DNA from: Polaribacter aestuariivivens
Lineage (GTDB): Bacteria > Bacteroidota > Bacteroidia > Flavobacteriales > Flavobacteriaceae
Assembly (NCBI RefSeq): GCF_005885675.1
Contig: NZ_VANR01000007.1
Location: forward strand, 124,001 to 188,000
Reading direction: 5' to 3'
Length of the DNA stretch: 64,000 bases
The position numbers and the translations under genes are program-made. This document shows, in pieces, positions 1 to 64,000 of this stretch (within the stretch, counting starts at the first letter, position 1; each line of letters begins with the position of its first letter). The notes beneath the pieces were generated by a model. The model ran no database searches. It had not been told where the DNA came from and worked only from the letters and a program-made list of their open reading frames with translations.

Positions 1-2203
1 TACCATAACCAAAAGCCAAAGGATGTGTATTGTCTAAAGTACTTTTAAAAATACTTCCCGTAATTAAATTGGCAACACTTTTCCTTTCTCTATCTGCAAA
101 AGGCGTTAAATTATCATTTTTATTATCTGCTTTATGTTCAGAGGTTTTCTTTTTTAGTGAGAAACCATCTTTGTTTGCAAAACTGTTAACAGCATTTCCA
201 ATAGCAATTAAAGTTCCTCCAGAGCGTATCCATTTTTTTACTTTTTCTAAGGTAGATTTATTTAAAACGGAATTATAATAACCACTTGGCATGATAATTA
301 CATCGTATTTAGAAAGGTCTGTATAAGAAAAATTATCCGAATTAATATTGGTAATTGGGTATTTTAATTGTGTTTCAAAAAAGTGCCAAACTTCCCCAAA
401 ACTTAATGATGATGTTGCTTTACCAGAAATAACTGCAATTTTTTGTTTATTAATTGGTTTTACAGAAGCAGAGCCAAAATCAACACCAGATTGAGAAAAA
501 CCTGTTGAAACAGCTGTTAATTGGCGCATGTTTCTATCTGCAACTTTTATTAGTTTAGCATCAAAATCATCATTTCTATTATCGTTTCTTAAAATGATTA
601 AAGTTCCTTCTTTGTAAGATTTTCCATCTGCAGAAAATGCTTTTTGAGAAAATCTTGGTATTATATCGTTTTTTAATAAATCAGCTAAAAATGTAGCATC
701 ATCTATACTATTCCATTTTGAAATGTATGCATAAGCTGTTTTATCTTCAACATTATCAAAAGTGTATTTTTTACTTTTTACAGAAGAATTTACTTGAGAA
801 GTAGAAGCTATAGCGTTAATTCCATGAGCATATGGTAATGACCATGCTGTAATATCGTAGGTTAAAGAATCTGCTAATTTGGCATTTGGCTCAAATAAAA
901 CTTTTACCATTTTACCTTTTGGTTGATTTGTATGAATGACCAAATCATTAGCGGAAACATCAAATTTTTCATTTTTTTGATTTCTGTAATTATACCCTTT
1001 TACAGATCCATTTGTAGCATATTCATACTTGATTTCATGTTTGTCTAATAATGTTTTTAAACGATTCATTTTATCTTCATTATCGTTTTTTAAAACATAA
1101 CTTTTATAGTTTAAACCTGTATTATTAAAGAATTTTTTAAATTCAATATTTAATTTTTCTGCATTTTGTGAAGAAATTTCAACAGTAGATAAACCAGTTG
1201 TCATATGATGAATTGCTCTGTCTTTTAAGGTTAAAACTTCTCCTTCATCTGTATTTATTCCTAAACCTGCCATTCCATGACCTGCTTGTTCGTAGGTCAT
1301 TCCAATGGCACCCATATATGTTGGGTAGGTATCACCATAACTTGGGTACAACAAATCGAAACTTTCTTTTGTAAAATACAACCAACCTTCTTTGTCGAAA
1401 TATTTTGCATGATTTTTACCTATTTGAGTTTGAAAATCACGTTGCCAATCCGTAATTATTTCGTGAAACGGTTCTGCAGCAGGCGCAAAATAATATGGGT
1501 TATTAATGTATTGTTCGTGAAAATCAACATGAATGTGTGGCATCCATTTGTTGTACATTTTAATTCTTTGTGCAGATTCCACTTGCGTAACCCAAGCCCA
1601 GTCTCTATTTAAATCGAATAAATAATGATTTGGTCTTCCACCAGGCCAAGGTTCAGAATGTTCTTTAGCATTTTGATCTACATTAAAAGGAGTGCTTTTT
1701 ACTTGGTTGTACCAATTTACATATCTGTCTCTTCCATCAGGATTTATACAAGGATCTATAATTACAATAGTATTTTCTAACCAATCTTTTTTATTGGTAA
1801 CCAATTCGTAAAGTGTCAGCATAGAAGCTTCTGTACTCGAAGCTTCATTACCATGAACGTTATAACTTAACCAAACAATTGCTTTTTTATTAGTGGCATT
1901 TCCTGAAACAATTCCGCTTTGAGAAAGGTTGTTTTTTCTAATTTGGTCTAAATTATTGATGTTTTCTTGTGAAGAAATATAGCTCAAATACAAAGGTCTG
2001 TGTTCGTTTGTTTCTCCATATTTTTCCATTTTAACGTTCGATAAGGTTTTACTAACGTATTGGAAATAATCTACAACTCTATGATGTCTCGTAAAACGAG
2101 AGCCAATTTCATACCCCAAAAATTCGGATGGAGATTGAACTGTTTGAGAAAATAACGTTCCAGTAAAAAGAACAAGAACGACTAAAAATGCTTTAATTTT
2201 CAT
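1..2203 (-). CDS. M14 family zinc carboxypeptidase, secreted (3' end outside window)
   Basis: The reading frame runs open from ATG at 2203 to the left edge (734 codons), so the C-terminus is missing. It starts with a signal peptide (about 20 residues, ending near FSQ). The M14 metallocarboxypeptidase signature follows: HGNE near residue 115 (zinc His and Glu), then HIHVDFHEQY with the third zinc His, and further on YEQAGHG, whose Glu fits the catalytic base. The protein probably trims peptides from the C-terminus in the periplasm or outside the cell. After the peptidase domain comes a long region without recognised motifs, as usual in the roughly 800-residue flavobacterial members. It is transcribed away from bshC from its own TAnnTTTG promoter. 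The family call is firm; the substrate is unknown. Confidence 0.9.
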   Translation of the reverse strand, partial: MKIKAFLVVLVLFTGTLFSQTVQSPSEFLGYEIGSRFTRHHRVVDYFQYVSKTLSNVKMEKYGETNEHRPLYLSYISSQENINNLDQIRKNNLSQSGIVSGNATNKKAIVWLSYNVHGNEASSTEASMLTLYELVTNKKDWLENTIVIIDPCINPDGRDRYVNWYNQVKSTPFNVDQNAKEHSEPWPGGRPNHYLFDLNRDWAWVTQVESAQRIKMYNKWMPHIHVDFHEQYINNPYYFAPAAEPFHEIITDWQRDFQTQIGKNHAKYFDKEGWLYFTKESFDLLYPSYGDTYPTYMGAIGMTYEQAGHGMAGLGINTDEGEVLTLKDRAIHHMTTGLSTVEISSQNAEKLNIEFKKFFNNTGLNYKSYVLKNDNEDKMNRLKTLLDKHEIKYEYATNGSVKGYNYRNQKNEKFDVSANDLVIHTNQPKGKMVKVLFEPNAKLADSLTYDITAWSLPYAHGINAIASTSQVNSSVKSKKYTFDNVEDKTAYAYISKWNSIDDATFLADLLKNDIIPRFSQKAFSADGKSYKEGTLIILRNDNRNDDFDAKLIKVADRNMRQLTAVSTGFSQSGVDFGSASVKPINKQKIAVISGKATSSLSFGEVWHFFETQLKYPITNINSDNFSYTDLSKYDVIIMPSGYYNSVLNKSTLEKVKKWIRSGGTLIAIGNAVNSFANKDGFSLKKKTSEHKADNKNDNLTPFADRERKSVANLITGSIFKSTLDNTHPLAFGYG

Positions 2204-2224
2204 GTAAATAATTGATTAGAAAAC

Positions 2225-2232
2225 CAAAAGTA
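2225..2232 (-). promoter_or_regulatory. -7 promoter box TACTTTTG for the M14 peptidase gene
   Basis: On the minus strand this reads TACTTTTG, an exact match to the Bacteroidota -7 consensus TAnnTTTG, 21 nt before the ATG at 2203. No convincing -33 TTTG was seen. Confidence 0.5.
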
Positions 2233-2405
2233 ATGATTATTTTTTTTAATATTTTGAAACTCTTTTTTTAAGTTGTTAAAACTTTGTTAGATTGAAAATG
2301 AAGTTCCGACAAAGCTTAAAATATTTGTATTTTTATAAAAAATTAAACGCGCCAAATGAATCTAACGTCAGAAATTGATTGTTGCCTTAAAAGTGTTATT
2401 ATATA

Positions 2406-3998
2406 ATGAAAGTAACACAAATTCCTTTTAAAAACACTGGTTTTTTCTCTAAAACCATGCTCGATTATTTAGAGCAAAAAGAAACAATTCAACCGTTTTA
2501 TAATAATTTTCCTGATATTACAGGTTTTCATAATCAGATTGAAGAAAAAGAAAAATCTTACAGATTACAATCTAGGTTGACTTTGGTAAATGCGTTGGAA
2601 AATCAATACAAAGGTTTCAATGTTTCAGAAAAAACGAAAGAAAATATTGCTTTATTAAAACAGCAAAATACATTTACAGTAACAACAGGACATCAATTAA
2701 ACTTATTTACAGGTCCTTTATATTTCTTATATAAAATAATTTCTGCAATTAATTTAGCGGAAGAATTATCAGAAAAATTTACCGAAAAAAATTTCGTTCC
2801 AATTTATTGGATGGCAACTGAAGATCATGATTTTGATGAAATTAATTATTTCAATTTTGAAGGTAAAAAAGTATTGTGGAATAGAACAGATGGTGGCGCA
2901 GTTGGGCGATTTTCTACAGAAGGTTTAGAAACTGTTTTTGAAGTTTTTTCAAATCAATTAGGAAATTCTAAAAATGCAGAAAAATTAAAAAAACTCTTTA
3001 AAAAAGGATACTTAGAGCACACTAATTTAGCAGATGCTACTCGTTTTATAGCCAATGAGTTATTCAATGAATTCGGTTTGGTAATTATTGATGGCGATGA
3101 TAATTCTTTAAAAGAACTGTTTATTCCGTTTGTTAAAGACGAATTAGCGCATGAAACCTCTTTTAAAGAAGTGTCTAAAACCATTACTGAATTAGAAAAG
3201 GAATATAAAATACAAGTAAATCCAAGAGAAATTAATTTGTTTTATTTGAGTGAAAACTCTCGTGAACGAATTGTTTTTGAAGAGGGAGTTTACAAAGTAA
3301 ACAATACAGAAATAATTTTTTCTAAAGACGAAGTTTTAAAAGAAGTAGATGAAAATCCGTTAGCATTTTCGCCAAACGTAATTATGCGACCTTTGTATCA
3401 AGAGGTTATTTTACCTAATTTATGTTACATTGGTGGAGGAGGAGAGATGGCGTATTGGTTTGAGTTAAAGAATTATTTTGAAAAAGTAAATGTTCCTTTT
3501 CCTATTTTATTATTGCGAAATTCTGTGCAAGTTCTTTCGGAAAAACAGCAGAAAAAATTGCATAATTTAAATATTTCTCATCAGGAATTATTTTTGAATC
3601 AGCATGAATTGTTGTCTAAAAAAGTAGTAGAAAATTCTAACATTAAAATTAGCTTTGGAGATAAAATCAGTTATTTAGAAAAACAATTTTCCGAATTAAA
3701 ACAAGTCGCAGAAAAAACCGATGTTTCTTTTATTGGCGCTGTAAAAGCCCAAGAAGTAAAACAAATAAAAGGATTAAAGAATTTAGAAAAACGTTTGTTA
3801 AAAGCTGAAAAAAGAAGACAAAACGATTTAGTGGAAAGAATTACAGCATTGCAAAATCAAATTTTGCCAAACCAAAGTTTAGAAGAACGTCAACGTAATT
3901 TTTCTGAGTATTATTTAGAATATGGCGAAGATTTTATCGATGCTTTAAAGAAATCTTTAAAGCCTTTGAAATTAGAGTTTACGATTTTAGAGTTGTAG
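2406..3998 (+). CDS. bshC: Putative cysteine ligase BshC (bacillithiol synthesis)
   Basis: 530 residues, the normal length of BshC, which joins cysteine to glucosaminyl-malate in the last step of bacillithiol synthesis in the cytoplasm. Family landmarks are TGHQLNLFTGPLYF near residue 95, a Rossmann-like region with VPIYWMATEDHDFDEI near 132, and a long charged helical region (about 430-490) that forms the coiled coil. Other bsh genes are not in this window. The gene stands alone between the divergent M14 gene and rlmF. The 5' region shows no exact TAnnTTTG box. The ATG at 2406 gives the standard N-terminus. Confidence 0.93.
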   Translation: MKVTQIPFKNTGFFSKTMLDYLEQKETIQPFYNNFPDITGFHNQIEEKEKSYRLQSRLTLVNALENQYKGFNVSEKTKENIALLKQQNTFTVTTGHQLNLFTGPLYFLYKIISAINLAEELSEKFTEKNFVPIYWMATEDHDFDEINYFNFEGKKVLWNRTDGGAVGRFSTEGLETVFEVFSNQLGNSKNAEKLKKLFKKGYLEHTNLADATRFIANELFNEFGLVIIDGDDNSLKELFIPFVKDELAHETSFKEVSKTITELEKEYKIQVNPREINLFYLSENSRERIVFEEGVYKVNNTEIIFSKDEVLKEVDENPLAFSPNVIMRPLYQEVILPNLCYIGGGGEMAYWFELKNYFEKVNVPFPILLLRNSVQVLSEKQQKKLHNLNISHQELFLNQHELLSKKVVENSNIKISFGDKISYLEKQFSELKQVAEKTDVSFIGAVKAQEVKQIKGLKNLEKRLLKAEKRRQNDLVERITALQNQILPNQSLEERQRNFSEYYLEYGEDFIDALKKSLKPLKLEFTILEL

Positions 3999-4017
3999 GT
4001 TAATCAATTTAAAATGA

Positions 4018-4122
4018 TGTCTCCTCGAGCATTACTGAAATCAAAATTATTTTTGATTGAAAGTAACGAACGCAGTTCTCGAGAGGTTATAAATAAGTTC
4101 TGACTGCGCTCGAACAGACATT
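4018..4122. repeat. Dispersed intergenic repeat carrying GCAGT...AGGTTAT and ACTGCGCTCGA words
   Basis: The gap between bshC and rlmF is GC-richer than its surroundings. It carries CTCGAG-type words, GCAGTTCTCGAGAGGTTAT, and TGACTGCGCTCGAACAGACA. The same vocabulary recurs at 16341-16392 (TTGAGCGCAGTAGAAAGGTTAT), where GAGCGCAGT is the reverse complement of ACTGCGCTC. It looks like a decayed member of a dispersed, partly palindromic repeat family rather than coding sequence. Confidence 0.5.
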
Positions 4123-4128
4123 TAATAC

Positions 4129-4986
4129 ATGAAAGATAAAGGATTGCACCCAAAAAACAAATTTAATAAAGGTTATGATTTTAATGATTTAATCAAAGTA
4201 AATCCATCTTTAAAAGAATTTGTTTCGGAAAATAAATATGGAACAACAACTATTGATTTTTCCAACCCAAAAGCTGTAAAAGAACTCAATAAAGGGTTAC
4301 TTTTTTCTTATGATAAAATTGCTGTTTGGGACTTTCCTGACGAGAATTTATGTCCGCCAATTCCTGGACGATTAGATTATATTCATCATTTGGCAGATGT
4401 ACTTGCTGAAGAAAAAAATATAAAAATATTAGATATTGGTACAGGAGCAACCTGTATTTATCCGCTTTTAGGAGTTGCAGCATACAATTGGAATTTTGTG
4501 GCTACAGATATCGATTTAGATTCTTTGGACACTGCACAAGATATTATAGGCGATAATAAATTGGAGCAAAATATTACTTTAAGGCAGCAATTTGATGAAA
4601 ACCATATTTTAAAAGGAATTATCGAAGAAGGAGATTCATTTACAGCCACCATGTGCAATCCGCCTTTTTACAAATCTGCAGAAGAAGCACAAGGTGCCAA
4701 CAGACGTAAAAATAGAAATTTAGGAAATAGTGCTGTTCGAAATTTTTCTGGAAACAACAACGAATTATGGTATGTTGGAGGAGAAAAAGCGTTTTTACAC
4801 AATTATTTATACGAAAGTTCTTTGTATAAAACGTCAAGTAAATGGTTTACAAGTTTGGTTTCTAAAAAGGAAAATGTGGAGAGTTTAGAAAAATCATCTA
4901 AAAAACTGGGTGCAACAGAATTTAAAGTAATTCCATTAAGTCAAGGAAATAAAGTAACTAGAATTGTTTGTTGGAGGTTTCAGTAG
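4129..4986 (+). CDS. rlmF: 23S rRNA (adenine(1618)-N(6))-methyltransferase RlmF
   Basis: 285 residues. An SAM-binding Rossmann fold is marked by ILDIGTGATCIYPLLG near residue 102, and the catalytic N6-adenine motif NPPF lies in MCNPPFYKS near residue 180. The N-terminal part (HPKNKFNKGYDF, then LIKVNPSLKEFV) is typical of RlmF, which methylates A1618 of 23S rRNA. The gene is monocistronic, following a repeat-filled gap after bshC. ATG at 4129 gives the expected N-terminus. Confidence 0.93.
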   Translation: MKDKGLHPKNKFNKGYDFNDLIKVNPSLKEFVSENKYGTTTIDFSNPKAVKELNKGLLFSYDKIAVWDFPDENLCPPIPGRLDYIHHLADVLAEEKNIKILDIGTGATCIYPLLGVAAYNWNFVATDIDLDSLDTAQDIIGDNKLEQNITLRQQFDENHILKGIIEEGDSFTATMCNPPFYKSAEEAQGANRRKNRNLGNSAVRNFSGNNNELWYVGGEKAFLHNYLYESSLYKTSSKWFTSLVSKKENVESLEKSSKKLGATEFKVIPLSQGNKVTRIVCWRFQ

Positions 4987-4996
4987 GTGTTTTTTA

Positions 4997-5041
4997 GTTA
5001 GCAGTCTTCAGTTATCAGTTCTCAGTCAGAAGTTGGCAGTC
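4997..5041. repeat. Degenerate CAGTTATCAGT/TTGGCAGTC-type intergenic repeat
   Basis: After the rlmF stop the sequence runs through variants of one word: GCAGTCTTCAGTTATCAGTTCTCAGTC and then GTTGGCAGTC (shown in pieces). A related stretch in the opposite orientation lies at 7858-7881 (ACTGCCAACTG, ACTGCAACTG). The following 5042-5135 holds another low-information stretch with CACCTCTGTG and AATCTCTGTG words. No coding potential is visible. Confidence 0.45.
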
Positions 5042-5141
5042 ATTTGAATGAATAACAAGTAATAATCTGTTTAATCCGTAAAATTTGTGTCTTTTTTCTA
5101 TATGCACCTCTGTGTATTCTTTGTGAATCTCTGTGAAATTA

Positions 5142-5744
5142 CTAGTTAAAAACAACATCATTTATTTTATATTTTTTGCAAACAAAATGTAAAATAGTGT
5201 ATACCAACATATGCACAAAAACCAAGCAAATAAAAGCATATAATGGAACACCAAAAATCTGGTAAGGCCAATAATACGTCCAAACGCCTAAATAAATAGT
5301 TATTACTTCACCAAAAGCAGGAAGAATTAAAGCCAAAATAATTGCCAAAATAATTTTATTTTTCTGACTTTGATTTTTCAACAAAGGAATTAAGTTTCGC
5401 TCTAATTTATATAAATAATGGAAAGCCAGCATCCAAGCAAAAGGCAACCATAAAGGCAATTCTCTGGTAACTTCGTGATATTCCCAATAACCATTTGCAA
5501 CGCCCCAAGTTTCACCCACAATTCCGCCAAAACCAGTTAATAACATTCCTAGCAATAACAACCATTTTTTATTGATTTTTGGTTTTATAATCTCTTTGTA
5601 AATATTATGAATAATTTTTAGAATTAAAATCCCTGCAATAATTGCATCGTATTGTTTTAACAAACCAATTAAAACACCAGCAAGAATCAATTTAATAATA
5701 GCCTTAATAAATTCAAAAATGAAACGTTTTTTTTGAAGAATCAT
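5142..5744 (-). CDS. Multi-spanning membrane protein with duplicated GE..G.W.Y motif
   Basis: 200 residues with about five to six predicted membrane helices. An internal duplication is visible: GETWGVANGYWEY followed by LPLWLPFAWMLAF, and later GEVITIYLGVWTYYWPY followed by FGVPLYAFICLVF. Each copy has Gly-Glu, then G-x-W-x-Y, then a Pro-containing helix. This layout resembles the membrane carotenoid cyclase/DUF422-type families, but I could not assign it. No carotenoid gene is adjacent. It is convergent with rlmF and upstream of the LysM gene's terminator. Function unknown. Confidence 0.7.
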   Translation of the reverse strand: MILQKKRFIFEFIKAIIKLILAGVLIGLLKQYDAIIAGILILKIIHNIYKEIIKPKINKKWLLLLGMLLTGFGGIVGETWGVANGYWEYHEVTRELPLWLPFAWMLAFHYLYKLERNLIPLLKNQSQKNKIILAIILALILPAFGEVITIYLGVWTYYWPYQIFGVPLYAFICLVFVHMLVYTILHFVCKKYKINDVVFN

Positions 5745-5789
5745 CTAATATTTATATAGTTTTAAAAAGTTTGGCGCGTAAAATAATAA

Positions 5790-5815
5790 AAAGCCGAAGT
5801 AAAAACTTCGGCTTT
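5790..5815. terminator. Intrinsic terminator after the LysM gene (bidirectional stem)
   Basis: Perfect inverted repeat AAAGCCGAAG-N6-CTTCGGCTTT. On the minus strand it lies directly downstream of the LysM gene (stop at 5834) and is followed by T-rich sequence. Confidence 0.8.
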
Positions 5816-5833
5816 AATTTTAATAGATAATTT

Positions 5834-6208
5834 TTACAAATTAGGAATTACTAATTCTTGTCCAGGATGAATAACATCTGGATTTTTTAAGATGTTTCCA
5901 TTCGCTTTAAATATTTCTGTGTATTTAGAAGCTTTACCATAATACTGTTTTGCAATTTTACCTAAAGTTTCTCCTTTTTCTACAGTATGTCTTGCGTAAA
6001 CAGAATCATCTTCTACTTTTATATCTGCCATAATATCAGTTGGATTTTCACCACCAACTCTTTTAATTTCATCCCAAATTAAGTTTTTTTCATAAGGTGT
6101 TTTAGCAGTTCCCCAAACTTTTAATTGTCCGTTTTCTTCCTTAACGTCACCATCTTTAATATTTAACTGTTCTCCTAAATCTAAAACACTTTGATATTTT
6201 GCTTTCAT
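5834..6208 (-). CDS. LysM domain protein (Kbp/YgaU-like, BON-like N-terminus)
   Basis: 124 residues. The C-terminal half (about 72-123) is a clear LysM domain: HTVEKGETLGKIAKQYYG, then an Asn-rich middle and HPGQELVIP. The N-terminal half has the short beta-alpha pattern expected of a BON-like domain. This arrangement resembles E. coli Kbp, a cytoplasmic potassium-binding BON-LysM protein, and no signal peptide is seen. A peptidoglycan-binding role is the other possibility. It is monocistronic, with strong hairpin terminators on both sides (5790-5815 and 6255-6281). Confidence 0.85.
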   Translation of the reverse strand: MKAKYQSVLDLGEQLNIKDGDVKEENGQLKVWGTAKTPYEKNLIWDEIKRVGGENPTDIMADIKVEDDSVYARHTVEKGETLGKIAKQYYGKASKYTEIFKANGNILKNPDVIHPGQELVIPNL

Positions 6209-6254
6209 TTTAATTCTTTTTTTAATTGTTATTTTAATGACTTAAAGATACAAA

Positions 6255-6281
6255 AAAACCGAAGTAAATTACTTCGGTTTT
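6255..6281. terminator. Hairpin terminator between lpdA and the LysM gene
   Basis: Perfect 13-bp inverted repeat AAAACCGAAGTAA / TTACTTCGGTTTT around a single A. On the minus strand it lies downstream of lpdA and upstream of the LysM gene. It ends lpdA transcripts, and the LysM gene therefore probably has its own promoter. Confidence 0.75.
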
Positions 6282-6347
6282 CGATAAATGTATCTATTTT
6301 CTCGATGAAATTCTTTTCAAGTGTAAGAAAATCGAGAATTTTTTATT

Positions 6348-7736
6348 TTATAAATGAATTACTTCATCATAAGCATCTGCAACAGCTTCCATTACAGCTT
6401 CACTCATGGTTGGGTGAGGGTGAATTGCTTTTAAAACTTCATGTCCAGTAGTTTCTAACTTACGTCCTAAAACTGCTTCTGCAATCATATCTGTTACACC
6501 AGCACCAATCATGTGGCAACCTAACCATTCACCATATTTTGCATCAAAAATAACCTTTACAAAACCATCTGGAGTTCCAGCTGCTTTTGCTTTTCCAGAT
6601 GCAGAAAATGGAAATTTACCAACTTTCAATTCGTAACCAGCTTCTTTTGCTTTTGCTTCAGTCATACCAACAGATGCAATTTCTGGAGTTGCATAGGTAC
6701 AACCAGGAACGTTTCCATAATCAATAGGTTCTGTATGCAAACCAGCCAATTTTTCAACACATGTAATACCTTCAGCAGAAGCAACGTGTGCCAAAGCTTG
6801 TCCTGGAACTACGTCTCCAATTGCATAATAACCAGGAATATTTGTTTGGTAGTAATCGTTTACCAAAATTTTATCTCTATCTACAATAATACCAACATCT
6901 TCCAAACCAATATTTTCAATATTCGATTTAATTCCAACTGCCGATAATAAAATGTCTGCTTTTAGAGTTTCTTCTCCTTTTTTTGTTTTTACAGTTGCAA
7001 CAACACCTTCACCAGAAGTATCTACAGATTCTACTGAAGAATTTGTCATTACTTTAATACCTGCTTTTTTAATAGAACGCTCAAATTGCTTTGAAATATC
7101 TACATCTTCTACAGGAACAATATTTGGCATATATTCTACAATAGTAACCTCAGTTCCCATTGCATTATAAAAATGTGCAAACTCAACACCAATCGCACCA
7201 GAACCTACAACAATCATAGATTTTGGCTGACTTGGCAACGTCATTGCTTGTCTGTAACCAATTACTTTTTTACCATCTTGTGGTAAATTTGGCAATTCAC
7301 GAGAACGTGCTCCAGTTGCAATAATAATATTATCTGCACTGTATTCTGTTACAGTTCCGTCTTCAGCAGTAACATCTACTTTTTTACCAGTTTTTATTTT
7401 TCCAAAACCGTCAATAATATCAATTTTGTTCTTTTTCATTAAAAAAGCAACACCTTTGCTCATTCCATCTGCAACACCACGACTTCTTTTTATTACAGCT
7501 TCAAAATCTTTATCAATCGCTTCTGCTTTTAAACCATATTCATCAACATGTTTTAAATAATCGTACACTTGAGCCGATTTTAGCAACGCTTTTGTTGGGA
7601 TACAACCCCAGTTTAAGCAAATTCCACCTAAAGATTCTTTTTCTACAATCGCAACTTTAAAACCTAATTGAGAGGCTCTAATTCCAGTCACATAACCTCC
7701 AGGTCCACTTCCAATAATAATGATGTCGTATTTCAT
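6348..7736 (-). CDS. lpdA: Dihydrolipoyl dehydrogenase (E3)
   Basis: 462 residues, full length. FAD-binding GSGPGGYV is at residues 9-16, the redox-active disulfide GGICLNWGCIPTK at 37-49, and the NAD-binding GSGAIGVEFA near 178. The catalytic His-Glu pair is in HPHPTMSE near 440. The enzyme reoxidises dihydrolipoamide in pyruvate and 2-oxoglutarate dehydrogenase complexes and in the glycine cleavage system. No E1/E2 genes are adjacent, so it stands alone, as often in Bacteroidota. The upstream gap holds two dispersed repeats, and no standard promoter box was seen there. Confidence 0.97.
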   Translation of the reverse strand: MKYDIIIIGSGPGGYVTGIRASQLGFKVAIVEKESLGGICLNWGCIPTKALLKSAQVYDYLKHVDEYGLKAEAIDKDFEAVIKRSRGVADGMSKGVAFLMKKNKIDIIDGFGKIKTGKKVDVTAEDGTVTEYSADNIIIATGARSRELPNLPQDGKKVIGYRQAMTLPSQPKSMIVVGSGAIGVEFAHFYNAMGTEVTIVEYMPNIVPVEDVDISKQFERSIKKAGIKVMTNSSVESVDTSGEGVVATVKTKKGEETLKADILLSAVGIKSNIENIGLEDVGIIVDRDKILVNDYYQTNIPGYYAIGDVVPGQALAHVASAEGITCVEKLAGLHTEPIDYGNVPGCTYATPEIASVGMTEAKAKEAGYELKVGKFPFSASGKAKAAGTPDGFVKVIFDAKYGEWLGCHMIGAGVTDMIAEAVLGRKLETTGHEVLKAIHPHPTMSEAVMEAVADAYDEVIHL

Positions 7737-7757
7737 TCTTTTATATTTTAATGATTT

Positions 7758-7832
7758 GGGCGTTTTAACAGGCTTTCCATTATATCTTTTTTTCGTTCCT
7801 CAAAAAAGGATGCCATTTCAATCCTTAACGCG
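7758..7832 (+). repeat. Dispersed GGGCGTT...GGCTTTCC...CAATCC.TAACGCG repeat, copy 1
   Basis: The segment reads GGGCGTT, then GGCTTTCC, TTTTTCGTTCC, AAAAAAGGATGCCA, TTTCAATCC and TAACGCG. The same order of blocks recurs at 16401-16576, where TCAAAAAAGGATGCCA plus CAATCGCTAACGCA occurs on the plus strand and GGGCGTT..GCTTTC..CAATCGCTAACGCA on the minus strand. It is non-coding and lies upstream of lpdA. Confidence 0.65.
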
Positions 7833-7857
7833 TGCTAATTTACTAACTTTTGTCCTT

Positions 7858-7881
7858 ACTGCCAACTGCGTACTGCAACTG
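7858..7881. repeat. Short tandem ACTGC(C)AACTG repeat
   Basis: Two near-identical units, ACTGCCAACTG and ACTGCAACTG, separated by CGT, lie between copy 1 of the GGGCG repeat and the argS stop. The words are the reverse complement of those at 4997-5041. Confidence 0.4.
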
Positions 7882-7892
7882 TTGACTTATTT

Positions 7893-9668
7893 TTACATTC
7901 TCTCAGGAACCTGAATTCCTAATAAAGAAAATGCTTGTTTTATAGTATCAGCTACTTTTTTAGACAACTGAACTCTAAATACTTTTTTATCTTGATTATC
8001 TTCTCCTAAAATATGCACATTTTGATAAAATGAATTAAATTCTTTTACCAAATCATAGGTATAATTTGCAATAATTGCTGGCGAATAATTGGTAGCCGCT
8101 TGCTGAACTGTTTCAGGAAACAACTCCAATTGTTTCAATAATTCTTTTTCTTTTTCGTGTAATTCAATCGAAACTTGTTTCGAATAATCAAAATCTGCTT
8201 TTCTAATGATAGACTGAATTCTTGCATAGGTATATTGTATAAAAGGTCCTGTGTTTCCTTGAAAATCTACCGAACTTTTTGGGTCAAATAAAATTCTTTT
8301 TTTCGGGTCAACTTTCAAAACAAAATATTTTAAAGCACCCAAACCTATGGTTTTGTACAATTCAGCTTTTTCTTCGTCAGAATAACCATCTAATTTTCCT
8401 AATTCTTCTGATATTTCTTTGGCTGTAGTAGTCATTTCTACCATTAAATCATCAGCATCTACCACAGTACCTTCTCTCGATTTCATTTTTCCTGAAGGTA
8501 AATCTACCATTCCGTAACTTAAATGATGCAATTGTTTTGCCCAATCAAATCCTAATTTCTTCAATATCAAAAACAATACCTGAAAATGATAATCTTGCTC
8601 ATTTCCAACAGTATATACCATACCACCTACGTCTGGAAAATCTTTTACACGTTGTATGGCTGTACCTATATCTTGCGTCATATAAACAGCTGTTCCGTCT
8701 GAACGCAATACAATTTTTTCATCTAATCCATCACCTGTTAAATCGCACCAAACTGAACCATCTTCTTTTTTATAAAAAACGCCTTTTTCTAAACCTTGTG
8801 CAACAACATCTTTTCCTAATAAGTAAGTGTCACTTTCATAATACAACGTATCAAAATTTACACCCATGTTTTTGTAAGTAACATCAAAACCGTTGTAAAC
8901 CCAATTGTTCATGGTTTTCCAAAGTGAAACTACTTTTTCATCTCCAGCTTCCCATTTTTGCAACATTTCTTGAGCTTCAATTAAAAGTGGTGCTTCTTTT
9001 TTTGCTTCTTCCTCGGTTTTTCCTGCTGCAATTAACTGAGAAATTTCCTTTTTATATTCTTGGTCAAATTTTACATAATAATTCCCAACCAATTTATCGC
9101 CTTTTAAACCGGTAGATGCTGGAGTTTCTCCGTTTCCAAATTTTTCCCAAGCCAACATCGACTTGCAAATATGAATTCCTCTATCGTTTATAATTTGCGT
9201 TTTATATACTTTTTTACCTGCTGCTTTTATTATTTCAGCAACAGAATAGCCTAATAAATTATTACGAACGTGACCTAAATGTAAAGGTTTGTTAGTGTTT
9301 GGTGAAGAATATTCAACCATTACAGCTTTTTCATCTGCCTTTGGTGAAACAATACCAAAACTTTCATCAGCATACATTGCATTGAAGAAGTTCGTGTAAA
9401 AAGCGTCATCAATTACCAAGTTTAAAAAGCCTTTTACAACATTATAATTGGTGATTTCTGGAATAGTTGAAACAACATATTTTCCTAAATCTTCTCCTAT
9501 TTGAATAGGATTTCCTTTTTTGTAACGCAACATAGGAAAAACAACAACGGTAATATCTCCTTCAAATTCTTTTCTGGTTGCTTGAAATTCCACAGTAGGA
9601 ATTTCTACATTATATAATGCTAAAAAACCTTCTTTTACTTTGGTTTCTATAGTGTTTTGAATATTCAT
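7893..9668 (-). CDS. argS: Arginyl-tRNA synthetase
   Basis: 591 residues, full-length class I synthetase. The N-terminal arginyl domain is followed by the HIGH motif as HLGH in PNTNKPLHLGHVRNN near residue 128. A KMSKS-region equivalent (SGKMKSREGT) is present, and the DALR anticodon-binding domain ends at VPERM. The enzyme charges tRNA-Arg. Transcribed alone, with an exact -7 box (TAATTTTG) just upstream of the ATG at 9668. Confidence 0.97.
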   Translation of the reverse strand: MNIQNTIETKVKEGFLALYNVEIPTVEFQATRKEFEGDITVVVFPMLRYKKGNPIQIGEDLGKYVVSTIPEITNYNVVKGFLNLVIDDAFYTNFFNAMYADESFGIVSPKADEKAVMVEYSSPNTNKPLHLGHVRNNLLGYSVAEIIKAAGKKVYKTQIINDRGIHICKSMLAWEKFGNGETPASTGLKGDKLVGNYYVKFDQEYKKEISQLIAAGKTEEEAKKEAPLLIEAQEMLQKWEAGDEKVVSLWKTMNNWVYNGFDVTYKNMGVNFDTLYYESDTYLLGKDVVAQGLEKGVFYKKEDGSVWCDLTGDGLDEKIVLRSDGTAVYMTQDIGTAIQRVKDFPDVGGMVYTVGNEQDYHFQVLFLILKKLGFDWAKQLHHLSYGMVDLPSGKMKSREGTVVDADDLMVEMTTTAKEISEELGKLDGYSDEEKAELYKTIGLGALKYFVLKVDPKKRILFDPKSSVDFQGNTGPFIQYTYARIQSIIRKADFDYSKQVSIELHEKEKELLKQLELFPETVQQAATNYSPAIIANYTYDLVKEFNSFYQNVHILGEDNQDKKVFRVQLSKKVADTIKQAFSLLGIQVPERM

Positions 9669-9689
9669 TTACTTTCGAAAATTGAATTG

Positions 9690-9697
9690 CAAAATTA
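9690..9697 (-). promoter_or_regulatory. -7 promoter box TAATTTTG for argS
   Basis: Exact TAnnTTTG match on the minus strand, 21 nt before the argS ATG. Confidence 0.55.
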
Positions 9698-9743
9698 AGA
9701 ATTTTATTTGTTTTTCAGATTGATTTTTGTGGAAGAATAATTG

Positions 9744-9751
9744 TAATTTTG
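9744..9751 (+). promoter_or_regulatory. -7 promoter box TAATTTTG, only 4 nt before the next ATG
   Basis: Exact TAnnTTTG. A TTG at about 9720-9722 lies some 21 nt upstream, close to the expected -33 spacing. The box ends 4 nt before the ATG at 9756, which implies a leaderless or nearly leaderless mRNA. Confidence 0.55.
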
Positions 9752-9755
9752 TAAG

Positions 9756-10280
9756 ATGGAAAAACGCTTACAAGAACTCCCAAAATTAGCACAGGAAGCA
9801 AAGAAAGAAAACGAAAAATATTTTGCGAGATTAAAGAAACGTACACCTAAAAGATTGGATTATTTAATGCAAGAATTGCATGATAAAGAGTTTGAAAAAA
9901 CAGACTGTTTAACGTGTGGAAATTGCTGTAAAACTACCAGCCCTATTTTTACAGATACGGATGTAGAAAGAATTGCAAAACATTTAAAAATGAAAGTTGC
10001 TACTTTTGAAGATCAGTATTTACGTAGAGATGAAGATGATTTTAAGGTTTTAAAATCATCACCTTGTTCTTTTTTAGATTTGTCTGATAATACTTGTTTT
10101 ATCTACAAAGTAAGACCCAAAGCGTGTGCTGAATATCCGCATACAAATCGAAAAAAATTTATTGGAATTACCGATTTAACTATTGCAAATACAGCCATTT
10201 GTCCTGCAGCTTATAATATTGTAGAGAATTTAAAAGAAGTTTTACCTTTAGAAGGAAATAAGAAGGTTAGGAGAAAGTAG
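9756..10280 (+). CDS. YkgJ-family cysteine-cluster protein
   Basis: 174 residues. Cysteine signature: CLTCGNCC near residue 50, PCSFLD...TCFIYKVRPKAC near 105-130, and a further Cys in ICPAAYNI. This is the CxxCxxCC plus C..C..C pattern of the YkgJ family, predicted to bind zinc or an iron-sulfur cluster; the biological role of the family is poorly defined. The N-terminal 35 residues are a charged helix. The gene is preceded by a promoter box only 4 nt from its ATG and is followed by the hydroxylase gene 43 nt downstream. Confidence 0.85.
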   Translation: MEKRLQELPKLAQEAKKENEKYFARLKKRTPKRLDYLMQELHDKEFEKTDCLTCGNCCKTTSPIFTDTDVERIAKHLKMKVATFEDQYLRRDEDDFKVLKSSPCSFLDLSDNTCFIYKVRPKACAEYPHTNRKKFIGITDLTIANTAICPAAYNIVENLKEVLPLEGNKKVRRK

Positions 10281-10323
10281 ATTTTAATATGTTTTCACTA
10301 TTTTAGTACCAAATATAATTATT

Positions 10324-11160
10324 TTGGAAACTATTTTTAATTATTTCGAAACCATACCTTCTTCTCATAGAAGCATTATTTTAGTAGGCGGAATTACTTT
10401 TTTCTGGTTATTAGAAGGTGCAATTCCGTTGTTTAAATTCGATTACAAAAAATGGAAACATGCTATACCTAATTTGTTTTTTACGTTAACAACTGTTATC
10501 ATAAATTTTGCATTGGCCTTTTTATTGTTAAAAACAGCTGATTGGGTTTCTGCAAATAATTTCGGAATTATCAATTGGCTTCCAGAAATGCCATTGTGGT
10601 TGTATGTAGTTTTGGGTGTTTTATTTTTAGATTTTTTTGGAGCCTATTTAGCACATTATACAGAGCACAAAATAAAACCTTTGTGGATGGTGCATTTAGT
10701 ACATCACTCAGATCATAAAGTAGATACAACAACTGCAAACAGACATCATCCTATAGAAAGTGTGATTCGTTTTGCATTTACGTTATTAGGTGTTTTTGTA
10801 GTTGGAACTCCAATTGCAATTGTGTTTATTTATCAATCTATGTCGTTGATTTTTACACAATTTACCCATGCAAATATTAAAATGTCACCAAAAGTAGATA
10901 AATTTTTGAGCTATTTTATTGTCTCTCCAGATATGCACAAGGTGCATCATCATAATATGTTGCCATATACAGATTCTAATTATGGAAATATCTTTTCTAT
11001 TTGGGATAGAATTTTTGGAACGTATTTAGAATTAGATAGAGAGAAAATCGTTTATGGTGTAGATACTTTTCCAGATGAAGTAAAAAATTCGTCTTTAAAA
11101 GAACTATTAAAACAGCCTTTTCAAGGTTATCAAAAGCCTACTGGTGTTGAGGAAGTTTAG
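10324..11160 (+). CDS. Sterol desaturase/fatty acid hydroxylase superfamily membrane protein
   Basis: 278 residues with about four to five membrane helices and the diiron histidine clusters of the superfamily: HYTEH, HLVHH, NRHHP and a later HKVHHHN. Members hydroxylate or desaturate lipids in the membrane; the substrate cannot be told from sequence. It starts at TTG (10324), because no ATG lies near the N-terminus and the first helix begins about residue 16. It may be co-transcribed with the YkgJ-type gene. Confidence 0.85.
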   Translation: METIFNYFETIPSSHRSIILVGGITFFWLLEGAIPLFKFDYKKWKHAIPNLFFTLTTVIINFALAFLLLKTADWVSANNFGIINWLPEMPLWLYVVLGVLFLDFFGAYLAHYTEHKIKPLWMVHLVHHSDHKVDTTTANRHHPIESVIRFAFTLLGVFVVGTPIAIVFIYQSMSLIFTQFTHANIKMSPKVDKFLSYFIVSPDMHKVHHHNMLPYTDSNYGNIFSIWDRIFGTYLELDREKIVYGVDTFPDEVKNSSLKELLKQPFQGYQKPTGVEEV

Positions 11161-11187
11161 TAATTTGTCATGAATAGAAAAACAAAA

Positions 11188-12456
11188 CTATTCATATATC
11201 AAATATTTCTCACGAACAACTTTAAACTTCTCCAAACCATCAATCCAAGTCGCTCTAATTTCTTCTTCAGATAGACCTTGTTCTATTTGTTGTTGCAATT
11301 TTGTATTTCCAGCATGAATGGTAAAAGTACTGCCAAAGAACTTTTCTATTTTAGGAGTTTGTTTGTAAGCATTTATTAAAAAAGATAAGTCAATTTTTGA
11401 TAAATGTGGAGTTTTACTTAAATCTACACCATAACAAATTTTCCCTTTGTGTTTAGGATATTTTGCGCCTTCATTTGCTTTTGGAGTGTAAGAGAAATCT
11501 GTTTTCTTAAAAAATGGTGCTCCATATCTTTGAAATTGATACTTAGTTCCACGTCCAGCATTAATGGTAGTTCCCTCAAAAAAACCTAAACTTGGGTATA
11601 AGTTGATGCTTTTATCATTTGGTAAATTTGGTGAAGGTTTTATGGGTAAAGAATACTTAGATTGATGTGTGTAATTTTGCAAAGGAATCACTTTTAAATC
11701 GCATTGTATTTCGTTTTTCAGCCATTTTTCGCCATTAATCATTTGTCCATATTCGCCAATGGTCATTCCGTAAACTACTGGAACTGGATGTTTACCAACA
11801 AAACTAGTGTGTTTCATTTCTAAAATAGGACCATCTATATAATGTGCATTTGGGTTGGGTCTGTCTAAAATAATCACAGGTATTCCATTTTCAGCACAAG
11901 CTTCCATTACATAGTGCAATGTTGAAATATAGGTATAAAATCTTACGCCAACATCTTGAATGTCAAAAATCATTACATCAATTCCTTTTAATTGTTGTGC
12001 AGAGGGTTTTTTGCTTTTTCCATACAAAGACACTATTGGCAAACCTGTTTTGGTATCAAGACCGTCTTTTACCAATTCAGCAGCATCAGCTTTTCCACGA
12101 AAACCATGTTCTGGAGAAAATACTTTTTTTACGGTAATTCCGCTATAATTATGCAAATAATCTACCAAATGATGTGTTACCTTTTTAGATCCCATTACAT
12201 TAGGTTTAACTTCAGCTCTTTGTAAAACGGATATTACAGAAGTTTGATTTGCTGCTATACCAACATTTTTGTTTTTTAATAAATTTAAATACAAATCAGT
12301 TCTTTCTGCACCTGTTTTAATTTCTAAAACTTCATTTTGTGAACTTTTAACATTCAAGTTTAAATCCTTAACCTTTTTCTGGGCACAAGAAATCAGCTGA
12401 AAATTCAACAATAGAAATAAGAATAAATATGTACTTTTGAAAGGTTTAAAAATCAT
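11188..12456 (-). CDS. NamZ-type exo-beta-N-acetylmuramidase family (DUF1343) lipoprotein
   Basis: 422 residues from ATG at 12456; a TTG two codons earlier is the less likely start. A lipobox-like LISC follows a hydrophobic leader, so it is probably a lipoprotein. Family landmarks: NVGIAANQTSV, the FSPEHGFRG motif, MIFDIQDVGVRFYTYISTL and the RPNP segment. DUF1343/YbbC proteins were shown to be exo-N-acetylmuramidases (NamZ) that remove MurNAc from peptidoglycan ends, so a role in cell-wall recycling is likely. It is divergent from the permease gene with only 7 bp between the starts. Confidence 0.88.
   Translation of the reverse strand: MIFKPFKSTYLFLFLLLNFQLISCAQKKVKDLNLNVKSSQNEVLEIKTGAERTDLYLNLLKNKNVGIAANQTSVISVLQRAEVKPNVMGSKKVTHHLVDYLHNYSGITVKKVFSPEHGFRGKADAAELVKDGLDTKTGLPIVSLYGKSKKPSAQQLKGIDVMIFDIQDVGVRFYTYISTLHYVMEACAENGIPVIILDRPNPNAHYIDGPILEMKHTSFVGKHPVPVVYGMTIGEYGQMINGEKWLKNEIQCDLKVIPLQNYTHQSKYSLPIKPSPNLPNDKSINLYPSLGFFEGTTINAGRGTKYQFQRYGAPFFKKTDFSYTPKANEGAKYPKHKGKICYGVDLSKTPHLSKIDLSFLINAYKQTPKIEKFFGSTFTIHAGNTKLQQQIEQGLSEEEIRATWIDGLEKFKVVREKYLIYE
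12432..12439 (+). promoter_or_regulatory. -7 promoter box TACTTTTG inside the 5' end of the NamZ-type gene
   Basis: Exact TAnnTTTG on the plus strand, within the signal-peptide codons of the divergent gene and 24 nt before the TTG chosen as the permease start (12464). It argues against translation from the earlier TTG at 12437, which overlaps the box. Confidence 0.55.
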
Positions 12457-12463
12457 TATCAAT

Positions 12464-13699
12464 TTGAATTACGAGTTATTTATTGCAAAACGTATTATTA
12501 CTGGCAAAAAGTATAAAAATAGCATTTCATCACCAATAATAAAAATTGCAGTAACTGCAATTGCATTAGGAATTATTATTATGCTAATTGCTGTAGCCAC
12601 TGCAACAGGATTGCAAACTAAAATACGCGATAAAATGGCTGGTTTTAAAGGTCATGTTCAAATTGTAAATTATGATAATAATAATTCAGATGTTTCTACG
12701 ACACCCATAAATATTGAACAAGATTTTTATCCAGAATTTAACTCAATTGAAGGTATTAAAAATGTACAAATTTTTGCAAATAAAGTAGGAATTTTAAGAA
12801 CTGAAACCGATTTTGAAGGTATTGTTTTTAAAGGTGTTTCATCAGATTACGACTGGACTTTTTTTAAGGAATATTTGGTAGCAGGAATTTTGCCAAATTT
12901 TGATAAACCAAGAACAAGAGATGTGCTACTATCGCAAACTATTGTAAATCGTTTACAATTAAAATTGAATGATACTATTTCTGCAACGTTTTTAAAAACA
13001 AGAACTAGTAAAATACCTTCAATAAAAAAATATGTAATTACAGGAATATACAACTCTGGTTTTGCTCAGTTTGATAAAAATATGATGATTGGTGATATTA
13101 GAGAAGTTCAAAACCTAAATAAATGGACAGAAAACCAAGTAGGTGGTTTTGAGGTGGTTTTAAATAGTTTTGATGATATTGTAGAAAAAGGTGAAGAAAT
13201 TTACAGCGAAATAGGAGCAACTTTAAATAGTAAAACTATTTTAGATATGTATCCAACCGTTTTTGAGTGGATAAAATTATTTGATAACAATGTTTGGGTA
13301 ATAATTGCAATTATGATTTTGGTTGCAGGTATTAATATGATTACTGCTTTACTTGTTTTAATTTTAGAACGTGTACAAATGATAGGTGTTTTAAAAGCTT
13401 TAGGAAGCACTAATACCAGTATCAGAAAAGTATTTTTATACAATGCGTCTTATCTTATTTTAAAAGGACTTTTTTGGGGAAATGCAATTGGTTTGTCCAT
13501 TATAGGTATTCAACATTTTTTTGGTGTAATTACATTAAATCCAGAAACTTATTACGTAAGTATTATGCCGGTTTATATTTCTTTAAAAGCAATTATTTTG
13601 TTAAACCTTGGTACACTTTTAATGTGTTTTTTAATGTTGATAATTCCAAGCTACATCATCACAAAAATAAATCCATCAAAATCTATAAAATTTGCCTAA
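12464..13699 (+). CDS. LolC/LolE-type ABC transporter permease (FtsX-like)
   Basis: About 411 residues with a helix near the N-terminus (IIKIAVTAIALGIIIMLIAVA), a periplasmic MacB-like domain, then three membrane helices with the FtsX-like region (ILERVQMIGVLKALG). This is the LolC/E topology; Lol permeases release lipoproteins from the inner membrane to LolA. I start it at TTG 12464 (NYELFIAKRII), the usual family N-terminus, since an upstream TTG overlaps a promoter box. No ATPase gene is adjacent; the LolD-like gene at 54923-55582 is a possible partner (inference). It overlaps the LysR gene end by 4 nt. Confidence 0.85.
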   Translation: MNYELFIAKRIITGKKYKNSISSPIIKIAVTAIALGIIIMLIAVATATGLQTKIRDKMAGFKGHVQIVNYDNNNSDVSTTPINIEQDFYPEFNSIEGIKNVQIFANKVGILRTETDFEGIVFKGVSSDYDWTFFKEYLVAGILPNFDKPRTRDVLLSQTIVNRLQLKLNDTISATFLKTRTSKIPSIKKYVITGIYNSGFAQFDKNMMIGDIREVQNLNKWTENQVGGFEVVLNSFDDIVEKGEEIYSEIGATLNSKTILDMYPTVFEWIKLFDNNVWVIIAIMILVAGINMITALLVLILERVQMIGVLKALGSTNTSIRKVFLYNASYLILKGLFWGNAIGLSIIGIQHFFGVITLNPETYYVSIMPVYISLKAIILLNLGTLLMCFLMLIIPSYIITKINPSKSIKFA

Positions 13700-14628
13700 T
13701 AAATTTCATGGTTTAAAAACCAAGAAAAATTATTTTTTATAGTTTCCTTTTTGTTATTTTCAATATGACTTTTAAATGCTTTCGCAACTGTAGACAGGTT
13801 TTTAGTTTTTAACCAAATTAAATTCCAGTTAGTTTCTAAAGGTAAGTTATGAATATTTAAAATTTGTAAATCGCCATTTTGTAATTCATTTTTTATACCA
13901 ATAATTGGCATTATTGAAATTCCTAAACCAGCAATAACTGCTTGTTTTACAGCTTCATTTGAGGTTAGCTCCATTTTTTTATGAATTTCTACTTTGTTTT
14001 TTACTAAATAGCGCTCCATAGCTAAACGTGTTGCAGATCCAGGTTCTCTAAAAATAAATAAAGGTTTGTTTAAATCTTTTAGAGTCCCTTGCTTTTCTGG
14101 AAATTTAAAATTTTTATTCGCAACAAAATAGAGTTTGTTTTTCATTAACTCTATGCGCTCTATATTTAGCTTTTTAGGTATGGTAGAAACCATAGCAAAA
14201 TCACAGTCATTATTTTCTAAACTTCTAATCACAGCCATTTTATTAGTAACATCCATAGTTAAATCTACCATTTCATTCTGTTTTATAAAGTTTGATAAAA
14301 AATATGGCATTGCATATTTTGCTGTAGAAACAATAGAAATTTTTAATTTTCCAGCAATTTTTCCTTCAAAAATGGCAGATTTGTAATTAATAGCAGCAAC
14401 TTCTTCTAAAATTTTACTAGCAGCTAAAGCTATTTCTTTACCAAATTCTGTAATGTATAACTTTCTAGAAACCACTTCAAATAAAGGAAGTTTAAACTGG
14501 TCTTGAAAATTTTTTAACTGAATAGAAACAGCAGGTTGTGTTAAAAATAATTGCTCAGAAGCCTTTGTAACACTTTCTGTTTCTGCTATTTTTTTAAATA
14601 TTTCTAATTGATGTAAAGTATAGTTCAT
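13696..14628 (-). CDS. LysR-family transcriptional regulator
   Basis: 310 residues. N-terminal winged helix-turn-helix (about 1-60: LHQLEIFKKIAETESVTKASEQLFLTQPAVS), then a periplasmic-binding-like effector domain from about 90. It is transcribed away from the two small genes and sbtA with an AT-rich 80-bp gap between. By LysR convention it probably controls that divergent unit. CbbR/CmpR-type LysR proteins regulate carbon-uptake genes, so bicarbonate-related control is a reasonable inference but not shown. Confidence 0.9.
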   Translation of the reverse strand: MNYTLHQLEIFKKIAETESVTKASEQLFLTQPAVSIQLKNFQDQFKLPLFEVVSRKLYITEFGKEIALAASKILEEVAAINYKSAIFEGKIAGKLKISIVSTAKYAMPYFLSNFIKQNEMVDLTMDVTNKMAVIRSLENNDCDFAMVSTIPKKLNIERIELMKNKLYFVANKNFKFPEKQGTLKDLNKPLFIFREPGSATRLAMERYLVKNKVEIHKKMELTSNEAVKQAVIAGLGISIMPIIGIKNELQNGDLQILNIHNLPLETNWNLIWLKTKNLSTVAKAFKSHIENNKKETIKNNFSWFLNHEIY

Positions 14629-14709
14629 AAAATGTATTTATGTATTTCATAATAAATATAAATAAAAATATATAAAAAAAACATCATTTCTTTGTAAAAA
14701 ATTAAAACA

Positions 14710-14955
14710 ATGGGACAAACACTATTCAATCCAACAGAACAAACTAAAAGTTTAAGTAACGAAATTGTAATTCAAATCACAAAAAAGCAAATCATTGTTT
14801 TTTGTAGGTTTTTAGTAATCATGTCTATGTTAGCTTTAAACGCATTGGCAATTTCAATTTCAAGCCCTTTTTTAAAAGAGCTATTAATTTCTCAAGCTAT
14901 TTTACTGCTTGTATACTTTATAAAAACATCAAAATCTAACACTATCTTAAAATAA
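14710..14955 (+). CDS. Small two-helix membrane protein upstream of sbtA
   Basis: 81 residues with two hydrophobic segments (about 30-50 and 55-73) and a polar N-terminus. No family recognised. It ends 7 nt before the next small gene, and both lie between the LysR regulator and sbtA, so they probably form one transcript. A partner or regulator of the transporter is possible. The gap upstream has only an imperfect promoter box (TTTCTTTG). Confidence 0.6.
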   Translation: MGQTLFNPTEQTKSLSNEIVIQITKKQIIVFCRFLVIMSMLALNALAISISSPFLKELLISQAILLLVYFIKTSKSNTILK

Positions 14956-14962
14956 TAAAATC

Positions 14963-15280
14963 ATGAATAACGAAACATTACAAGCACCAGAAACTAAAAG
15001 TGAAAAAGTGAATCAACAATTAAAATTAATTGAAGGTAAGTTTACAAAAAGAGAGGCATTAAGTATTATAAATAATGTTGTAGATGTGAAAATTAATTTT
15101 CACAAACTACAAAGATTATCTAAAACAGAAGGCAATATAAACGATGCTTGTAAATATGATAATTCTAGAATTACAGAATTAATTGATGATAAAGCAGATA
15201 TAAAAGCCTTTTTAATGGCTTTACAAACAAATGAATGTAACATAAAAATATCTAGTACAATAAATATCACAGTAGAGTAG
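14963..15280 (+). CDS. Small soluble protein of unknown function in the sbtA locus
   Basis: 105 residues, no signal peptide or membrane helix. A helical N-terminal region (about 15-60) is followed by an alpha/beta-like C-terminus ending in ISSTINITVE. It lacks the length and motifs of the PII-like protein SbtB that usually accompanies sbtA in cyanobacteria. The position, 7 nt after the small membrane protein gene and before a terminator-like hairpin and sbtA, suggests a regulatory or accessory role. Function unknown. Confidence 0.65.
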   Translation: MNNETLQAPETKSEKVNQQLKLIEGKFTKREALSIINNVVDVKINFHKLQRLSKTEGNINDACKYDNSRITELIDDKADIKAFLMALQTNECNIKISSTINITVE

Positions 15281-15307
15281 TAATAAATATTTAAGTTGAA
15301 TTTTTGA

Positions 15308-15347
15308 GTAGGAAAGACTGTCTGTAAAAGGCTTTCCTACTTTTTTT
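15308..15347 (+). terminator. Terminator or attenuator between small genes and sbtA
   Basis: GTAGGAAAG (15308-15316) pairs with CTTTCCTAC (15332-15340) and is followed by seven T residues. No exact TAnnTTTG box lies between this hairpin and the sbtA ATG at 15367, so sbtA expression may depend on read-through. Confidence 0.75.
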
Positions 15348-15366
15348 ACGCTAAATTTTAAACAAA

Positions 15367-16329
15367 ATGGACTTACATTATCTTGTAGATAACTTAACAA
15401 ACCCAGCACTTTTATTTTTCTTTTTAGGCTTAATTGCTGTAAACTTAAAAAGCGATTTAAAAATACCAGAAAACTCTTCAAAATTTATATCTCTATACCT
15501 GTTGTTGGCTATAGGTTTTAAAGGAGGTCAAGAATTAGCACACAGTATTATTACTTTAGAAATTATTGGATCTTTATTATTTGGAGTTTTGTTAGCACTC
15601 TTAGTACCAATTTATTGCTATTATATTTTACGCTTAAAACTAAGTGTAGAAAATGCTGGAGCAATAGCATCAGCTTACGGTTCTGTAAGTGCTGTAACTT
15701 TTGTAACTACCATTTCATTTTTAGAAATGTCTAACATTCCTTTTGGAGGTCACATGGTAGCAGTTATGGCTTTAATGGAGGCACCATCTATAATTGTAGG
15801 AGTTTTATTAATTGCAATTTATAGTAAAGACAAAAAGAATAAAACTTCCTTTAAAAGTGTAATTCACCATTCTTTAACAAACGGAAGTGTTGTTTTAATT
15901 ATAGGAAGTTTGTTAGTTGGTTACTTTACAAATGACGCACAAGCTGCAGGAATAAAACCATTTACCACAGATATATTTAAAGGTTTTTTAGCCGTTTTTT
16001 TATTAGATATGGGAATTACAAGTGGAGGCAAAATAAAAGCATTAATTAAAAAAGGCTGGTTTACAGTTTCTTTTGCTATTATAATTCCGTTAATTAATGG
16101 TTGTTTAGTGGCTGTAATTAGTGGTTTTTTTATGGAAGAAATAGGCAATAGACTTTTAATGGCAATTTTAGCGGCAAGTGCATCTTACATAGCAGTTCCA
16201 GCAGCAATGAAGTTAGCAGCCCCAAAAGCAAATCCTGGTTTATACATTCCTATGGCTCTGGCAATTACCTTTCCATTTAATATAACTTTAGGCATGCCAC
16301 TGTATTTGTGCATTATTGGAGTTTGTTAA
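15367..16329 (+). CDS. sbtA: SbtA-family sodium-dependent bicarbonate transporter
   Basis: 320 residues, about ten membrane helices in two inverted halves. SbtA/DUF897 landmarks are NPALLFFFLGLIAV at the N-terminus, AIGFKGGQELA, the NAGAIASAYGSVSAVTF segment with its Ser/Gly-rich substrate site, and the repeat-half equivalent LLDMGITSGG...SYIAVPAAMKLAAP. SbtA takes up bicarbonate with sodium across the inner membrane. In a heterotroph it would supply carboxylases. There is no adjacent sbtB; two other small genes and a divergent LysR regulator take that place. Confidence 0.9.
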   Translation: MDLHYLVDNLTNPALLFFFLGLIAVNLKSDLKIPENSSKFISLYLLLAIGFKGGQELAHSIITLEIIGSLLFGVLLALLVPIYCYYILRLKLSVENAGAIASAYGSVSAVTFVTTISFLEMSNIPFGGHMVAVMALMEAPSIIVGVLLIAIYSKDKKNKTSFKSVIHHSLTNGSVVLIIGSLLVGYFTNDAQAAGIKPFTTDIFKGFLAVFLLDMGITSGGKIKALIKKGWFTVSFAIIIPLINGCLVAVISGFFMEEIGNRLLMAILAASASYIAVPAAMKLAAPKANPGLYIPMALAITFPFNITLGMPLYLCIIGVC

Positions 16330-16340
16330 AATTATTGGGA

Positions 16341-16392
16341 GTTCTCAAGAGGTCACGTTTTGAATTTATCTTGAGCGCAGTAGAAAGGTTAT
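16341..16392. repeat. Dispersed repeat with TTGAGCGCAGTAGAAAGGTTAT
   Basis: After the sbtA stop: GTTCTCAAGAGGT, then TTGAGCGCAGTAGAAAGGTTAT. It shares GCAGT..AGGTTAT and the GAGCGCAGT/ACTGCGCTC word with 4018-4122. Non-coding. Confidence 0.5.
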
Positions 16393-16400
16393 ATTTTCAT

Positions 16401-16576
16401 GCTTCAAAAAAGGATGCCAATGCAATCGCTAACGCAAAAAATTTATAGTCTTTTATTGTAAATGATTAGCTTTTAGAAACTCTGCGTTAGCGATTGAATG
16501 GTTTGTTTGAGCTCTTTAACACTTCTTAAAAAGTGTTAAAAGCGAGTAATGAAAGCGCGACCTTTAGGGAACGCCC
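16401..16576. repeat. Composite inverted copy of the GGGCGTT/TAACGC dispersed repeat (copy 2)
   Basis: The left end reads TCAAAAAAGGATGCCA then CAATCGCTAACGCA on the plus strand. The right end reads GGGCGTTCCCTAAAGG, GCGCTTTC and CAATCGCTAACGCA on the minus strand. CAATCGCTAACGCA (16423-16436) and its reverse complement (16483-16496) therefore form a long inverted repeat. A second hairpin, TTTAACACTT / AAGTGTTAAA (16515-16524 / 16531-16540), lies inside. The element fills the gap before the cysteine-synthase gene, and its right end is 11 nt from that gene's promoter box. Confidence 0.7.
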
Positions 16577-16587
16577 TAAAAATAATT

Positions 16588-16595
16588 TATCTTTG
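16588..16595 (+). promoter_or_regulatory. -7 promoter box TATCTTTG at the edge of the dispersed repeat
   Basis: Exact TAnnTTTG 17 nt before the ATG at 16613. The place where a -33 element would sit (about 16563-16567, CTTTAG) lies inside the repeat end. Confidence 0.6.
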
Positions 16596-16612
16596 CAATC
16601 GAAAACAAAGAT

Positions 16613-17971
16613 ATGAACTACGCAAAAAATATATTAGAAACTATTGGAAACACTCCACTAGTAAAATTGAATGTTTTAACCAAAGATTTACCTTGTTTAG
16701 TACTTTCTAAATACGAAACATTTAATCCAGGAAATTCTGTAAAAGATAGAATGGCATTGCAAATGATAGAAGACGCAGAAGCAGATGGACGTTTAAAACC
16801 TGGAGGAACCATTATAGAAGGTACATCTGGAAACACAGGAATGGGTTTGGCTTTAGCTGCAATTGTAAAAGGTTATAAATGTGTTTTTGTAATGGCAGAC
16901 AAACAATCAAAAGAAAAAATAGATATTTTAAGAGCAGTTGGAGCAGAGGTTGTTGTTTGTCCAACAAATGTAGAGCCTACAGATCCAAGATCATATTATT
17001 CAGTTTCTAAACGTTTGGGTGAAGAAATTCCGAATTCTTGGTATGTGAATCAATATGATAATCCAAGTAATTGCAAAGCACATTATTTAAGTACAGGACC
17101 AGAAATTTGGGAACAAACTGAAGGAAAAGTAACTCATTTTGTAGTTGGAGTAGGAACTGGTGGAACAATTTCAGGAGTAGGTTCTTATTTAAAATCTAAA
17201 AATCCGAATATTAAAATTTGGGGAATTGATACATATGGATCTGTTTTTAAAAAATATCATGAAACAGGTATTTTTGACGAAAATGAAATTTACCCATACA
17301 TCACAGAAGGAATTGGAGAAGACATTTTACCAAAAAATGTAAACTTTGATGTTATTGATGGTTTTACAAAAGTAACCGATAAAGATGCTGCAATTTTTAC
17401 CCAACGTTTGGCAAAAGAAGAAGGTATGTTTTTAGGGAATTCTGCTGGAGCAGCTGTAAAAGGTTTGTTGCAGTTAAAAGAACATTTTACAAAAGACGAT
17501 GTTGTTGTGGTGTTGTTTCACGATCATGGAAGTAGGTATGTGGGTAAAATGTTTAATAACGACTGGATGCGTGATAGAGGTTTTGTAGAGGAAGATATTA
17601 AAACAGCTGCAGATTTAGTTGAAAGTCATAACGATAAACCTTTACTTTCTGTACAAACAGAAGAATTGGTTTCACATGCTATTGAGCGTATGAAAAGTTT
17701 AAAAATATCTCAGCTTCCTGTAAAAGATGTAAATGGTTTTGTGGGTTCTTTAGATGAATCTGTATTAATACATCATTTTATGAGTGATAAAAATATTGCA
17801 GATAAACCTGTAAAAGAAATTATGGGAAAACCTTATCCTGTAGTAAAAAAATCTGCTAAATTAGAGGAGATTTCTAAATTGATAAGTAAAGAAAATCAAG
17901 CTGTTTTGGTAGATTTAGAAAATGGAAACCATCAGATTATAACAAAATATGATATTATTAGTGCTATCTAA
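16613..17971 (+). CDS. PLP-dependent cysteine/cystathionine synthase with two CBS domains
   Basis: 452 residues. The N-terminal fold-type II PLP domain (about 1-320) has the PLP lysine at K44 in NPGNSVKDR and the phosphate loop EGTSGNTGMG near 70. The C-terminal 120 residues hold two CBS motifs, a regulatory pair that binds adenosyl ligands in related proteins. This layout is that of cystathionine beta-synthase (serine plus homocysteine) but also of CBS-fused O-acetylserine sulfhydrylases, so the substrate is open. Cytoplasmic. Monocistronic, with its own promoter box and a strong terminator at 18030-18060. Confidence 0.9.
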   Translation: MNYAKNILETIGNTPLVKLNVLTKDLPCLVLSKYETFNPGNSVKDRMALQMIEDAEADGRLKPGGTIIEGTSGNTGMGLALAAIVKGYKCVFVMADKQSKEKIDILRAVGAEVVVCPTNVEPTDPRSYYSVSKRLGEEIPNSWYVNQYDNPSNCKAHYLSTGPEIWEQTEGKVTHFVVGVGTGGTISGVGSYLKSKNPNIKIWGIDTYGSVFKKYHETGIFDENEIYPYITEGIGEDILPKNVNFDVIDGFTKVTDKDAAIFTQRLAKEEGMFLGNSAGAAVKGLLQLKEHFTKDDVVVVLFHDHGSRYVGKMFNNDWMRDRGFVEEDIKTAADLVESHNDKPLLSVQTEELVSHAIERMKSLKISQLPVKDVNGFVGSLDESVLIHHFMSDKNIADKPVKEIMGKPYPVVKKSAKLEEISKLISKENQAVLVDLENGNHQIITKYDIISAI

Positions 17972-18029
17972 GTAGTAGTTAAATACTAAATACTATCAGT
18001 CTATTTTAAGTAACGATTTTTAATAAATC

Positions 18030-18060
18030 AAAAAACCATCTCTTTCGAGATGGTTTTTTT
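18030..18060 (+). terminator. Intrinsic terminator after the cysteine/cystathionine synthase gene
   Basis: AAAAAACCATCTC-TTTC-GAGATGGTTTTTTT, a 13-bp stem with a tetraloop and T tract. Confidence 0.9.
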
Positions 18061-18087
18061 AACTAACTAATTCAAATAATTTACACA

Positions 18088-18147
18088 ATGAAAGAGGTTT
18101 ACTACGTCTCTTCGAAATGTATTTTACAAGCATCGTGCCAAAAATGA
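18088..18147 (+). CDS. Possible 19-codon microprotein between two terminators
   Basis: ATG at 18088 opens a 19-codon frame ending in TGA (peptide begins MKEVYYVSSKC and holds two Cys). It is noticeably GC-richer than the surrounding spacer and lies between the terminators at 18030-18060 and 18204-18227, a 323-bp gap without other genes. No clear ribosome-binding site or promoter box was seen. It may be chance. Confidence 0.2.
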   Translation: MKEVYYVSSKCILQASCQK

Positions 18148-18203
18148 TTTTTATAAATAAAATTGCTATTTTTTTTATAATTTTTATATTTCTTTAACAA
18201 AAA

Positions 18204-18227
18204 AACGATTCCTGAAAAGGAATCGTT
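18204..18227 (-). terminator. Intrinsic terminator after lipA
   Basis: AACGATTCC-N6-GGAATCGTT, followed on the minus strand by a T run (plus-strand A run at 18199-18205). It is 68 nt beyond the lipA stop. Confidence 0.8.
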
Positions 18228-18294
18228 AGTATTTGGTGTATTTTGTTATTGATTATAATTGTTTTTCTTGAAAAATTTATCAACCTAAAAAGAT

Positions 18295-19164
18295 TTACTT
18301 AGCGTGTTTATGTGCTTTGTAAGAAGAACGAACTAAAGCGCCACTTTCAACATACATAAAGCCCATTTCTAATCCTATGGTTTCGTATTTTTTAAATTGT
18401 TCTGGAGTTATAAATTCTTTAACAGGTAAATGCATTTTTGTTGGTTGCAAATATTGACCAATAGTTATGATGTCGCAATTTACTCCACGCAAATCTTTCA
18501 TGGTTTGTATAACTTCCTCTTCAGTTTCACCCAAACCTAACATTAAACCAGTTTTGGTACGCATTCCGTTTTCTTTTAAGTATTTTAAAACACCTAAACT
18601 TCTATCATACTTTGCTTGAATTCTAACTTCACGTGTTAATCTTCTTACAGTTTCCATGTTGTGAGAAACTACTTCAGGAGCAACTTCAATAATTCTATCT
18701 ATTTGCTTAGTGTTTCCTTGAAAATCTGGAATTAAAGTTTCTAATGTGGTATTTGGGTTTGCTCTACGAATCGCATCTACAGTTTCAGCCCAAATAATAG
18801 AACCTCCATCTTTTAAATCATCTCTATCTACAGAAGTAATTACAGCATGTTTAATGCTCATAATTTTTATAGAACGTGCTACTTTTTCTGGTTCATCCCA
18901 TTCTACAGTTTCCGGTCTTCCAGTTTTAACACCGCAAAAACCACAAGAGCGTGTACAAATATTTCCAAGAATCATAAAGGTTGCAGTTCCTTCTCCCCAA
19001 CATTCGCCCATGTTTGGACAACTTCCACTTGTACAAATGGTATTTAGTTTGTATTTGTCTACTAAACCTCTTAATTCCGTATATTTTTTACCAACAGGTA
19101 ATTTAACACGCAACCATTTTGGTTTTTTTGGTCTTTCAGGAAGGATTACAGAGTCTACAGCCAT
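18295..19164 (-). CDS. lipA: Lipoyl synthase
   Basis: 289 residues, full length. The radical-SAM motif is CTRSCGFC near residue 68. The auxiliary cluster cysteines lie in [12 protein letters not shown] near 43-54, and the C-terminal RSSY supplies the Ser ligand. LipA inserts two sulfurs into octanoyl groups on lipoyl domains, which are the substrates of the lpdA product elsewhere in this window. Monocistronic, with its own -7 box. Confidence 0.97.
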
Positions 19165-19184
19165 TTTCTTTCTTTATTAGATTG

Positions 19185-19192
19185 CAAATTTA
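19185..19192 (-). promoter_or_regulatory. -7 promoter box TAAATTTG for lipA
   Basis: Exact TAnnTTTG on the minus strand, 20 nt before the lipA ATG. Confidence 0.55.
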
Positions 19193-19204
19193 CAAAGAAA
19201 AGAT

Positions 19205-20425
19205 TTAAATATTCGTTAAAAACCAAATACTAAACCCTATTAAAAATAGAATGCCAACAATGCTTAATGTTTTTAAATAAATTCCTGGTTGATGTTCTTT
19301 AGGGGTATGTTTTCCTGTGATTAAAATATAGTTTAAAATGGCATAAAAGGGTGCTGTTAAAAAAGATAATATAGTAGCTATTTTTACTAAAAGCCCCATA
19401 TCATCCATAAAATATTTTAAAATTAAAAAAGTACCCGCAAATAAAAATACAATCCAAAACCAGTAACCATATTTTAATTTTTTATTGAATAATAATTTTG
19501 AGGTTTTATTCATGGCTCTTGGTGAAGCATCTAAGGTTGTAATTGTAGTACTAAACATGGTGGTAAAAGCTGCAATTGCAATAAAAATATATGAAAATTC
19601 ACCTAAGTTTTTAGTGTATAGGTTTATCAATTGAGAGGCAAAAACAGTACCTTTATTAGAAAAGGTTTCACCAGATTTATACATTACCAAAGCTCCTAAA
19701 AGTACAAAGCAAATTCCTAGAAAAAGTGTTCCTAAATAACCAATGTTAAAGTCGAAAATGGCATCTTTTGGTTTTGTTTTTATTACAGTTAGTTTGTCTT
19801 TTTCAACAGACCAAATAGAGTGCCATATAGAAATATCTAATGGCGCAGGCATCCAACCTAAAAAAGCAATTAAAAAAGTGATTTCTACAGTACCAGAAGG
19901 TAAAATTTGTGTAACATCAAAAGCTTCTTTGGTACTAAAAAGTGCTACTAAAACTGCAATTATGGTGCTAATTGTTAAAATAACAATGATGTATTTCATT
20001 AAATTATCTAACAGTTTATATTTACCAACCACTAAAAAAAATAAACTTACAATTAGTAAAATGGTAGACCATAATACCAAATCGTTTGTGAAGCCAAAAA
20101 GCTGTGAAGCCAAACCAGCAGTAACAATAGTTACAGCAGCTTGAATGGTAAACATTGTTGCAAAGTTTATAATATAATACGCAATTAAAACGCCTTTGCC
20201 TAATTTGCGATAACCATCTAACAATGTTTCACCTGTAGCTGTTGCATAACGTGGACCAAATTGAAAAAACGGATATTTAATAATATGCACCAACAACAAA
20301 GCCCATAACAAACCAAAACCAAATTCTGCACCTGCTTTTGTAGATTGCACCAAATGCGAAACTCCAATTGCTGCACCTGCAAATAATAAACCTGGTCCTA
20401 TAGATTGTAAAAAGGATTTTTTCAT
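19205..20425 (-). CDS. Divergent Nramp-family metal transporter lacking the canonical DPGN site
   Basis: About 406 residues with eleven or so membrane helices. The start SIGPGLLFAGAAIGVSHLVQSTKAGA aligns with Nramp helix 1, but the metal-binding DPGN motif is absent (GVSHLVQS at about 21-28). The helix 6 region is GWMPAPLDISIWHS instead of the MPH motif. Canonical Nramps move Mn2+ or Fe2+ with protons; relatives with changed sites carry other ions, such as Mg2+ in NRMTs. I start it at ATG 20425, 2 nt after the preceding stop; a frame-compatible start at 20443 would overlap that gene. Confidence 0.85.
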   Translation of the reverse strand: MKKSFLQSIGPGLLFAGAAIGVSHLVQSTKAGAEFGFGLLWALLLVHIIKYPFFQFGPRYATATGETLLDGYRKLGKGVLIAYYIINFATMFTIQAAVTIVTAGLASQLFGFTNDLVLWSTILLIVSLFFLVVGKYKLLDNLMKYIIVILTISTIIAVLVALFSTKEAFDVTQILPSGTVEITFLIAFLGWMPAPLDISIWHSIWSVEKDKLTVIKTKPKDAIFDFNIGYLGTLFLGICFVLLGALVMYKSGETFSNKGTVFASQLINLYTKNLGEFSYIFIAIAAFTTMFSTTITTLDASPRAMNKTSKLLFNKKLKYGYWFWIVFLFAGTFLILKYFMDDMGLLVKIATILSFLTAPFYAILNYILITGKHTPKEHQPGIYLKTLSIVGILFLIGFSIWFLTNI

Positions 20426-20427
20426 AG

Positions 20428-20871
20428 TTATTCCATTTTCCAATTTTTATTAGCAATTGAAATACACTTTAAAAGTAATTTATTATCAGATTTTACAACA
20501 GAAATTAAACGACTCACTTTCTCTAAACATTTTCTGTTTTTGGACCAAATAGCTATTCCTTCTGCTTCATCGTCAAATCTAATTTGAGTTAAGATTTTAT
20601 CATCAGATAATTTAATTGCACCGTAAATAATTCCTGACCAACTTGCGCCACCAGACTGATAGCCTTTATTTTTTAAAAATTCCATATGAGAATCCTTTTC
20701 ATAAACATCATAGTAATCCAATCTGTATTCATTTTCAATTTTATGAATTTGACCTCGGGGAATAATGTTATTATCTATTAAAGCTTTTACAAGTTCTGGT
20801 GATTTTTCTTCTTGGCTAGTACAACTAAAAACAAATAATGAAAAAAGAATTAAAATTATACCTTTCTTCAT
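20428..20871 (-). CDS. Small lipoprotein of unknown function
   Basis: 147 residues. Signal peptide with lipobox FVFSC at residues 13-17, so it is a membrane-anchored lipoprotein. The mature part is mixed alpha/beta with no recognised domain. It sits 2 nt after the ECF sigma gene and just before the Nramp gene on the same strand, so it is probably part of a transcript running 22753 to 19205. An envelope role under control of that sigma factor is an inference only. Confidence 0.7.
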   Translation of the reverse strand: MKKGIILILFSLFVFSCTSQEEKSPELVKALIDNNIIPRGQIHKIENEYRLDYYDVYEKDSHMEFLKNKGYQSGGASWSGIIYGAIKLSDDKILTQIRFDDEAEGIAIWSKNRKCLEKVSRLISVVKSDNKLLLKCISIANKNWKME

Positions 20872-20873
20872 AA

Positions 20874-21437
20874 CTAACTTCTTTTAATAATCTCCGATAA
20901 CAACTTTTTAGCACGTAAAAGTTTTACTTTTACGTTGTTCATAGGTTCATTAATTTGTTCAGAAATTTCTTTATAACTTAATTCTTGAAAGTATCGTAAT
21001 TGAATGACTTCTTGGTATTTAGGTTTTAATTGCTTGATGTCTCTTAACAATTTTGCCAAATTTTGTTCTCTAATAATTTTGTCTTCAGGTGTTGGGTTTT
21101 CATCAACCACTAAAAAAACTTTATCTTCTTGCTCTTTAGTAGTTTCTACAGAAATAGAACTGTTTTTCTTACGAAGTAAATCGATATGAACATTTTTAGA
21201 AATAGTAATTAACCAAGTTTTAAAAACATATTTATCATCAAAAGTGTGTATTTTATCAAATGCTTTCGAAAAAGTTTGAATGACAATATCTTCTGCGTCG
21301 TTTTCACTTTTCGTTCGCTTTAATTGATAGTTGTAAACATCTGCCCAAAAGGAATTCAATAAAAACCGAAATGCAGCTTGACTTCCGTTTTTTGCTTTCG
21401 TAATATTTTGTTCGATGTTGTTTTTATCTATTTCCAA
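20874..21437 (-). CDS. ECF-type RNA polymerase sigma factor
   Basis: 187 residues. Sigma region 2 (about 20-90; DAEDIVIQTFSKAF and the TWLITISKNVHIDLLRKK DNA-melting segment) and region 4 (about 125-180; PKYQEVIQLRYFQELSYKEISEQI). No anti-sigma gene is adjacent. The start overlaps the glycosyltransferase gene by 10 nt, so the two are translationally coupled. Confidence 0.9.
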   Translation of the reverse strand: MEIDKNNIEQNITKAKNGSQAAFRFLLNSFWADVYNYQLKRTKSENDAEDIVIQTFSKAFDKIHTFDDKYVFKTWLITISKNVHIDLLRKKNSSISVETTKEQEDKVFLVVDENPTPEDKIIREQNLAKLLRDIKQLKPKYQEVIQLRYFQELSYKEISEQINEPMNNVKVKLLRAKKLLSEIIKRS

Positions 21438-22534
21438 TGATTTGGTTTTGATATCAAATTTGTCATAAATATACTAAATTGAAATAATAATAGTCCAATT
21501 TCCAGAAAAGGTAATAAAACAACAATATTGGTTTCCTTCATTTTTTTTGCTGAAAAACCAACAACTAAAAACTGAACAAAATAATATAAAATTAAAATTG
21601 ATAAGATAATTTTCCAAGGATAAAAGAAAAACAAAATACTTGCTAATAGTAAACAAAACACTTTGGAAATGAAAAATAAACCCAATAAAAATTGATATTG
21701 AATTTTATAGTAATTAGCGGTTGAAATATGACGTCTTTTTTGCTGAAACCATTTAGTAAACGAAGTAGGAGCAATGGATTCAGTAAAGCTATTATTTGAA
21801 GTACAAATTGTAGTATTATTTTTATTTGCAGCATCTTGTATGAATAAATCATCGTCACCAGATTTCACTTGTATGTGATTTATAAAACCTTTTACATTAA
21901 AAAACTCTGTTTTTTTGTAAGCTAAATTTCTACCAACAGCCATATATGGAGCACCTAATTTGGCATAGCTAAAATACTGTATGGCAGTTAATAATGTTTC
22001 AAAACGTACAAATAAATTTACCAAAGATTTTTCTTTTTTATATTTTCCATAACCTAAAACAATCGATTTTTCTGAAGAAAATTTTTTGCTCATCTCCGTA
22101 ATCCAATTTTTAGAAACTGGTTTACAATCGGCATCTGTAAATAATAAATGTTCGTTTTTTGAAGCTTTTATACCTAATGTTAATGCGTATTTTTTATTGC
22201 CCCAAAAAGCTTCTGTATTTTCTACATTAATTAATTTTATGTTTGTGTGTTTTGCTTTGAATGCTTCCATAACATCTTGAGTTTCATCAGAAGAAGCATC
22301 ATTTATCAGTACAATTTCAAAATCGGAATAATTTTGAGCAATAATGTAAGGAAGAAATTTTTGAAGATTTTTAGCCTCGTTTTTAGCACAAATAATTACA
22401 GAAATAGGAGTTTCATTAACTGGTTTTTCTGATTGTTTTTTATCAGAAAATAAAAAAGACGTAAAAAAAAGATAATATGTGATTTGTATGCCTGCAAAAA
22501 CTACAAAGGCGTAGAAAAGTACAGGTAATATCAT
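21428..22534 (-). CDS. GT2-family membrane glycosyltransferase
   Basis: 368 residues. N-terminal helix, then the GT-A domain (about 40-270) with SVIICAKNEAKNL, INDASSDET, the DAD metal site (FTDADCKP), a later DDD (GDDDLF) and the QKRRH motif (Q/RxxRW-like). Two to three C-terminal helices follow. It transfers a sugar to a lipid or polymer at the inner face of the membrane; the product is unknown. It is the second gene of the unit beginning at 22753. Confidence 0.9.
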   Translation of the reverse strand: MILPVLFYAFVVFAGIQITYYLFFTSFLFSDKKQSEKPVNETPISVIICAKNEAKNLQKFLPYIIAQNYSDFEIVLINDASSDETQDVMEAFKAKHTNIKLINVENTEAFWGNKKYALTLGIKASKNEHLLFTDADCKPVSKNWITEMSKKFSSEKSIVLGYGKYKKEKSLVNLFVRFETLLTAIQYFSYAKLGAPYMAVGRNLAYKKTEFFNVKGFINHIQVKSGDDDLFIQDAANKNNTTICTSNNSFTESIAPTSFTKWFQQKRRHISTANYYKIQYQFLLGLFFISKVFCLLLASILFFFYPWKIILSILILYYFVQFLVVGFSAKKMKETNIVVLLPFLEIGLLLFQFSIFMTNLISKPNHWK

Positions 22535-22549
22535 AAATAAAATATGGAA

Positions 22550-22753
22550 TTAGTTATGTTGAGGTTCAGAACAATTTTCGAACTGATCTGGGGTTTTTCC
22601 ACAAAAACCACAAGCTTCACCTTCTTGATTTAACATAGGGTTTTGGCTAGCGCAAGTTCCTGCAAATTTACCATCTTTTTTTGCCCAAATTTTTATGGCA
22701 ATTCCAACAACAGCAAATGCTAATAAACCTAAAGTGATAAAAAATAATTTCAT
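22550..22753 (-). CDS. Small Cys-containing membrane protein conserved in flavobacteria
   Basis: 67 residues: one N-terminal membrane helix (about 3-22) and a short soluble tail with Cys residues in GTCASQNPML, EACGFCGK and ENCSEP. A metal- or redox-binding tail is likely. It is the first gene of the unit leading into the GT2 and ECF sigma genes, with an exact -7 box upstream. Recognised only as a conserved small membrane or secreted protein; function unknown. Confidence 0.7.
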   Translation of the reverse strand: MKLFFITLGLLAFAVVGIAIKIWAKKDGKFAGTCASQNPMLNQEGEACGFCGKTPDQFENCSEPQHN

Positions 22754-22770
22754 AAAATATAATTGTTTTA

Positions 22771-22778
22771 CAAAGATA
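22771..22778 (-). promoter_or_regulatory. -7 promoter box TATCTTTG
   Basis: Exact TAnnTTTG on the minus strand, 17 nt before the ATG at 22753. It probably drives the unit of small membrane protein, glycosyltransferase, sigma factor, lipoprotein and Nramp. Confidence 0.6.
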
Positions 22779-22853
22779 CAAAAACTAACTATTTTCTTTT
22801 GAGAATTTTCTCTTTAAATCAATTATTAAAGAGATTTCAAATAAGTATAATTG

Positions 22854-23861
22854 CTAAATAACATTCACTTCAATTTCTAAAGCAATTCCGAAGTTTTTTA
22901 GAACTGTTTTTTGAATTTTTTGCGCAAGCTGATAAATTTCTTTACCAGAAGCGTTTCCATAATTTACCAAAACCAATGCTTGTTTTTTATGTACACCTGC
23001 ATCATCAAAACGTTTTCCTTTAAAACCACTTTGTTCAACTAACCAACCAGCAGGAACTTTTATTTCATTTTCAGAAACATTGTAACTTGGTATATTTGAG
23101 TGTTTTTTTTGAAGTTCTAAAAACTGTTCTTTGGAAATTACAGGATTTTTAAAAAAACTACCACTGTTTCCAATTTCTTTTGGATCAGGAAGTTTTGATT
23201 TTCTGATGGCAATAACAGCGTCAGAAATATTTTTTAAAGTTGGTTTTGTAATATTTTTAGAAGCTAATTCAGTTTCTATGGCTCCGTAAGAAGTATTTAA
23301 TTGATGATTTTTTTTTGTCAATTTAAAACTCACAGCAGTTAAAATTACTTTTCCTTTTAATTCATTTTTAAAAATGGAATTTCGATATCCAAATTGGCAC
23401 TGTTCATTAGAAAAAGTAATTCTCTTTCCAGTTTCAATTTCAATAGCTTCTACTTTTGTAATGGTATCTTTGACTTCCACTCCGTAAGCTCCAATATTTT
23501 GAATTGGACATGTACCAACATTTCCAGGAATTAAAGATAAATTTTCAATTCCACCATAATTTTCAGCAATACAAAAAAGTACAAAATCATGCCAATTTTC
23601 GCCGGCATTTACTGTGATGTATACAAAATTATCATCTTCATTATCAATAGAAATGCCTTTTATATCAATATGAACAACTAATTTTTCAATATCTTTTGTA
23701 AGTAGCATATTACTTCCTCCAGAAATTAAAAAAAGATTTTTTTCAATCTTTAAAAGTTGCTGTAAATCGTAATAAGAGGTAATAGAAACAAAACGTTTGG
23801 CATTTACAGAAATACCAAACGTGTTGTAATTTTTAAGCGATATATTTTGTTGAATATTCAA
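22854..23861 (-). CDS. murB: UDP-N-acetylenolpyruvoylglucosamine reductase MurB (type I)
   Basis: 335 residues. FAD-binding SGGSNMLL near 45-52, GENWHDFV, SLIPGNVGTCPIQNIGAYG near 115, YRNSIFK, and the catalytic Ser in GNSGSFFKNP near 230. MurB makes UDP-MurNAc for peptidoglycan in the cytoplasm. It follows the aminotransferase gene directly (stop and start adjacent), so the two form one transcript. Confidence 0.96.
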   Translation of the reverse strand: MNIQQNISLKNYNTFGISVNAKRFVSITSYYDLQQLLKIEKNLFLISGGSNMLLTKDIEKLVVHIDIKGISIDNEDDNFVYITVNAGENWHDFVLFCIAENYGGIENLSLIPGNVGTCPIQNIGAYGVEVKDTITKVEAIEIETGKRITFSNEQCQFGYRNSIFKNELKGKVILTAVSFKLTKKNHQLNTSYGAIETELASKNITKPTLKNISDAVIAIRKSKLPDPKEIGNSGSFFKNPVISKEQFLELQKKHSNIPSYNVSENEIKVPAGWLVEQSGFKGKRFDDAGVHKKQALVLVNYGNASGKEIYQLAQKIQKTVLKNFGIALEIEVNVI

Positions 23862-25052
23862 TTAATCTTTATAAACTTTTAAAGCTTCTTTTAAAATTGA
23901 AATTGCGTCAATTAAACTTTCTTCTTTTAAAACGTACGCAATTCTTATTTGATTTAAGCCTACATTTGGAGTAGAGTAAAATCCTGCTGCAGGTGCAACC
24001 ATAATTGTTTTTCCATCTACTTCAAACGATTCTAAAAGCCATTTTGCAAAATGGTCAGAATTTTTAACTGGTAGTTCTACAATACAATAAAAAGCGCCTT
24101 TTGGTTTTGCTACTTTTACACCATCAATTTTTTGTAACTCTTCAATCAAAGTATTTCTTCTTTTTACATACTCTTCTTTTACTTCATCAAAATAACTTTG
24201 TGGAGTGTCTAAAGCAGCTTCAGAAGCTATTTGCGCTAATGTTGGTGGGCTTAATCTTGCTTGTGCAAATTTAAGAGCAGTACTAATTACTTCTTTATTT
24301 TTTGATACTAAACAACCAATTCTTGCTCCACACATACTGTATCTTTTAGAAACAGAATCTATTACAATTGCATGTTTTTCTAAACCAAAATCGGCTAAAA
24401 TAGAGTGGTGCTTTATACCATCATAAGCAAATTCACGATATACTTCGTCTGCAACTAAAAACAAGTCATGTTTTTTTACGATTGTAGCTAGTTTTTTAAT
24501 TTCTTCTTTGCTGTACAAATAACCAGTTGGGTTTCCAGGGTTACAAATTAAAATAGCTTTTGTTTTTGGTGTAATTAATTTTTCAAACTCTTCAATAGCA
24601 GGTAAAGCAAAATTATTTTCAATTTTAGAAATAACAGGTACAATAGTTACGCCAGAAGCTGTAGAAAAACCATTATAATTCGCATAAAAAGGTTCTGGAA
24701 TAATTACTTCATCATCTGTATCCATAATACTTCCAAAAGCAAAAAGTAATGCCTCAGAACCACCTGTGGTAACAATAATATCATCGTGTTTTACATGAAT
24801 ATCGTGTTTGCTGTAGTACTTAGCAATTTTAGTTCTATATTCTTCAGATCCTTCAGATCTAGAATATTCTATAGTTGTTAAATTACTGTTTGCAACTGCT
24901 TTTAGAGCTACTTCTGGTGTTTTTATATCTGGTTGTCCAATATTTAAATGATAAATTGATTTTCCTTTTTTAGAAGCTATTTCAGCAAAGGGTACCAATT
25001 TTCTTATTGGAGATTCTGGCATTTTTAATCCTTTTTGAGATATTGAAGGCAT
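23862..25052 (-). CDS. Class I/II PLP-dependent aminotransferase (aspartate aminotransferase-like)
   Basis: 396 residues from ATG 25052, the family N-terminus (MPSISQKGLKMPESPIRKL); an in-frame start 22 codons upstream has no support. Fold-type I features: NIGQPDIKTPE, CNPGNPTGYLYSKEE, the ADEVYREFAY Asp, the PLP lysine in SVSKRYSMCGARIG, and the C-terminal RIAYV Arg. Transfers amino groups between an amino acid and 2-oxoglutarate; the exact substrate is open. First gene of a pair with murB. Confidence 0.92.
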   Translation of the reverse strand: MPSISQKGLKMPESPIRKLVPFAEIASKKGKSIYHLNIGQPDIKTPEVALKAVANSNLTTIEYSRSEGSEEYRTKIAKYYSKHDIHVKHDDIIVTTGGSEALLFAFGSIMDTDDEVIIPEPFYANYNGFSTASGVTIVPVISKIENNFALPAIEEFEKLITPKTKAILICNPGNPTGYLYSKEEIKKLATIVKKHDLFLVADEVYREFAYDGIKHHSILADFGLEKHAIVIDSVSKRYSMCGARIGCLVSKNKEVISTALKFAQARLSPPTLAQIASEAALDTPQSYFDEVKEEYVKRRNTLIEELQKIDGVKVAKPKGAFYCIVELPVKNSDHFAKWLLESFEVDGKTIMVAPAAGFYSTPNVGLNQIRIAYVLKEESLIDAISILKEALKVYKD

Positions 25053-25206
25053 ATTTTTGTGTTGAGTTATTATCTCTGCAAATTTGCAAAATTTATTTGA
25101 AACAACACAGCCTAACAAAGGAAACTTAATGGTTAAAAGTTTCCTAAAAATAATTATAATCGAAACTTAAATTGTATTTTTATAAGGTATCTTAAAATTT
25201 ATTTTT

Positions 25207-26547
25207 TTGAAAAAAATATTCATCTTTTTAACCCTTCTTTTTTTTAGTTCGCTTTTTAAAGTGCACTCACAAAATGGGTTTCGTTTTTTAAATTCTAACG
25301 ATAAAAAACAACGCGTTAAATTTCAATTAATTAATAACTTAATCATTGTTCCTGTAGAAATTAATGGAAAAAAACTTTCTTTTATTTTAGATTCTGGTGT
25401 TAATAAAACCATCATATTTAACTTGTCTGAAAATGATAGTATTGGATTGTTAAACACAGAAAAAGTAAACTTAACTGGTTTGGGCGGTGGTAAACCAGTA
25501 GAAGCTTTGTTATCTAAAAACAATAAATTATCAATAAAAGGAATAGCTAGTTTTAACGAATCTGTTTATGTAATTTTAAAAGATTATTTTGATTTATCAG
25601 GTAAAATGGGGACTACAATTCACGGAATTATTGGCTACAATTTACTGCGTAATTTTATCATCAAAATTAATTATAGAACCAAAAAAATAGATTTTTATAA
25701 CCCTGAAAAATATAGTTACAAGAAATGCAGAAAGTGTGAAGTTTTACCAATTCAATTTTACAGGAAAAAACCATTTGTAAATGTAAAAGTTCAATTAGAT
25801 ACAATTGGAAATGAGTTAACAAATGTAAAGTTGTTAATTGATTCTGGAGGGAGTGATGCGCTTTGGCTTTTTGAACACACAAAAAAAAATATAGTAACTC
25901 CTAAACGTTATTTTAATGATATTTTAGGAGAGGGTTTAAGCGGATCTATTTATGGAAACAGAAGTAGAATACCAAAACTAATTATAGGTCAGTTTGAAAT
26001 TGAAGAACCCACTGTTTCTTTTTTAGATACAGTTTCTACAAAAAATGCAAGAAAATTTAAAAGAAGAAATGGTAGTATTGGAGGGAATATTTTAAAACGA
26101 TTCAAAGTTTGGATGGACTATCCAAACAAACAAATAATGCTTAAAAAAAACAGTTCGTTCAAAAGTGATTTTAACTATAATATGAGTGGCTTAGATGTTG
26201 TTTACGCTGGCAAACAATTGGTAAGGGAAAAAGAGGAAATTAGAGTTTCTGATGCGTATAATAATGATGTAAACAAAAACAGCACTATTTCTTTTGTAAC
26301 AAATTTTTCATACAAATTTAAACCAATCTTTAAAATTAGAACTGTTGTTAAAAATTCTCCAGCAGATAAAGTAGGTTTGCAGGCTAATGATTTAATAGTA
26401 CAAATAAATGAAAAAGCAGCCCACAATTATACTTTAAACGAAATTATAAGTAAGTTTCAAGAGAAAGATAAGAAGAGAATTCGAATGACTGTAAATAGAA
26501 ATGGAGATATTATAAAATTTGAGTTTAGACTAGAAAAAAAGGTTTAA
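25207..26547 (+). CDS. Periplasmic double retropepsin-like aspartyl protease with C-terminal PDZ
   Basis: 446 residues with a TTG start (25207) and a signal peptide. Two pepsin-type half-sites are visible: FILDSGVNKTIIF near 60 and LLIDSGGSDALWLF near 215, each with D-S-G. The C-terminal 90 residues are a PDZ domain (SPADKVGLQANDLIVQIN). This is the gag-polyprotein-protease-like/PDZ family common in Bacteroidota; targets are unknown. It converges on the DUF1573 gene with a 4-nt overlap. Confidence 0.88.
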   Translation: MKKIFIFLTLLFFSSLFKVHSQNGFRFLNSNDKKQRVKFQLINNLIIVPVEINGKKLSFILDSGVNKTIIFNLSENDSIGLLNTEKVNLTGLGGGKPVEALLSKNNKLSIKGIASFNESVYVILKDYFDLSGKMGTTIHGIIGYNLLRNFIIKINYRTKKIDFYNPEKYSYKKCRKCEVLPIQFYRKKPFVNVKVQLDTIGNELTNVKLLIDSGGSDALWLFEHTKKNIVTPKRYFNDILGEGLSGSIYGNRSRIPKLIIGQFEIEEPTVSFLDTVSTKNARKFKRRNGSIGGNILKRFKVWMDYPNKQIMLKKNSSFKSDFNYNMSGLDVVYAGKQLVREKEEIRVSDAYNNDVNKNSTISFVTNFSYKFKPIFKIRTVVKNSPADKVGLQANDLIVQINEKAAHNYTLNEIISKFQEKDKKRIRMTVNRNGDIIKFEFRLEKKV

Positions 26548-26951
26548 TTATCATCAGAAAGTAAACTTTTTTCTTTTTCTAAAGAAATTCCATCCGTTAC
26601 AAAACCTTTAATTTTCAAAACTTTTCTATCTTTTTTTGCGTTTGAAGTAATTATAATTTGTTTCGAAAAACCTCCAGTAATTTTAGTGTTATATACAACT
26701 TTAATTTCTCCTTTCTCACCAGGCATAATTGGCTTTTCTGGTTTTTTTGGTACTGTACATCCACAAGAAGACTGTATGTTTTTAATAATCAAAGGAGCGT
26801 CACCAATATTTGTAAATACAAAAATACGCTCTCCATTCGCTTCTTTTGCTATTTTTCCATAATCAATTGTTTCTTTTTCAAACTTAAATTCTTGTGAATT
26901 AATTGAAAAAGTAATAAAAAGTAACATAAAAAAAATACCAAAAGTTCTCAT
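26544..26951 (-). CDS. DUF1573 secreted protein
   Basis: 135 residues with a signal peptide. DUF1573 features: FKFEKETIDYGKIAKEANG, FTNIGDAPLIIKNIQSSCGCTVP with the SCGC motif, and PGEKGEIKVVYNT. The domain is an immunoglobulin-like (ASH/MSP-type) fold of unknown function, often next to envelope genes. Divergent from valS. Confidence 0.9.
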   Translation of the reverse strand: MRTFGIFFMLLFITFSINSQEFKFEKETIDYGKIAKEANGERIFVFTNIGDAPLIIKNIQSSCGCTVPKKPEKPIMPGEKGEIKVVYNTKITGGFSKQIIITSNAKKDRKVLKIKGFVTDGISLEKEKSLLSDDN

Positions 26952-27036
26952 AACTAATATTTTATATCGTAAAATTAAGATTTATATTTTGTATTAAAAA
27001 ATCAACTACTAATTTTCTCTTGAAAATAGATAATTG

Positions 27037-27044
27037 TACTTTTG
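27037..27044 (+). promoter_or_regulatory. -7 promoter box TACTTTTG for valS
   Basis: Exact TAnnTTTG. It overlaps an in-frame TTG at 27042, so that TTG cannot be the translation start of a transcript made here. The ATG at 27075 lies 30 nt downstream. Confidence 0.6.
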
Positions 27045-27074
27045 TCAACTATATATCAAAAACGATTCCAAAGT

Positions 27075-29711
27075 ATGAATATTCCATCTAAATATGATGC
27101 AAGAAAAGTAGAAGATAAATGGTACGATTACTGGATGAAAAATAATTATTTTCATTCAATACCAGATGAAAGAGAGCCATATACTATTGTAATTCCGCCA
27201 CCAAACGTAACTGGTGTTTTGCATATGGGGCATATGTTAAATAATACCATTCAAGATGTATTAATTCGTCGTGCACGTTTGTTAGGTAAAAATGCTTGTT
27301 GGGTTCCAGGAACAGATCATGCATCTATTGCTACAGAAGCAAAAGTTGTGGCAAAGTTAAAAGAGCAAGGAATTAGTAAAAACGATTTAACTAGAGAAGA
27401 ATTTTTACAACATGCTTTTAATTGGAAAGATGAATATGGAGGAAAAATTTTAGAACAACTAAAAAAGTTAGGTGCATCCTGTGATTGGGAAAGAACTGCT
27501 TTTACGATGGATCCAGAAATGTCGGAATCTGTAATTAAGGTTTTTGTAGATTTATATAATAAAGGCTTAATTTATAGAGGATACAGAATGGTAAACTGGG
27601 ATCCTGAAGCAAAAACAACACTTTCAGACGAAGAAGTAATACATGAAGAAAGACAAGGAAACTTGTACTATTTAGAATATAAAATCGAAGGTTCAGAAGA
27701 TAAATTAACAATTGCAACAACGCGTCCAGAAACTATCTTTGGAGATACAGCAATTTGTATCAACCCAAATGACGAACGTTTTACCCATTTAAAAGGAAAA
27801 AAAGCAATTGTGCCTTTATGTGGAAGAATTATTCCTATTATTGAAGATGAATATGTAGATGTAGAGTTTGGAACAGGTTGTTTAAAAGTTACTCCTGCAC
27901 ATGATGAAAATGACAAGAATTTAGGAGACAAACACAATTTAGAAGTAATTGATATTTTTAATGACGATGCTTCTTTAAATTCATTCGGATTGCATTATCA
28001 AGGAAAAGATAGGTTTGTAGTTCGTAAAGAAATTTCTAAAGAATTAGAAGAAAAAGGATTTTTAGTAAAAACAGAAGTTCATACCAATAAAGTAGGTACT
28101 TCTGAAAGAACAAAAGCAGTTATAGAGCCAAGGTTGTCTGATCAATGGTTTTTAAAGATGAAAGATCTTGCACAACCAGCTATTGATGCTGTTTTGGGCG
28201 AAGATACAGATATCAACTTATATCCAAAGAAATTTGAAAACACTTATCGTCATTGGATGGAAAATGTTCGTGATTGGAACATTTCTCGTCAACTTTGGTG
28301 GGGACAACAAATTCCTGCATTTTATTACGGTGATGGAAAAGAAGACTTTGTAGTTGCAGAGAATATTGAAGAAGCACTTTTACTTGCAAAAGAAAAAACT
28401 TTAAACTCTCAGCTTCAAACTTCCGACTTAACACAAGATGAAGACGCTCTTGATACTTGGTTTTCTTCTTGGTTATGGCCAATATCGGTATTTGACGGTA
28501 TTAGAAATCCAGAAAATGAAGAAATTAACTATTACTATCCAACAAACGATTTGGTTACAGGACCAGATATTCTTTTCTTTTGGGTAGCAAGAATGATAGT
28601 TGCTGGATATGAATATAAAGATGAAAAACCTTTTCAAAATGTTTATTTAACAGGTTTGGTTCGCGACAAACAACGTCGTAAAATGTCTAAATCTTTAGGG
28701 AATTCTCCAGATGCATTAAAATTAATTGAAGAATTTGGTGCAGATGGTGTACGTGTTGGTTTGCTATTAAGTGCTCCAGCAGGAAACGATATATTATTTG
28801 ATGAAGACTTATGTCAACAAGGAAAAGGTTTTGCCAACAAAATTTGGAATGCTTTTCGTTTGATAAAAGGTTGGGAAATTGATGCAGATTTAACACAACC
28901 AGAAACTGCAAAAACTGGTTTAAAATGGTACGAAGCAAAGTTTCAAAAAGCACTAGCAGAAATAGAAGATCATTTTTCTAAATATCGATTATCAGATGCA
29001 TTAATGGTAATTTACAAGCTAATAATGGACGATTTTTCTTCTTGGTTATTAGAAATTGTAAAACCAGCATACCAACAACCAATTGATAAAAAAACGTATG
29101 ATGCAATTATTAAAGTTTTAGAAGATAATTTGAAAGTATTGCATCCATTTATGCCATTTTTAACTGAAGAAATTTGGCAATATATTTCAGAAAGAACTCC
29201 TGAAGAAGCTTTGATTATTGCAAAATATCCAGTGATTAAATATTTTAATGAAGATATTATTGCAAACTTTGATTTTGCAACAGATGTTATTTCTGGTATT
29301 AGAACTATTAGAAAAGATAAAAATATTTCTTTTAAAGATGCAGTTGAGTTGTTTGTAATAAATAATGATAAAACCTCACAAGAGTTTGATAATATCATTC
29401 AAAAGTTAACAAATACAGCATCCATAAAATACGTTTCAGAAAAAGTAGATGGAGCTTCATTCAGAGTAAAATCTAATGAGTATTTTGTTCCAATTTCAAT
29501 TGAAAGTATTGATATTGTAGCTGAAACAAAAAAGTTAGAAGCAGAACTAAAAAGAGCTGAAGGTTTCTTATTTGGTGTTCAAAAAAAATTATCAAATGAG
29601 CGTTTTGTATCTAACGCACCAGAGCAGGTAATTACTTTAGAACGTAAAAAAGAAGCAGATGCTTTAGCAAAAATTGAAACGATAAAAAGTAGTTTAGCAA
29701 GCATGCAATAG
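27075..29711 (+). CDS. valS: Valyl-tRNA synthetase
   Basis: 878 residues from ATG 27075 ([20 protein letters not shown]). HIGH motif as LHMGHMLN near 48, KMSKS as [12 protein letters not shown] near 535, a CP1 editing domain between, and a C-terminal coiled-coil arm ([17 protein letters not shown] onward). Charges tRNA-Val. Monocistronic, with a promoter box upstream and a strong terminator at 29734-29766. An earlier in-frame TTG overlaps the promoter and is rejected. Confidence 0.97.
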
Positions 29712-29733
29712 AAATACTATTTCATACTCACTT

Positions 29734-29766
29734 AAAAACCCTTCAAAATTTACTTGAAGGGTTTTT
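29734..29766 (+). terminator. Intrinsic terminator after valS
   Basis: AAAAACCCTTCAA / TTGAAGGGTTTTT, a 13-bp stem with a T tract 23 nt after the stop. Confidence 0.9.
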
Positions 29767-29927
29767 TATTTTCAAAATATATTTTTACTTACATAATTTA
29801 TTTGTCAACAATTTATAAAAGCGGAAAACTTAAGTAACCTTTAACATTTTTAGTTAACATTTATTAAAATATGCAAAAGAATATTTATTTTAAAGAATAT
29901 CTTCTTTTTTAAAGCGTTTTAATAGCA

Positions 29928-29954
29928 ACTATAAAAACTATAAAAACTATAAAA
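29928..29954 (+). repeat. Three tandem ACTATAAAA units before the OmpA gene
   Basis: Exact 9-bp unit ACTATAAAA repeated three times, ending 10 nt before the ATG at 29965, so it lies in the 5' leader. The 253-bp gap between valS and this gene otherwise holds only the valS terminator and AT-rich sequence. Confidence 0.7.
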
Positions 29955-29964
29955 ATTAAAAAAG

Positions 29965-30837
29965 ATGAAAAAATTTTTTATTCCAGTTGCATTAGTTGCA
30001 ATTTTAACAACTTCATGTGTTTCAAAAAAGAAATACACAGCATTAGAAACTAAATATGTAAATACAAAAGGAAACCTTCAAAAAACGACTTTAGAAAAAG
30101 AAGCTTTAGAAGCAAAATTTGCAAAAATTGAAGATCGTGTAGAAAACTATAATAATAAAATTAATTCTTTAAAAAGTGATAATGTAACTTTAAAAAACGA
30201 AAATGATATTAAGTTAGATATGGTTGGTAATACAGCTGTAATATCAAACAATACAAGAAAAAGAATGAATGAAACTTTAGCAAAAGTAGATCCTGAAAAA
30301 TTAGCAAAAGCTAAAACTTTAAAAGATTCTTTAAACCTTGCTGTTTCATATAATCTAATAAATAATGTAGGGCTTTCTGATATCAAAAACTCAGAAGATA
30401 TTGATATTAATATAGATCAAACAGTTGTAATGATATCAGTTTCAGATAAATTATTATTTAATACAGCAAGTTATAGAGTTAAAAAAAGTGCGTACAAGCT
30501 AATAACTCAATTGGCAGATATTATTAAATCTGAGCCAAGTATGGATGTAATGATTGAAGGACATACAGATTCAAGAACCATAAATAACGCAGTAATTGAA
30601 GATAATTGGGATTTAAGCGTAAAAAGAGCCACTTCAATTGTAAGATTGTTACAGAACAAGTTCGATATTGAAGGAAGTAGATTAATTGCTTCTGGTAGAG
30701 GAGATACAATGCCATTGTTTCCAAATACAAATAGTGAAAATAGAGCAAAAAACAGAAGAACAAGAATTGTTATTCTACCAAATTTAGATAAGTTTTTTGC
30801 ATTGTTAGCAAATGAAGGGGTAATAGAAAAACAATAG
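29965..30837 (+). CDS. OmpA-family peptidoglycan-binding lipoprotein
   Basis: 290 residues. Lipobox TTSC at residues 15-18; a coiled-coil region (about 25-95); then the OmpA-like domain (about 150-275) with IEGHTDSRTINN, the WDLSVKRA segment and NRAKNRRTRIVI, the peptidoglycan-binding Asp/Arg set. It should tether the outer membrane to peptidoglycan. Monocistronic, with a terminator at 30861-30888. An unusual 9-bp triple repeat lies in its leader. Confidence 0.92.
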   Translation: MKKFFIPVALVAILTTSCVSKKKYTALETKYVNTKGNLQKTTLEKEALEAKFAKIEDRVENYNNKINSLKSDNVTLKNENDIKLDMVGNTAVISNNTRKRMNETLAKVDPEKLAKAKTLKDSLNLAVSYNLINNVGLSDIKNSEDIDINIDQTVVMISVSDKLLFNTASYRVKKSAYKLITQLADIIKSEPSMDVMIEGHTDSRTINNAVIEDNWDLSVKRATSIVRLLQNKFDIEGSRLIASGRGDTMPLFPNTNSENRAKNRRTRIVILPNLDKFFALLANEGVIEKQ

Positions 30838-30860
30838 TAGTTAAATAAGTTTAATCAAAA

Positions 30861-30888
30861 AAAAACTCCCAAATGGGAGTTTTTTTTA
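30861..30888 (+). terminator. Terminator between the OmpA gene and the convergent DUF4199-like gene
   Basis: AAAAACTCCC-AAAT-GGGAGTTTTT followed by more T residues; usable from both strands. Confidence 0.88.
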
Positions 30889-31335
30889 TTCGTTTAAGTT
30901 TTCTTTATCATGATTTTTGTAAAACTGCATAATTATAAATGCACCAATAACAGAAGAAGCCATACCTTCAATTAATAAAGTAATTACTATTTCTGATAAA
31001 GATAAATCTCCTCCAATTAAAAAGGAACTATTCATCACAGCTAAAAACTCAGGATTAATAAAGTGTACATACAAAGCAACACCAATAATAGAAACTACCA
31101 CTGCAATTGCTGATGTTTGTATTCCAATACCCAAATTAGTTGCATAATTGGTTTCTTTGTTTTTAAAAATACTAGTTTTAATTGCTTGTCTAATACCAAT
31201 AATTACAAATAGAAGATTTAAAAATCTTAAATACGGATTTTCTTCTAAGCCAAGTAATTTACATAAAAAGAAAAAACCACCTATTAATAAGATAATTAGT
31301 AAAGCATATTTTATAATAATTTTAGTTGAAGTCAT
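30886..31335 (-). CDS. DUF4199-like membrane protein
   Basis: 149 residues, four predicted helices (about 8-27, 35-50, 72-95, 112-138). The overall layout (YALLIILLIGG, central GIGIQTSAIAVVV, then a loop and a last helix) fits the DUF4199 family of Bacteroidota; function unknown. Monocistronic. Its 3' end overlaps the shared terminator. Confidence 0.65.
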   Translation of the reverse strand: MTSTKIIIKYALLIILLIGGFFFLCKLLGLEENPYLRFLNLLFVIIGIRQAIKTSIFKNKETNYATNLGIGIQTSAIAVVVSIIGVALYVHFINPEFLAVMNSSFLIGGDLSLSEIVITLLIEGMASSVIGAFIIMQFYKNHDKENLNE

Positions 31336-31459
31336 TTTTGTTTATTTTTTTTAGTTAGTTATTAAACAAATTTAAAAAAAGATACGAGTCTTTCTCATAA
31401 AAAAATGATAAAAACAAATTTTATCGTTTAATTATGTTTTTAAATTAAAATTTGAAAAT

Positions 31460-31490
31460 GAAAAACCGAATTCTAAAAACTCGGTTTTTC
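31460..31490. terminator. Terminator-like hairpin after the small membrane protein gene
   Basis: GAAAAACCGA-N11-TCGGTTTTTC, a 10-bp stem. On the minus strand it is about 20 nt beyond the stop of the gene at 31510-31677. The rest of the gap 31336-31459 is AT-rich with no signal. Confidence 0.6.
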
Positions 31491-31509
31491 TATTTTTTTT
31501 TGGTTAATA

Positions 31510-31695
<186 letters not shown>

Positions 31696-31750
31696 TCATT
31701 CAAAATTAAAAAAAACGTTAGGTGAATATTAACTCTATTCATTTAAATAT

Positions 31751-31758
31751 TATCTTTG
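31751..31758 (+). promoter_or_regulatory. -7 promoter box TATCTTTG for kdsB
   Basis: Exact TAnnTTTG 19 nt before the kdsB ATG. Confidence 0.6.
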
Positions 31759-31777
31759 ATGCATTTAAAATAAGTCT

Positions 31778-32509
31778 ATGAAAATCATTGCCATGATTCC
31801 TGCACGTTATAGTGCTTCTCGTTTTCCAGGAAAATTAATGAAAGATTTAGGAGGCGAATCTGTAATTTTAAAAACCTATAAAGCTGCTTTAAATACCAAT
31901 TTGTTTAGTGAAGTTTACGTAGTTACAGATTCTGAAATTATTCAAAAAAATATTTCAGACGCTGGAGGAAAGGTATTAATGAGCAAAAAAGAACACGAAT
32001 GTGGTTCTGATAGAATTGCAGAAGCAGTAGAAAATATAGAAACAGATATCGTAGTAAATGTTCAAGGAGATGAACCTTTTATAGACGAAGTTTCCTTATC
32101 TAAATTAATAGATGTTTTTAAAAAAGATACACATCAAGAAGTAGATTTAGCCTCTTTAAAAGTACAAATTACAAATAAAGAAGATATTGAAAACCCCAAC
32201 AATGTAAAAGTAATTACAGATGTAAATAATATGGCAATTTACTTTTCTAGAAGTGTTATTCCATACCATAGAGATGCTGCAGTAAACGTAAAATATTACA
32301 AACATAAAGGGGTATATGCTTTTAGAAAACAAGCATTATTAGATTTTTATAAAACACCAATGACACCTTTAGAAGCAGCAGAAAAAATTGAAGCAATTCG
32401 TTATCAAGAAATTGGTAAAAAAATAAAAATGGTTGAAACAACAGTAGAAGCTGTTGGAATTGATACTCCTGAAGATTTAGAGAAAGCCAAAAAATACTTA
32501 AACTTATAA
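31778..32509 (+). CDS. kdsB: 3-deoxy-manno-octulosonate cytidylyltransferase (CMP-KDO synthetase)
   Basis: 243 residues. Nucleotidyltransferase signature [16 protein letters not shown] at the N-terminus, [11 protein letters not shown] near 70, NVQGDEPF near 93 and YFSRSVIPY. Activates KDO with CTP for the lipid A inner core. Its stop overlaps the start of the HAD gene (TAATG), so the two are coupled. Confidence 0.96.
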
Positions 32510-33201
32510 TGTTTAATAAAATTAAAGTTATTGCATTTGATGCAGACGATACTTTGTGGATAAATGAAACTTATTTTAGAGAAGCAGAGGAGGAGTTTGC
32601 AAAATTAATATCCAAGTACGAAACAAAAAACAAAATAGATCAAGAGCTTTTTAAAACCGAAATTAAAAATTTAGTGCATTATGGTTATGGGGTTAAGGGT
32701 TTTGTTTTATCTATGGTAGAGTGTGCTTTGGAGCTGTCTAACTACAAAATTCCTCAAAAAACAATCGAAAAAATAATAAATATTGGTAAAGATATGCTTC
32801 AAAAACCTGTTGAAGTTTTAGAAGGAGTTGAAGAAGTATTAGAACATTTACAAGAAAAATATAAATTAATTGTTGCAACGAAAGGCGATTTGTTAGATCA
32901 GGAAAGAAAACTAGAAAAATCTAACCTGTTAAAATACTTTCACCATATTGAAGTTATGAGTGATAAGAAAGAAAAAGATTATACAAAACTCATCAATCAT
33001 TTAGATATTCAACCTTCCGAATTTTTAATGATTGGAAATTCACTAAAATCAGATGTTCTTCCCTTGTTAGAAATTGGTGCTTCTGCAATTCATATTCCTT
33101 TTCATACAACTTGGATTCATGAAGAGGTTTCAAAAGAAGAGCAACAAAATGCAGATTATGCCACTTTAACAAATATCAAAGAAGTTTTATCGCTCATTTA
33201 A
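32509..33201 (+). CDS. HAD-superfamily hydrolase coupled to kdsB
   Basis: 230 residues. HAD motifs: FDADDTLW (residues 10-17, nucleophile and acid Asp), IVATKGD (motif II position), the Lys region KKEKDYTKL and MIGNSLKSDVLP (motif IV). A helical cap follows motif I. It is not of KdsC size (about 170 residues, capless), so despite the one-base overlap with kdsB it may act on another phosphate, as YjjG-type nucleotidases do. Substrate unknown. Confidence 0.88.
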   Translation: MFNKIKVIAFDADDTLWINETYFREAEEEFAKLISKYETKNKIDQELFKTEIKNLVHYGYGVKGFVLSMVECALELSNYKIPQKTIEKIINIGKDMLQKPVEVLEGVEEVLEHLQEKYKLIVATKGDLLDQERKLEKSNLLKYFHHIEVMSDKKEKDYTKLINHLDIQPSEFLMIGNSLKSDVLPLLEIGASAIHIPFHTTWIHEEVSKEEQQNADYATLTNIKEVLSLI

Positions 33202-33211
33202 ATAAATAGCC

Positions 33212-33219
33212 TAAATTTG
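33212..33219 (+). promoter_or_regulatory. -7 promoter box TAAATTTG
   Basis: Exact TAnnTTTG 25 nt before the ATG at 33245. An AAAAAAGG stretch, a weak ribosome-binding site, precedes the ATG. Confidence 0.5.
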
Positions 33220-33244
33220 CATAATTATAAATAAAAAAGGACTT

Positions 33245-33502
33245 ATGGCAAGTATTAAAAACTTAAAAAAAGACATCAACTATACTTTAGGAGATATTAT
33301 AGGATACGTTTCAGAAAAAATGCATGCAAATGCTGATAAAAAGAAAGCAGAAGCAATAATAGATGAAACAATTGAAACTTTTGACACGTTAATTGCGAAA
33401 ATAAATGCAAAAGTAGATAATAAGAAAGCACATTTAAAAGAAGTTAGTGCAGAATTGGAAACAAAAGCAAATGCATTAATTGAAAAAGCAAACAAACTGT
33501 AA
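33245..33502 (+). CDS. Small helical coiled-coil protein, unknown function
   Basis: 85 residues, Lys/Ala/Glu-rich and almost wholly helical (ASIKNLKKDINYTLGD then repeated KKAEAIIDE and KANALIEKANKL-like segments). No signal peptide or membrane helix. It resembles small flavobacterial cytoplasmic coiled-coil proteins of unknown role. Own promoter box and own terminator (33531-33560). Confidence 0.7.
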   Translation: MASIKNLKKDINYTLGDIIGYVSEKMHANADKKKAEAIIDETIETFDTLIAKINAKVDNKKAHLKEVSAELETKANALIEKANKL

Positions 33503-33530
33503 CATTAACATTTTGTAAACATAATTTAAC

Positions 33531-33560
33531 AACCATCAACTTACAATTGATGGTTTTTTT
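33531..33560 (+). terminator. Intrinsic terminator
   Basis: AACCATCAA-N7-TTGATGGTT followed by T residues, 29 nt after the stop at 33502. Confidence 0.85.
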
Positions 33561-33627
33561 AGTTAAATTTGACAAGAATTATACTAAAAATATAATTGTT
33601 TTCGTTTTAATTTAAATACCTATTAAA

Positions 33628-33825
33628 ATGGCTAGAGCAATGTTTGAGTACACCAAAACTGTTTTAAAAAAAGTAAGTTTTAATTCAGATTTGTTTTGTA
33701 AAGAATTAGAAAAAGCATTAAAAAGATTGTTACCTTACGAAATAAACGAGTTAACAATTTGGTTAAAACAGTTTACAGCAAATAAACCAGAATTGTTTGT
33801 TTGCATGACGTTAATAAATAAATAA
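33628..33825 (+). CDS. Small conserved protein (MARAMFEYTKTVL family), unknown function
   Basis: 65 residues, soluble, mostly helical, with two Cys (DLFCKEL and LFVCMTL). I believe near-identical small proteins occur widely in Flavobacteriaceae (recollection, not searched). It ends in the A tract of a strong hairpin terminator and stands alone. No function can be given. Confidence 0.65.
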   Translation: MARAMFEYTKTVLKKVSFNSDLFCKELEKALKRLLPYEINELTIWLKQFTANKPELFVCMTLINK

Positions 33826-33863
33826 AAAAAAGAGGTTATAAATATTTATAACCTCTTTTTTTT
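33824..33863. terminator. Bidirectional terminator between convergent genes
   Basis: An A8 run, then AAGAGGTTATAAATA pairing with TATTTATAACCTCTT, then a T8 run. It serves both the small gene on the plus strand and the Spy-like gene on the minus strand. Confidence 0.92.
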
Positions 33864-33875
33864 ATGAAACGTTTT

Positions 33876-34328
33876 TTATTTTTTATTTCTTTTACCATAT
33901 CTACGCATTAACTTTCGTGCAAATTCTTTTTCAGAAATATGGAGTTTTAATATTTTTTTATAAGGTAAAAATTTAGAAACTTTTTTAAGAAAATCTTCTT
34001 TCTCTAAAATCATTTTTTTACCAAGATCTTCATTCATTAAAACCAATTTTTTAGCTTCAGCTTCACTTAAGCCTTCTAAATTGCCAGCATCTTTAATTTT
34101 ATTTTTAATATCAACTCTCCACTTGTTTCTTAAATTGTCCATTTTTTCTTCATGCACATTATAAATAGGCCAAAATTTTTGCGCCTCAGAGCTAGAAAGT
34201 TGTAATTCTGCAGTTAAATAAGATACTTTTAAAGCCTTAATTTTTTCTCTACTTTCTTTTTTTTCTTGTGCGTTTATTTGTAAAATTCCTAGCAACAAGA
34301 AACTAATAGTTAAAATATATTTTTTCAT
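33876..34328 (-). CDS. Spy/CpxP-like periplasmic helical protein
   Basis: 150 residues. Signal peptide (ends near INAQ), then a helical body with LTAELQLSSSEAQKFWPIYNVHEEKM, the pattern of flavobacterial sensor proteins related to Spy/CpxP, and a very basic C-terminus. Third gene in an operon with an ECF sigma factor and a single-helix protein, so it may sense envelope stress or buffer misfolded proteins. Stop to terminator 12 nt. Confidence 0.75.
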   Translation of the reverse strand: MKKYILTISFLLLGILQINAQEKKESREKIKALKVSYLTAELQLSSSEAQKFWPIYNVHEEKMDNLRNKWRVDIKNKIKDAGNLEGLSEAEAKKLVLMNEDLGKKMILEKEDFLKKVSKFLPYKKILKLHISEKEFARKLMRRYGKRNKK

Positions 34329-34332
34329 TTTA

Positions 34333-34875
34333 TTACTTTTCGTTTAAAATAGAAATGTTATCTGTTGTTATGATATAGTCTTCTATAGCATCATCTTTTA
34401 GTTCTGCAAAAGCAAAATCGTTTTCATTTACAATGTCACTATTTAAAACATTTGCAAAATCATCTTTAGTTAAATCGTTGGAGTTTTCTATAATCCAATT
34501 TTCAATATCTAGCTGAGCAATAGAATCAAAGGTTATTTCTGCTTTATTATTAATTGTATTGAAATAAGTTATTCCTAAAAATAAAGCAATACAAGCAGCA
34601 GAAGCAACAGGTATAATTTTTAAAAACCTAGATTTCAAAGAAATTACTTTTGTTTCTTTTGTAGGAAAAGCTTTGTTAATAATTTCATTCTCTAAATTTT
34701 CAAAATAAGAATCTGGTGTTTTAAAAGAGTTTTCTTTTGGTAAAGATTCTTCAAAAATAAATGAAGAAAAACGATCTTCTGCAGTATCAAAATAATTTGA
34801 TGGTGCTGAAAAACCAGTATTTTTACCAGTAATCGATTTTAAAAAATCTTCGTTATTTTTAATATTATTTTCCAT
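34333..34875 (-). CDS. Probable anti-sigma factor, single membrane helix
   Basis: 180 residues: a cytoplasmic N-terminus with repeated APSNYFDTAEDRF / TPDSYFENLENEI-like segments, one membrane helix near 95-112 (IIPVASAACIALFLGITYF), and an acidic C-terminus. Lies 33 nt downstream of the sigma gene and 4 nt before the Spy-like gene. The position and topology suggest an anti-sigma factor, though no ZAS or FecR domain is recognised. Confidence 0.65.
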   Translation of the reverse strand: MENNIKNNEDFLKSITGKNTGFSAPSNYFDTAEDRFSSFIFEESLPKENSFKTPDSYFENLENEIINKAFPTKETKVISLKSRFLKIIPVASAACIALFLGITYFNTINNKAEITFDSIAQLDIENWIIENSNDLTKDDFANVLNSDIVNENDFAFAELKDDAIEDYIITTDNISILNEK

Positions 34876-34907
34876 ACGTACTTTAGACCTTTTTTTTTTG
34901 AAAAGGT

Positions 34908-35456
34908 TTAATCTGTTTTTGATTTTATATAATTTTCTATTTTCTTAACTGCATGAAAATAAGATGCTTTTAGTGCTCCAACAGAGGTTTCTAATATTTC
35001 AGAAATTTCTTCATATTTTAATTCGTCAAAATACTTCATGTTAAAAACTAATTGTTGTTTTTGAGGAAGTGTGGCAATAGCTTTTTGCAAAATTAATTGA
35101 ATTTCGTCTCCTGAAAAATATACATCACTTTCTAAAGTTGATGCTAAATGTTGTTGAACATCTGTAATATCTACATTACGTTCTTTGGCTCTTTTATTAA
35201 TAAAGGTGATAGATTCGTTAGTGGCAATTCTGTACATCCAAGAAAAAAGTTTGCTTTCTTGGTTAAACTTATCAATATTTCTATACACTTTTATAAACGT
35301 GTTTTGCAAAACATCATCAGCATCATCATGAGAAATTACAATTTTTCTTATATGCCAATACAAACGCTGTTTGTAGAGCAAAATAAGTTCTCTAAACGCT
35401 TTTTCTCTTGTCGAAGTATTTTTAAGTTGATTTATTAAAACAATTTCGTCTGTCAA
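34908..35456 (-). CDS. ECF-type RNA polymerase sigma factor
   Basis: 182 residues with region 2 (DDADDVLQNTFIKVYRNI, FSWMYRIATNESITFINKR) and region 4 (PQKQQLVFNMKYFDELKYEEISEIL). First gene of a three-gene operon with a probable anti-sigma protein and a Spy-like periplasmic protein, a common envelope-stress arrangement in Bacteroidota. Confidence 0.92.
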   Translation of the reverse strand: MTDEIVLINQLKNTSTREKAFRELILLYKQRLYWHIRKIVISHDDADDVLQNTFIKVYRNIDKFNQESKLFSWMYRIATNESITFINKRAKERNVDITDVQQHLASTLESDVYFSGDEIQLILQKAIATLPQKQQLVFNMKYFDELKYEEISEILETSVGALKASYFHAVKKIENYIKSKTD

Positions 35457-35511
35457 AATTGGGTTTTTTAGTTAGACAAAATTTTTCAAAAAAGGTTTAA
35501 TTTAAGGGTGT

Positions 35512-36960
35512 TTATTTTTTTAAGCGAGTTTTAGAGTAACCAAACAAACGCTTTTGTTTTATAAGTTCAGCAATTCCTTCTGGTAACATTTTTTCCCAAC
35601 CTTTTTCACCATTTGTAATCATTTTTAGAACGGTTCTTGAGAAAATTTCAAGAATTTCTGGATCAAAATCTTTAATATCTATAAGTTTTCCATTGTTCTT
35701 AAAGAATTTATACAATTCTTTCATTCTTGGATGCACTTTTAAATTTTCACTATTTATATAATCACCAGACGCTTTGTCTTTATAAGGATACATGTAAACT
35801 TTTAAATCTCTATAAAATAGTTTACCGAAAGCTTCTAAAATTCCACCACTTAAATTACGGTAATATTTCTCGTCAAAAATTTGAATTAAGTTGTAAACTC
35901 CCATAGCAAGCGCCATTCTTTCTTTGGTGAATTCGCTAAAATATTCTACGAGCTTAAAATATTGTTGAAAACTGGTAATCATAACATTTTGTCCTAGAGA
36001 ACAAAGTAATTCAGCTCTGTCTAAAAAATCTCTTTCGTTAATTTTACCTTCTGCAGTTAAATTGCTTAAGGTAATTTCAAAAATTATTTGTGTACGATCT
36101 TCTTCAACTTTATTTTCTGCTAAAAAAAGTTTTTTTGCATTTTCAAACATATCCATATTTACTTTTGTAACAGGTCTAAAACTACCTCTTAAAGCCAATA
36201 TGTTTTTTTTGTACAATACTTGTGCTGGTAATAAGTTGTTTCCATCTGGACCAAACATTACAGCATTTGTCATACCGTTTTTAAGTAATTGCAAACTCAT
36301 TAAACGATTGTCTACATACATAAAACGAGGTCCAGAGAAATTAATCATGTCAATTTCTAGTTGGTCATTACTTAAATTATGGTAAAAAGATTTTACCAAT
36401 TCTTTAGGATTGTCATTTAAATAAAATGCTCCGTAAATTAAATTTACACCTAAAATACCTAATGTTTCTTGTTGTAAACGCGCATCAGTTTCTTTAAAAC
36501 GTAAATGTAAAATAATTTCATTATAGCCCTCAAGAGGATCTAGTTGAAAACGAATACCAACCCAACCATGACCTTTAAACTTTTTAGCAAAATCTATGGT
36601 TGTAACTGTATTTGCGTAACTAAAAAATAATTTATCAGGATGTTTTTCTCTACTTAATCTGTCTTCAATTAAATCTATTTCATGACCTAACATTTTTTTA
36701 AGACGTGGTTGTGTTACATAACGTTTATCTTGTTCTATACCATAAATAGCGTCCGAAAAATCTTTGTCATATGCACTCATTGCTTTTGCAATAGTACCAC
36801 TTGCAGCACCAGATCTAAAAAAATTACGAGCTGTTTCTTGTCCAGCTCCAATTTCAGCAAAAGTTCCGTAAATGTCTGTGTTTAGGTTAATTCTTAAAGC
36901 TTTATTTTTAGTTGTAGGTACACTACTTATTTCTTGATCTCCTCTTAAAGAAATTGCCAT
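35512..36960 (-). CDS. Large conserved cytoplasmic protein of unknown function
   Basis: 482 residues, no signal peptide. The N-terminal MAISLRGDQEISS, the segments FAEIGAGQETARNFFRSG (about 33-50) and FGPDGNNLLPAQVLY (near 230), and many buried aromatic residues are distinctive. Homologues in databases carry conflicting automatic names (TonB receptor, nicotinate-nucleotide adenylyltransferase), neither supported here: there is no barrel, plug or nucleotidyltransferase motif. It stands alone, divergent from the beta-lactamase-fold hydrolase. Function unknown. Confidence 0.8.
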   Translation of the reverse strand: MAISLRGDQEISSVPTTKNKALRINLNTDIYGTFAEIGAGQETARNFFRSGAASGTIAKAMSAYDKDFSDAIYGIEQDKRYVTQPRLKKMLGHEIDLIEDRLSREKHPDKLFFSYANTVTTIDFAKKFKGHGWVGIRFQLDPLEGYNEIILHLRFKETDARLQQETLGILGVNLIYGAFYLNDNPKELVKSFYHNLSNDQLEIDMINFSGPRFMYVDNRLMSLQLLKNGMTNAVMFGPDGNNLLPAQVLYKKNILALRGSFRPVTKVNMDMFENAKKLFLAENKVEEDRTQIIFEITLSNLTAEGKINERDFLDRAELLCSLGQNVMITSFQQYFKLVEYFSEFTKERMALAMGVYNLIQIFDEKYYRNLSGGILEAFGKLFYRDLKVYMYPYKDKASGDYINSENLKVHPRMKELYKFFKNNGKLIDIKDFDPEILEIFSRTVLKMITNGEKGWEKMLPEGIAELIKQKRLFGYSKTRLKK

Positions 36961-37026
36961 AAATTTATTTTTAATTACGTTCTAACAAATGTAGTGAATA
37001 AGTGTACTATCAGTCAATTTTTATCT

Positions 37027-37034
37027 TATTTTTG
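37027..37034 (+). promoter_or_regulatory. -7 promoter box TATTTTTG, 5 nt before the ATG
   Basis: Exact TAnnTTTG ending 5 nt before ATG 37040, which implies a leaderless or nearly leaderless mRNA unless translation starts further in. Confidence 0.5.
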
Positions 37035-37039
37035 TTGAG

Positions 37040-37822
37040 ATGATAACTATTAAAAAACTGTTAAAGGTTACTTTTTTAGGAACAGGAACTTCGCAAGGTA
37101 TTCCAATGATTGCAAGTAAAGACCCAGTTTGTTTATCTAACAACTTAAAAGATAAACGTTTAAGGTCTTCTGTTTTAATTTCTTGGGATGATGTTTCATA
37201 TGTGATTGATTGTGGTCCAGATTTCCGCCAACAAATGCTACGTGAAAATGTACAATGCATAAAAGGCGTTTTATTTACGCATGAACATGCAGATCATACT
37301 GCAGGATTAGATGATTTACGACCATTTTGTTATCAAATAGGAGAGATGCCTATTTATTTAAATAGCAGAACATTAAAAAGTTTAGAGCAACGATTTGAGT
37401 ATATTTTTTCCAAAGAGAATAGATATCCTGGAGCTCCAAGCGTTACTCCTGTAGTTGTAGAAAATTCTACATTTTTTATTGAAGACTTACAAGTAACTCC
37501 TATACAGGTTTTACACGGAAAATTGTCAATTTTAGGTTATAGATTTCAAAATTTAGCTTATTTAACTGATGTGAAATATATTGCTGAATCTGAAAAATTA
37601 AAACTTAAAAATTTAGACGTTTTAATTGTAAATGCATTAAGAATAGATTCGCACCCAACACATTTAAATTTAGACGAAGCTTTGGAGTTGGTAAAAGAAT
37701 TGCAACCTAAAAAAACTTACTTTACACACATAAGTCACAAATTAGGTTTTCATGAAGAAATCTCAAAAAAACTACCCAAAAATGTGTTCTTAGCTTTTGA
37801 TGGATTAAAAATTGAAGTCTAA
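37040..37822 (+). CDS. Metallo-beta-lactamase-fold hydrolase (PhnP-like phosphodiesterase)
   Basis: 260 residues. Starts LLKVTFLGTGTSQGIPM, then the metal site THEHADHTAGLDDLRP near 82, later DVKYIAESEKL (metal Asp) and FTHISHKLGFHEE (C-terminal His). Closest in layout to PhnP-type phosphoribosyl 1,2-cyclic phosphate phosphodiesterases, although no phosphonate genes are near; another small phosphodiester substrate is possible. Cytoplasmic. Confidence 0.88.
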   Translation: MITIKKLLKVTFLGTGTSQGIPMIASKDPVCLSNNLKDKRLRSSVLISWDDVSYVIDCGPDFRQQMLRENVQCIKGVLFTHEHADHTAGLDDLRPFCYQIGEMPIYLNSRTLKSLEQRFEYIFSKENRYPGAPSVTPVVVENSTFFIEDLQVTPIQVLHGKLSILGYRFQNLAYLTDVKYIAESEKLKLKNLDVLIVNALRIDSHPTHLNLDEALELVKELQPKKTYFTHISHKLGFHEEISKKLPKNVFLAFDGLKIEV

Positions 37823-37846
37823 ATTTTTAGTAATTATTTTTTAATG

Positions 37847-37854
37847 TATATTTG
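37847..37854 (+). promoter_or_regulatory. -7 promoter box TATATTTG for the GTPase module
   Basis: Exact TAnnTTTG 81 nt before the first gene of the coiled-coil/GTPase/kinase unit (ATG 37936). It gives a leader of about 75 nt, long for this window. Confidence 0.5.
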
Positions 37855-37935
37855 TTTGAACAGCTTTTTATAATTTACATTGTAATCTGTAAAGTTTATC
37901 AAACATTCCCATAAATTAACTCAACTAAAATATAC

Positions 37936-38289
37936 ATGGAAAAAAAGTCAGAAAAAAGCAAAGCTCCAGAAACAGCGCAAGAAGTAGATAGCAGAATTGC
38001 TGCAGTAAGAGACCTTATTTTTGGTGAAAATATTCAGCAATACAATACTGAATTTGCAGATGTTTACGATAAAATAAAAGCGCTACAAAACGAAACCAGA
38101 ACTAATTTATCAGAAGCAGTTTCTAATCTTGAAAACAAACTTGCAGATTTAGAAAGTTTAATGGATCATAAATTTCAAGATTTAAACGACGATTTAGATA
38201 AGAGATTGGCAGATTTAGATGATGATAAAGCAGACAGAAGAAAGTTAGGAAAAGCGCTAGAAAAAATTGCACTAATGTTGCAAGAATAG
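37936..38289 (+). CDS. Coiled-coil protein, first gene of the small-GTPase module
   Basis: 117 residues, cytoplasmic. After a 20-residue polar start come long heptad-like helices (about 35-95: VYDKIKALQNETRTNLSEA, ENKLADLESLMDHKF and DKRLADLDDDKADRRKLG), then a short helix. No enzyme motif. The stop codon abuts the ATG of the next gene. In this unit it probably forms the scaffold or membrane-proximal partner of the GTPase system. No family function is known to me. Confidence 0.75.
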   Translation: MEKKSEKSKAPETAQEVDSRIAAVRDLIFGENIQQYNTEFADVYDKIKALQNETRTNLSEAVSNLENKLADLESLMDHKFQDLNDDLDKRLADLDDDKADRRKLGKALEKIALMLQE

Positions 38290-39102
38290 ATGAAAAAGCC
38301 CACTGAAGATAACAAAAAAGACAATCGTTTTGAGTTGCTCAGAGAACTTTTATTAGAAGATGATAGAGAAAAATTTACTGCTTTAAGTGAAGAAATTATT
38401 GAAAAAGAGAAGCTCTCAAAAAGAGTACAACCTCTTGTAGATGAAAAAATTGAAGATCTTCGTCAAAAATTTCCAGAATATTTTGGAGATACCATTACAG
38501 AAACCATAAAAGTTCAAATTAGAGACTCTCAAGATGAAGTTGTTGAAGCTCTGTACCCAATTATGGGTAAATTAGTTAAAAAAGCTATTGTGAGTGAAAT
38601 AACAAAGTTATCTGACAATATAAACAGAACAATTCAAGAGAAATTTTCACTAAAACAAATACTTACACGTTTTTTTAAAGGAAAAAATAATGATGCAGGA
38701 GTTGTGCTTCAAGAAGTTTTTGAACCTATAATAGAAGAAGTTTTTGTGATTGAAAAAGATTCTGGTTTACTTGCTGGTAATTTTACAAGAGGAAACATTG
38801 CCGATAAAGATATGGTATCTGGAATGTTAACTGCCATCAAATCTTTTGCAGAAGATGCTTTTTCTAAAGAAAATCAAAACTTAGAAGATATTAAATTTGA
38901 TAGTTTTCAACTTACCATAAAAAACTTTAAAACTATTTATATTGCTATTGCAACTTCAGGAGTTTTAAATTCAGAATTTAGAGATCAATTAGCAGATAAT
39001 GTAAATAATTTGGCAGAAGTTATTTTAAGAGATCGAACGTATTTAAAAGACGAATTAAAGCTAAATGCTTTAATTGAAACCTATTTAATTACTCAAAATT
39101 AA
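38290..39102 (+). CDS. Putative GTPase-regulator protein with longin/roadblock-like C-terminal domain
   Basis: 270 residues, no signal peptide. N-terminal half helical and charged (ELLRELLLEDDREKFTALSEEI; then DEVVEALYPIMGKLVKKAI). The C-terminal half (about 150-255) reads like a roadblock/longin sensor fold: VFVIEKDSGLLAGNF, then DKDMVSGMLTAIKSFAEDAF, FQLTIKNFKTIYIAIATSG and a last helix. In MglB and longin proteins such folds regulate small GTPases. The fold call is by pattern only. It overlaps the GTPase gene by one base. Confidence 0.7.
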   Translation: MKKPTEDNKKDNRFELLRELLLEDDREKFTALSEEIIEKEKLSKRVQPLVDEKIEDLRQKFPEYFGDTITETIKVQIRDSQDEVVEALYPIMGKLVKKAIVSEITKLSDNINRTIQEKFSLKQILTRFFKGKNNDAGVVLQEVFEPIIEEVFVIEKDSGLLAGNFTRGNIADKDMVSGMLTAIKSFAEDAFSKENQNLEDIKFDSFQLTIKNFKTIYIAIATSGVLNSEFRDQLADNVNNLAEVILRDRTYLKDELKLNALIETYLITQN

Positions 39103-39587
39103 TGATTGCTAAAAAAGTTTTATTAGTAGGTAATTTTGGTGTTGGTAAAACCTCACTTATTAGAAGGTTTGTGTTAAATCAATTTTCAGAAGATTACATA
39201 AGTACCATTGGCGTTCGTGTAAGCTCTAAAGTTGTAGCTTATGAAAACCAAGAAATAAAATTATTAATTTGGGATGTTGCAGGAACTAGTGGAGATGAAA
39301 AAATACCCAAAGCCTATTTTTTAGGTGCAAGTGCAGCCATGTTTGTGTTTGATGTGAGTAGAGAAGAAACGTATTTAACAATAGACCAACATTTGGCGAG
39401 TATTAAAGCCCTTTCTGGTTTGCAAAACATTACCATTGTTGGCAATAAAAAAGACTTGCTTTCTAAAGACGAATTAGAGGCAGTTCTAGCAAAAATTACC
39501 GTAAAAATAGACTTGATTACAAGTGCAAAAGAAGACGAAAATGTAGAAGACGCATTTTTAAAATTAACCGCTCAAGCTTTAAAATAA
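39102..39587 (+). CDS. Rab-like small GTPase with Thr in place of catalytic Gln
   Basis: 161 residues, one G domain. G1 GNFGVGKTS at 10-18, G2 Thr35 in ISTIGV, G3 WDVAGT at 57-62, G4 NKKD at 115-118, G5 TSAK at 140-143. In Ras/Rab proteins Gln follows the DxxG of G3; here it is Thr62, so intrinsic hydrolysis should be slow and depend on a partner. No C-terminal lipidation Cys. Encoded between a putative longin/roadblock protein and a hybrid histidine kinase, all overlapping or a few bases apart. Confidence 0.9.
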   Translation: MIAKKVLLVGNFGVGKTSLIRRFVLNQFSEDYISTIGVRVSSKVVAYENQEIKLLIWDVAGTSGDEKIPKAYFLGASAAMFVFDVSREETYLTIDQHLASIKALSGLQNITIVGNKKDLLSKDELEAVLAKITVKIDLITSAKEDENVEDAFLKLTAQALK

Positions 39588-39592
39588 ACCTC

Positions 39593-41116
39593 TTGATACC
39601 TGCAAAAATAGAAGATGTTTTTATACAAGTTACTACAGATTTTTCTGGAGTAATAACAAACATTGTAGCAGGTAAATTTGCAGAAAAAGCATTCCAAATT
39701 CACAGTTCTATTTTCAAAACATGCCCTTTTTTAGAAGGTACACTCGAAGCTTTGGAACACCAACAACAGTTTACATTAGAGACTATGGTTATTGACTTTA
39801 ATTCTGTTGAATATAATGTAGATATTGAACTTTTTAAAGAGGAACAAAATATTAGTGTTTTAATTCATAACAGAACCAATGTTTACAAAATTGTAGAGCA
39901 GCTAAACCAAAACAGAAACGATATTTTTTTTATAAAGAGAGAGCTTGCAGAAAAAAACGAAGAACTTAAAAAACTACGTAAAATTGCAGACAAAGCGAAT
40001 GAAGAAAAATCACGTTTTTTAGCAATGATGAGTCATGAAATTAGAAATCCGTTAAATGTTATTTTAGGATATTCTGAAATGATTTCTCAAGAAAAAATTA
40101 ATGATAACGTAGCACAATACGCAAAATTATTAGCAATTTCAGGAAATAATTTAAAAGTAATTGTAAACGATATTTTAGATTTATCTAGAATTGAAGCTGG
40201 TAAATTAGAGTTGATACATACAGTAATAAATATCAACGAAATTGTTACAAACTGTGTTGAAAACTATAGATTACAAAATAAAAATTCAGCAGTAGAATTA
40301 CTCTTAAATATTGAAAATAAAATCCCTGAAAATATTTTAGGTGATCAAGTACGAATCAATCAAATTTTATCAAATTTACTTTCAAACGCAGTAAAATTTA
40401 CTCAAAAAGGCAAAATTTCAGTAGATGTTAAAATGGAATATGATAATAGTGATTCTACAAAAATAGTATTTCTAGTATCTGATTCTGGTAGAGGAATGAC
40501 TAGTTTACAGGCTTCTAAAATTTTTGACGAATATCAACAAAATAAAAAAAGTGATAATAGAGTTTTTGGAGGTGCAGGTTTGGGTTTGTCAATCGTAAAA
40601 AGACTATTGAAAGAAATGAAAGGAAGCATTTCTGTAAAAAGTACCTTAAATGAAGGAAGTGTTTTTAAAGTTGAAATTCCTTTTTTAAAAGGAAACAGCT
40701 CAAAAATAATTGAATCTGAAATAGAGGAAAATTCAAGTATTAAAAGTATTGTAAATAAAAGAATTTTAGTAGCTGATGATGATGCTTTAAATCAAACCAT
40801 TGTAGCTCACATACTCGCAAAAGAAAATGTAATTTTAACCCAAGTTAAAGATGGGTTAGAAGCTTTAAATATTTTAAAAACAACTACTTTCGATTTGGTG
40901 TTATTAGATATTCACATGCCAAACATTACTGGCGAACAACTAATGCAACAAAAAAATGAATTTCATCAATCTAACAGAGTAACTCCTTTTTTAGCGTTAA
41001 CAGCAAACACAACTAAAGAAGATTTAGAAAGATATTACCATATTGGTTTTGTAGATGTTATTTCTAAGCCTTACACTGCTGTTGAGTTTGTCGAAAAAAT
41101 GAAGAAGAATATATAG
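39593..41116 (+). CDS. Hybrid sensor histidine kinase with receiver domain, last gene of the GTPase module
   Basis: 507 residues from a TTG start (39593) 5 nt after the GTPase stop. Domains: PAS-like fold (about 1-105), coiled coil (about 110-140), HisKA with H148 in MSHEIRNPLN, HATPase (about 255-370; GVFGGAGLGLSIVKRL-type G box), and a receiver (about 390-505) with phospho-acceptor D439 in LLDIHMP and the switch Lys in SKPYT. No membrane helix, so it senses a cytoplasmic cue, plausibly the state of the neighbouring GTPase. No output domain. Confidence 0.9.
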   Translation: MIPAKIEDVFIQVTTDFSGVITNIVAGKFAEKAFQIHSSIFKTCPFLEGTLEALEHQQQFTLETMVIDFNSVEYNVDIELFKEEQNISVLIHNRTNVYKIVEQLNQNRNDIFFIKRELAEKNEELKKLRKIADKANEEKSRFLAMMSHEIRNPLNVILGYSEMISQEKINDNVAQYAKLLAISGNNLKVIVNDILDLSRIEAGKLELIHTVININEIVTNCVENYRLQNKNSAVELLLNIENKIPENILGDQVRINQILSNLLSNAVKFTQKGKISVDVKMEYDNSDSTKIVFLVSDSGRGMTSLQASKIFDEYQQNKKSDNRVFGGAGLGLSIVKRLLKEMKGSISVKSTLNEGSVFKVEIPFLKGNSSKIIESEIEENSSIKSIVNKRILVADDDALNQTIVAHILAKENVILTQVKDGLEALNILKTTTFDLVLLDIHMPNITGEQLMQQKNEFHQSNRVTPFLALTANTTKEDLERYYHIGFVDVISKPYTAVEFVEKMKKNI

Positions 41117-41209
41117 TGATTTTTATTTTTCGAAAACTTGTTTGTATATGTATAGTAGCGGATTTTAATGTTATTAATTTTCAGATTTTAATATACTTTA
41201 ATAAAATGA

Positions 41210-41270
41210 AATAGCGGTTCAAGTTGATACTCAAACCGCTATTGCTTATATAGGTTGTTAGGCACTGGCT
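41210..41270 (+). repeat. Left-end cassette element L1: hairpin plus GTTAGGCACTGGCT
   Basis: A 34-nt hairpin (AATAGCGGTTCAAGT / ACTCAAACCGCTATT, 41210-41243, with a 2x2 internal loop) is followed by GCTTA and GTTAGGCACTGGCT (41257-41270). The last base abuts the stop codon of the SRPBCC gene. A related element is at 45314-45372, and an inverted copy of GTTAGGCAC lies at 43810-43818. It may also act as the terminator for the convergent genes. Confidence 0.6.
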
Positions 41271-41753
41271 TTATTTCACCAATTTAATTATGTTTTCTAC
41301 CATTTCTACTCGAGCACTCGTTATAAATCCATCAAATTGCTCTTTGGTCATATTCGGATTCTCGACAAATTCATAGTTTGATGTCCAAACAATCATCGAT
41401 TTGTTAAACCCTAAATCAACTACTTTAATCATATTGTTCATGTTTTTAGCTGGCACGCCTTCTATTACTTGATACGAATACGTTCGGGTTTTATCATCAA
41501 ATCCTGTTATCTTTTCCTTGAAATAACCATTTCCGTCTGCAGAAGTACAAACTCTTTCGCCACCAATACCTTTTGGACCTTTCCATTGTACTTTTGATAC
41601 AAAAGATGATAGCTCATCAATATTGTCCATTTTTCGAATTTGCTCCCAAACTTTATCTGCTGAACTTTCAATTTCTGTTACTAATGGCGTTTGAGCTTGC
41701 AACATCGTAGTTGCAGAAATTAATAAGATAAATAAAATTGTTACTTTTTTCAT
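41271..41753 (-). CDS. Secreted SRPBCC-fold (polyketide cyclase-like) protein
   Basis: 160 residues with a signal peptide ending near LQAQ. The mature part has the START/SRPBCC pattern: early helix (SADKVWEQIRKMDNIDELSSFV), beta strands with GERVCT and YSYQVIEG, and a C-terminal helix (FITSARVEMVENIIKLVK). The fold binds hydrophobic ligands; the ligand is unknown. Last gene of the cluster with a second SRPBCC protein, a SnoaL-like protein and an ECF sigma factor. Confidence 0.82.
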   Translation of the reverse strand: MKKVTILFILLISATTMLQAQTPLVTEIESSADKVWEQIRKMDNIDELSSFVSKVQWKGPKGIGGERVCTSADGNGYFKEKITGFDDKTRTYSYQVIEGVPAKNMNNMIKVVDLGFNKSMIVWTSNYEFVENPNMTKEQFDGFITSARVEMVENIIKLVK

Positions 41754-41823
41754 GTTTTTGATTTTTAGATGTTAATTAAAATTTTTATTTATGTTTTTAT
41801 TACTGTTGCTTTCGGATATTTCT

Positions 41824-42180
41824 TTAGTAAAAGAATTGTTCAAGAATAATTTTTCCATTTTCTACTTGATAGAGAATAATTTCATCTAATTCTGCCTTAT
41901 TTCCATCTTTTAAAGTAAATGACGCTTTGTAGGGTAAAGCAATAAAATCTTTACTGGTAATGGCTTCTCCAACTTCCATAGAATGAAATTCAGCAATGTT
42001 GCCTCTCATAATTTCATCTTTTTCTTTTATGGCTTTTACACCTTTAATATCAGAAAAGTAAGGCGATTGTGGTTCAATGTGTTTTACCTTCTCTTGGTCA
42101 AACAAAGTATCATAAACTTCATCAAACTTTCCTTCTTTTAAAAGAGAGGTCAACTTTTCAGCGATTTGTTTTGTTGTCAT
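41824..42180 (-). CDS. SnoaL-like (NTF2-fold) protein
   Basis: 118 residues: TTKQIAEKLTSLLKEGKFDEVYDTLF, then a middle with KEKDEIMRGNIAEFHSMEV and strands FTLKDGNKAELDEIILYQ ending in ILEQFFY, the cone-like alpha+beta layout of SnoaL/NTF2 proteins. SnoaL-like domains are fused to ECF41 sigma factors; here such a protein is encoded separately beside an ECF gene and has the same promoter motif upstream (42210-42234). Ligand unknown. Confidence 0.8.
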   Translation of the reverse strand: MTTKQIAEKLTSLLKEGKFDEVYDTLFDQEKVKHIEPQSPYFSDIKGVKAIKEKDEIMRGNIAEFHSMEVGEAITSKDFIALPYKASFTLKDGNKAELDEIILYQVENGKIILEQFFY

Positions 42181-42209
42181 GTTTTATATTTTATGTTGTT
42201 TATTATTTG

Positions 42210-42234
42210 GATACCAAACTTGTTGATGTGTTAC
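42210..42234 (-). promoter_or_regulatory. Predicted ECF promoter P3: GTAACAC-N13-GTATC
   Basis: Minus strand reads TTTTGTAACAC, 13 bases, GTATCCAAATA; identical blocks and spacing to 42774-42798 and 43761-43785. It is 30 nt before the SnoaL-like gene. Confidence 0.75.
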
Positions 42235-42239
42235 AAAAC

Positions 42240-42743
42240 TCATGCAACTTTGTTAGAGAATTTTTCAATTTCTTTCAATTTATTTGTACTTGGTTTTCCA
42301 GTTTCTACATAGTTTTTCAAGTCATTTGGAATATGCTCAATTTGTTTTTTTAGTTGCATTTTCATCATAGGATTCATAATACTACCTACCAAACCTTTAG
42401 TCTTTACTATAAGATGCATATCTACTTTAGTTCTCTCAGAGCTTATTGAGGTTAGTTGCCAATTATTGATTGCAGAATCAACAAAAAAGGGAAAGCCTTC
42501 AATGACTTCGTATTCGAGGATATGATTATTTGCATCAAATTTTCTGATAACTTCTTTAATTTTTCCAGATGGTAGTTCGCAAGATCTATTATTTGAAGGT
42601 GCTCCTTTAATCACTGGTGGACTATATGCTTTAGAATGATTTAAACCTGATGCCCATTTGTATACATCACCAAATTGATTTCCCAATATGTCCCAAACAG
42701 CTTTTATTGGCTTGTTAATAGTAATTTCTTTTTTAAATTCCAT
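42240..42743 (-). CDS. Cytoplasmic SRPBCC-fold protein
   Basis: 167 residues without signal peptide. SRPBCC pattern: INKPIKAVWDILGNQFGDVYKWASGL, then GAPSNNRSCELPSGK, ILEYEVIEGFPFFV and a C-terminal amphipathic helix (MKMQLKKQIEHIPNDLKNYV). Binds an unknown hydrophobic ligand. Preceded by the same promoter motif as the sigma gene and separated from that gene by a terminator. Confidence 0.82.
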   Translation of the reverse strand: MEFKKEITINKPIKAVWDILGNQFGDVYKWASGLNHSKAYSPPVIKGAPSNNRSCELPSGKIKEVIRKFDANNHILEYEVIEGFPFFVDSAINNWQLTSISSERTKVDMHLIVKTKGLVGSIMNPMMKMQLKKQIEHIPNDLKNYVETGKPSTNKLKEIEKFSNKVA

Positions 42744-42773
42744 GTTAATAAATTTTATGTTATTTATTATTTT

Positions 42774-42798
42774 GATACATGAATTTATAATGTGTTAC
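42774..42798 (-). promoter_or_regulatory. Predicted ECF promoter P2: GTAACAC-N13-GTATC
   Basis: Minus strand TTTTGTAACAC, 13 bases, GTATCAAAATA, 31 nt before the SRPBCC ATG. It starts directly after the terminator of the sigma gene. Confidence 0.75.
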
Positions 42799-42807
42799 AA
42801 AACCAAA

Positions 42808-42838
42808 AAAAGGTTACCTCCGTTAGAAGTAACCTTTT
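42808..42838 (-). terminator. Intrinsic terminator after the ECF sigma gene
   Basis: On the minus strand AAAAGGTTAC-N11-GTAACCTTTT followed by TTT. It separates the sigma gene from the SRPBCC/SnoaL genes, which therefore need their own promoters. Confidence 0.82.
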
Positions 42839-42866
42839 CATTTTCAAACTGAAATCTCAACTTAAT

Positions 42867-43739
42867 TTATATTTTGAAATAGTTTGAAAGTTTATCATTG
42901 TTTATAAGCTCTTTAATGATAGTATCTTTTTCAAAATCATCTTTTACTGGATGCTCTTGAAATAATTTAGTGTAAGTTGTCGTAAAATCGTCTAAAGCTT
43001 CTTCGTGGTTATTTTCTACAAAATCTTTTACTTTCATTTTGGTTTTGATGTTGAATAGCATTTTTTCTTCATCTAAAACACCCATTTCTTTCAAGGCTTT
43101 TGCTTTTTTAGGGCATCTACAAGGATTTTCTTTGTTTACCAAACCACACTTATTATTCATATAATTAAACAAATCTTTGCGCGCTCTGTGAAGCTTTATT
43201 CTAAAATTTTGAGTACTTACACCAAAAATATCAGCTCCAAGTGTGTGGTCAATACCAAAACTTGTGCCTAAAATAAATATTAGACGTTGTTCTCTGTTTA
43301 AGCACATAATCATTCCGCTCATACACTGAATTTGCATTTCCTTAGATAACTCTTGGTAACTAATTTCTTCTTCAATACTTAATTCTGGGTTTGGAACTTG
43401 GTCTAAACGTTCTTCATAGTCATCAAAATCTGAAAATTGTTTTTCGCTTTTTCTTCTTTTGGATTGTAAAAATTCGTTAACCACGATACGATACAACCAT
43501 GTTCTAAATTTACTTTTGAAGTTGAACTGCCCTAATTTGGTAATAACTTTGATGAGTACTTCTTGAGTTAAGTCTTGAGCATCTATAGGGTTGTGACACA
43601 TTTTCCAAGCTACATTATAGATAAATGGCTGATGATAACTTATAATTTCATTTAAAGATTCTTTGTTGCCATCTATAGCTTGTTTAACAAGGTTTTGTTG
43701 TTCTGTATCTGAATATGATTTACTAAAAGGAAACTGCAT
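42867..43739 (-). CDS. ECF-type sigma factor with Cys-containing C-terminal extension
   Basis: 290 residues, about 100 longer than a minimal ECF factor. Region 2 (AQDLTQEVLIKVITKL; TWLYRIVVNEFLQSKRRK) and region 4 (LNREQRLIFILGTSFGIDHTLGADIFGVS) are clear. The extension from about 200 carries KCGLVNKENPCRCPKK, three Cys that could bind metal or sense redox state, then a helical acidic tail. No anti-sigma gene is present, so the extension probably controls activity. Preceded by its own copy of GTAACAC-N13-GTATC, suggesting autoregulation. Confidence 0.9.
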   Translation of the reverse strand: MQFPFSKSYSDTEQQNLVKQAIDGNKESLNEIISYHQPFIYNVAWKMCHNPIDAQDLTQEVLIKVITKLGQFNFKSKFRTWLYRIVVNEFLQSKRRKSEKQFSDFDDYEERLDQVPNPELSIEEEISYQELSKEMQIQCMSGMIMCLNREQRLIFILGTSFGIDHTLGADIFGVSTQNFRIKLHRARKDLFNYMNNKCGLVNKENPCRCPKKAKALKEMGVLDEEKMLFNIKTKMKVKDFVENNHEEALDDFTTTYTKLFQEHPVKDDFEKDTIIKELINNDKLSNYFKI

Positions 43740-43760
43740 AATTAAAAGGTTTTATGTTTA

Positions 43761-43785
43761 GATACAGAATAGTCGAAGGTGTTAC
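43761..43785 (-). promoter_or_regulatory. Predicted ECF promoter P1: GTAACAC-N13-GTATC
   Basis: Minus strand TTTTGTAACAC, 13 bases, GTATCTAAACA, about 22 nt before the sigma-factor ATG. It matches P2 and P3 in both blocks and spacing. Confidence 0.75.
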
Positions 43786-43804
43786 AAAAGTTGCTTTTTT
43801 TTTC

Positions 43805-43857
43805 AGCTTGTGCCTAACTTAAGAAGATTATGACATCTGTTTTAATGACTTATAATC
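43805..43857 (-). repeat. Right-end cassette element R1: GTTAGGCACAAGCT plus conserved-loop hairpin
   Basis: AGCTTGTGCCTAAC (43805-43818) is the inverted partner of the L1 end. Next to it GATTAT / ATAATC (43826-43831 / 43852-43857) encloses a 20-nt loop, GACATCTGTTTTAATGACTT. The loop recurs with one difference at 46731-46750 inside a different stem. Confidence 0.65.
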
Positions 43858-43919
43858 GTCTTTAGTGAAGTTGTGTTTTTTAAAGTTTATGAACAAACAA
43901 AATTAAATTTCATAAAAGC

Positions 43920-45155
43920 TTAGTACCAACGTTTTTTCTTCTTTTTTGAAGCTTCCGATTTTCTGCCTTTTTTATTTTTGCTAATGGTATTAGGTTGTTT
44001 TTTGGTGTGTTTTGGTTTGTTAATTACATAAGGATGCTCAGTAACTACTTTTATTGGTTTTTCAATTAAGGCTTCAATTAGCTTAATATATCCGTTTTCA
44101 TCTGGCGAACAAAAAGAAAATGCAATTCCAGATTTTCCTGCTCTACCTGTTCTACCAATTCTATGAACATAGGTTTCAGCAACATTTGGAATGTCGAAAT
44201 TAATAATGGCATCTACGTTTGTAATATCAATGCCACGTGCAGCAACATCTGTAGCAATTAAAATATGAGCTTTTTTATCTTTAAAATCTTCAATAGCTTT
44301 ATTTCTTACAGCTTGTGTTTTATCTCCATGAATACTGGCAACTTTGTACCCATTTTTAAGTAAGGTTTGCTCTAGTTTATCAACTCCAAATTTTGTACGT
44401 CTAAATATGATAATTCTTCCATTTATCGTGGTTCTTAATAAATGCAAACACAAATCTGTTTTGTTTTTTTTAGGTAGATAATACAAAAGTTGACCAACAT
44501 TTTTTGCAGTAGTTTCTTCGGGATTAATTTCAACTTTTACAGGGTTTTTAAGAACTTTATTGGCTAATTCTGTAATGGAATCTGGTATTGTAGCAGAGAA
44601 AAGTAGTGTTTGCTTATTTTTTGGGCATAAAACTTCTATTTTTTTAATGTCTTTGATAAAACCCATATCTAACATTAAATCGGCTTCATCTAAAACAAAA
44701 ATTTCAACCGAGTTTAAATCAATATTTCCTTGCATTTGCAAGTCAATTAACCTTCCAGGAGTTGCAATTAAAATATCTATACCTTCCGCTAAAATTTCTT
44801 TTTGAGGCTCTAAAGAAACACCACCATAAACTGCTGTAGTTTTAAGGGTTGTGTATTTGTTGAAACTATTAAAATTCTCGAAAATTTGAATGGCCAATTC
44901 ACGAGTTGGAGTAATTATTAACGATTTTATTTTCTTTTTTTCCACATCTTTAACCTCATTATTCATTAATAAATGAATAATAGGTAATGCAAAAGCAGCT
45001 GTTTTTCCTGTTCCTGTATTTGCAGAAACAATTACATTTTTCTTTTCTAAAACTAAAGGAATGGTTTTTTGTTGTACTAAAGTTGGCGTATGAAAACGTG
45101 CTTCAGCAACTGCTTTTAAGATAGATTTATCAAGTGGAATTTCAGAAAACTGCAT
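43920..45155 (-). CDS. DEAD-box RNA helicase (RhlE-like)
   Basis: 411 residues. Q motif TLVQQKTIP, Walker A ANTGTGKTAAF near 45, PTRELA, TPGRLID, DEAD in VLDEADLMLD, SAT, the RRTKFGVDKL region, VATDVAARGID and HRIGRTGRAG. The C-terminal tail is Lys-rich (ends KKKKKRWY), typical of RhlE-type helicases acting in ribosome assembly or RNA decay. It lies between the two accessory segments but is itself outside their end elements, so it is probably a core gene. Confidence 0.95.
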   Translation of the reverse strand: MQFSEIPLDKSILKAVAEARFHTPTLVQQKTIPLVLEKKNVIVSANTGTGKTAAFALPIIHLLMNNEVKDVEKKKIKSLIITPTRELAIQIFENFNSFNKYTTLKTTAVYGGVSLEPQKEILAEGIDILIATPGRLIDLQMQGNIDLNSVEIFVLDEADLMLDMGFIKDIKKIEVLCPKNKQTLLFSATIPDSITELANKVLKNPVKVEINPEETTAKNVGQLLYYLPKKNKTDLCLHLLRTTINGRIIIFRRTKFGVDKLEQTLLKNGYKVASIHGDKTQAVRNKAIEDFKDKKAHILIATDVAARGIDITNVDAIINFDIPNVAETYVHRIGRTGRAGKSGIAFSFCSPDENGYIKLIEALIEKPIKVVTEHPYVINKPKHTKKQPNTISKNKKGRKSEASKKKKKRWY

Positions 45156-45170
45156 GTATTAATTTTTATA

Positions 45171-45178
45171 CAAAGATA
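45171..45178 (-). promoter_or_regulatory. -7 promoter box TATCTTTG for the helicase gene
   Basis: Exact TAnnTTTG on the minus strand, 15 nt before the ATG at 45155. Confidence 0.55.
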
Positions 45179-45313
45179 GTTTAAAAGAAAGTAGGAGTGG
45201 AGTTGAGAATTAAATTAAAGAAATTGATTTTTTAATTTTGCGAAAGGATTTGTGTAAGCGTCAGTAAAAGTGGAAATGTGCGATTATTTCCCTTGACATA
45301 CTAAAGATAACAA

Positions 45314-45372
45314 AACGTGTTGAACTTATGATTAGTAAGTTCAACCGTTATTTGCTTAAACACTGGTGTAGT
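45314..45372 (+). repeat. Left-end cassette element L2: bulged hairpin plus AACACTGGTGTAG
   Basis: AACG-(T)-GTTGAACTT pairs with AAGTTCAAC-CGTT (45314-45327 / 45337-45349) with one bulged T. Then TATTTGCTTAAACACTGGTGTAG. Compared with L1, the run CCG-TATT-GCTTA...CACTGG is shared, with about 11 nt missing between GCTTA and CACTGG. The adjoining 45179-45313 shows nothing recognisable. Confidence 0.5.
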
Positions 45373-45374
45373 AT

Positions 45375-45773
45375 TTATTCTTTTCTCCATTTAAAACTTG
45401 ACCTAACAATACATACTAGAGCTAATATTTCTATCGAAAGATGAAAAATATCGTCCATATCTGTTGGTGGCGAAGTAAGTAAGATTAACGGCATAATACT
45501 ACCTGCTAACATATTTAATTTTCTACTAATAGCTTGCTTGGTAAAAAGAGACACTAAAAGCATACTGATTGGGATGTTAACAACAAAAGCGCCAAAAAGC
45601 ATAATTATTTCTGTAACTTCCATTCCATTATAATAGCCTGTTAGTAACATTTCAAGATGAGATTTTAGCGTCATCTGATGAATATCTCTAAAAATAATGT
45701 TAAACAGGATGAATAACCATAAAGCGAAAATTTTTAGTCGTTCATTTTTCCAGCTAATTGTGATTTGTTCCAT
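45375..45773 (-). CDS. Four-helix membrane protein (DUF6326-like)
   Basis: 132 residues, four predicted helices. The N-terminal LFILFNIIFRDIHQM followed by NGMEVTEIIMLFGAFVVNIPISMLLVSL resembles the DUF6326 family; I am only fairly sure of the name. Function unknown. It is next to an AraC regulator on the same strand, and both lie between end elements L2 and R2, suggesting an acquired pair. Confidence 0.65.
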   Translation of the reverse strand: MEQITISWKNERLKIFALWLFILFNIIFRDIHQMTLKSHLEMLLTGYYNGMEVTEIIMLFGAFVVNIPISMLLVSLFTKQAISRKLNMLAGSIMPLILLTSPPTDMDDIFHLSIEILALVCIVRSSFKWRKE

Positions 45774-45847
45774 AAATTTTAATTTTAAATTATTTATGCA
45801 ACAAAATTCTTAAAATCTTAAGTTAGATTCTTGATTTCAAAAGTCAA

Positions 45848-46699
45848 TTACTTGACTAAAAAGTTCAATCTGTATTTGGAAGGGGAAATTCCATATTGTT
45901 TTTTAAAAGCACGACTTAAATGTTCTGGAGATTCAAAACCACATTCGTAACCAATACTGTTTATTGGACTGTCTGTTGTTTTAAGTAAACTAGCTACCTT
46001 TGTTAGTTTTATTTCAAGTCTATATTTAGCAGGAGTTGTGTTGTATAATTCTTTAAATTTTCTTTTAAAAGTGGAAACAGAACTATTCGTGACTAATGCA
46101 AGGTTTTCAATTGAGGCTGTATGTTCAATATTTGCTTCTACTAATTCTTTAAATGAGAATTCTCGTTCGGAGAATAAACTTTTAATAATATTTCTAACAT
46201 AATCTGAATTATCAGTTTGAAGTAGAAAAAGTATTATTTCTTTTAGCTTAATTTTAAGTATAGATTCTGTAATGGCTTCCTTATTTTCAAAAAACTTAAT
46301 AATTGTATCAAAATAATATTTTACCATTTCAGAAGCAGCAGACTGAATGACAAATTGAGTTACTGGTTTTTCCAATTCCTCCCATAGTTCTGGTTTTTCT
46401 CCTTCAAAAACTTTATTCAAAACAGTTCTATTAAAATGAACGACTATTGAATAGATATTACCATTGGGTTGATTTGAAAGCATACCTCCTAAAGTTAGTC
46501 CGCACAAAGAAAGGATGGCGTGATTAGTTTTAGCAATAATGTTTTCAGATTCAGAAAATATTTGTTCATCTCCTTCAATGATATAAGCTATGCAAGCATC
46601 TGAAGGTAAATTTAAATTCTCCTCTGATGGAGTTTCCAAATTCACAATAGTGAACAATGGATAATCAAATAGTAATATATTGTCTTTTCTCTTAATCAT
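45848..46699 (-). CDS. AraC-family transcriptional regulator
   Basis: 283 residues. C-terminal two-helix-turn-helix domain (about 185-280) with SSVSTFKRKFKELYNTTPAKY and GYECGFESPEHLSRAFKKQYGISPSKY. The N-terminal part looks like a degenerate cupin-type sensor. It probably controls the adjacent membrane protein gene 75 nt downstream (inference). Located inside the second accessory segment. Confidence 0.92.
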   Translation of the reverse strand: MIKRKDNILLFDYPLFTIVNLETPSEENLNLPSDACIAYIIEGDEQIFSESENIIAKTNHAILSLCGLTLGGMLSNQPNGNIYSIVVHFNRTVLNKVFEGEKPELWEELEKPVTQFVIQSAASEMVKYYFDTIIKFFENKEAITESILKIKLKEIILFLLQTDNSDYVRNIIKSLFSEREFSFKELVEANIEHTASIENLALVTNSSVSTFKRKFKELYNTTPAKYRLEIKLTKVASLLKTTDSPINSIGYECGFESPEHLSRAFKKQYGISPSKYRLNFLVK

Positions 46700-46712
46700 T
46701 TTTTATTACCTA

Positions 46713-46758
46713 CAGCTTGTTCACTGATATGACGTCTGTTTTAATGACTTATATCAGT
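46713..46758 (-). repeat. Right-end cassette element R2: CAGCTTGT plus conserved-loop hairpin
   Basis: CAGCTTGTTC is followed by ACTGATAT / ATATCAGT (46723-46730 / 46751-46758) enclosing GACGTCTGTTTTAATGACTT. The loop is as in R1 apart from one base. Beyond the stem both copies continue TTAGYGAAGTT and GTTTTTTA. Confidence 0.65.
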
Positions 46759-46825
46759 AGTTAGCGAAGTTAGTTTTTTACACGGAAAAATGAAAGGATG
46801 AAAATACCCTTTTTTTTGGGCAGTT

Positions 46826-47467
46826 TTACAAGCGTGTTTCAATCCAACTCTTAAAACTATAAAAGTTTTGAGGTGCAACTCCATGACCCACATTATACTC
46901 CGAATACACATTTTCTACTCTCAATTTATCTAAAAATGGTTTGGTGTTTCTTGCCCAATCTACAGGTAAAACTTGGTCCACAGTTCCATGAGAACTATAA
47001 TATTCCGTTTTTAAATGGGTTGGCATATTTTGAGGTAATAACTCTGTGTTTATATAGCCACTTAAAGCAATTACATAATTTACCTTTTTTGGGTAGAAAA
47101 AACTTAAAGAGTAGCTTAAAATAGCACCTTGACTAAAGCCTAATAGAAATGTTTTGTCAGAATTTGTATTGTATTTTTTCTTTATTTCGTCAATAAAAGT
47201 GGCAATTTTATCAATAGATTCTTTGGCTTCTTTTAAATCTGAGAATTTTCCATTTACATCGTCAAAATTAATAGTATACCAAGCATAGCCTCCAAATCCC
47301 ATAGAAAGTGGTGCTTGTGCGCTAATAATTAATAATTCGTCTGGCAATTCTTCTGCAAAAGAAAATAAATCTTGTTCGTTACTTCCATAACCATGCAGTA
47401 AAATTAACAAAGGCGGATTTTCGGATGCTTTTTTAGGTTGTCTTACTAAATAATGTAAATCGCTCAT
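46826..47467 (-). CDS. Alpha/beta-hydrolase (phospholipase/carboxylesterase family)
   Basis: 213 residues. Nucleophile elbow GFSQG near 117, oxyanion region LLHGYGSNEQDL near 26, catalytic Asp in DQVLPVDWA and His in VGHGVAP. Cytoplasmic, no signal peptide. Natural substrate unknown. Last gene of a tight five-gene operon (S10 peptidase, BatA-like, dihydroorotase-like, DUF4870, esterase); accessory element R2 begins 68 nt downstream. Confidence 0.9.
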   Translation of the reverse strand: MSDLHYLVRQPKKASENPPLLILLHGYGSNEQDLFSFAEELPDELLIISAQAPLSMGFGGYAWYTINFDDVNGKFSDLKEAKESIDKIATFIDEIKKKYNTNSDKTFLLGFSQGAILSYSLSFFYPKKVNYVIALSGYINTELLPQNMPTHLKTEYYSSHGTVDQVLPVDWARNTKPFLDKLRVENVYSEYNVGHGVAPQNFYSFKSWIETRL

Positions 47468-47483
47468 GCTAGATAAAATCTAT

Positions 47484-47810
47484 TTAAATATTTTTAAACC
47501 ATTCTTGAAATTTCTCTCCAACAACAGGTACTAATTTTTCTTCTTCTTGTAAAGCACTTATGGCTCCAATAACAAAAAGTATTAAAATTAAAATTCTTAA
47601 ACCCCAACCAATATTTGAGTTAAAGTATTCGAAAATAATCCATTTATTGGCAAAGTATAAAACATGCAAACCAATACTTTGTCGAATATGAAAACTTGCA
47701 AAGTAATTTTTTTTATCTCTATTTAAAATTAAAGAAATAATAAGACCAACTATAGTAAAATAACTTACTAAAGCAATTGTTTTTCCTTCTTTGGTAGTGT
47801 AATTTTCCAA
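47484..47810 (-). CDS. DUF4870/Tic20-like small membrane protein
   Basis: 108 residues, three predicted helices: TIALVSYFTIVGLIISLIL, then FHIRQSIGLHVLYFA, and a last helix LRILILILFVIGAISAL. The pattern TKEGKTIALVSY..FHIRQS is that of the DUF4870 family. Function unknown. It starts 3 nt after the dihydroorotase-like gene. Confidence 0.78.
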   Translation of the reverse strand: MENYTTKEGKTIALVSYFTIVGLIISLILNRDKKNYFASFHIRQSIGLHVLYFANKWIIFEYFNSNIGWGLRILILILFVIGAISALQEEEKLVPVVGEKFQEWFKNI

Positions 47811-47813
47811 TTT

Positions 47814-49073
47814 TTAAGAATTTAAAATCAATTGGTTGTTTGCAAAAATACCATACACTTTTCCAGTCAGTTTTTTATTGATAAAAGGACTGTTTTTAGA
47901 GGTTGATAAAATATTTTCTTTCGCAAACGTATATTTTTCATCAGGGTTAAAAAGAGAAATGTCTGCAGTTTTTCCTTCAGAGATGGAAGTAGTTTCTATA
48001 CCAAAAATTTGTCTTGGATTTGTGGTAATTTTTTCTATAAAATTTTCTAATTCTAAAACCGAATTTACAGCGCCAAAAGCAGTTTCTAAACCAATTACAC
48101 CATCTTTAGCTTCACTAAATTCCACTTTTTTATGTTCAATATCCATAGGATTGTGATCGGAAGTAATGACGTCAATTACACCAGAATTTACCCCTTTTTG
48201 TAAGGCTTTGGTATCTGTATCTGTTCTTAAAGGCGGATTTGTTTTAAAATTACTATCAAACTCATGCAATTCATTATCGGTTAAAACCAAATTATGCGAA
48301 GCCACACTACAAGTAACTTGCAAACCTTTCTTTTTAGCATCTTTAATTAATGTTACAGATGCTGCTGACGATATTGTTGGTATGTGTAATTTTCCTCCAG
48401 TATATTCTAGCAAAAATAAATCTCTAGCAATTTGAATGTGTTCTGCCAAAGCAGGAGCTCCTTTTAAACCTAACTTAGTACTGTTTATGCCTTCGTGCGC
48501 GATCCCAGCACCTGCAATGGCATTGTTTTTTGGAAAACTAAGTACCAAACCATCAAAATTTTGAGCATATAAAAGTGATACTTTCATCAAATTATCATTC
48601 TCAATTGGTTTTTTGTAATCTCCAAAAGCAATGGCTCCAGATTGTTGCATGTCGTACAATTCAGCCATTTCAATTCCATTGCTACCTTGTGTTAAGGCTG
48701 CAATTGGATAAAGTTTTGTGGCAAATCCGTTTGCTTTGTTTATTAAAAATTCTACGGCAGATTTATTATCTATTACAGGATTTGAATTGGCGTTTACAGC
48801 AACAGCAGTAAAACCACTTTTCGCAGCAACTTGCAATCCGTTTTTTATAGTTTCACGTTCTTCAAAACCTGGTTCACCAAAAGAAACACTTGTGTCAAAC
48901 CAACCACAAGAAATATGCAGGTTTTCTTTTTCTACAAGTTGATATTCTTTTTTATTGGGAATGGAATCAGCTATTTTTTTTATAATTCCATCACTAATTA
49001 AAATGTCTTTTGTTTGTTGATGAAATGGGCTAGAAGCATCTATAATTTTAGCCGATTTTAGAAGCGTAATCAT
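47814..49073 (-). CDS. Dihydroorotase-like protein lacking metal ligands (probable pseudoenzyme)
   Basis: 419 residues, amidohydrolase fold. Active dihydroorotases have D-x-H-x-H-x-R-x-P-G on strand 1; here residues 60-69 are DTSVSFGEPG, so both His are Ser and the Arg is Gly. The carbamylated Lys region is also altered (AFGDYKKPIEND), while ITSDHNP keeps the last Asp. Non-catalytic dihydroorotases stabilise aspartate transcarbamoylase in some bacteria, a possible role here. It is annotated as PyrC in related genomes. Overlaps the BatA-like gene by 4 nt. Confidence 0.85.
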   Translation of the reverse strand: MITLLKSAKIIDASSPFHQQTKDILISDGIIKKIADSIPNKKEYQLVEKENLHISCGWFDTSVSFGEPGFEERETIKNGLQVAAKSGFTAVAVNANSNPVIDNKSAVEFLINKANGFATKLYPIAALTQGSNGIEMAELYDMQQSGAIAFGDYKKPIENDNLMKVSLLYAQNFDGLVLSFPKNNAIAGAGIAHEGINSTKLGLKGAPALAEHIQIARDLFLLEYTGGKLHIPTISSAASVTLIKDAKKKGLQVTCSVASHNLVLTDNELHEFDSNFKTNPPLRTDTDTKALQKGVNSGVIDVITSDHNPMDIEHKKVEFSEAKDGVIGLETAFGAVNSVLELENFIEKITTNPRQIFGIETTSISEGKTADISLFNPDEKYTFAKENILSTSKNSPFINKKLTGKVYGIFANNQLILNS

Positions 49074-51010
49074 GGTTTATAGAATTTTAAAATCAAAATT
49101 TCTAATAACAAAGATACAATTGCCAACGCTAAAAACCATTTCCAAAGCCATTGAACTTCATTTTTTTTATTTAAAGCATCAAAAGTAGCTGGAATAGAGG
49201 AGGATATTTCTATGTTTTTATTGTTTTTAGCAAGTGTATTTAAGTCTATATATTGTAAAGAGCTTTCTTCTTTTGGAAAATTGAAAGCAATATTTTGTAA
49301 CGTGTCTTTTTGTTTTAAGATGTAATAAATTCCTGCTTGTAAAGGTTGCTCATCAGTTGTAATTATTACGTTATTTTGAAAAGTTTGTTGCAATGGAATA
49401 AATGAATTCTCATTGTTTGTAATCGTTAAAATTTCATCTTTACCTAACTGAGTTTCAACCCTAATTTTATTTTCAGTAGCAACTCTGTATGATAATTGAG
49501 GAAACTGAAAACTTAATTGGCCAAAATTGTAAAAAACAGGTACAATTAAAGGTGAATTTAAAAAATTACTATTCGTTTTTGCTAAAGAACTAGATATATA
49601 GTAGATGTTGTTTTTTAATTCGCTAATAAAAGGGGTGTTGTTTTCAAACGAAATAATGATATTGCTATTTTTTGAAGAAATAGGGTAGAGGCTATAAACT
49701 GAAGGATATTGAAAATTATTTACCTTTTTAGAAAAAACATTTTTAAATAATGGATGGTTGTAATTTATAGATGTAATTTTTAAAGTGTCGTTTATTTTAT
49801 TTTCAAACTTGCCAATTTGCAATTTGTTAAAAAATGAATTGTAAGAATTTACCTCCGATTTTTCATTCGGAATAATTACCAAACTTCCTCCATTTTTAGA
49901 AAATTCTGTAATACTTTGTGCTAAAATTTCTGGAAGATTTTCTAAACTATTTAAGATGATTAATTGCTGTTTTGGTATCGAATTATAGTTTACATTTTGC
50001 ACAGTAGAATTTGTGAAATTAAATTCGTTTTCTGTATAAATTTTAGCTAAGAAATCAGCTTCGTTTCCAATCGCTAAAACACTTGCTTTTTTACGTTTAC
50101 TTAAATTAAAAAAATAGGTGTTGTCAAATTGAAAAGTATCGCTAAAAGTTAATTGAATTTTGCCTGAAAAATTATCTTGATTTTGAATGGTGAACTGAAT
50201 TATTTTTGTGGCATCTTCATCAATATTAAAAGATTGTTTGCTTATTAAATTTTCGTTGTTAAAAATAGAAATAGGGGTGTTGTTTTTTTCTTGACCTTGG
50301 TTTTTTATAATTACGTTTACAGTAAAATTAGTAGTGTTTGCATTGCTTATAAAAACACTATCTATAGAAAGGTTGCTTTTTTGCGAAGATTCTAGCTTTA
50401 TAGCCGAAAAAGCAGGTGTTACATTTGTAAACTTTTTATTGTAAGTGTTCTGAAAATCAGATATTAATATGTTTTTATGTAAAGTATTTGTTTTACTGAT
50501 ATTTTGTTGGTTTATTTTCAGAAAAACTGTTGAAAAATCTAATTTTTTTGATGTGTTTTCTATTTTTAGGAGTATGTTTTTTAATTCATTTTTAGAAATA
50601 TCTTTGTAAAAATTACTATTTGTTTGCAACGAATATACATCTTTTTCGTTAGAACTTTCTATAATTTCTTGAGCAGCAATTTTTAATAAATTTCCTTTTT
50701 CTCCTTTTGTATTTGTACTTAAAGAATTATCTAAATATATAAAAGTGTGTTGCTTTTTATCAATATTTTTATCACTAAAATAAGGTTGAGCAAAAGCCAA
50801 AAGTATCGCAGAAAATAAGAGTAGTCTTGTGGCTAAAATTAGCCATTTTTTTATGCGAGAACTTTTACGAGTTTGTTGCTGTAATTTTTGTAAAAAAGCA
50901 ACATTTGTAAAAGGTGTTTTTACAAACTTTTGCAGCTGAAAAAGATGTACTAAAATTGGAATAATTAGTAGTGCAAAAAAGTATAAAATTTCAGGATTTT
51001 TAAACTGCAT
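49070..51010 (-). CDS. BatA-N/vWA-domain membrane protein
   Basis: 646 residues. BatA N-terminal domain (NPEILYFFALLIIPILVHLFQLQ), a second helix near 60-77, then a von Willebrand A-like segment with DNSLS (a DxSxS MIDAS site) near 93-97, long beta-rich periplasmic domains, and a last helix at the C-terminus. Bat-related proteins occur with MoxR chaperones elsewhere; none is here. It lies between the S10 peptidase and dihydroorotase-like genes. Role uncertain. Confidence 0.82.
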   Translation of the reverse strand: MQFKNPEILYFFALLIIPILVHLFQLQKFVKTPFTNVAFLQKLQQQTRKSSRIKKWLILATRLLLFSAILLAFAQPYFSDKNIDKKQHTFIYLDNSLSTNTKGEKGNLLKIAAQEIIESSNEKDVYSLQTNSNFYKDISKNELKNILLKIENTSKKLDFSTVFLKINQQNISKTNTLHKNILISDFQNTYNKKFTNVTPAFSAIKLESSQKSNLSIDSVFISNANTTNFTVNVIIKNQGQEKNNTPISIFNNENLISKQSFNIDEDATKIIQFTIQNQDNFSGKIQLTFSDTFQFDNTYFFNLSKRKKASVLAIGNEADFLAKIYTENEFNFTNSTVQNVNYNSIPKQQLIILNSLENLPEILAQSITEFSKNGGSLVIIPNEKSEVNSYNSFFNKLQIGKFENKINDTLKITSINYNHPLFKNVFSKKVNNFQYPSVYSLYPISSKNSNIIISFENNTPFISELKNNIYYISSSLAKTNSNFLNSPLIVPVFYNFGQLSFQFPQLSYRVATENKIRVETQLGKDEILTITNNENSFIPLQQTFQNNVIITTDEQPLQAGIYYILKQKDTLQNIAFNFPKEESSLQYIDLNTLAKNNKNIEISSSIPATFDALNKKNEVQWLWKWFLALAIVSLLLEILILKFYKP

Positions 51011-51014
51011 TTAT

Positions 51015-52499
51015 TTAATATTTTGCTGATTTTCCTTCAGACAAACTGTTGCTAATAAATTCTCTTAAATCGTCATTTGCTTTTTGTAAATCTTCGCTTC
51101 TTAAATACATCATGTGTCCACTTCTGTATCCTTTAAAAAAGAACCTGTCTTTCATTTTTCCACTAGGATCTGTTTTCCACATGGTATATTTTGCGCTAAA
51201 ATAAGTAGTTGCTCCATCATAATAACCAGATTGAATTAAAACTTTTAAATATGGATTTTGAGCCATGGCTTGTCTTAAATCTTCTCGCACATTATTGTTT
51301 CTATTATCCCAAGGAGAAACTGAACCAAAAACATTGTATTTAACGTCTGTTTTAAAATTTAATTCTTCTCTTATGTAATAATTGATTGCAGGTGTAAAAG
51401 AATGCAACCAAGAGGTTAATTCTGAGTTGTAATCTGGCTGAACTCCACTTTCACGTTTATCTAATCCTGTATATCTAGAATCTAAACGTCCAATAGTTTG
51501 CCCTGTTTTATCTCGAAGAAGTTCTTTCCAGAAAAAACTTGGAGAAACTTCTAAATTGTTTTGTAAAATTACTTTTTCACTCAAACCTGTATATTTGGCA
51601 ACATCTTTTACAATATTAATTTTTTCAGTTTTAGAAATAAAACCTCCTTTTGCAATAGCAGGTAATAAAGAATTTATAGCAAAATCTTCTGCAGCTGGTA
51701 AAATTTCTAACAAATCTTTTTGTTGCAATTCTTGTGGCAGCATTTTATGATACCAAGCTGCAGCTGTAAAATAGGGTAAATTTATAGCATAATCTACAGA
51801 GCTTTCTGTTCGTAAAACTTTATAATCTGCTGGAGAAACCATAATTACACCGTTTAAATACATCCATTGTCTATTTTGTAATTCTGCAGCTAAACCCATT
51901 ACACGCGTTCCTCCATAACTTTCGCCAATGATATATTTTGGAGATTGCCAGCGATTGTTTCTTGTAATAAATGTATTTAACCAACTTGCTAAATATTTTA
52001 TATCTGCATTTATTCCGAAGAAAAGAGATTTGTCTAACTTTTCACCTTTTGCAACCACAGGTCTTGAATAACCTGTATTTACAGGATTTACATAAACAAT
52101 ATCTGCAACATCTAAAATGGAATTAGGATTGTTCTTAACACCATAAGGTTGCACTGGAAAGCCTTCGTCATCAATTTTTAAAACTTTTGGACCAGTATAA
52201 GCAATATGCATCCAAACAGACGCAGAACCTGGACCACCGTTAAACGACATTATAATTGGGCGTTCTTCAGTATTTTTTATATTTGTTCTTTTGTAATACG
52301 TATAATAAAGTGATGCAATAATTTTTCCATTATCATTCCAAATTGGTTGCATTCCTGTAGTTGCTTGATAATTTATGATTTGTCCTTTTATTTTTACTGT
52401 ATTGTTTGTTACAACAGTAGTATCTAAAGGTATTCTTGCATCTTGACTCCAAATTGAGATAGAGATAAGTAGAAATAAAATTATGCTTATTTTTTTCAT
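51015..52499 (-). CDS. Secreted S10 family serine carboxypeptidase
   Basis: 494 residues with a signal peptide. S10 landmarks: MSFNGGPGSASVWMH near 90, catalytic Ser in GESYGG near 195, Asp in SGYYDGATTY near 420 and His in YRSGHMMYL near 465. Removes C-terminal residues from peptides in the periplasm. First gene of the operon that runs to the esterase at 46826. Confidence 0.93.
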   Translation of the reverse strand: MKKISIILFLLISISIWSQDARIPLDTTVVTNNTVKIKGQIINYQATTGMQPIWNDNGKIIASLYYTYYKRTNIKNTEERPIIMSFNGGPGSASVWMHIAYTGPKVLKIDDEGFPVQPYGVKNNPNSILDVADIVYVNPVNTGYSRPVVAKGEKLDKSLFFGINADIKYLASWLNTFITRNNRWQSPKYIIGESYGGTRVMGLAAELQNRQWMYLNGVIMVSPADYKVLRTESSVDYAINLPYFTAAAWYHKMLPQELQQKDLLEILPAAEDFAINSLLPAIAKGGFISKTEKINIVKDVAKYTGLSEKVILQNNLEVSPSFFWKELLRDKTGQTIGRLDSRYTGLDKRESGVQPDYNSELTSWLHSFTPAINYYIREELNFKTDVKYNVFGSVSPWDNRNNNVREDLRQAMAQNPYLKVLIQSGYYDGATTYFSAKYTMWKTDPSGKMKDRFFFKGYRSGHMMYLRSEDLQKANDDLREFISNSLSEGKSAKY

Positions 52500-52567
52500 T
52501 TTTTTGGTATTTAAAAAATCTAAATTATTACAAAAAAAGGAATTTAAAAACAGTTGTTAACTTCTAA

Positions 52568-53332
52568 TTAAAACTTTTCGAAAACGCCTAAGCCAAATAG
52601 TGCAAAATCGTATTTTACTGGATCGTTAGTATCTAATTTTCGTAGATTTTTATCTAATTCAGCAACTGCTTTCCAATCGTTTTGTTTTCTTAAAAGAAGT
52701 TTCAACTTTCTGGCTACATTACCAGAATGTACATCTAAAGGACAAGATAAATTTGCAGGATTGTGGCTTTTCCAAATGCCAAAATCTACTCTAGCTTTAT
52801 CGTTTCTAACCATCCATCTTAAAAACATGTTTATGCGTTTTGCGGCAGAATTTTTTAAAGGATCTGAAATGTGTTTTTGTGTTCGTTGTTGGTGTTCAAC
52901 TTCGAAAAAAACATTCTTAAAATTGTGGATGGCAGTTTGGTATGTTTTTGTAGCGTCTTTTATAGCAAGTACTTCTTCTAAACCATTATGATTTAGATAA
53001 ATGTGTTGTAGTGATGTTATAAATTGTTGAAAATCAATATAGTTAAAAGTTCTATGAACAAAGTTTTCAAATGATTTTAAATCAGATTTTTTGTGGTTTA
53101 AAATGAAATCATGAGGAGAATTGTCTAGTAAATCCATCATTTTAGAAGCATTTCTAATAATCATAGTTCTGTTTCCCCAAGAAATGATAGCGGTTAAAAA
53201 ACCAGCAATTTCTATGTCTTCTTTTTTTGAAAACAAATGCGGAATTTGAATTGGATCAGATTCAATAAACGTTGGGTTATTGTATAAAGTAACTTTTTCG
53301 TCTAAAAACTCTTTTAAATCTGATTTTTTCAT
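52568..53332 (-). CDS. TIGR02757-family protein
   Basis: 254 residues, cytoplasmic. Family features: N-terminal LKEFLDEKVTLYNNPTFIESDPIQIPH, FLTAIISWGNRTMI, a middle MFLRWMVRNDKARVDFG and PLDVHSGNVARKL, ending DPVKYDFALFGLGV. The overall layout looks like an HhH-type DNA glycosylase fold, but function is unknown. Last of four tightly spaced genes starting with lolD. Confidence 0.88.
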   Translation of the reverse strand: MKKSDLKEFLDEKVTLYNNPTFIESDPIQIPHLFSKKEDIEIAGFLTAIISWGNRTMIIRNASKMMDLLDNSPHDFILNHKKSDLKSFENFVHRTFNYIDFQQFITSLQHIYLNHNGLEEVLAIKDATKTYQTAIHNFKNVFFEVEHQQRTQKHISDPLKNSAAKRINMFLRWMVRNDKARVDFGIWKSHNPANLSCPLDVHSGNVARKLKLLLRKQNDWKAVAELDKNLRKLDTNDPVKYDFALFGLGVFEKF

Positions 53333-53334
53333 TT

Positions 53335-53883
53335 TTATTCTTCAGGAATAAAACTAAGTAAAATAAAAAAACAGTTATAACAACCATGTAATAACATAGA
53401 CCATTGTAGCCCTAAACGTACCCTAATATACCCCAAATAAAAACCAATAAGAATTTGTGGTAAAACTAAAATTGGTGATAATAATAAAACAGTTGTGGAT
53501 ATTTCAAAATTACTAATGTGCACAAAACCAAATAATAAAGCAAAAAAGTAAAAGCCAATTTTAAAATATTTTGGTTTTTTAAAAGCAGTAATTGGTGCTC
53601 TAAAAATAAGCTCTTCTATTACAGGAATTATTATAGCGCCAGTTAAAATAACTTTCCATTTAGCCATACCTTTAAACATTTTTTCTACCTCATGAGAATC
53701 CATATTTACCCATTCAAGAGCTTCTAATAAAGCAAAAACAGGAGTGATAATAATGCCTGTTATAACACAAATTGCAAAAATTTTTAAAAATAACGTAAAC
53801 CTGTAATTTAGGTTTGTATTTTCATCTTCTTTTAAAATAGGATTTTTAAAATAAGCAATTAGGGCAAACAAAGTCTCTTTCAT
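53335..53883 (-). CDS. CPBP-family intramembrane metalloprotease-like protein
   Basis: 182 residues, about five helices. CPBP (Abi/CAAX protease) motif EELIFRAPI near 87 with the catalytic Glu pair and Arg, and FGFVHISNF near 120 with a His; the usual third motif is weak (LHGCYNCFFIL). Function in this operon unknown. Confidence 0.85.
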   Translation of the reverse strand: MKETLFALIAYFKNPILKEDENTNLNYRFTLFLKIFAICVITGIIITPVFALLEALEWVNMDSHEVEKMFKGMAKWKVILTGAIIIPVIEELIFRAPITAFKKPKYFKIGFYFFALLFGFVHISNFEISTTVLLLSPILVLPQILIGFYLGYIRVRLGLQWSMLLHGCYNCFFILLSFIPEE

Positions 53884-53892
53884 GATTGTTTT

Positions 53893-54918
53893 TTAAAAGT
53901 TAATACCAAATTTACAACCTAATGTGAAGTTTAAAAGTGTTTTTTTGTCGTAATTTTTAAACTCTCTAATATTAAAGGAGGGAAAATCGTTATCATAAAT
54001 TTCATGTATATCACTATCAAACTCTAAGTTTAAATGATTAAATCTCTTGATTCTTAGTCCTAAGCCAGTGTATAAATCTAAATAAAATCTATTTGCTATG
54101 GGAACTAAAAAACCATACTTAAAGTTAATTACAGTAACTCTCTTTTTTGTTGCAAAATCATCTCTGATAATGTCACTATAATTGGAATTGTTGTTTTGTT
54201 CATAATAATCTAAATAGGCATTGTATTGGCTATTAATGTTGCGAAATTCAAACCCTAAATATTCATTTAAATGAGCATTCTTGGTAAAGTTAATACCATT
54301 ATACCATTTTATTTCAAACCTATGAGAGTTTGCTTTTTCTTCTAAATACGTAATTTTATGATCATTTAATTTAGTGTCAGGAAAAAGTGTACCATATTCT
54401 GCGTTTAAACTTAAGTTTTTAGTAATAAAAAACTCTGCACCTATGGTAACCATAGGAATTGAAAAGATATCAAAAGGTGCCAATACAGAAGTATAAACAA
54501 ACAATTTATTTTTAGGAATTGCGACAATTTTTTTATCGCTTAATACAATTTTATTAGAGATGGTATCTACTGCAAAATGCAAATTATTAGGATATCTAAA
54601 AGCTTTTTTAGTATAAATATCAGGAATTAAACCAATTCCGTAATTGTAAACGTTTAGCAAAGTATTTACAGATATTTTTTTATTAAAAGAAAAGTCTTGT
54701 TGTAAACTATCTTTTAATACTGTAATTTCTAATGGTTTTGAAGAACGATTTGGTGTAATAGTCGTTTTTTTGCTATTTATAGCAATCGTATCATTATTAA
54801 AAATGATTTTACTGGGCTTGTTTGAAGATATTTTTACAGAAGTTGTTTTGCCGTTTAAAATGGTTGCACAAGAACTTACTATTAGTACTGTTACAAAAAG
54901 CAACCCAAGTTTTTTCAT
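53893..54918 (-). CDS. Barrel-like lipoprotein of unknown function
   Basis: 341 residues from ATG 54918 (MKKLGLLFVTVLIVSSC); an earlier start would overlap the lolD gene. Lipobox VSSC. After a short N-terminal domain (ILNGKTTSVKISSNKPSKI) comes a beta-rich region of about 200 residues, like an outer-membrane or porin-type fold, with ITIGAEFFITKNLSL-like strands. No family recognised. It is 4 nt downstream of the LolD gene. Confidence 0.7.
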   Translation of the reverse strand: MKKLGLLFVTVLIVSSCATILNGKTTSVKISSNKPSKIIFNNDTIAINSKKTTITPNRSSKPLEITVLKDSLQQDFSFNKKISVNTLLNVYNYGIGLIPDIYTKKAFRYPNNLHFAVDTISNKIVLSDKKIVAIPKNKLFVYTSVLAPFDIFSIPMVTIGAEFFITKNLSLNAEYGTLFPDTKLNDHKITYLEEKANSHRFEIKWYNGINFTKNAHLNEYLGFEFRNINSQYNAYLDYYEQNNNSNYSDIIRDDFATKKRVTVINFKYGFLVPIANRFYLDLYTGLGLRIKRFNHLNLEFDSDIHEIYDNDFPSFNIREFKNYDKKTLLNFTLGCKFGINF

Positions 54919-54922
54919 TTTT

Positions 54923-55582
54923 TTAAATGATTTTACCATCTTTCATAGTAAGCGTTCTGTCTGCCATTTCTGCTAGTTCTTTATTGTGCGTAACTAAAAC
55001 AAAAGTTTGCCCAAATTCATCACGAAGTTTAAAAAATAGTTCATGTAAATTTTTTGCTGATTCGCTATCTAAATTTCCACTTGGTTCGTCTGCTAAAATT
55101 ACTGATGGATTGTTAATTAAAGCTCTTGCAACTGCAACACGTTGTTGCTCACCACCAGAAAGTTCATTTGGTTTGTGGTGAACTCTATGAGATAAACCTA
55201 AAAAACTTAAAATTTCTTCTGCGCGTTTTTCTGTTTCTTTTTTATTTTTTTTTCCAATAAAAGCAGGAATACAAACATTTTCTAACGCTGTAAATTCTGG
55301 CAATAATTGATGAAATTGAAAAATAAAACCAATATGATTGTTTCTAAAGGAAGATAATTGTTTGTCGGATAAATTTTTAAGAGAGATATTGTTTACAGAA
55401 AGTTCAAAATCTTGCTCTTTTAAAGGCTTGTCTAAAGTACCAAGAATTTGTAAAAGAGTTGTTTTTCCTGCTCCAGAAGGACCTACAATAGCAACAATTT
55501 CACTTTTTTTTATGTGTAAATCTACTCCTTTTAGTACTTCTACATTACCATAATATTTATGAATATTCTTGCTAACAATCAT
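54923..55582 (-). CDS. lolD: LolD-like ABC transporter ATPase
   Basis: 219 residues. Walker [10 protein letters not shown] at 34-42, signature [10 protein letters not shown] near 140, Walker [13 protein letters not shown] near 160 and the His-loop THNKEL. MacB/LolD type: [16 protein letters not shown] is the lipoprotein-exporter pattern. It likely pairs with a LolC/E permease; the one in this window is at 12464-13699. First gene of a four-gene operon. Confidence 0.9.
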
Positions 55583-55614
55583 CTTTTTTGAATTTGAAAC
55601 GAAAGTATAAAAAA

Positions 55615-55647
55615 GAAATCAGAAACACCTAACGCATTTCTGATTTC
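55615..55647. terminator. Terminator-like hairpin between lolD and the DUF5916 gene
   Basis: GAAATCAGAAA-N11-TTTCTGATTTC, an 11-bp perfect stem downstream of the DUF5916 gene on the minus strand; the T tract is short. Confidence 0.65.
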
Positions 55648-55682
55648 ATAATAAATCTTAAATCAATCAATGTATAAAAAAC

Positions 55683-58172
55683 TTAAAAAATATTTTTTAT
55701 AGCATTATAGTCTATAAAATATACAAACCTTACAGAAAACGTGTGTTGATTTGGTTGATTGAATAAGTTTTCTAGATTTTCTCCAAAATTTAAACCAGAA
55801 TTATCGTTAAAATCGAATATAGAGTTTCTATAAAAAACAATTAATTGGCTTCCTGGAGCAAATTGCCAAAAATAGTTTAAGTCTAAATTCCAACTATTAA
55901 AGTTTACGTCGTCTGTTGGGTATGTTGGATTTTGGGTTAGAGAACCGTCTGAATTTAAATTTAAAAAGTCGTTATATGTTGCTGTACTCCAATAATATCT
56001 AAAACTTAAAGACAAAGATGAGTTTGTGCTAAAACTGTATTTACCGTTTACAGAATTGGTAATATCTTTTCTGTCTCTTTGACCAAATATTATATTATTG
56101 TTAAGTTGATCTACATAACCTTGATCATTATTGTTTATTCTATAATTTAAACTATATCCTAAAGAAAACTGATTGGTAAACCTGTAACGTGGGCTTATAC
56201 CAAAACCATAACCTTCTTGAGGGTGATTTGTAAAATAATTGTAATAAGCATTAGCATTTATTTCTAATTTTTTTTGAGAATTTGTAGAAATCCAAGCATT
56301 TACATTGGTTCTTTCTGGTCTTAAAAAATAAACACCACTAGTGGTACCTTGTCTTGGTTCAAAATAATCTCTATTTTCAGAACTATAATTTAAATTGCCT
56401 CCAAAAGTAAGACGCTCTCTTGTTTGTGCGCTTGCACCCAAACCAGCATTATAACCAGTAAAAGCTCCAGAAAAGTGCTGAAAGTTAACTTGATTATAAA
56501 AGTTAAAACGATATCTGTTAAAATTTTTAGTGGGTTGTAATGTTTGCCAACCAGCACTTCCATAAATAGTCTGTTGGTCATTTGTAAATAGGATTCCTAA
56601 ATCATTAGGGTTAAAGTCTTTGTTTTCAAAATTATAACCAATTTCCCAACTATAATGTCCAAAATTGTAACCGAAACTATTATCAAAAGTATAACCTGTA
56701 TTTGGGTTTTTTACATCATCAAAAATATTACTCATTTTAAACGAACCATCTACATTGTATTTACTGTCTTTTGTTTCTATATGCCAGTCTAAAGCCGTTA
56801 CATTAGCGTCTCTAAATCGCCCATCTCTAGTAACGTTTGTATTAATTAAAGAAACTGTAGAGTTTTGATTAAACTGTTGATCTAAAACTAAAATATTAAA
56901 ATTTGTAAATGGATCTATAACTTCTTTTCTAATAGTGGTTTCTTCAGTAATTGTTCCATTATTATTAGTAGCTGTTGTTGTTTTAATTGTAGCTTCTGTA
57001 TTTTGAGTTATGGCGTTAAAAAAACCAATTCCTAAACCGTTTTTTGTTCTACCAGAAATTTTTACAGCATTTAACATCGTGGTTTTGTTGGGGTAATCAG
57101 TAATTTCTTCGTTTACTTTTTTATTATTTGCATCAAAATTTTCATCATTTCTTAAGGTAGAAGCTACATTAAATTGATCTATTGCTGGTCCACCAATTCT
57201 TCTAGAATAAAATAAATTGGCAATATTAAATAGTTCTGTTCCTTCTGTAAAAAATTGTCTTTGTTCTGTAAATTGTTGTTCAAAAGGGCTTAAGTTTAGC
57301 TCCACATCATCAAAACCAACTTGACTAAAATCAGGAATTAAAGTTGCATCTAAAGTAAAGTTTTCAGATAAACCATATTTGATATCCATTCCTAAACTAT
57401 AATCATATGTTGTGCTGCCATCATAAGAAATAGAAGTTGCAGCTGCATAAGGATATAAATTTAATCTTGTAGTTGGTTTTATATCTCTAAAACCTTCAAT
57501 TAAACCATCGTATTGCGTCCATCTCCCTACGGCATTGTCTATGTGTGTCCAAGTATGTTGTTCATTTAACAACTCTAATCTTCTATGAAAATTAAAACCC
57601 CAAGACTGTACAGGTCTATTTGCAAAACGAATAGTTCTGTAAGGTAATTTTATTTCAACTTGCCAACCTTTATCAGTTATTTTTGTAGCACTGTCCCACA
57701 CTGCACTCCAATTAAAATCTTCATTTCCGTTAGAAACTTTAGAGTCTGCTTGATTTCCTGTAGATTGTACTACAAATTCAAATGGGTTTTGTCCATCATC
57801 ATTTGGATTTATTGTTACTAAAAAGAAATCTGCTTGACTAAAATTATCTCTTACCGCAAATTCTTGAGGAATATTTTCGGGATCTGGATCTAGCATAATT
57901 GCAGAAATATATACAGCTTCATTGTCGTAAACTACTTTTACAGTAGTTTGATATTCATCTTTTACAGCAACACCATTTTCAGGTCTAAAAATTACAAAAT
58001 TTGTGAGTTCTTCTGCATTTTTCCAAGCATCATCATTTAATAATCCATCAATTTTTGGAGCTTTTTCAATTCGAGTTGTGGTTGCAGTTTTTCGGTTTTT
58101 TACATTCTGAGCGCTCGTAAGAAACGAGATTAATACCATGAAAAATGGTAGTATAAAGATTTTTTTAAACAT
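55683..58172 (-). CDS. DUF5916 outer-membrane protein with N-terminal CBM9-like domain
   Basis: 829 residues with a signal peptide. N-terminal CBM9-like domain (about 35-215: APKIDGLLNDDAWKNAEEL, FNFHRRLELLNEQHTW); the rest is a beta-barrel of aromatic-ending strands finishing VRFVYFID-type. This is the DUF5916 architecture, frequent in Bacteroidota and of unclear function; an outer-membrane role in sugar or stress handling is possible. Monocistronic, with its own -7 box. Confidence 0.88.
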   Translation of the reverse strand: MFKKIFILPFFMVLISFLTSAQNVKNRKTATTTRIEKAPKIDGLLNDDAWKNAEELTNFVIFRPENGVAVKDEYQTTVKVVYDNEAVYISAIMLDPDPENIPQEFAVRDNFSQADFFLVTINPNDDGQNPFEFVVQSTGNQADSKVSNGNEDFNWSAVWDSATKITDKGWQVEIKLPYRTIRFANRPVQSWGFNFHRRLELLNEQHTWTHIDNAVGRWTQYDGLIEGFRDIKPTTRLNLYPYAAATSISYDGSTTYDYSLGMDIKYGLSENFTLDATLIPDFSQVGFDDVELNLSPFEQQFTEQRQFFTEGTELFNIANLFYSRRIGGPAIDQFNVASTLRNDENFDANNKKVNEEITDYPNKTTMLNAVKISGRTKNGLGIGFFNAITQNTEATIKTTTATNNNGTITEETTIRKEVIDPFTNFNILVLDQQFNQNSTVSLINTNVTRDGRFRDANVTALDWHIETKDSKYNVDGSFKMSNIFDDVKNPNTGYTFDNSFGYNFGHYSWEIGYNFENKDFNPNDLGILFTNDQQTIYGSAGWQTLQPTKNFNRYRFNFYNQVNFQHFSGAFTGYNAGLGASAQTRERLTFGGNLNYSSENRDYFEPRQGTTSGVYFLRPERTNVNAWISTNSQKKLEINANAYYNYFTNHPQEGYGFGISPRYRFTNQFSLGYSLNYRINNNDQGYVDQLNNNIIFGQRDRKDITNSVNGKYSFSTNSSLSLSFRYYWSTATYNDFLNLNSDGSLTQNPTYPTDDVNFNSWNLDLNYFWQFAPGSQLIVFYRNSIFDFNDNSGLNFGENLENLFNQPNQHTFSVRFVYFIDYNAIKNIF

Positions 58173-58203
58173 GTTTTTTGGTTGATTGGTTTAAAACACC
58201 TTG

Positions 58204-58211
58204 CAAAAATA
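58204..58211 (-). promoter_or_regulatory. -7 promoter box TATTTTTG for the DUF5916 gene
   Basis: Exact TAnnTTTG on the minus strand, 31 nt before the ATG at 58172. Confidence 0.55.
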
Positions 58212-58377
58212 TTTAGATGACTAAAAAAAAATCACAATATTGTGTTAATAGATTAAAGACCCATTAAATTTTTATGCGTTACAGTTTGTAACTGTTAAAG
58301 ATTTCTTAAAGAATTGTAATGGTTCATAATTTTCAAGTTTTTTAGAGAAACATAGTCCAGTTTTACATCTGAATTTG

Positions 58378-58385
58378 TATTTTTG
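58378..58385 (+). promoter_or_regulatory. -7 promoter box TATTTTTG for sucC
   Basis: Exact TAnnTTTG 25 nt before the sucC ATG at 58411. Confidence 0.6.
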
Positions 58386-58410
58386 TCAACGTTTTTAAAC
58401 ATTTACAACA

Positions 58411-59607
58411 ATGAACTTACACGAATATCAAGGAAAAGAAATTTTAAGCAGTTTTGGTGTTAGAATACAACGCGGAATTGTAGCAAGTAGCCATAAAGAA
58501 GCTGTTGATGCAGCAAAACAATTAACAGCAGAAACTGGTACAGGTTGGCATGTTATTAAAGCACAAGTTCATGCAGGTGGTCGTGGAAAAGGTGGAGGTG
58601 TAAAATTAGCAAAAAACCTACAAGAAGTAGAAAAAATTGCTGATGATATTATTGGTATGATGTTAATCACACCACAAACTTCAGCAGAAGGTAAAAAAGT
58701 ACACCAAGTTTTAGTAGCCGAAGATGTATATTATCCTGGAGCTTCTGAACCAGAAGAATATTACATGTCTGTTTTATTAAACAGAGCAACAGGTAAAAAT
58801 ATGATTATGTATTCTACAGAAGGTGGAATGGATATTGAAACAGTTGCTGAGGAAACTCCACATTTAATTTATACTGAAGAAATTGATCCATTATTAGGTT
58901 TAATGCCTTTTCAAGCTCGTAAAATAGCTTTTAATTTAGGTCTATCAGGTACAGCTTTTAAAGAAATGACAAAATTTGTTACTGCTTTATATACTGCTTA
59001 CATAAAGTCTGATTCTTCAATGTTTGAAATTAATCCTGTTTTAAAAACATCTGATGATAAAATAATGGCTGTAGATGCTAAAGTTTCTTTAGATGAAAAT
59101 GCATTATTTAGACATAGAGATTATGCTGCAATGCGTGATTTACGTGAAGAGAACCCAATTGAAGTAGAAGCAAAAGCTGCTGGCTTAAATTATGTAGATT
59201 TAGACGGAAACGTTGGTTGTATGGTTAATGGAGCTGGTTTAGCAATGGGAACTATGGACTTAATTAAAGAATCTGGAGGTGAACCTGCTAACTTTTTAGA
59301 TGTTGGTGGAACTGCAGATGCACAAAGAGTTGAAACTGCTTTTGGTATTATTTTAAAAGATCCAAATGTAAAAGCAATTTTAGTAAATATTTTTGGAGGT
59401 ATTGTACGTTGTGACAGAGTTGCACAAGGTGTTGTAGATGCCTACAAAAATATGGGAGATAAAATTACAGTACCAATTATTTGTAGATTACAAGGAACAA
59501 ATGCGAAAGAAGCAAAAGAGTTAATTGACAACTCTGGTATGAAAATTATTTCTGCTACAGAATTTCAAGAAGCTGCAGATAAAGTACAAGAAGTTTTACA
59601 AGCTTAA
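58411..59607 (+). CDS. sucC: Succinyl-CoA synthetase, beta subunit
   Basis: 398 residues. N-terminal NLHEYQGKEIL, ATP-grasp KAQVHAGGRGKGGGVKLA near 49, the FEINPVL metal-site region near 205, GMDIETVAEETP and the C-terminal GGIVRCDRVAQGV. Makes succinate and ATP or GTP in the TCA cycle with SucD, whose gene is not adjacent. Monocistronic, with a strong terminator. Confidence 0.97.
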   Translation: MNLHEYQGKEILSSFGVRIQRGIVASSHKEAVDAAKQLTAETGTGWHVIKAQVHAGGRGKGGGVKLAKNLQEVEKIADDIIGMMLITPQTSAEGKKVHQVLVAEDVYYPGASEPEEYYMSVLLNRATGKNMIMYSTEGGMDIETVAEETPHLIYTEEIDPLLGLMPFQARKIAFNLGLSGTAFKEMTKFVTALYTAYIKSDSSMFEINPVLKTSDDKIMAVDAKVSLDENALFRHRDYAAMRDLREENPIEVEAKAAGLNYVDLDGNVGCMVNGAGLAMGTMDLIKESGGEPANFLDVGGTADAQRVETAFGIILKDPNVKAILVNIFGGIVRCDRVAQGVVDAYKNMGDKITVPIICRLQGTNAKEAKELIDNSGMKIISATEFQEAADKVQEVLQA

Positions 59608-59630
59608 AATACAAGCTTTTAAATTTTTAT

Positions 59631-59665
59631 AAAGCCTTTGCTAATTTAGCAAAGGCTTTTTTATT
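59631..59665 (+). terminator. Intrinsic terminator after sucC
   Basis: AAAGCCTTTGCTAA / TTAGCAAAGGCTTT stem around one base, followed by TTTT. 14-bp stem, 24 nt after the stop. Confidence 0.92.
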
Positions 59666-59689
59666 TCAATTTTTTTATATTTACGTTGT

Positions 59690-60145
59690 ATGAAACTGTT
59701 TTTAATTTTATTCTCTATTATTTCTTCAACTTTTTTTATTACAAATGTTGATATTTTTTCTTTAAAAAAGAAAACTACAACCACAGTTTTAATGCAAGAC
59801 AATACTGTTTTGGTTAAAAAAATTAAAGCAAGAATTAGTGCCTTAAAGAAACAGCGAAAAAAACTTAAGAATTTAAAAAAATGGTCATCTGTTAAAGAGA
59901 AATCTTACGTAGAAGAAATAAAAAAATTAGAAGCTGGTTTAAAAAAGTTAGGTTATAAAGAGTCTAATAATTTAAGTGTTGAAGAAAAGATAAAAAAATT
60001 GCAGAAAGAATTAAAGTACATAAATAACAATCGTGTAAATAAAAACGCAAAAAATTCTTGGACTAAAGAAGATGATGCTATTTATGAAAAAAAAGCTAGT
60101 AAGTTGATAGATAGTATTATAAAGTTAAGAAAAATGCTTAATTAA
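59690..60145 (+). CDS. Small Lys-rich secreted coiled-coil protein
   Basis: 151 residues with a hydrophobic N-terminal segment (about 1-22), then a Lys/Leu-rich helical body (KKIKARISALKKQRKKLK, GLKKLGYKESNNLSVEEKI) typical of coiled coils. No family recognised. It begins 25 nt after the sucC terminator with no clear promoter box. Role unknown. Confidence 0.6.
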   Translation: MKLFLILFSIISSTFFITNVDIFSLKKKTTTTVLMQDNTVLVKKIKARISALKKQRKKLKNLKKWSSVKEKSYVEEIKKLEAGLKKLGYKESNNLSVEEKIKKLQKELKYINNNRVNKNAKNSWTKEDDAIYEKKASKLIDSIIKLRKMLN

Positions 60146-60149
60146 AAGC

Positions 60150-60296
60150 TTTTAACTATCTTAATAGGATTTTATAGTTGCTTTATATTCATGAATACTA
60201 TCAAACTTTTTAATATCTAAATAACTTCCTTTTTTAAATAGCTTTGTGCGAAAGAATTTAAAGTTATAAATAATAATACAACAATACCTTTTTCAA
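60150..60296 (-). pseudogene. Vestigial 5' end of a third barrel-protein paralogue
   Basis: On the minus strand the sequence from a degenerate TTG at 60296 matches the 5' ends of the genes at 60364-61617 and 61805-63049: a leader corresponding to MKK..LLLITLNSFAQS, with TTTATAACTTTAAATTC preserved. One base is missing from the leader codons compared with the intact gene, so the frame is broken. A stop follows shortly after the remnant of the signal peptide cleavage site. It is a decayed copy truncated to under 150 nt. The rest of the gap (60297-60363) has no signal. Confidence 0.65.
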
Positions 60297-60363
60297 TTCT
60301 TCAATATTTTACACGGGCAATAGAAATAAATTTTATGAAGTATTTTAATTGTTAAGATATATT

Positions 60364-61617
60364 TTAAAAAATAAGGTATCCTATTTTTAAAGAGATGTTG
60401 CTAACATTTATATCGTCAATGTTTTTTCCTTCTATTTTAACTCTTCTAGGAGTAAAATAATTTAAATCTACCGTAATTTTTTCACTTACTTTATAGCCTA
60501 AACCAAAATTGAAACCAAATGTGGAGTTCATGTCATAGGTTGTTGAGTCTCCTGTATCAGAATCAGTTTGAGTAATTTCACTTTCAATTGGAACATCAAA
60601 ATTAACTCCTAAGTTTATAAATAAAGCATTATTGTTATTAAAATACATATAATGTCTTACTCCTAAAGGAATTTCTATATTGCTAAACTTTGTTTCATTT
60701 ATATCAAAAATAGGAACGATTATATCGCCAACTCCACTTCCTCCAAAGCCTAAATTTTTATAACCTTTAATAGTTTTACTTTGAGTAGAGAAATTTGTTT
60801 GGTAACTAGGGTCTATAAAAACTGCCCATTTATTATTATTTAAAGCAAAAATATATTCAATTTCAACTCCAAATTTAAATACTAATTCAGAATTATAAGA
60901 TTCAGCTTCGTTGGTTTGTTCAACAATATTTTCTGCTGAGAATAAACCAGTTCCTAATCTTCCTTTGATATTAAATATTGGTTTTTTTGAATTTTTTTTC
61001 CTATCCGTTAAATTGATAAAATTTTTATTTTTACAAACATTATAATCAACAAAAAAACTAATAAAACTTTTTCTTTTATAATCTATGTTATAATCTAAGT
61101 TTGCACAAAAAAAGTTTTGTTTTAACTGAAGTTGATAGTTTCTGTTCTCAGAAATTCCATTACTTTCATTCTTATACTTTTTATAATCGAAAGGAATAAC
61201 TTTGTTGTTTTTTTTGAAAAAAAACCTAGTAACTTCATTATCAGAAAATTGTAAAAGACTGCTTTCACTTTCTACTAAAACTTCTAATAGTAAGCTTACT
61301 TCTTCTTTGTTTAAAATTCTGATTGTAGTAAGTTCGCTTATATTATCACTAGATAAATCAGTTTTAACAGTGTGTCTCTCATATTTTACATCTGGAGCAA
61401 TATGTAAAGCGTTAATTTGAGAAGAATTTATAGATAATTCTTGTGATGAATCATTAATTTTATAATCAAACTTTTCTGGAATTTTATAAGGGTTTTCATC
61501 CTTTATAAAACATTCTACCTTTGTTCCGTCTAAAGTTATAAAGTACCCTTTCTTAAACGAACTTTGCGCAAAAGAATTTAAAGTTATAAGTAATAATACA
61601 AAAACAGTTTTTTTCAT
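60364..61617 (-). CDS. Outer-membrane beta-barrel protein, paralogue A
   Basis: 417 residues with a signal peptide ending SFAQS. The N-terminal domain (about 22-180: KKGYFITLDGTKVECFIKD; SQINALHIAPDVKYERH) is followed by a C-terminal eight-strand-type barrel (IFNIKGRLGTGLFS; then GLGYKVSEKITVDLNYFTPR and LKIGYLIF). It shares architecture and leader with the neighbour at 61805. Function unknown; surface exposure is likely. The 187-bp gap to the next gene shows nothing recognisable. Confidence 0.75.
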   Translation of the reverse strand: MKKTVFVLLLITLNSFAQSSFKKGYFITLDGTKVECFIKDENPYKIPEKFDYKINDSSQELSINSSQINALHIAPDVKYERHTVKTDLSSDNISELTTIRILNKEEVSLLLEVLVESESSLLQFSDNEVTRFFFKKNNKVIPFDYKKYKNESNGISENRNYQLQLKQNFFCANLDYNIDYKRKSFISFFVDYNVCKNKNFINLTDRKKNSKKPIFNIKGRLGTGLFSAENIVEQTNEAESYNSELVFKFGVEIEYIFALNNNKWAVFIDPSYQTNFSTQSKTIKGYKNLGFGGSGVGDIIVPIFDINETKFSNIEIPLGVRHYMYFNNNNALFINLGVNFDVPIESEITQTDSDTGDSTTYDMNSTFGFNFGLGYKVSEKITVDLNYFTPRRVKIEGKNIDDINVSNISLKIGYLIF

Positions 61618-61804
61618 TTCTTCAATTTTTTATGGGCAAAAATCGTAAATTTTTGAGAAGTTTTTAACTTTTAGTAAAATAATTTCTTTTAAAATGATTT
61701 TTTAAAAAAATATAATTAAGTTGTTTTTATGAAGGTTCTAAAAAAGTTAATAACGATATGGTTTTAAAGATTAAAATTTTGAAATGAAATTAATATTTCT
61801 TTTA

Positions 61805-63049
61805 CTAAAAAATTTCATAACCAATGTTAAAGCTAAGTACACTTCTTTTAAATTTCCAATCAGATATTCCTTCATTATCAGTTTTTGATTTAAAATCTCC
61901 AGAAATTGGCATAAAATTTAGCTCAACAGTATATTTTTTTATATTTAAACCAACACTTAAAAATAATGAATACGTATTATTGTATGTTAAATTAGCTTCT
62001 TCATTCCCATTTGTGTAAGTATATTTAGTACTTCCGCTATGAAGATTATATGCAACTCCAGCATTTGAATAAATGTACTTTTCATCCGAAATTTTAAAGT
62101 AGTGCCTATAAGAAAGTATTAAATTTGTTAGACCAATATTATTAGCAATTTCTACATTCACAGGACTTGAAGCTCCAAAGTTTATACTATCTTTTGTTTC
62201 TGATTTGAAATGATGTTGTAAAGAAAAAATAAATGAATTTTTCTTATAAATTGTATTAAAAAACAACTCTATATCAAGGCCTACATTTAGGTTATTCGAG
62301 TTGAAAGAACTATTAAAAGAATTACTTTGTACTGCTTTAGTATCTTGATTATAAAATGAATAACCAATTTTTGGGGTGATACTTATTAAGTCTTTTAAAT
62401 CTCGAGAATCAGTAATTTTACTAAAGTTTTTAGAATTTATATTTTCATCATTTGCATATTTTAAAAAATACTCAATTAATGACTTTTTTTTATATTTTAT
62501 TGAGCCAATATATCCTCTCTTGTTTACTGACTTTAATTTGTACTCATCTAATAACTGTTTCCTGTAATTTCTTACTTCAAAAGTTTTATTATTATTCTTT
62601 ATCTTTTTAAATTCTAGCCAATTAATAGTATTATTTTTTTCTACAAAATAATATTCATTCCCATCTTTTTCATAAGAGTAGAAAGTGAAGTTTTTAGCAT
62701 CTAATTCAATTTTTAAAAAAAGGTTGGCTGTACTTAAGTTGAATTTATTACTATTATTTTGATTTTTAGCGTACATGTTTTTTTCTAAAAATTCAATACT
62801 TACCTGTTTTCTAATATATTTTGTTTTTTCTGTAGAAAGTTCATTTAATTCCTCTACAGATATTTCATGTATTTTTGAACTATTTTTATTCGTTTTATAG
62901 TAAACTTTTTCTTGAATATTATACCCAAATACCATTATATAAGCATCAATTTTAGTGTCTGCTTTTGTTTTCATAAATCCTTTTCTAAAAGTACTTTGGG
63001 CAAATGAGTTTAAGCTCACTAATAATAAAGTCAATACTATCTTTTTCAT
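61805..63049 (-). CDS. Outer-membrane beta-barrel protein, paralogue B
   Basis: 414 residues, signal peptide ending SFAQS. Similar in layout to paralogue A: an N-terminal domain (RKGFMKTKADTKIDAYI; ISVEELNELSTEKTKYIRKQ), then barrel strands (ITPKIGYSFYN, GLDIELFFNTIY, LFLSVGLNIKKYTVELNF) and SFNIGYEIF at the end. Sequence identity between A and B is modest beyond the leader, so they diverged long ago. Function unknown. Confidence 0.75.
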   Translation of the reverse strand: MKKIVLTLLLVSLNSFAQSTFRKGFMKTKADTKIDAYIMVFGYNIQEKVYYKTNKNSSKIHEISVEELNELSTEKTKYIRKQVSIEFLEKNMYAKNQNNSNKFNLSTANLFLKIELDAKNFTFYSYEKDGNEYYFVEKNNTINWLEFKKIKNNNKTFEVRNYRKQLLDEYKLKSVNKRGYIGSIKYKKKSLIEYFLKYANDENINSKNFSKITDSRDLKDLISITPKIGYSFYNQDTKAVQSNSFNSSFNSNNLNVGLDIELFFNTIYKKNSFIFSLQHHFKSETKDSINFGASSPVNVEIANNIGLTNLILSYRHYFKISDEKYIYSNAGVAYNLHSGSTKYTYTNGNEEANLTYNNTYSLFLSVGLNIKKYTVELNFMPISGDFKSKTDNEGISDWKFKRSVLSFNIGYEIF

Positions 63050-63109
63050 TTTTTTTAAATTTAATTTGTAATTTTTTTGATTAATATATTTTAAATAAAA
63101 TTTTTATTT

Positions 63110-64000
63110 CTAAACACTTTCTTTTAAAACTGCAATTTCATCACGTAATTTTGCAGCAGCAATAAAATCTAAAGCTTTTGCAGCAGCTTCCATTTGTTTA
63201 CGTTTAGAACGTATACGTTTTTCGATTTCTTCTTTAGGTAAGTATTGTAAATCTTGTTCTGCAGCAACTTGTTTTGCATTGTCATAATGGTAACTGGAAA
63301 CTGCAGATTTAGTTAAAGTATTGTCTATTCTTTTATTGATTTGCGTAGGAGTAATGTTATGTTTACTGTTGTACGCAATTTGTTTTTCTCTTCTTCTTTC
63401 AGTTTCGTCAATTGTTTTTTGCATGCTATCTGTAATTTTATCTGCATACATAATTGCCAAACCGTTTACATTTCTTGCAGCTCTTCCAACAGTTTGGGTT
63501 AAAGATTTTGTGTTTCTTAAAAAACCTTCTTTATCAGCATCTAAAATAGCAACTAAAGATACTTCTGGTAAATCTAAACCTTCACGTAATAAGTTTACAC
63601 CAATTAAAACATCAAACAAGCCTTTTCGTAAATCTTGCATAATTTCCACACGCTCTAAAGTATCTACATCAGAATGTATGTATCTACAACGAATATCAAC
63701 TCTTGTTAGGTACTTTGTTAATTCTTCTGCCATTCTTTTTGTTAAAGTAGTAACTAAAGTACGTTCGTCTTTTTCTACTCTTAATTGAATTTCTTCAATT
63801 AAATCATCAATTTGATTTAAACTTGGTCTTACTTCTATTGGAGGATCTAATAAACCAGTTGGACGTATTATTTGCTCAACAAAAACACCTTCGGTTTTTT
63901 GTAATTCGTAATCTGCTGGTGTTGCAGAAACAAAAATGGTTTGATTTTGAATGGCTTCAAATTCGTCAAACTTTAAAGGCCTATTGTCCATTGCAGCTGG
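63110..64000 (-). CDS. uvrB: Excinuclease ABC subunit B (5' part outside window)
   Basis: Frame open to the right edge. The visible C-terminal part begins [15 protein letters not shown], then [10 protein letters not shown] (motif near the beta-hairpin side), [14 protein letters not shown], the helicase C domain with [29 protein letters not shown] and [10 protein letters not shown], and the C-terminal UVR domain ([26 protein letters not shown]). UvrB loads at DNA lesions for UvrC incision. The N-terminal ATPase half lies beyond the window. Confidence 0.96.

Follow-up and report, generated by a model that had tools for sequence, protein, structure and literature searches.

Four open reading frames lie at positions 37936–41116 of the window from the marine bacterium Polaribacter aestuariivivens (the whole stretch of 64,000 nucleotides that was analysed) and encode a coiled-coil protein (CC), a protein with a predicted longin domain (LON), a Rab-like small GTPase (RUP) and a hybrid histidine kinase (HHK) (Table 1). 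All four had been listed in an earlier note on this DNA, and the spacings are exactly as given there: the TAG stop codon of CC adjoins the ATG of LON, LON and RUP overlap by 1 nt, and a gap of 5 nt separates RUP from HHK. The spacing and the conservation of the genes suggest that they share one mRNA; a promoter scan gave no more matches than in shuffled sequence. The kinase was also described correctly as HisKA-HATPase-receiver without an output domain, as the Pfam matches to HisKA, HATPase_c and Response_reg agree.

Table 1. Genes and features of the four-gene module in the window
Feature	Coordinates	Strand	Description and basis
CC	37936–38289	+	117 aa, cytoplasmic coiled coil; open reading frame, homologue conservation, site upstream of LON
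LON	38290–39102	+	270 aa; helical region and predicted longin domain, without TM segment or OmpA tail
LON helical region	~38314–38643	+	residues 9–118
LON predicted longin domain	~38728–39099	+	residues 147–270; AF2, VIA-align
RUP	39102–39587	+	161 aa, Rab-like small GTPase; Pfam Ras, PDB matches
HHK	39593–41116	+	507 aa, TTG start; cytoplasmic hybrid histidine kinase (adapter-HisKA-HATPase-receiver)
HHK adapter	39620–40024	+	PAS fold (residues 10–93) and signalling helix (residues 95–144); AF2, Foldseek, VIA
HHK Q106	39908–39910	+	Gln of QxRN motif on signalling helix; candidate in-trans catalytic Gln
HHK HisKA	40007–40201	+	dimerisation/phosphoacceptor domain; Pfam PF00512, 1.4e-19
HHK HATPase_c	40340–40684	+	catalytic domain; Pfam PF02518, 1.1e-24
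HHK receiver	40763–41101	+	C-terminal, without output domain; Pfam PF00072, 3e-21

Conservation and distribution of the module

All 13 genus relatives with the 270-aa protein keep the order CC-LON-GTPase-kinase, and so do 74 of 80 named Bacteroidota loci; the gaps between successive genes of the module have medians of 13, −8 and 2 nt. This conservation of gene order is far from chance. The homologues are linked and not scattered over the genomes, and the suggestion that these genes form one conserved module is borne out by the order in which they are found. LON and a true RUP occur all-or-none among 29 genus relatives: 13 have both and 16 have neither. Relatives that lack the module have a clean empty site adjoining the same flanking genes, and the carriers within the genus form one clade.

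CC lies upstream of LON in the window, as it does in each of the 13 genus relatives with LON. It has a conserved N-terminal motif, IRDLIFGEN, and a C-terminal motif, KxDRxxL; residues I28, F29, G30, K98 and R101 are 91–99% conserved in 106 homologues. CC and LON each have an N-terminal motif resembling xLRxLLfGxE, but homology between the two motifs is not claimed, as hhalign gives a probability of only 9–23%.

The GTPase, its putative longin partner and the kinase adapter

RUP matches Pfam Ras (2e-33), and its best PDB sequence match is Rab1. The G1 motif, GNFGVGKT, has Phe at the Gly12 position (39135–39137), and the G3 motif, WDVAG, is followed by Thr62, which replaces the catalytic Gln (39285–39287). 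Further motifs are NKKD and TSAK. Over 101 RUP homologues G1, NKxD and SAK are conserved and the G3 Asp (D58) is kept in every one, while the catalytic Gln (Gln61 position) is missing in 96 and present in 5.

The AF2 model of LON has an overall pLDDT of 74.8, with values above 80 for most of the C-terminal domain. It places strands at residues 147–155, 161–166, 200–203/206–212 and 216–223 and helices at 173–190, 228–247 and 255–267, so that the predicted model has the longin topology, bb-a-bbb-aa, with two C-terminal helices; a short low-confidence helix (136–143) lies ahead of strand 1. In the VIA-align comparison the best match is a TRAPP longin (Z 13.2), AP-sigma and SNARE longins also score at Z ~13, and longin-type chains fill nearly all top rows over residues 147–270. 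The best roadblock comes only at rank 48, over residues 145–249. At the sequence level the longin matches are weak: at E ≤ 1, Fuz_longin_1 matches 10 of 73 LON members (best E 0.0012) and Intu_longin_1 matches 5 of 73, all of the longin family matches inspected being below the curated cut-off, and a PDB profile search with LON gave no match. The C-terminal domain of LON is predicted from its model to be a longin, which narrows the earlier longin/roadblock-like call. Longins are known as Rab GEF platforms in TRAPP, Mon1-Ccz1 and CPLANE (PMC10933270, PMC5216073, PMC6864590).

In 600-aa proteins the first part is a homologue of the LON domain. The window LON has no hydrophobic TM stretch, and a TM-OmpA tail is missing in 96/96 short-form loci; 12 distant homologues have one, with a TM-like stretch in all 12 and OmpA detected by Pfam in one (L046).

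The N-terminus of HHK is modelled with a pLDDT of 89.5 and matches PAS folds (Foldseek E 3e-4 to 3bwl; VIA Z 10–11.5). The PAS domain assigned earlier to the kinase is therefore recovered as a fold in the predicted structure, though Pfam finds no PAS match in this N-terminus. As aligned, Q106 of the adapter is Gln in 96/98 outputs and N109 is Asn in 96/98, and the equivalent Gln is also present in divergent kinases and in all 8 free-standing adapters. In the model, Q106 sits on the signalling helix that leads into HisKA.

This adapter is found fused to hybrid kinases, to PAS kinases and to sigma-54 activators with HTH_8, and in three loci (L046, L047 and L054) it is carried by sigma-54 activators and the kinase is absent. 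Free-standing adapters occur beside RUP, in four loci together with a second RUP. The constant element is the adapter and not the catalytic part of the output protein. The opposition of a Gln-less GTPase and an invariant adapter Gln was first noted by Wuichet 2014 (PMC4316618), and by its sequence features the module belongs to the gene neighbourhoods of Group 1 Rup GTPases that Wuichet and Sogaard-Andersen 2014 catalogued in that work. The earlier note considered the pairing of GTPase and phosphorelay signalling unusual; the view that the GTPase is wired to a phosphorelay kinase is supported, but the pairing had already been published.

Proposed signalling direction and phosphorelay exit

We propose an untethered form of the Group 1 Rup module in which input through LON and CC sets RUP, RUP docks on the adapter and a kinase phosphorelay follows; this reading has, in our estimate, about an even chance of being right. 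Together with CC, LON (in this model probably a dimer of longin domains carried on a helical stalk) would be the platform that regulates RUP, to which it would bind and whose nucleotide state it would set as an exchange factor or scaffold. RUP-GTP would then bind the PAS-plus-helix adapter at the kinase N-terminus, and the binding would shift the signalling helix and switch the kinase/phosphatase balance. Adapter Q106 probably completes the catalytic site of RUP, in which case the effector would also end the signal. Phosphate would pass from His to the receiver Asp, then to a separate HPt and on to a LytTR-type DNA-binding regulator. We infer complex formation, signalling direction and catalysis in trans from the genes and models described above. 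Inter-protein mean-field covariation over 87 paired modules (effective ~63) is dominated by phylogeny and uninformative, the negative control RUP-receiver being about equal to RUP-adapter.

Whether the GTPase gates the kinase or the reverse had been left open. The former fits better because the outputs swap, kinase for sigma-54 activator, and the adapter stays. In the opposite wiring the kinase would sense a signal with its PAS domain and control RUP, which would be the output. Such a scheme has been proposed for actinobacterial conservons, in which a kinase, a roadblock, a GTPase and an unknown protein are paired, and the analogy has been extended to Group 1 Rup (PMC4316618). The lack of an output domain after the terminal receiver of the kinase agrees with it. 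However, adapters on sigma-54 activators at the three kinase-less loci indicate that the adapter-bearing protein is the output, and the LytTR regulators found with the kinase in several lineages give it an exit of its own; we consider the reverse wiring improbable. An unlikely account, also, is that the adapter PAS and Q106 serve only as a GAP that resets RUP and pass no signal to the kinase, the effector being LON/CC or an unlinked protein. An invariant Gln opposite a Gln-less GTPase is what such a GAP would have, and short adapter-only proteins do lack an effector domain, yet in nearly every locus the adapter is covalently joined to a strong output domain and Q106 is on a helix running into HisKA.

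The GAP could instead be LON, as MglB is for MglA, with the adapter Gln structural in its helix. The best-conserved LON segment is indeed a central helix with M179, L180 and A182 invariant, but LON has no Gln, Arg or Asn that matches Q106 in conservation and MglB-type partners are not predicted for Group 1 Rup, so that this assignment seems rather improbable to us. Least probable, and not supported, is the polarity module of MglA/MglB type, for gliding or surface sensing, that the earlier note had guessed from a GTPase beside a protein of the roadblock/longin superfamily. RUP homologues retain the G3 Asp without exception, whereas Thr replaces it in MglA (PMC3000849); the partner is longin-type; and no roadblock match was found in the four window proteins, their immediate neighbours or the families most matched by LON homologues. 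Nor does the module track with GldJ, which all 30 genomes examined from the same genus or family have, carriers or not.

For the preferred direction, from GTPase to kinase, the exit of the phosphorelay is likely to be an HPt followed by a LytTR regulator, found next to the module in three other lineages. A LytTR regulator gene follows the kinase gene in six Cyclobacteriaceae-type loci, and one kinase of this type has a weak C-terminal HPt match. In two loci (L097/L098) REC-kinase-HPt-LytTR comes directly after the module, and in another (L133) LytTR is directly before it. In the window's genome Pfam detects a single HPt; its gene and that of a LytTR regulator form a two-gene unit at a locus separate from the module. 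This regulator is 61% identical to the LytTR in L097, and close paralogues of it exist. The same exit may serve the module in this genome. In one genome (G016) both the kinase and the LytTR regulator of the HPt unit have stop codons. In the nearest genomes of the genus this regulator is found in 14/14 module carriers versus 0/6 without the module, a co-occurrence that we do not count as strong evidence, since the carriers form a single clade and represent about one evolutionary event.

A bolder claim, which we advance tentatively as possible but doubtful, is that a true bacterial longin activates a Rab-like GTPase outside Asgard archaea and eukaryotes, and that a portable PAS-helix adapter supplies in trans the catalytic Gln that RUP lacks and links the GTPase to phosphorelays or sigma-54 regulators.

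Comparison with known systems

Group 1 Rup modules comprise a coiled coil, a conserved-domain protein, a Gln-less Ras-like GTPase and an output with an N-terminal invariant Gln, and both Bacteroidetes members and histidine kinase outputs have been reported (PMC4316618). The window module has each gene feature tested: the GTPase motifs, the missing Gln, CC, the LON domain and the output Gln. The second protein, previously without an assigned fold, is there described as 'often' followed by TM and OmpA, whereas the protein of the window, like that of all 96 short-form loci, is short and soluble. Literature searches found no experimental work on Rup GTPases. What is new beyond 2014 is the identification of putative longin and PAS folds, the free-standing adapters, the sigma-54 outputs and the likely HPt/LytTR exit. 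The idea of an effector that is its own GAP, raised by an invariant adapter Gln set against a Gln-less GTPase, is directly testable, and a soluble Bacteroidia version without a membrane anchor should be easy to reconstitute from five or six small proteins. The module is a simple bacterial system in which to study the control of other proteins by Rab-like switches.

The actinobacterial conservons (CvnABCD; MglA Group 2) similarly are operons with a histidine kinase, a roadblock-superfamily protein, a small GTPase and an uncharacterised protein. Their GTPase is MglA-type, their roadblock is MglB-type and there is no response regulator; the window module, in contrast, has a Rup-type GTPase, a longin-type partner and a receiver on the kinase. 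The MglA/MglB switch likewise couples a small GTPase to a roadblock/longin-superfamily partner, but its GTPase is of another family, its partner has another topology and the neighbouring genes are different. With the eukaryotic Rab GEF longins (TRAPP Bet5/Trs23, Mon1-Ccz1 and CPLANE Fuzzy-Inturned) LON shares, in its predicted model, the longin fold (Z 11–13) and a gene adjoining that of a Rab-like GTPase. It differs in its ~10–15% identity, its helical stalk and its bacterial origin. If the longin prediction is true, a compact bacterial operon holds a Rab-like GTPase with a longin, a pairing that is mostly considered in connection with Asgard archaea and eukaryotes.

Conservation of the four-gene module

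The earlier note had proposed that four genes form one unit: CC, encoding a coiled-coil protein; LON, a 270-aa protein; RUP, a Rab-like GTPase; and HHK, a hybrid histidine kinase. The four open reading frames and their junctions are confirmed in the window sequence, and a gene-order search in Bacteroidota bears out the unit. Among the sampled relatives in the genus, all 13 that carry LON have the four genes in the same order and at the same place, adjoining the genes of a metallo-beta-lactamase-fold protein and of a conserved 482-aa protein. Sixteen near-complete genus relatives lack LON, and none of these has a true RUP, one weak match that falls in a 484-aa frame not being counted as such; here the two flanking genes stay together and the module is cleanly absent. 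A tree built from the two flanking proteins groups all carriers in one clade, and therefore the module's history within the genus comes down to roughly a single gain or loss.

Outside these genus relatives, a scan of named genomes gave 80 loci, found in Flavobacteriaceae, Cyclobacteriaceae/Flammeovirgaceae, Chitinophagales and one MAG labelled Gammaproteobacteria. The full CC-LON-RUP-output order is present in 74 of them; the remaining six show contig-end cuts, an interruption, or an undetected CC or output gene. Median intergenic gaps from CC to LON, RUP and the output gene are 13, −8 and 2 nt, and LON of the nearest named loci (Polaribacter) is 82–84% identical to that of the window. The conserved order, together with joint absence, indicates that LON and RUP are inherited together across much of the phylum. 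The module is a real, strongly conserved system.

Features of the module and its surroundings (window positions)
Feature	Position	Strand	Annotation
482-aa gene	35512-36960	-	no significant Pfam match; beside the metallo-beta-lactamase-fold gene in 30/30 same-genus genomes examined
Metallo-beta-lactamase-fold gene	37040-37822
CC	37936-38289	+	ORF; no Pfam match over curated cut-off
LON	38290-39102	+	ORF; no Pfam match over curated cut-off
RUP	39102-39587	+	ORF; Pfam Ras family
HHK	39593-41116	+	ORF; Pfam HisKA-HATPase-receiver
Stem-loop	41210-41243		15 pairs, between HHK and the SRPBCC-like gene; looks like the terminator of the minus-strand gene
SRPBCC-like gene	41271-41753		convergent with HHK

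LON and the GTPase

AlphaFold2 modelling with 73 homologues predicts long helices at LON residues 9–118 and a C-terminal domain at 147–270, in the order strand-strand-helix-three strands-two helices; confidence is good over most of this domain and low at 119–135. LON had been described as longin/roadblock-like, and Foldseek alone gives both folds at similar E-values, near 1e-3. A longin has two C-terminal helices instead of the one N-terminal helix of a roadblock (PMC10933270). With VIA-align, longin-type chains fill nearly all top rows, led by TRAPP Trs23 (Z 13.2, 117 residues, 2.4 A) and including AP sigma (12.8), Vamp7 (12.7), CPLANE Fuzzy (12.1) and Mon1-Ccz1 (11.9), whereas the best listed roadblock is at rank 48 (Z 10.6, 100 residues). 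Below-cut-off sequence matches to the FUZ/MON1/HPS1 and INTU/CCZ1/HPS4 longins point in the same direction, and a related fold, the PAS domain of HHK, gave a useful contrast by retrieving a different list, of PAS domains. Of the two folds in that description, the prediction favours longin; the modelled C-terminal domain very probably has a longin fold.

In 12 distant cases the LON homologue is about 600 aa long and has a TM-like stretch, and Pfam finds OmpA in the single one that was checked. LON is short and has no TM-like stretch in all 96 short-form loci, and therefore the Bacteroidia form has lost, or never had, the peptidoglycan-binding anchor.

The solved sequences closest to RUP are Rab1 proteins, in keeping with the Rab-like assignment. 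Across 101 homologues the P-loop reads GxFGVGKT/S, the Gly12 position being occupied by Phe in 94, and NKxD and SAK are intact. The residue after the G3 motif, WDxxG, is Gln in only five of the 101 homologues (Thr in 43, Glu in 20, Asn in 19). Thr at the G3 Asp position is the MglA hallmark (PMC3000849); since RUP keeps Asp in 101/101, membership of the MglA family is ruled out.

The adapter and a possible phosphorelay exit

Pfam confirms that the kinase ends in a receiver, as had been read from the sequence. HHK 1–145 is predicted to consist of a PAS domain and one helix, 95–144, which runs into HisKA (pLDDT 89.5); we call this the adapter. Its helix carries Q106, kept in 96 of 98 outputs as aligned, N109 (96/98) and R/K108 (95/98). 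The two Q106 exceptions are only apparent, one coming from a shifted alignment and the other from an ORF called in the wrong frame; both kinases (L052, L056) carry Gln there. The adapter is also found on sigma-54 activators with HTH_8 (L046 by Pfam; L047 and L054 as close homologues of it), on PAS-rich kinases (L104, L114), and as free-standing proteins of 116–223 aa, either between LON and RUP (L109, L110, L143) or with a second RUP (L134, L136, L139, L146); all eight free-standing adapters have the Gln. In the two-Rup loci, one Rup is followed by a free-standing adapter of about 200 aa and the other by a kinase. In six loci (Lacinutrix, Bizionia) the first adapter-kinase is followed by another. 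Because the adapter is constant while the rest of the output varies, the GTPase and the adapter go together as a pair, with the protein that carries the adapter on the output side.

A further kinase homologue of the window's genome (G000:C6:14629-15684) contains an in-frame TAA inside the stretch that matched.

The phosphate of the HHK receiver possibly leaves through a separate HPt and a LytTR regulator, a reading we put at slightly under an even chance. Pfam gives a single HPt match in the window's genome, a 105-aa protein (G000:C1:620978-621199), and a LytTR response regulator gene is next after it; it should be pointed out that other hybrid kinases of this genome could use the same HPt. 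A related LytTR regulator lies 3′ of the module kinase in six loci (L099, L103, L111, L112, L130, L131) and upstream of CC in L133. In L097 and L098 a receiver, a 635-aa kinase, HPt and a LytTR regulator come right after the module (~9000-12366), LytTR paralogues being many, with near-equal copies in L097's genome. One long-type kinase (L100) has a weak C-terminal HPt match, and the HPt of the window's genome aligns weakly to the L103 kinase C-terminus. In G016, a module-carrying genus relative, the kinase has two in-frame stops (L039 9649-11187) and the unlinked LytTR gene one (L177 776-1474), which is consistent with shared decay. CC, LON, RUP and HPt are intact in G016, so that decay may have begun with the output branch. 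Within the genus, the joint module and HPt-LytTR profile represents one clade.

Proposed scheme and the Group 1 Rup class

Input would enter via CC and LON, with sensing at the envelope for the OmpA form but in the cytoplasm for the window's form, and would set the nucleotide state of RUP. RUP-GTP would then engage the kinase adapter and turn the phosphorelay up or down; we infer that Q106 could enter the RUP active site and aid GTP hydrolysis, which would reset the system. Signalling probably runs from GTPase to output. The chain of regulator, GTPase, adapter and kinase has an even chance of being correct as a whole, and action of the adapter Gln in trans on RUP is a more tentative proposal. 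The guess of a role in gliding is not supported at the genus and family level: GldJ scores above the family cut-off in 30/30 genomes tested, with or without the module, and therefore the module does not track gliding.

The Rup family was defined by Wuichet and Sogaard-Andersen (2014; PMC4316618). Group 1 Rup genes neighbour those of a coiled-coil protein and a conserved-domain protein, the latter often followed by TM and OmpA; their output is a diguanylate cyclase/phosphodiesterase or histidine kinase with an invariant Gln in its N-terminus; and the GTPase lacks the G3 Gln, which the authors proposed to be supplied in trans (PMC4316618). A search of the available literature for experimental work on Rup GTPases found none; the system is already catalogued, yet unstudied. 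What is new here, and open to testing, is a longin as partner, an adapter that is portable and a candidate exit through LytTR. The window's module agrees with Group 1 Rup in every published feature examined, and almost certainly belongs to it.

Follow-up and report, generated by a model that had tools for sequence, protein, structure and literature searches.

What reads a two-block repeat that stands in exact copy before an ECF sigma factor gene and two of its neighbours? In the window, by which we mean the whole 64-kb stretch of DNA analysed here, GTAACAC-N13-GTATC has exactly three matches, all on the minus strand, with cores at 42210-42234, 42774-42798 and 43761-43785; none arose in 100 shuffles, which rules out chance as their origin. 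The preliminary description had placed these copies upstream of genes starting at 43739, 42743 and 42180, judged them to lie beyond chance and found no fourth in the window. Each of these points was confirmed, and the form common to all three copies is longer still, TTTTGTAACAC-N13-GTATC-N-AA. Sequence comparison makes it very probable that the ECF sigma factor encoded at 42867-43739 uses the repeats as its promoters, and this factor would raise its own level and serve a small local regulon.

Three repeats and the genes behind them

The features of the gene group, in the order in which the minus strand is read, are as follows.

43758-43789, minus strand: predicted promoter 1, TTTTGTAACAC-N13-GTATC-TAA, with GTATC 21 nt from the ATG of the sigma gene.
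42867-43739, minus strand: ECF-type sigma factor of 290 aa with a C-terminal extension containing KCGLVNKENPCRC (profile matches and fold).
43176-43208, minus strand: codons of the sigma4 recognition helix, around residues 178-187 (NFRIKLHRAR), residue 181 being Ile (codon arithmetic from 43739).
42807-42839, minus strand: intrinsic-terminator-like hairpin and T run, 3' of the sigma gene (folding z-score -3.96).
42771-42802, minus strand: predicted promoter 2, TTTTGTAACAC-N13-GTATC-AAA, with GTATC 30 nt from the ATG of the SRPBCC gene.
42240-42743, minus strand: SRPBCC (Polyketide_cyc2) protein of 167 aa (PF10604, E 5.5e-8).
42207-42238, minus strand: predicted promoter 3, TTTTGTAACAC-N13-GTATC-CAA, with GTATC 29 nt from the ATG of the SnoaL gene.
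41824-42180, minus strand: SnoaL_5 protein of 118 aa (PF20409, E 5.5e-25).
41271-41753, minus strand: second SRPBCC protein, of 160 aa, with an apparent signal peptide (PF10604, E 6.5e-13).
41210-41243, minus strand: terminator-like hairpin closing the gene group (terminator scan).

The sigma protein scored 84.4 bits against TIGR02937 (cut-off 42.9). Pfam placed Sigma70_r2 above its cut-off (E 1.7e-17) and Sigma70_r4_2 below it (E 1.9e-4), and the best Foldseek match of the protein model was SigW (5wur_A). By TIGR02937, Sigma70_r2 and the SigW-like fold, the protein has the sigma2 and sigma4 regions alone that characterize ECF group IV. The AAC of ECF -35 elements is present in the site before its own gene (as GTAAC), with a -10 of GTATC instead of CGT.

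Within the window, the single blocks recur on both strands (GTAACAC 8 times, GTATC 80 times), and the rarity therefore belongs to their combination. The preliminary description had proposed a scan of the genome, with hundreds of unrelated copies as the outcome that would speak against it. Across the 3,173,263 bases of the whole genome we found four exact copies, namely the three in the window and one on another contig (C7) that lies antisense within a 548-aa open frame; a common genome-wide element is thereby excluded. The general form TGTMAC-N15-KTRTC-NAA gave six matches in this genome versus two for the reversed pattern, and among the additional matches only one precedes a gene. We found no relevant paper when searching the literature for this motif.

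That one additional site, at 1501-1529 of locus L029 (G000 contig C8:343453-343481), is a weaker match, TGTAACAC-N13-GTGTC-TAA, some 100 nt ahead of a LemA-like gene. Its -10 form, GTGTC, is one used in relatives. The site may belong to the regulon or have arisen by chance, and a wider regulon is possible.

The preliminary description had also noted a terminator after the sigma gene and argued that it makes separate promoters necessary. A terminator-like hairpin is present there (42839-42807), but it isolates the sigma gene only. No terminator-like site was found between the SRPBCC and SnoaL genes, and the predicted promoter of the SnoaL gene is therefore not strictly needed. The second SRPBCC gene, downstream of SnoaL, has no motif of its own, and no terminator-like site was found between the two; this gene is probably a fourth member of the regulon, read through from promoter 3.

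Two other parts of the window caught our attention. On the plus strand, 37936-39587 carries a Ras-family small GTPase of 161 aa (PF00071, E 2e-33) directly after two unannotated frames (117 and 270 aa). Close behind the GTPase lies the gene of a hybrid histidine kinase that includes a receiver domain (39593-41116). At 45848-46699, on the minus strand, an AraC-type regulator with an ExsA_N-like N-terminal domain adjoins a DUF6326 gene, upstream of a DEAD-box helicase.

Conservation of the motif and its target genes

Homologues of the sigma factor occur in 10 of 149 genomes of the family and 4 of 58 of the genus, and, under a stricter limit, in 11 of 395 genomes of the phylum. This patchy distribution (4/58 in the genus, 10/149 in the family) suggests frequent loss or horizontal transfer. 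From 361 relatives found in genome contigs, 80 loci were named; most are from Bacteroidota, with single members from Rhodothermota, Calditrichota, Chloroflexota, Myxococcota and a Moraxellaceae bin. Near-identical sigma copies (92-94%) were seen in loci labelled as different genera, and the homologues at L131 and L135 each have one in-frame stop in the matched stretch (TGA and TAA, respectively). A similarity search of phage DNA gave weak sigma matches in 12 records, the best at 69 bits among the matches listed and none spanning 80% of the query.

We counted the motif in 92 loci, omitting L024 (a fragment at a contig end), in the strict form TGT[A/C]AC-N15/16-[GTA][ATG][ATG]TC-[TCA]AA, where a site before a gene lies within 160 nt upstream of the start codon. 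Before genes there were 88 strict sites versus 1 for the reversed control, distributed over 63 of the 92 loci; anywhere in the loci the counts were 96 and 5. The strict sites precede the sigma gene itself or its neighbours at a median distance of 30 nt from the ATG, and, once near-copies are dropped, 71 of 74 sites have a spacing of 15. Sites of the promoter 1 type are kept upstream of homologous sigma genes (for example at L034-L038, L054 and L056), and the promoter 2 site recurs upstream of the orthologous SRPBCC gene at L036, L037, L038, L041, L051, L052 and L054. A loose pattern showed no enrichment when counted over the whole loci (232 versus 239 reversed), and was enriched at gene starts (104 versus 13 reversed). 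These counts support the view, already put forward in the preliminary description, that the repeats have the form of ECF promoters. The rule has exceptions: 35 of 103 sigma loci have no strict site within the stretch scanned, some of these stretches being short. Many loci have a site upstream of a neighbour gene and none before the sigma gene, and autoregulation is therefore not universal.

The repeats might also be housekeeping or cryptic elements, recent duplications of one upstream region that carry no regulatory meaning. The tails of all three copies in the window are A/T rich, and the leaders of promoters 2 and 3 are alike, as such duplication would leave them. The three 13-nt spacers, however, are all unlike one another, and in relatives the blocks and their spacing are kept down to about 30% sigma identity, which makes a meaningless duplication extremely unlikely.

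Many of the genes directly behind strict sites belong to one family. Pfam assigned Polyketide_cyc2 (SRPBCC) to 45 of 72 such targets, together with 9 short-chain dehydrogenases (SDR), 4 SnoaL_2, 2 SnoaL_5, 3 DUF4440 and 3 alpha/beta hydrolases, categories that may overlap. Among the remaining genes of these loci, 100 were sampled from 464 eligible, and 14 of the 100 matched Polyketide_cyc2 (Fisher p 5e-11), a contrast that is a low estimate because the control genes include operon partners. A carboxymuconolactone decarboxylase was noted by eye as a target at L050; Pfam listed that family for none of the 72. Targets of these kinds suggest that the regulon binds or converts small molecules that are hydrophobic or reactive.

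Conservation of a promoter-like motif leaves room for another reader. The repeats could be sites for some ordinary transcription factor or for a different ECF sigma factor, the adjacent sigma gene being merely one target, and the genome does hold other ECF-like genes (23 first-look candidates). Against this stand the two-block form, which is not palindromic, the fixed 15-nt spacing and the fixed distance to the ATG. The distribution of the motif among genomes of the family bears on the same question: TGTMACAC-N13-GWATC-NAA is present in more than one copy in just 2 of 149, and both carry the sigma factor. Simple presence of this pattern (2 of 10 sigma-carrying versus 3 of 139 sigma-free family genomes) is a weak test because other carriers use other -10 forms. 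Among 11 chosen genomes, a related pattern matched once each in the sigma carriers G189 and G152, and in none of five same-genus genomes without the sigma factor and none of four other carriers.

Covariation of sigma residue 181 with the third -35 base

Across the loci, the -35 core has A or C as its third base. Sites before different genes of one locus carried the same variant in 29 of 31 pairs, whereas shuffling gave a mean of 15.2 and did not reach 29 in any of 10,000 rounds. In a collapsed set that omits L034-L038, L086 and L088, agreement was 21 of 23 pairs, a value reached by 2 of 10,000 shuffles. Both discordant pairs come from L061, a locus with two paralogous sigma genes (4000-4876 and 7207-8086), where two C sites flank the first sigma gene (Lys 181) and an A site follows the second (Leu 181). 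The rule set out below thus holds for each of the two paralogues.

The sigma alignment comprised 74 of 77 sigma frames, give or take near-copies; L035, L037, L038 and L102 were omitted from it and the window sigma was added. Mutual information with the A/C label is complete at residue 181, which lies in the recognition helix of sigma4 (N178-F179-R180-[181]), for the 47 loci whose label is unambiguous (19 A, 28 C): Ile or Val accompanies A in 19 of 19, and Lys, Gln or Thr accompanies C in 28 of 28. When any base was allowed at this position and the set was enlarged (107 loci; L128 and L133 omitted as repeats of L018 and L026; 4 of the 107 without the tail motif), 95 sites gave A 46 times and T once with Ile, Val or Leu, the T standing at one I-type site, and C 48 times with Lys, Gln or Thr. 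All 27 sites outside the training set obeyed the rule; they come from 21 loci, and four of these loci (L016, L035, L037, L038) duplicate or nearly duplicate training loci. On the sigma tree the label has three or more changes. The covariation is strong but not conclusive, because related sequences are not independent, the independent changes are few, and columns 177 and 128 come close in information (0.93 and 0.91 of 0.97 bits).

Contacts reported for equivalent residues agree by analogy with a role of residue 181 in reading this base. T171 of SigW and S172 of SigE contact the neighbour of the variable base, at -34, as described in PMC6713349, and Corynebacterium glutamicum sigma-D, which reads GTAAC, is described in PMC11588781 as contacting the thymine methyls opposite -33/-32 through its equivalent residue, V171. 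With the C variant, the C:G pair would offer a guanine to Lys or Gln. The ECF41 consensus given in PMC3426412, TGTCACA, predicts the C form for ECF41, and three ECF41 homologues above the TIGR02957 cut-off match it, with NCRQ or NCRK at the place of residue 181 and TGTCAC upstream.

These results weigh against a different regulator: the variable base of the motif tracks residue 181 of the adjacent sigma factor, and at L061 each of two sigma factors has its own variant beside it. We consider it improbable that the repeats serve another factor. The proposal in the preliminary description that the adjacent sigma factor uses these promoters gains support from the same comparison, both from the covariation with residue 181 and from the coherence within loci.

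For the adjacent sigma factor as reader, we propose the following sequence of events. RNA polymerase with this sigma factor would bind all three promoters through the -35 element TGTAACA (G-35 T-34 A-33 A-32 C-31) and, 15 nt from GTAAC, the -10 element GTATC followed by NAA. In sigma4, residue 181 would help to read the third -35 base (A with Ile, Val or Leu; C with Lys, Gln or Thr). Because all three promoters would be bound, the sigma factor would raise its own level by positive autoregulation and switch on a local set comprising an SRPBCC gene and a SnoaL gene, to which read-through would add the gene of a putatively secreted SRPBCC protein.

The cysteine tail and related ECF groups

How such a sigma factor might be held in check is suggested by its C-terminus. 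About 95 residues follow sigma4, and no anti-sigma family was found among the neighbour genes scanned with Pfam. Cysteines 139, 146, 198, 207 and 209 are all present in 74 of 74 aligned homologues, a count partly selected since the locus search patterns covered C146 and C198 and the filter demanded CGL....NPCRC. The 12 homologues found without cysteine patterns all have the five cysteines, and the three loci that failed the tail filter (L051, L098, L108), inspected by hand, keep the cysteines seen there. Two of the five stand before sigma4 as C-x6-C, and the other three follow it as C-x8-C-x-C. In the AlphaFold model (mean pLDDT 82), C139 and C146 lie on or just after the helix that opens sigma4 (129-145), C198 ends the recognition helix, and C207 and C209 stand just ahead of the next helix.

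The extension and the five kept cysteines make a metal- or redox-sensing tail plausible. With no anti-sigma gene alongside, the activity of the sigma factor would probably be held or released by its own extension, and cysteines 198, 207 and 209 of the tail could form a metal or redox site together with 139 and 146. Our favoured guess is that this site clamps the tail on sigma4. We give a little less than an even chance to a different arrangement, in which an anti-sigma factor is encoded elsewhere or control lies in the synthesis of the sigma factor alone, the cysteine tail being a structural zinc site and no sensor. Invariant cysteines suit a structural site equally well; on the other side, an anti-sigma family is missing among the scanned neighbours, and other ECF groups with C-terminal extensions are described as sensing through them (PMC8999054). 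The same source describes metal or redox sensing of this kind for CorE and proposes it for ECF287 and ECF288.

Three known systems come closest to the window sigma. The first, ECF41 (Ecf41Bli, Ecf41Rsp, SigJ), is reported in PMC3426412 to have a -35 of TGTCACA, a spacer of 16 +/- 1, a -10 of CGTC and a SnoaL_2 tail. As that account describes it, ECF41 shares with the window sigma a promoter before the sigma gene and/or one neighbour, a very small local regulon, the lack of an anti-sigma gene and a C-terminal extension (regulatory in ECF41). Relatives of the window sigma with Lys or Gln at residue 181 also share with ECF41 that residue and TGTCACA. Unlike ECF41, the window sigma has no SnoaL_2 tail: Pfam shows only sigma regions and HTH_16, and a cysteine tail takes its place. 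Its promoters have TGTAACA (A for C) and GTATC rather than CGTC. The neighbours differ too, being a carboxymuconolactone decarboxylase, an oxidoreductase or an epimerase in ECF41 and SRPBCC and SnoaL proteins here; the targets are mainly SRPBCC proteins rather than the carboxymuconolactone decarboxylases of ECF41. The window sigma would work like ECF41 and, by the test of the tail, is not ECF41.

The second comparison, made by description (PMC8999054), is with CorE-like sigma factors (former ECF44, now ECF238) and with ECF287 and ECF288, which like the window sigma have a cysteine C-terminal extension and no anti-sigma factor. The CxC that CorE has in its sigma2-sigma4 linker is absent from the window sigma, and we rejected a CorE-like assignment in spite of the cysteine tail. 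Third, C. glutamicum sigma-D resembles the window sigma in its -35 of GTAAC and in the helix residues Arg-Val at the places of R180-I181; as portrayed in PMC11588781, it differs in its N18-20 spacing, its -10 of GAT, its family and its regulon.

We tentatively suggest, with somewhat less than even confidence, that the window sigma represents an undescribed ECF group with a patchy spread over Bacteroidota and some further phyla. In such a group, residue 181 alone would set one -35 base, a one-residue, one-base code that would separate paralogues in one genome, and the five cysteines, spanning sigma4 and the tail, would make the sigma factor a one-component sensor of metal or redox state controlling SRPBCC, SnoaL and SDR genes that handle small lipophilic or reactive molecules. 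The interest of the locus rests on the residue-base rule and the cysteine tail rather than on the promoter itself. ECF sigma factors are a main route by which bacteria couple a signal to a set of genes, and the promoters of Bacteroidota are poorly charted. In this case the probable regulon is compact and its members are recognizable from the DNA alone; the residue-base rule lends itself to a test by a single substitution, and orthogonal sets of sigma factor and promoter occur as natural pairs.
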